Assembly: GCA_013329455.1 (NCBI GenBank)
Contig: DUKF01000098.1
Span: 1-10,640, forward strand
Direction of reading: 5' to 3'
Source: Methanotrichaceae archaeon
Lineage (GTDB): Archaea; Halobacteriota; Methanosarcinia; Methanotrichales; Methanotrichaceae
Length of the DNA: 10,640 nucleotides
Under the pieces are notes generated by a model, which was given only the letters and a program-made list of their open reading frames with translations, searched no databases and was not told the origin of the DNA. Position 1 is the first letter of the stretch; the number at the start of each line of letters is the position of its first letter. Both the position numbers and the translations under genes were made by a program. Shown here one piece after another: positions 1 to 10,640 of the stretch.

Positions 1-342
1 GATGTCCTCGTCTGCGACCCGCCAGCCCATGTGCGGCTTTCTTCCCATTAAAATCGTGTCGAAGACGGTCGTGGAGAGAACGCCCGTTGCGGACTGGGGC
101 ACGTACCCTATGTACCGAGCCACTTCACGCCTGCTCATGGACTCAACGTCGTTTCTGCCCAGTAATATGGTCCCCTCAGGCTTGAGGATCCCACAAATGC
201 ATTTGATCAGGGTGGTCTTTCCACATCCGTTGGGGCCCACCAGGCTCAGCACCTCTGAGTCGCCGACGGCTATGTCCAAGCCATTCAAGATCTTGTTGCC
301 GCCATAGCTGAAACTGAGACCCTCTATTGTGATCTTCAACAA
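1..342 (-). CDS. ABC transporter ATP-binding protein, FecE/BtuD type (partial, N-terminal part)
   Basis: Nucleotide-binding subunit of an importer of the iron-siderophore/cobalamin family, acting on the cytoplasmic face of the membrane with a FecD/BtuC-like permease. Only the first 114 codons are here; the C-terminus, with signature motif and Walker B, lies beyond the left edge. Visible are the Walker A loop GPNGCGKTT (residues 36-44), the Q-loop YVPQ (Q83), and the stretch TVFDTILMGRKPHMGW, typical of the FecE/BtuD group. The start is TTG at 342-340, because the frame has no ATG nearby and GAGGGG (349-354) lies 6 nt upstream; a second TTG follows directly. No permease or binding-protein gene lies upstream within the window, so any partners must lie to the left. 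The substrate (heme, siderophore, cobalamin) cannot be told from this part. Family is sure, substrate is not. Confidence 0.9.
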   Translation of the reverse strand, partial: MLKITIEGLSFSYGGNKILNGLDIAVGDSEVLSLVGPNGCGKTTLIKCICGILKPEGTILLGRNDVESMSRREVARYIGYVPQSATGVLSTTVFDTILMGRKPHMGWRVADEDI

Positions 343-784
343 TGCTCGCCCCTCACTCCGGGAATCTGACCCCGCGTTCCCGGGCCCTCAGTGGCGATAG
401 CAACAGGGAAGTTGAGGTGAACGAATCGCCAAGGGGTTTTCGGGAAAGGGTGCCGGAAGTCACATCTCTGATCACTGCCTCTGGTGTATGAACTTGTCGG
501 CTTAATACACACATTTTTTATGTCATAGTTTTTGTATCCTGTTACTGGAAGTCGCGCTCGACCAGCTGAAGTTGCAGTTGACTGGCGATACAGAGAAGGG
601 AAGTAAAGGGCGAATGAGACTAATGCCATGAGCTGCAAGGGCATCGGTCGATCCGAGGGCCCCCAACCCCAACACTCGGACGAGAGAAAGAGCGGGGTAA
701 CGGAGGAGAGATAAAGCTCATTCGAGAGCTTTCAGGGAGCGATTGGAGGAAGGTCAAGTCGTCGCCAATTTGCCCTCGCGTTAG
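343..784. other. Intergenic region without a recognisable gene
   Basis: About 440 bp between the ABC ATPase gene and the small membrane-protein gene, both on the minus strand. Apart from the hairpin at 358-383 I see no convincing gene. A 102-codon minus-strand frame (644-336) has no family motif and runs into the start of the ABC gene, so I do not call it. A T/A-rich patch near 510-535 may hold the promoter of the ABC gene, but no clear TATA box stands out. Confidence 0.5.
358..383 (-). promoter_or_regulatory. Inverted repeat in the leader of the FecE-type gene
   Basis: CCGGGAA (358-364) and TTCCCGG (377-383) form a perfect 7-bp inverted repeat with a 12-nt loop. It sits immediately upstream of the SD motif (349-354) of the ABC ATPase gene. 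As RNA it would form a GC-rich hairpin next to the ribosome binding site; as DNA it could be a dimeric operator. Function is inferred from position only. Confidence 0.35.
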
Positions 785-1189
785 TTAAATCTTGGTCGTC
801 CAAACAGCGAGGCCTCTTTTCAGTATGCAGTATCCGAGTATCATGGCCAGCCCCGCGCAGAAGGCCAGAACCCCCATGACCAGCAGTCCGAAGGTCAGGC
901 TTACATCCAGCCCCGCGGCTCTGGCGATGTTTGGGGATACTATCAGGGCGATGCCCGTAAGCAGGAGAAATAGGCCGCTCAATAGGCGCCTCTCGAGCCT
1001 GGCGTCTGGGGGCTCGTCATTGGAGACGCCCTTCTCCAGCAGGTACATTCGTCTCTTGTGATCCAAATAGTACACAAACGCCAAAAGAGCCAACCCTTCC
1101 GTCACCAGCATGACCAATGCTAAGTCTGTCACGTTTCCATCGCCCCAGTGGTTTATTTGTTCGCATCGAAGTAGATATTTTTTTCGCAT
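785..1189 (-). CDS. Small membrane protein with three predicted helices, unknown function
   Basis: Predicted 134-residue integral membrane protein. Hydrophobic segments at about 21-42, 69-88 and 97-123 are joined by a basic, charged loop (DHKRRMYLLEKG, then a run with EPPDARLERR). A helix followed by a basic motif ending in EKG resembles small bacterial and archaeal membrane proteins of the DUF6249 type, but this is weak and no function follows from it. The start is uncertain. ATG at 1189 has no SD motif but lies at a sensible distance from an AT-rich promoter near 1230-1260. GTG at 1132-1130 would begin just before the first helix and give 115 residues, also without a good SD. It is divergent from the chimeric transporter gene at 1316. 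Confidence 0.6.
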   Translation of the reverse strand: MRKKYLLRCEQINHWGDGNVTDLALVMLVTEGLALLAFVYYLDHKRRMYLLEKGVSNDEPPDARLERRLLSGLFLLLTGIALIVSPNIARAAGLDVSLTFGLLVMGVLAFCAGLAMILGYCILKRGLAVWTTKI

Positions 1190-1315
1190 TAACGATCAAT
1201 TTTGTTATGTTCAGAGTTTGATTTCTCATAATTATTTTATTTAATAATACTATATTCTATAAGATCGAAATAGTTATTAACAAATTAGACATTAGTCTGA
1301 TAATAGAGGTATTTC
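1190..1315. promoter_or_regulatory. AT-rich divergent promoter region
   Basis: A strongly AT-rich spacer between two divergent genes, with TATA-like runs around 1228-1262 (TTATTTAATAATACTATATT) that could serve either strand. The SD motif AGAGGT at 1305-1310 lies 5 nt before the ATG at 1316. Exact transcription starts cannot be fixed by eye. Confidence 0.45.
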
Positions 1316-1900
1316 ATGTTGAAAAAATATGCGACAAATATCCTTTGCATCGCCATGCTGTTGCTGCTTGTGCCGATGCCGGCGGCAGTGGCGGAGGACG
1401 TTCGATTGGTGATGCCCTTCTCCCCAGGCGACAGGCTCGATCCCGCCTTCGGCTACGTTGGATGGTACATGAGGCAAGCCGGGATCTACGAGACCCTCTT
1501 CAGCTACGATGAGGAGATGAAACTCGTTCCAGAACTTGCCACCGAATACGAGCTGGAAAGCGATACCGAGTGGATCATACATCTCAGAGAAGGCGTCAAG
1601 TTCCACGACGGCGCGCCTTTCAACGCCGATGCGGTGATGTACCGGGGCAAGATCCTGGAAATGGGAGAGACGAATGAAATTTTCAGTTATCCTAAGCATC
1701 CCTACGCTGAGCTGCTGATCGCCCCCAAGCTGCAAGAAGATCGTAGCCTTCAGGATGCTGAGATGAACGGTCAGAACGGTGATCTTCCTGGTTGCGTCTT
1801 TTATCCGCGATGCCCCTTCGCTGAAGATGTCTGTATTGAGAAGACGCCTGAAATGATCGAGATGAACAGAGATCACCAGGTTCTCTGCCACCTTGTCTGA
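1316..1900 (+). pseudogene. Chimeric remnant: binding-protein N-terminus fused in frame to oligopeptide-type ABC ATPase C-terminus
   Basis: An open 194-codon frame made of two unrelated parts. Residues 1-108 are the start of a family-5 (peptide/nickel) solute-binding protein: signal peptide ending AVA (about residue 26), then conserved segments LDPAFGY, AGIYETLF, LVPELAT and REGVKFHDGAPFNADAV. From about residue 109 the protein becomes the tail of a DppD/DppF/NikE-type ATPase: YRGKILEMGETNEIF, PKHPYAELL, and the oligo_HPY-like end with GCVFYPRCPFAEDVC and a final CH. The junction falls at codons 105-109 (1628-1642), where both families can encode an Ala-Val pair. Missing are most of the binding protein, both permeases, usually another ATPase, and all catalytic ATPase motifs. 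The start has a good SD (AGAGGT, spacing 5), so it may still be expressed, but it can neither bind substrate as a full SBP nor hydrolyse ATP. I infer an internal operon deletion. Confidence 0.85.
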
Positions 1901-2010
1901 ATCTAAAAAATGACGTTAATCGCAGTCCGAAGGGTCATCGGGTCTTCAGCACCAATCTTCCTTCAGACCGCCTTCGTCAGATCCTTTCGGCCGTCCGCCC
2001 GAGGACGCCA

Positions 2011-2901
2011 TCAGATCGGCACGGACGGATATGGCCCGATCAGAAGGCTGGGTCCCTCGCCCGTCTCCCTGGAATTGAAGCTGACCCTGTAGTCGGTGTC
2101 TCCAACCGCCATCAGGAGGAAAGATATCCTGCCATCTTCGGCCGCCTTGAGATGTGCCGAGACGTCGAAGGCAAAGACCTCATCCCCACCGAAGTTCATC
2201 CCGAGCTGGCCGAAGTCGAAGTCGTCGTCGTTTGACATCATAAAGATCGTCGACAGCATGTTCAATGCCAGGGCCGTTGCACTCGAGTCTTCAGACCATT
2301 CTGACGTCACCGGCATGAGGAATATTCCGACCATCTCGTCGCCGCCCTTCTCCATTGACTCCGCCTTCAAGACGAGAACTCCGACATCGTCATCACTCAT
2401 CTTTAGATCTGATATATCGAACTGGACCATCACCATCCCAGGAAATTCGTCATCCCCGTACAGATCATCCATCAGGTATTCGCAGACCAGGTGATCGTCG
2501 TTGTAGACCTTCTCCTTCTCCATGTCCGCATAGACGTCCTCGACGGCGAGCACGACTGTCATCGAGCTGGCGGGCATAGGCGTATCGGGCATGATGACGA
2601 TCAGTTCCTCCTCCGGCAAAAGCTCGGAGGGGGTCGTCTCGTTCGACGAGTCGGTGACGCCGGAAAGAGGCGCTTCATCGATGGCACCGGTATCGTTGAC
2701 ATCACCCTTCTCTGTGACATTATCGTCAGCGACGACCATCACACTTGCAGTATCGCTCGCCGTTACGGTATCGTTATCTTCCTCACCAAGATCACTCAGC
2801 ACGACCGGCTCTGCAAGATTGCCCTCCTGGGCCAACGCCAAAGAGGCGGCCATGCAGACCGAAAGGACGATCATTAGACGGAATAAAGCTCTGTTGAACA
2901 T
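2011..2901 (-). CDS. Secreted acidic protein with a DNRLRE-like (CBM96-type) beta-sandwich domain
   Basis: Predicted exported protein of 296 residues. A signal peptide ends near LALA (residue 24). An acidic, Thr/Asp-rich linker follows (about 30-115) with four N-glycosylation sequons at N43, N61, N69 and N87. Residues about 120-290 follow the layout of DNRLRE-like domains: an early VYADMEK strand, VMVQFDISDL (about 157-166), VTSEWSEDS (198-206), FAFDVSAHL (243-251), and the closing VSFNSRETGEGPSLLIGP (273-290). These domains occur in surface and extracellular proteins and are thought to mediate adhesion or binding of sugars or proteins; no enzyme motif is seen. ATG is supported by GAGGT 4 nt upstream and a TATA box near 2950. 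The many Asp and Met residues are unusual. Domain assignment comes from motif memory and could be checked by profile search. Confidence 0.75.
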   Translation of the reverse strand: MFNRALFRLMIVLSVCMAASLALAQEGNLAEPVVLSDLGEEDNDTVTASDTASVMVVADDNVTEKGDVNDTGAIDEAPLSGVTDSSNETTPSELLPEEELIVIMPDTPMPASSMTVVLAVEDVYADMEKEKVYNDDHLVCEYLMDDLYGDDEFPGMVMVQFDISDLKMSDDDVGVLVLKAESMEKGGDEMVGIFLMPVTSEWSEDSSATALALNMLSTIFMMSNDDDFDFGQLGMNFGGDEVFAFDVSAHLKAAEDGRISFLLMAVGDTDYRVSFNSRETGEGPSLLIGPYPSVPI

Positions 2902-2945
2902 ATCGACCTCATCTCCCTAAATCAGAATTATCTAAGCTTCGCATG

Positions 2946-2953
2946 AATATATC
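2946..2953 (-). promoter_or_regulatory. TATA box of the DNRLRE-like protein gene
   Basis: On the minus strand the sequence reads AAAGGGATATATTC, a purine-rich BRE-like stretch followed by a TATA box. It lies about 45-50 nt upstream of the ATG at 2901, which would give a leader of about 20 nt that contains the SD. Confidence 0.55.
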
Positions 2954-3348
2954 CCTTTCCATAGATAAAAGATGAAAATAGTGATATGTCTCTAAACCGA
3001 TAAATCGAAACCATAACCCACCACTACTTCTGGAAACCGGGAAAAGGCCTTTTTCGATTCAAAGTCCCCCATAGTAGAAGTTCTTCCAACTTTCTTGAGA
3101 TTAGATTGTCCGGATTTTCCGGTGCAGAGCTATTAAAACAAGTAAACTTAAATAAGAGCAACTGAGTTTAATCAATTGTACTTACTATAAGCAAAAAAAT
3201 CCTTGTTTAAACGGTGTGAGCCATATGGAGGTATTTGAGATATCGAAGTACAAATTAATACAAATTATGGGTCTTCATTTTAACCTCGTATCTTCTGATG
3301 AATTTCATTAATGCCCCTTAAAATGCATTTTTAACTCTCAAATAGCTC

Positions 3349-3386
3349 TATATATATCTCTTGATTATTCATGGTGCGGGAGGTGG
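3349..3386 (+). promoter_or_regulatory. TATA box and SD of the broken NifH-like gene
   Basis: TATATATAT at 3349-3357 is followed by a strong SD, GGGAGGTGG, at 3378-3386. The nearest start in phase with a long open frame is TTG at 3396. Expression signals thus look intact although the coding part is damaged. The transcript would begin close to the SD. Confidence 0.5.
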
Positions 3387-3395
3387 CAGATAAGT

Positions 3396-3704
<309 letters not shown>

Positions 3705-3706
3705 CG

Positions 3707-3751
3707 GCCATCTTAGTAAAATAAGTTATCACTAATTTAAGATAAGATGGC
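3707..3751. repeat. Perfect 9-bp inverted repeat downstream of the NifH-like fragment
   Basis: GCCATCTTA (3707-3715) and TAAGATGGC (3743-3751) are exact reverse complements separated by 27 AT-rich bases. It begins 3 nt after the stop of the broken gene and could be a terminator hairpin with a long loop, or the ends of a small vanished or miniature element. I saw no flanking target duplication. Confidence 0.45.
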
Positions 3752-3793
3752 AAACTTGTTCCTAATTTTAAGTTTTATTCAGATTTAGAAAGG

Positions 3794-3802
3794 AATATAT
3801 AG
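3794..3802 (+). promoter_or_regulatory. TATA box of the cysteine-containing secreted protein gene
   Basis: AATATATAG preceded by AAAGG (BRE-like). Transcription about 25-28 nt downstream would start near 3825, which argues against the upstream in-frame ATG at 3814 and for the SD-preceded ATG at 3853. Confidence 0.5.
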
Positions 3803-3852
3803 CAAAAAATGTCATGTACGTCGCAGATAATAGCAGGAAATTCGGAGAAGGG

Positions 3853-4815
3853 ATGAATATGAGAGGTGTAGGGACGAATATGAAAATCGGGATGGCGCTC
3901 CTGGTGATGCTGGTGATCTCGGGCCCATCCTGGGCAGCCGACAACCCGGAAGGGTACTACCTGAAGAATGAACAGAAGCTGGAGCAGGACGTGGAGGGGG
4001 AAGGCTACGTCATGGTTTATCAGAAGGTGAACACTGAAACCCTCCAGCTCAAAAACTACATGCATGGAAGCGGGAGCATGGACTCGGCGACCCTGATAAA
4101 CTCGAATCAGAGTTCTATAAGCGGATACGTTCAAGATAAGTACACACATGTTTATGGACCATACACGAGCGTACACGCGGGGAACATATCATTCGTGGAA
4201 CAGAACGAGATGACTTACTCCCCTGTGGCGATGGCCTATGGGACAGGGTACTACGCCGAAAACCCGATAGTCTACAACTCCAAGCTGAAGGAAAAGACAG
4301 AAGGCAAGAGCTACCAGGAAGGGGTCTCGATGCACCACCAGATCGAGTACGCGTCGGCCTTCGTGAAGGACATCGGCGTTGACCTCCAGTGCAAGGAGCC
4401 CTGGCCGCCTAAGGGTGACTACAGCCCGTCCCCCAAAAAGGGGCTCGGCCTCACAAAAATGAAGATCGAGGAGGAAATAACAGAGGGGTCGATACACGTC
4501 GGCCAGCTTGTTACAGATCCCAATCCCAGCGCAAAACATAGAGACGGAGAACACGGATGGAAGGATCCCCTCATCGAGATCGACGAGAACTACGTGGGCA
4601 GCTTCAAGATCACCAAGAACATGGAAGTCTGCGTCAGCAAGTCTGGATCTAAGGTGAAACCCGACTGGCTCTCCTGCTGCATAGGCGGCTATGGCGAGAT
4701 GCCTGACGACGATAAGATGTGGGGCGAAGAGGAAATCTTCGACTGCACCTGCCGCGAAAAAGCCTGGGGCGACTCCTGGAACGACACCTCCAAGGAGCAG
4801 CCGCTGTACAAGTAA
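3853..4815 (+). CDS. Secreted protein of unknown function with C-terminal cysteines
   Basis: Predicted exported protein, 320 residues from ATG 3853. That start is chosen because GGAG (3844-3847) lies 5 nt upstream and the TATA box near 3798 places the transcript start downstream of the earlier ATG at 3814. ATGs at 3859 and 3880 remain possible. The signal peptide (about residues 1-28) ends in PSWA. The mature part is hydrophilic, rich in Tyr, Ser, Gly and Met in its first half (repeated polar segments such as GSGSMDSATL and YGTGYY). It has six cysteines in the second half: C180, C260, the pair C275/C276, and a CTC pair at 298/300. Three N-glycosylation sequons are seen (N85, N111, N310). There is no second membrane segment, so it is probably released or held at the S-layer. 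I recognise no family. The cysteines could form disulfides or bind metal; this is conjecture. Confidence 0.75.
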   Translation: MNMRGVGTNMKIGMALLVMLVISGPSWAADNPEGYYLKNEQKLEQDVEGEGYVMVYQKVNTETLQLKNYMHGSGSMDSATLINSNQSSISGYVQDKYTHVYGPYTSVHAGNISFVEQNEMTYSPVAMAYGTGYYAENPIVYNSKLKEKTEGKSYQEGVSMHHQIEYASAFVKDIGVDLQCKEPWPPKGDYSPSPKKGLGLTKMKIEEEITEGSIHVGQLVTDPNPSAKHRDGEHGWKDPLIEIDENYVGSFKITKNMEVCVSKSGSKVKPDWLSCCIGGYGEMPDDDKMWGEEEIFDCTCREKAWGDSWNDTSKEQPLYK

Positions 4816-4903
4816 GGAATAAGGAATATCACGATGGTATTTGAGAGGAGCTTGCCGCTTTTTGGCCAGCGCCACTCCCTCCAACTTATTTTAATTCAAA
4901 AGC

Positions 4904-5746
4904 TCAGTTGGCCGGCAGAAATCCGATCTCCTCTACGATGGACTGACCCTCGTCGCCCAGGATGAAATTTATGAAGGCCTGTTCACCCTCGTCAGGCTCG
5001 TTCCAGGTCATAACGTAAAGGGGACGGGTGAGGGGATAGGTTTCTCTCCTTATGCTCTCGGTGGTGGGAAAGACCCCCTCGTAAGCAACAGCGTTCAGGT
5101 TTCCGTCCTGGACGTAGTTGAAGCCGAGATAGCCGATCGCCTTATCACTCTTGGTTATGGCGGTCTTCATCTCGGCGTTGTTCTGGGTGTAGGTGTCGGC
5201 ACCAAGAGTCTCTGTTTTCAGGTCGCCTATCACCATCTCGTTAAAGAGATCGCCAGTTCCAGAGCCCACCATCCTCGCCACGGCGTAGATATCCTTGTCA
5301 GGACCTCCAAGCTCCTTCCAGCTTGTCACGTTCCCGTTGTATATCGACCGAACCTGGCCCCGTGTGAGTTTCGTGACGCCCGAGTCGTATATCGATTTGC
5401 TGACGGCGATGCATATCGCGTCGTAGCCTATCAGGTACTCGGAGAAGTTGTCGCCGTAAAGCTCGATCTCATTGGCCCTGACCTCCCGGGAAGACATCCC
5501 GATATCGGAAAAACCGCTGGCCACGTTCTTTATCCCCACCCCAGATCCGCCGACACCGCTGACGGTCACTATCACGTTCTTCTGGAGCATGTTGAACTCC
5601 TCGGCGCAGATCTCCACCAGGGGCATAACCGTCGTCGACCCGGTGATGGTCACGGTGTCCAGGCCGTCCGAAGCCCCGCAAGTCCCCGCCAGGGCGAAAA
5701 GTCCCACAATTGAGCAGATCAGCATCAAAGAGGGTAATTTGGTCAT
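4904..5746 (-). CDS. pstS: Phosphate ABC transporter substrate-binding protein PstS
   Basis: Extracellular phosphate-binding protein that hands phosphate to the PstCAB permease. The 280-residue product has a signal peptide (about 1-24; LAGTC resembles but does not match a strict lipobox). It carries the PstS ligand segments in order: GSTTVMP (36-42), SGVGGSGVGI (63-72), FSDIGMSSRE (79-88), and R158 with GSGT (161-164). A later YLGFNY block and the closing EEIGFLPAN are also typical. Length matches compact archaeal PstS proteins. ATG is preceded by GAGGAG at a 7-nt spacing. No pstC, pstA, pstB or phoU lies next to it: the gene downstream is convergent and unrelated, and cofH ends about 200 bp upstream. 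It is therefore an orphan or extra PstS in this window. Direct repeats at its promoter suggest specific regulation, probably by phosphate. Confidence 0.93.
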   Translation of the reverse strand: MTKLPSLMLICSIVGLFALAGTCGASDGLDTVTITGSTTVMPLVEICAEEFNMLQKNVIVTVSGVGGSGVGIKNVASGFSDIGMSSREVRANEIELYGDNFSEYLIGYDAICIAVSKSIYDSGVTKLTRGQVRSIYNGNVTSWKELGGPDKDIYAVARMVGSGTGDLFNEMVIGDLKTETLGADTYTQNNAEMKTAITKSDKAIGYLGFNYVQDGNLNAVAYEGVFPTTESIRRETYPLTRPLYVMTWNEPDEGEQAFINFILGDEGQSIVEEIGFLPAN

Positions 5747-5776
5747 CAGATCACTCCTCGCAGTAAAACTACTCGT

Positions 5777-5817
5777 ACTATATGATATTTGTTATGAGAG
5801 TAGCTTGTTATGAGAGT
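5777..5817 (-). promoter_or_regulatory. pstS promoter with two 13-bp direct repeats upstream of a TATA-like box
   Basis: TTGTTATGAGAGT occurs twice on the plus strand, at 5789-5801 and 5805-5817 (16-bp period, no mismatch). On the minus strand these copies sit directly upstream of AAATATCATATAG (about 5777-5789), a plausible TATA region about 30 nt before the pstS ATG. Upstream placement suits an activator, while overlap with the BRE could mean repression. A 16-bp period is about one and a half helical turns. Confidence 0.55.
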
Positions 5818-5847
5818 GACCTGAAAATGTCCGTCGATGGTCGATGG

Positions 5848-5876
5848 GCCTGCTGGATGAATACGGGCCAGTAGGC
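5848..5876. repeat. Imperfect 9-bp inverted repeat between cofH and pstS
   Basis: GCCTGCTGG (5848-5856) and CCAGTAGGC (5868-5876) can pair with one G-T wobble across an 11-nt loop. It lies about 70 bp downstream of the cofH stop and might end that transcript, but no strong T-run follows on the minus strand. Confidence 0.3.
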
Positions 5877-5946
5877 TTCTATTTGGCGATGGGAACTTGA
5901 GGTTGAAGGCCGATCTTTGCGAAAAGGGTTTTGCGACCTTGAGAGA

Positions 5947-7023
5947 TCACTTCATCCGGCCGTAGAGGGTCGTCCTCTGGACCGGAACCCTCCCGCACCT
6001 CTCGATCAGATCCCTGAACTGGTCTGGAGTCATGCACTCGGCCTCGACGGCTCCTGCAGTTCGCGATATGTTCTCCTCCATCAAAGTTCCGCCAAGATCG
6101 TTCACACCCCAGAGGGTAGTCCGCCCGGCAAGGTCCCGTCCCAGCTTGACCCAGCTCGCCTGGATGTTGGTTATCAGGGGATGGAGGGCGACCCTGGCGA
6201 GGGCGTGCATCTTCAGGTTCTCAAGGTGGCCCATCCTCTGAGACCAGGGGCCAAGATCGTTGTTCTCCGACATGAAGGGCAGTAGGACGAACTCTGTGAA
6301 CCCGCCGGTCTCAGCCTGGATCTCGCGAAGAAGCTCGAGGTGACTGATCCGATCCACCAGGCTCTCGATGTGGCCGTAGAGCATAGTGGATGTGGTGGGA
6401 ACCCCCAGACTATGGGCTGTTGTGATCACATCTCGCCATTCAGACGTCGTCAGTTTGGAGGGACAGATCTCCTTTCTCACCCGGTCCACCAGAATTTCGG
6501 CCGCGGTTCCCGGCATCGATCCAAGGCCAGCCCGTTTCAGCTCCTTTATCGAGTCCGCAGGGGTGATGCCAGAGTTTTGTGACATGTAAAAGACCTCCAT
6601 GGGAGAGTAAGCGTGAAGGTGCATCCTCGGATAGTTTTCTTTGACCGTCTCCAGGATCCGGCAGTAGTCCTCCAGGACCAAGCCTGGGGCAAGGCCCCCC
6701 TGTATACAGATCTCGGTGGCTTTGAACCTCTCTGCAGCCGCCACTCGATCCAGGATCTCCTCTTCAGATAAAAGATAGCCGTCGGTGCGCCTGAAAGCAC
6801 AGAACCTGCAGTTTCCCACACATCGGTTGGTGAAGTTGACGTTCCTGTTGACGACGAAGGAGACCTCATCCCCGCAACACTCTTCACGGAGGAGGTTGGC
6901 GAGCCGGAAGAGCCTGACCGGCTCGTTCCAGAGGGTGATGAGGGACGTTCGATCCATCCCGTCCTCCTGAGGAAGGACGTCGTCCTCGAACGCTACCGTT
7001 TCCCGTTCCCGTGACGAGATCAT
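5947..7023 (-). CDS. cofH: CofH, FO synthase radical SAM subunit 2
   Basis: 5-amino-6-(D-ribitylamino)uracil--L-tyrosine 4-hydroxyphenyl transferase. This radical SAM enzyme joins the tyrosine side chain to the ribityl pyrimidine; CofG then closes the ring to FO, the chromophore of F420. The 358-residue product carries the cluster motif in NRCVGNCRFCAFRR (C68, C72, C75), then ICIQGG, HLHAYSPMEVFYM, LGSMPGTAAEIL and the late blocks FVLLPFM, NIQASWVKLG and NDLGGTLMEENISRTAG. All of these are characteristic of CofH rather than of CofG or MqnE/MqnC. The ATG at 7023 overlaps the stop of the upstream gene (TGATG), pointing to translational coupling; a TTG one codon earlier is also possible. It is third in an operon with two RNA-modification genes; cofG is not in the window. 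Confidence 0.95.
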   Translation of the reverse strand: MISSRERETVAFEDDVLPQEDGMDRTSLITLWNEPVRLFRLANLLREECCGDEVSFVVNRNVNFTNRCVGNCRFCAFRRTDGYLLSEEEILDRVAAAERFKATEICIQGGLAPGLVLEDYCRILETVKENYPRMHLHAYSPMEVFYMSQNSGITPADSIKELKRAGLGSMPGTAAEILVDRVRKEICPSKLTTSEWRDVITTAHSLGVPTTSTMLYGHIESLVDRISHLELLREIQAETGGFTEFVLLPFMSENNDLGPWSQRMGHLENLKMHALARVALHPLITNIQASWVKLGRDLAGRTTLWGVNDLGGTLMEENISRTAGAVEAECMTPDQFRDLIERCGRVPVQRTTLYGRMK

Positions 7024-7517
7024 CAACTACCACCGCTCGATAGGCAGTTCTCTATCCCCTCTTTCATGATCCTGCGCTCCTTTGGAAGCTGCGACACGAG
7101 TTCGCCTCTTGAATATAAACCACACCCAAGAACCTCTCCCTGGTAAGATACCACCACATAACCGTCCTCAAGCTCCGCCTCCAAGCTCTGCCGTTCCCCG
7201 GCTATGAACTTTTCAGCCTGATCCGGGCCGAGGTCTACGGCGTTCTTGGTGGCGACGTGGCCGAATAGCTGGAGGGCGTAGGTGGTGGGCTTCCAGACCC
7301 TGCCCCGGACCGACATGAAACGAAGGCCCACCGACTCGCACCTCAGGTCCGGGATCTCGGGAAGACTGAAGATCCAGACGTTCCGACCCTTCCTGTAGAA
7401 GCTCGCGCCTTCGAAGATCGAGAGGGGAATCCCAAACCTGGATTCCCACATCTCTACCACTTCGGCCCAGTCCAGCGGCTGGAAGGGCGACCTATTCTTT
7501 AATGAGCTTTGCGACAA
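7023..7517 (-). CDS. PUA-like RNA-binding protein, RsmF C-terminal type (COG3270-like)
   Basis: A 164-residue stand-alone protein resembling the RNA-binding C-terminal domain fused to RsmF methyltransferases in bacteria. Supporting segments are the N-terminal WESRFGIPLSIFEGASFYRKG, a central ESVGLRFMSVRGRVWKPTT, and a final YVVVSYQGEVLGCGLYSRGEL strand pair typical of PUA-like folds. The start is TTG at 7517-7515: GGAGG stands 5 nt upstream and no ATG exists before the domain begins. This places the start 26 nt inside the upstream methyltransferase gene, and its stop overlaps the cofH start. Most likely it acts with the upstream methyltransferase in binding rRNA or tRNA. The partner role is inferred from gene order and from the fused bacterial architecture. 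Confidence 0.78.
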   Translation of the reverse strand: MSQSSLKNRSPFQPLDWAEVVEMWESRFGIPLSIFEGASFYRKGRNVWIFSLPEIPDLRCESVGLRFMSVRGRVWKPTTYALQLFGHVATKNAVDLGPDQAEKFIAGERQSLEAELEDGYVVVSYQGEVLGCGLYSRGELVSQLPKERRIMKEGIENCLSSGGS

Positions 7518-8388
7518 AGAATCCTCCGGTATCGTTCTGGTGAGGGTAGTACCTCGCGCATTTCTCCATCTCGTCTCCGAAAAGGGATCCGTTCCACTCC
7601 ACCAGGCCAGGGCAGCTTTCTAGACCCTTGACCAAGACCTTCTCCAGCCTAACCCGGCGGACTTGGTCCAAGGCCCAGGAGACGACGGCCTCGTTCTCTT
7701 CGGGGGCGAAGGTGCATGTGGAGTAGACCACCGTGCCACCGGGCTTTGCTAGCTCCATCGCCCTTTTGAGAAGGGGGCGCTGAAGACGCTGAAGGCCAAG
7801 GGAACGCTTCAGACTCCACCGGCCCAGGACCGACAGGTCTTTTCTCGCCATCCCCTGGCCTGTGCAAGGGGCGTCGACGAGAACCCTGTCAAACTTTTGG
7901 GATGGAAAACGGCGGCCGTCGTACCTCGTCACCACGACGTTGATTGCCCCTGCCCTCTCGCAGTTGGACCTGAGGGAGGCGACCCTGGTGTTGGCAGGAT
8001 CGTTTGCCACCAGAAGTCCCCGGTTCTCCATCATCGAGGCGATCTGGGTGGTCTTGCTCCCTGGAGCTGCGCACATGTCCAAGACCCTCTCTTCTGGTTT
8101 CGGGTCCAGGACGATGGGAGAGACCATCGATATCTCCTCTTGGACGTGGATGTGGCCCATCAGGTTCTCGATGAGGTTTCCCGGCTTTTCCAACTCAAGC
8201 TTGAGGCCGAGGTCGTACCAGGAAAAGGGTCGGCAAGGCACCTTCGCTGCCGTCAGGCGGAAGATGAGCCGATCCCGATCAGTCTTGAGGGTGTTGATTC
8301 TAGCGGTTACGGGAAGGGACCGACTCATCGCCTCCAGGAAACTTCCGAACTCCGGTACGATATCTCTGTACCTCTCCAGACCGTCCAT
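7492..8388 (-). CDS. NSUN/RsmF-family RNA (cytosine-5) methyltransferase
   Basis: SAM-dependent m5C methyltransferase of the NOL1/NOP2/Sun family, acting on rRNA or tRNA in the cytoplasm. In its 298 residues it shows the SAM loop DMCAAPGSKT (104-113), motif IV DAPCTGQG (172-179) with Cys175, and motif VI YSTCTFAPEENE (222-233) with Cys225. These are the two cysteines used in the family for product release and catalysis. The end RYYPHQNDTGGFFVAKL (279-295) is also a family mark. The usual C-terminal PUA domain is absent and is instead encoded by the next, overlapping gene. ATG 8388 has no SD. A TATA-like box about 28 nt upstream would place transcription almost at the start codon, so the mRNA may be leaderless. 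Whether the target is rRNA or a tRNA cannot be told from sequence. Confidence 0.92.
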   Translation of the reverse strand: MDGLERYRDIVPEFGSFLEAMSRSLPVTARINTLKTDRDRLIFRLTAAKVPCRPFSWYDLGLKLELEKPGNLIENLMGHIHVQEEISMVSPIVLDPKPEERVLDMCAAPGSKTTQIASMMENRGLLVANDPANTRVASLRSNCERAGAINVVVTRYDGRRFPSQKFDRVLVDAPCTGQGMARKDLSVLGRWSLKRSLGLQRLQRPLLKRAMELAKPGGTVVYSTCTFAPEENEAVVSWALDQVRRVRLEKVLVKGLESCPGLVEWNGSLFGDEMEKCARYYPHQNDTGGFFVAKLIKE

Positions 8389-8410
8389 GCGGCCGGAATT
8401 TTGCGGTTAT

Positions 8411-8420
8411 AGGATATATT
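8411..8420 (-). promoter_or_regulatory. TATA-like box of the methyltransferase-PUA-cofH operon
   Basis: AATATATCCT on the minus strand, preceded by a G/A stretch (GGTTGGG). Its centre is about 28 nt from the A of the ATG at 8388, the distance expected if transcription begins at or next to the start codon. Confidence 0.45.
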
Positions 8421-8493
8421 CCCAACCATTCGACCTTCTCGACCCCCTGAGCACAAAGAATTAATAGTCGGAATGATTTGTGGACAATGCGGC

Positions 8494-8513
8494 AAACTGT
8501 TTTACAGTTTTTC
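8494..8513 (+). promoter_or_regulatory. Small hairpin with T-run in the leader of the first TRAM gene
   Basis: AAACTG (8494-8499), a TTTTA loop and CAGTTT (8505-8510) followed by TT form a 6-bp stem with a U-rich flank, about 20 nt before the chosen start. It could be an operator or an RNA element. Its weak stem makes true termination there unlikely. Confidence 0.3.
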
Positions 8514-8515
8514 GC

Positions 8516-8538
8516 TAAGGACGGTGAAGTGTTTGTAC
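8516..8538 (+). promoter_or_regulatory. Translation start segment shared by both TRAM genes (copy 1)
   Basis: This 23-nt segment, from TAAGGACGGTGAAG through the TTG start and following TAC, recurs at 8789-8811 with a single mismatch. It contains an AAGGA and a GGTGA, the latter 5 nt from TTG. Identity drops sharply right after it in the coding part, which suggests selection on the ribosome-binding region itself. Confidence 0.5.
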
Positions 8539-8763
8539 GGTAATGATAGAGGTTCTTTCCGCGGTGACAGTTTCGCGCCCTCTGCGCCTGTTGAGACTGG
8601 GAAGGAGTATGATATAGAGATAGAGGACGTCGCAAAGAAGGGCGACGGAATTGCAAGGATCGAGGGTTTCGTGATATTCGTCCCGGACACCAAAGTTGGT
8701 GACCAGGTGACGGTCGTTATCGACAGAGTTATGCAGAGGTTTGCTATCGGCCATAAGGCCTGA
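8533..8763 (+). CDS. TRAM domain protein, first copy
   Basis: Small single-domain TRAM protein, predicted 76 residues, RNA-binding beta-barrel. In methanogens such free-standing TRAM proteins have been described as cold-related RNA chaperones. Key segments are SAPVETGKEYDIEIEDV, GDGIAR (37-42), GFVIFVP (45-51) and KVGDQV. The start is taken as TTG 8533, with GGTGA 5 nt upstream. An ATG at 8473 would add 20 residues (MICGQCGKLFYSF...) that look unlike the family and have no counterpart in the second copy beyond RTVK. With the TTG both copies are exactly 76 residues and begin MY. It is divergent from the methyltransferase operon and followed 42 nt later by its paralogue, probably in one transcript. 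Confidence 0.88.
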   Translation: MYGNDRGSFRGDSFAPSAPVETGKEYDIEIEDVAKKGDGIARIEGFVIFVPDTKVGDQVTVVIDRVMQRFAIGHKA

Positions 8764-8788
8764 ACCTCCAGATTATTCTCCATTTTGA

Positions 8789-8811
8789 TAAGGACGGTGA
8801 AGTTTTTGTAC
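8789..8811 (+). promoter_or_regulatory. Translation start segment shared by both TRAM genes (copy 2)
   Basis: Second copy of the segment at 8516-8538, differing at one base (T for G just before the TTG start). GGTGA lies 5 nt before TTG 8806. The matching layout decides the start codons of both TRAM genes. Confidence 0.5.
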
Positions 8812-9036
8812 AGAAGTGGTAGTAGGTCATTCGAAGACAACGATTTTGATAGCTCAGCTCCTGTCGAGGTCGGAAAAGAGTACGAAGTCGAGATTGAAGA
8901 CATCGCAAAACAGGGCGACGGGATCGCCAGGGTCGAGGGCTTCGTGATATTCGTCCCCGAGACGAAGGTCGGCGACCAAGTGACGATCATCATCGACAAA
9001 GTTATGCGAAGGTTCGCCATGGGCCACAAGGCCTGA
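8806..9036 (+). CDS. TRAM domain protein, second copy
   Basis: Tandem paralogue of the preceding gene, again 76 residues from TTG 8806. It shares EYEVEIEDIAKQGDGIARVEG, GFVIFVPETKVGDQV and the end FAMGHKA, with mostly conservative changes (V/I, K/Q, D/E). The N-terminal 15 residues (YRSGSRSFEDNDFDS) are the most diverged part and may set RNA preference or stability. A TTG at 8785 would add 7 residues but lacks an SD. The gene is followed after about 35 nt by a strong hairpin, so the TRAM pair forms a two-gene unit. Probable role is single-stranded RNA binding or chaperoning, inferred from the family. Confidence 0.9.
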   Translation: MYRSGSRSFEDNDFDSSAPVEVGKEYEVEIEDIAKQGDGIARVEGFVIFVPETKVGDQVTIIIDKVMRRFAMGHKA

Positions 9037-9070
9037 AGGCGAAAACGGCGGATCGTATCATCAAAAATAG

Positions 9071-9090
9071 TTCAGCCCAAAAGGGCTGAA
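9071..9090. terminator. Bidirectional hairpin terminator between the TRAM pair and mfnA
   Basis: TTCAGCCC (9071-9078), loop AAAA, GGGCTGAA (9083-9090) form a perfect 8-bp stem. Plus-strand reading continues into CCCCTTTATTTTCC. Minus-strand reading continues into CTATTTTTGATG. It lies between the converging TRAM and mfnA genes and can serve both. Confidence 0.7.
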
Positions 9091-9146
9091 AACCCCTTTA
9101 TTTTCCGGATTTAAGAGACGGGCACATCGCATCGAAGACGTCCGTT

Positions 9147-10280
9147 TCAGGCGTATCTTTTCAAAACCAATTCCAGGTCTGCCAGGAAAAGGTCGACGTT
9201 CTCAGAGGTCGTGTGAGGCATCAAGATCAGCCTGAGAGCCTGCGGGCTCCGGGTCGTCGAAACCCTCCAGCAGCACTCGAGGAGATCTGCCCTGACCTCC
9301 TCGGGATGATCCATCTTTAGGGTGACGACGTTCATCACCGGCTCGATGACGGGCTCGATGCCGATCTTCCTCACCCCAGCCACCATCTGCCTGGATAAGT
9401 CCATGCACCGATCGACGACCTTCGTAAATCCCTCTTTTCCGAGGAAGTTCATAACCGCCCAGATGGCGGCAGCAGACGCGCCGCTTCTCGTCCCCGTCAA
9501 GGCCTTGGGCCTTGCCATGGTGAGGTAGGGAGCATAGGCGGCCAGACGTTCCAGGTCCTCGGGATGCCTGAAGAGAAGGCCTCCGCCCGGGATCGTTGCC
9601 ATCCCCATCTTGTGAGGGTCGATGGTGATGGAGGTGACGCCCTCGGTCCTGAAATCCCATTTCCAGTCTCCCTTCAAAAAGGGGAGGACGAAGCCTCCGA
9701 AGGCGGCGTCGACGTGAAGGTGTATCCCGGAATCGAGGGCGAGCTTGCCCAGCCGATCGATGGGATCGACCTGGCCAAACTCCGTCGTCCCTGCGATCCC
9801 CACGAGAGATACGGTCTTCTCATCGATGAGGTCCTCGACAGAGTCTAAGTCCACTTTCAGGTCCTCGTCGAGATCCGCCTTCCTGATCTCGAGACGGAGG
9901 AGATCGCCTATCTTGTCGAAGGAGAAGTGGGCAGACTTCGGGACGACGATATTTCCGTCCCTGAAGTTGTGAGCGTTTCTCGCGGCCCGGATCGCCTGGA
10001 TGTTCGACTCGGTCCCCCCCGTCGAGAGGTAGCCAACGGCATTGGGATAGCCCAAAATCTCGGCCATCATCCTTACAACCTGCTGCTCCAGCTCGAAAGA
10101 TCCGGGAAATAGGCCCGGATCGCCGAGGTTAGTCTCCTGGAACTTTCGGTGCGCCTTCAGGGCTATCGGGTGGGGCAGGGTGCACATCGAAGAGAGGATC
10201 CGATCGTAGCTCAGATCCTTCGACCTCATCTTTTGAAGGCCCCTCATAACCTCTTCTTCGGATAGGCCCAGATCTCTCAA
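9147..10280 (-). CDS. mfnA: MfnA, archaeal PLP-dependent L-tyrosine (or L-aspartate) decarboxylase
   Basis: Group II PLP decarboxylase of archaea. In methanogens MfnA turns tyrosine into tyramine for the methanofuran side chain, and some relatives decarboxylate aspartate to beta-alanine for CoA. The 377-residue product matches the family length. PLP-site segments seen: STGGTESN (86-93), SAHFSFDK with H118, HVDAAFGG (189-196), and SITIDPHKMGMATIPGG with Schiff-base Lys224. Near the start, DLSYDRILSSMCTLPHPIA is a typical MfnA opening. The start is TTG 10280: AGAGGT lies 7 nt upstream, and a TATA-like element sits about 50 nt upstream. It stands alone between the hairpin at 9071 and ppsA, on the same strand as ppsA but with its own promoter. 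Substrate preference cannot be fixed from these motifs. Confidence 0.93.
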   Translation of the reverse strand: MRDLGLSEEEVMRGLQKMRSKDLSYDRILSSMCTLPHPIALKAHRKFQETNLGDPGLFPGSFELEQQVVRMMAEILGYPNAVGYLSTGGTESNIQAIRAARNAHNFRDGNIVVPKSAHFSFDKIGDLLRLEIRKADLDEDLKVDLDSVEDLIDEKTVSLVGIAGTTEFGQVDPIDRLGKLALDSGIHLHVDAAFGGFVLPFLKGDWKWDFRTEGVTSITIDPHKMGMATIPGGGLLFRHPEDLERLAAYAPYLTMARPKALTGTRSGASAAAIWAVMNFLGKEGFTKVVDRCMDLSRQMVAGVRKIGIEPVIEPVMNVVTLKMDHPEEVRADLLECCWRVSTTRSPQALRLILMPHTTSENVDLFLADLELVLKRYA

Positions 10281-10327
10281 ATCTCAAACCTCTGTCGCCT
10301 TATTTTGGCACTCGTCTCGAACGCTGA

Positions 10328-10337
10328 CCTTATAGAT
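10328..10337 (-). promoter_or_regulatory. TATA-like box of mfnA
   Basis: ATCTATAAGG on the minus strand, about 50 nt upstream of the TTG start. A transcript starting near 10305 would carry a leader of about 25 nt with the AGAGGT SD. It lies in the 86-bp gap after ppsA. Confidence 0.4.
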
Positions 10338-10366
10338 CGCACTTCTCGCTCCTGAGCCCTCAAAGA

Positions 10367-10640
10367 TCATTCCTCTCTGAGCGCCCTCAGCATGATGATC
10401 TTCTCGGCTCTGGCCACCGTCTCCCTGACTGTTGCAACGGCATCGATGTTGGCTGAGATGCTGGTGATCCCGATCTCGACGAGCCTCTTTGCCATCTCGG
10501 GGTAAGACCCCGCCTGGCCGCAGATCGAGGTTGTGACGCCGGCCTTGTTGCACCGCTCGACGACATACTCGATCAGCGTCATAACCGCCGGATGAAGCTC
10601 GGAATAGAGGTCGGCTACGTTCTCGTTGTTCCTGTCGACG
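10367..10640 (-). CDS. ppsA: Phosphoenolpyruvate synthase, C-terminal end (partial)
   Basis: Last 90 codons of PEP synthase, which makes PEP, AMP and phosphate from pyruvate, ATP and water and starts gluconeogenesis from acetate- or CO2-derived pyruvate. The TIM-barrel PEP-utilizer end is plain: VDRNNENVADLYSELHPAV, then TSICGQAGSYPEMAKRLVEIGI with the conserved CGQ cysteine, and ITSISANIDAV near the end. This matches PpsA better than pyruvate phosphate dikinase or PTS enzyme I, whose ends differ around the same loop. The start, swivelling His domain and ATP-grasp region lie beyond the right edge. It ends 86 bp upstream of mfnA on the same strand. Confidence 0.93.
   Translation of the reverse strand, partial: VDRNNENVADLYSELHPAVMTLIEYVVERCNKAGVTTSICGQAGSYPEMAKRLVEIGITSISANIDAVATVRETVARAEKIIMLRALREE

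Follow-up and report, generated by a model that had tools for sequence, protein, structure and literature searches.

The operons of Nik/Opp/Dpp ABC importers comprise genes for a binding protein, two permeases and two ATPases. Deletion-fusion pseudogenes form a general class in which two genes of an operon are joined in frame after loss of the intervening DNA. The DppD and DppF ATPases of the Dpp importer carry an oligo_HPY/[4Fe-4S] domain. According to an excerpt of the E. coli study (PMC12136057), the [4Fe-4S] ligands of DppD are Cys284, Cys290, Cys297 and Cys315, the domain acts as an assembly part of the two ATPases, the importer owes stability to the clusters, and the complex comes apart upon Cys-to-Ser substitution.

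We analyzed a 10,640-bp stretch of DNA from a methane-producing Methanotrichaceae archaeon (hereafter the window; G000:C48:1-10640). Its contig measures 10,867 bp and belongs to a MAG that comprises 273 contigs and is 81.5% complete. An open reading frame at 1316–1900 (+ strand) encodes a chimera of 194 aa, whose halves correspond to the first and the last gene of a Nik/Opp/Dpp operon with Opp2-type permeases. No description of this locus was found in titles or abstract openings of the literature. The sister genome used for comparison is that of Methanothrix harundinacea isolate UBA1 (G002, DAQG01000014.1), in which the locus (L024) is on contig C51 (15,428 bp); Methanocrinis harundinaceus is a name proposed for this species (excerpt of PMC10598746). 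The features of the window referred to below are the following.

785–1189, − strand: left flank, DUF6249-like gene (32.6 bits, just under the Pfam cut-off of 33); adjoins the operon in G002 too.
1187–1315, + strand: upstream region between the lost operon and the divergent DUF6249 gene, with AGAGGT before the ATG; from the alignment with G002.
1316–1633, + strand: binding-protein part, the first 106 codons, SBP_bac_5 (NikA/DppA-like), predicted signal peptide included; PF00496, 86% to G002.
1631–1638, + strand: deletion junction, from a three-way comparison with G002.
1634–1900, + strand: ATPase part, the last 88 codons plus stop, DppF/NikE-like oligo_HPY tail; PF08352, TIGR01727.
1793–1888, + strand: Cys160-x5-Cys166-x6-Cys173-x17-Cys191, a pattern match to the ligand spacing of the E. 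coli DppD [4Fe-4S] cluster.
2011–2901, − strand: right flank, gene with a CBM96 match; adjoins the operon end in G002 too.

The first-pass annotation had read this frame as a signal peptide and the start of a family-5 binding protein running into the tail of a DppF/NikE-type ATPase, and the two-part coding was confirmed, with both Pfam domains found. SBP_bac_5 (PF00496) matches residues 69–109 above its cut-off (E = 2e-12) and is incomplete, with profile positions 1–42 of 368 only. The oligo_HPY domain (PF08352) is nearly full-length at residues 115–173 (E = 1.4e-11; 45 bits compared with a cut-off of 27.1), and the tail scores 67.3 with TIGR01727 of NCBIfam (cut-off 37.6). No match to ABC_tran was found in the chimera with Pfam, the ATPase part being oligo_HPY alone. 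The tail corresponds to the G002 ATPase from residue 221 onward; the Walker A, Walker B and signature motifs of that protein, as read from its sequence, presumably all precede this residue. The chimera thus lacks the nucleotide-binding domain of a DppF/NikE-type ATPase. Identity with the G002 binding protein is 86% over residues 1–108, where the N terminus reads as a signal peptide by its sequence, and the tail is 73% identical to its G002 counterpart and 88% to that of homologue P0005.

In G002 the same locus holds a complete operon. This comparison, one of the checks suggested in the first-pass annotation, supports the single deletion of several kilobases proposed there, with its ends in the first and last genes of the operon. 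The G002 genes are those for the binding protein, a class I SAM methyltransferase, PermB, PermC, AtpD and AtpF, and both flanks are colinear between the window and G002. Window positions 370–1638 align to L024 14327–13059 (86%) and positions 1631–2775 to L024 7352–6172 (79%), with colinearity continuing to window position 9072; relative to G002, 5,714 bp are absent. Compared with a Nik/Opp/Dpp operon, the chimera keeps 106 and 88 codons of the outermost genes, while the permeases, the first ATPase and the nucleotide-binding domain of the second are gone. A relative thus keeps intact, at the corresponding place, the ancestral arrangement expected for a deletion-fusion pseudogene; from that class the chimera would differ only by its frame, presumably kept by chance.

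The intact G002 form differs from the usual Nik/Opp/Dpp operon by its methyltransferase gene, which is also found within the operon in G018, G020 and G021 (L024, L025, L027 and L029 for the four genomes). Both G002 permeases score above the NCBIfam cut-offs for nickel-type proteins (Opp2B, 389.9 versus 350; Opp2C, 323 versus 300). The G002 binding protein gives its best score with the NikA model but is far under the cut-off (277.8 versus 600), and 'nickel-type' is therefore a lead, not a result. In the stretches of G018 and G021 that were examined, no ATPase pair was found beside the second permease; the ATPase genes may have been lost there or be supplied from elsewhere. A decayed copy of the operon's ATPase, in shifted pieces with a stop, is present in G020 (L028, G020:C174, 3607–4250, − strand), which also has an open full-length copy on contig C91. 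Two further differences concern the surroundings of the operon. The G002 FecE-like ATPase gene contains an insertion of ∼0.45 kb (window 128–136 versus L024 14695–15139); the 9 bases of window 128–136 match both sides of it, a possible target-site duplication. The G002 CBM96 gene contains a tandem repeat at L024 6040–6190 (coding unit 'NDTVTL'), which is much shorter in the window copy.

The region upstream of the chimera (1187–1315) aligns to G002 with no inner gaps, being identical at 82 of the first 90 bases and 27 of the last 39, and we infer a promoter function for it. The reading frame is intact, as had been stated; the Shine-Dalgarno sequence, also called intact, is nearly so (AGAGGT here versus GGAGGT in G002). 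A promoter scan returned 2 sigma-70-like sites compared with 1.3 expected, under sigma-70 rules that are not applicable to archaea, and no terminator was found by the promoter/terminator scan.

Alignment with both G002 genes locates the join almost to the base. Position 1633 is the last base unique to the binding-protein gene, 1635 is the first unique to the ATPase gene, and 1634 is the single exactly ambiguous base. Matches per 20 bases to the binding-protein and ATPase genes, respectively, change from 18 versus 10 (1620–1639) to 5 versus 20 (1640–1659). The counts flip around 1633/1635, and the switch therefore spans about one codon, well inside the five codons first allowed for it. A shared Ala-Val coding stretch had been suggested at 1631–1636; Ala-Val is indeed encoded by the G002 ATPase gene, but the G002 binding-protein gene has Ala-Ala. 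When the two G002 sites are aligned in the register of the join, 6 of 8 bases agree (1631–1638), and short homology at the deletion sites is plausible from this comparison. The longest exact word common to the 200 bp around both sites is 7.

We searched for other proteins with the same two-part layout, a family of which had been named as refuting the proposed reading, and found none among the matches listed. In the protein search, PF00496 and PF08352 occur together in one of the 39 proteins listed, the chimera itself. A match to the chimera at E ≤ 0.001 was obtained in 31 of the 41 genomes searched; of the genome matches listed, the window's own locus is the only one that covers the query over its full length. 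The sequences of 27 of the 39 homologues were inspected, whereas only Pfam assignments and coverage were used to judge the other 12 (P0028–P0039). P0002 likewise has 194 aa and was considered as a second chimera, but its sequence proved to be a fragment of a normal binding protein.

The tail contains four cysteines, at residues 160, 166, 173 and 191, rather than the two first reported, and all are intact. Their x5, x6 and x17 spacing is the same as that of E. coli DppD (excerpt of PMC12136057). By sequence, Rv1281c and DppD are the best solved relatives of the tail, which is recognizably an oligo_HPY domain; [4Fe-4S] binding is putative, from motif and spacing only. The tail differs from the DppD/DppF domain in lacking the ATPase and in standing behind a predicted export signal. 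We know of no role for an oligo_HPY/[4Fe-4S] domain without an importer. Structure prediction of the chimera (alignment A1, 16 rows) gave a mean pLDDT of 42.8 and a pTM of 0.28, with no confident part. This low confidence may be caused by the thin, mixed alignment, and it therefore weighs little against function.

The rates of evolution of the two halves were compared with those of intact genes. dN/dS versus G002 is 0.11 for the binding-protein part and 0.31 for the tail, and 0.10–0.32 for six neighboring genes (CofH, 0.10). The chimera contains no stop or frameshift. Residue changes on the window and G002 branches number 3–4 versus 5 in the binding-protein part and 6 versus 3 in the tail. For the tail, with G020 as the outgroup, changes at the codon positions are 7/6/7 on the window branch versus 3/5/12, which hints at relaxation on the window branch, though the counts are too few to conclude. 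In protein trees the branches leading to the chimera, of 0.063 and 0.078, do not exceed those of intact relatives in length. With 20 random substitutions introduced, 49% of trials still had an open frame, and with 60, 12.5% did (400 trials each). A rough dating model, with inputs set by hand from substitution counts (9 and 22), limits the neutral share of the branch since the G002 split to at most about 0.1–0.2 for the binding-protein part, or 0.05 with a higher assumed background rate, and to about 0.2–0.3 for the tail, for which only shares above about 0.3–0.5 are disfavored. Since the halves evolve no faster than intact relatives, neutrality of the chimera would mean that the deletion is recent, and most of the divergence between the chimera and G002 may predate it. 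A recent neutral scar accounts for the rates, the trees and the open frame; long-kept constraint is also compatible with them.

Within the genus, the operon has met different fates. Among the eight other genomes, only G002 closely matches the binding-protein half of the chimera (E = 4e-61); in the other seven, the best match to any chimera part has E values of 1e-12 to 1e-9. The whole ATPase is 83% identical in G002, followed by G003 (64%) and G006 (63%), over part only; the matches in the latter two are at other loci, with distant permeases. G003 retains a 23-codon remnant of the end of the operon's ATPase (L077 11316–11387, − strand), immediately past the stop codon of a Kef-like gene (itself under NCBIfam cut-offs) and adjoining the CBM96 gene. 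This remnant is 82.6% identical to P0009 (E = 1.8e-10), and its DNA score was reached in 0 of 1000 simple shuffles. In G008 the DUF6249 gene lies next to the CBM96 gene without an intervening operon. No ATPase remnant was seen in the stretches of G001, G004, G005, G006, G007 and G008; a weak G008 hit (E = 0.048) is at another place, and an 81-bp DNA match in G007 falls inside another ABC ATPase gene. In G005 the contig breaks off within the CBM96 gene, and no CBM96 match was found in the G004 and G006 stretches, so these three provide little information. Protein P0012 (169 aa) has a start resembling the antisense of DUF6249 genes (50–72%, E = 1e-4 to 0.2, among the matches listed), followed by an ATPase tail, and may reflect another deletion of this operon, distinct from that in the window. 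Because it is known as a protein only, and its start resembles DUF6249 genes elsewhere more closely, it counts as a possible further case.

The window also contains a NifH-family gene remnant at 3406–3591 (+ strand; PF00142 at 3406–3537, E = 5e-17, 44 of 271 profile positions). It sits in a stretch without a G002 match (3192–3605) and represents a second scar, at a distance of 1.5 kb from the chimera; a search of this MAG found no further DNA copy.

Given the entire operon still in place in G002, the ORF at 1316–1900 is very probably the residue of one 5.7-kb deletion, an ordinary if well-documented scar rather than a new gene. An assembler could in principle have bridged distant parts of an intact operon, and the fragmentation of the MAG into 273 contigs would allow for this, but we consider such an artefact most improbable. 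Within 200 bp, the surroundings of the G002 sites have no exact word longer than 7 in common, and a search with 5,971 operon bases did not find the missing 5.7 kb elsewhere in the 81.5%-complete MAG, returning the 263-bp tail at C48 and five short matches of 41–293 bp (66–88%; C93, C226 and C122). Furthermore, the chimera protein is recorded in 2 contigs, the longest of 38,816 bp; the contig here has 10,867 bp, so at least one record comes from another contig. Two contigs of different size argue against misassembly, although both may have been built on the same reads. A history in which the operon was never complete here, its fragments being joined otherwise (for example by two insertions) and the G002 operon being a later gain, has next to no probability. 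The adjacent DUF6249 and CBM96 genes of G008, and the weak matches to the chimera in seven of the eight other genomes, would be in line with it. Against it, the order and orientation of the fragments and both flanks agree with the first and last genes of G002, and a remnant of the last gene is present at the same locus in G003.

The first-pass annotation had left two endings open, a fresh scar or a new exported peptide under selection. Rates no higher than in intact relatives fit the former. The latter, in which a useful secreted protein would carry the four-cysteine, [4Fe-4S]-type domain of the ATPase, found no positive support and is very unlikely. It could draw on the open frame, the retained upstream region, the low dN/dS and the intact cysteines. 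However, low dN/dS is expected under the rough model if the deletion is recent, a single such sequence is known (one of the 39 homologues among the matches listed), and in G003 the decay of this operon took a different course; the unconfident predicted fold adds little weight. In E. coli, moreover, the domain is an assembly part of DppD and DppF (excerpt of PMC12136057). We give equally slight credence to a broader speculation: that the chimera is expressed and exported, that the freed tail has an extramembrane role, such as metal or iron-sulfur binding in an anoxic setting, and that repeated operon loss seeds small secreted cysteine-rich proteins.

For the scar, we infer a single event in a Methanothrix/Methanocrinis lineage that would have removed 5.7 kb of a nickel/peptide-type uptake operon, joining codon 106 of its first gene to the last 88 codons of its last. 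Illegitimate (short-homology) end joining or replication slippage is the likely route, and the frame would have been retained by chance, at about one in three. With the upstream region and start codon retained, a secreted protein of a predicted ∼168 residues could be made. Since its binding-protein domain is incomplete and an ATP-binding site is absent, this protein most likely does nothing and is degraded.

As a protein, then, the chimera is most likely of no consequence. It cautions that a chimeric ORF may be intact and give two good Pfam matches and yet be a mere deletion scar. The locus displays operon loss cleanly and probably at an early stage: a single genus offers, at one locus, the intact form, an in-frame scar and another remnant. 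It may be of use for the study of importer loss in methanogens.
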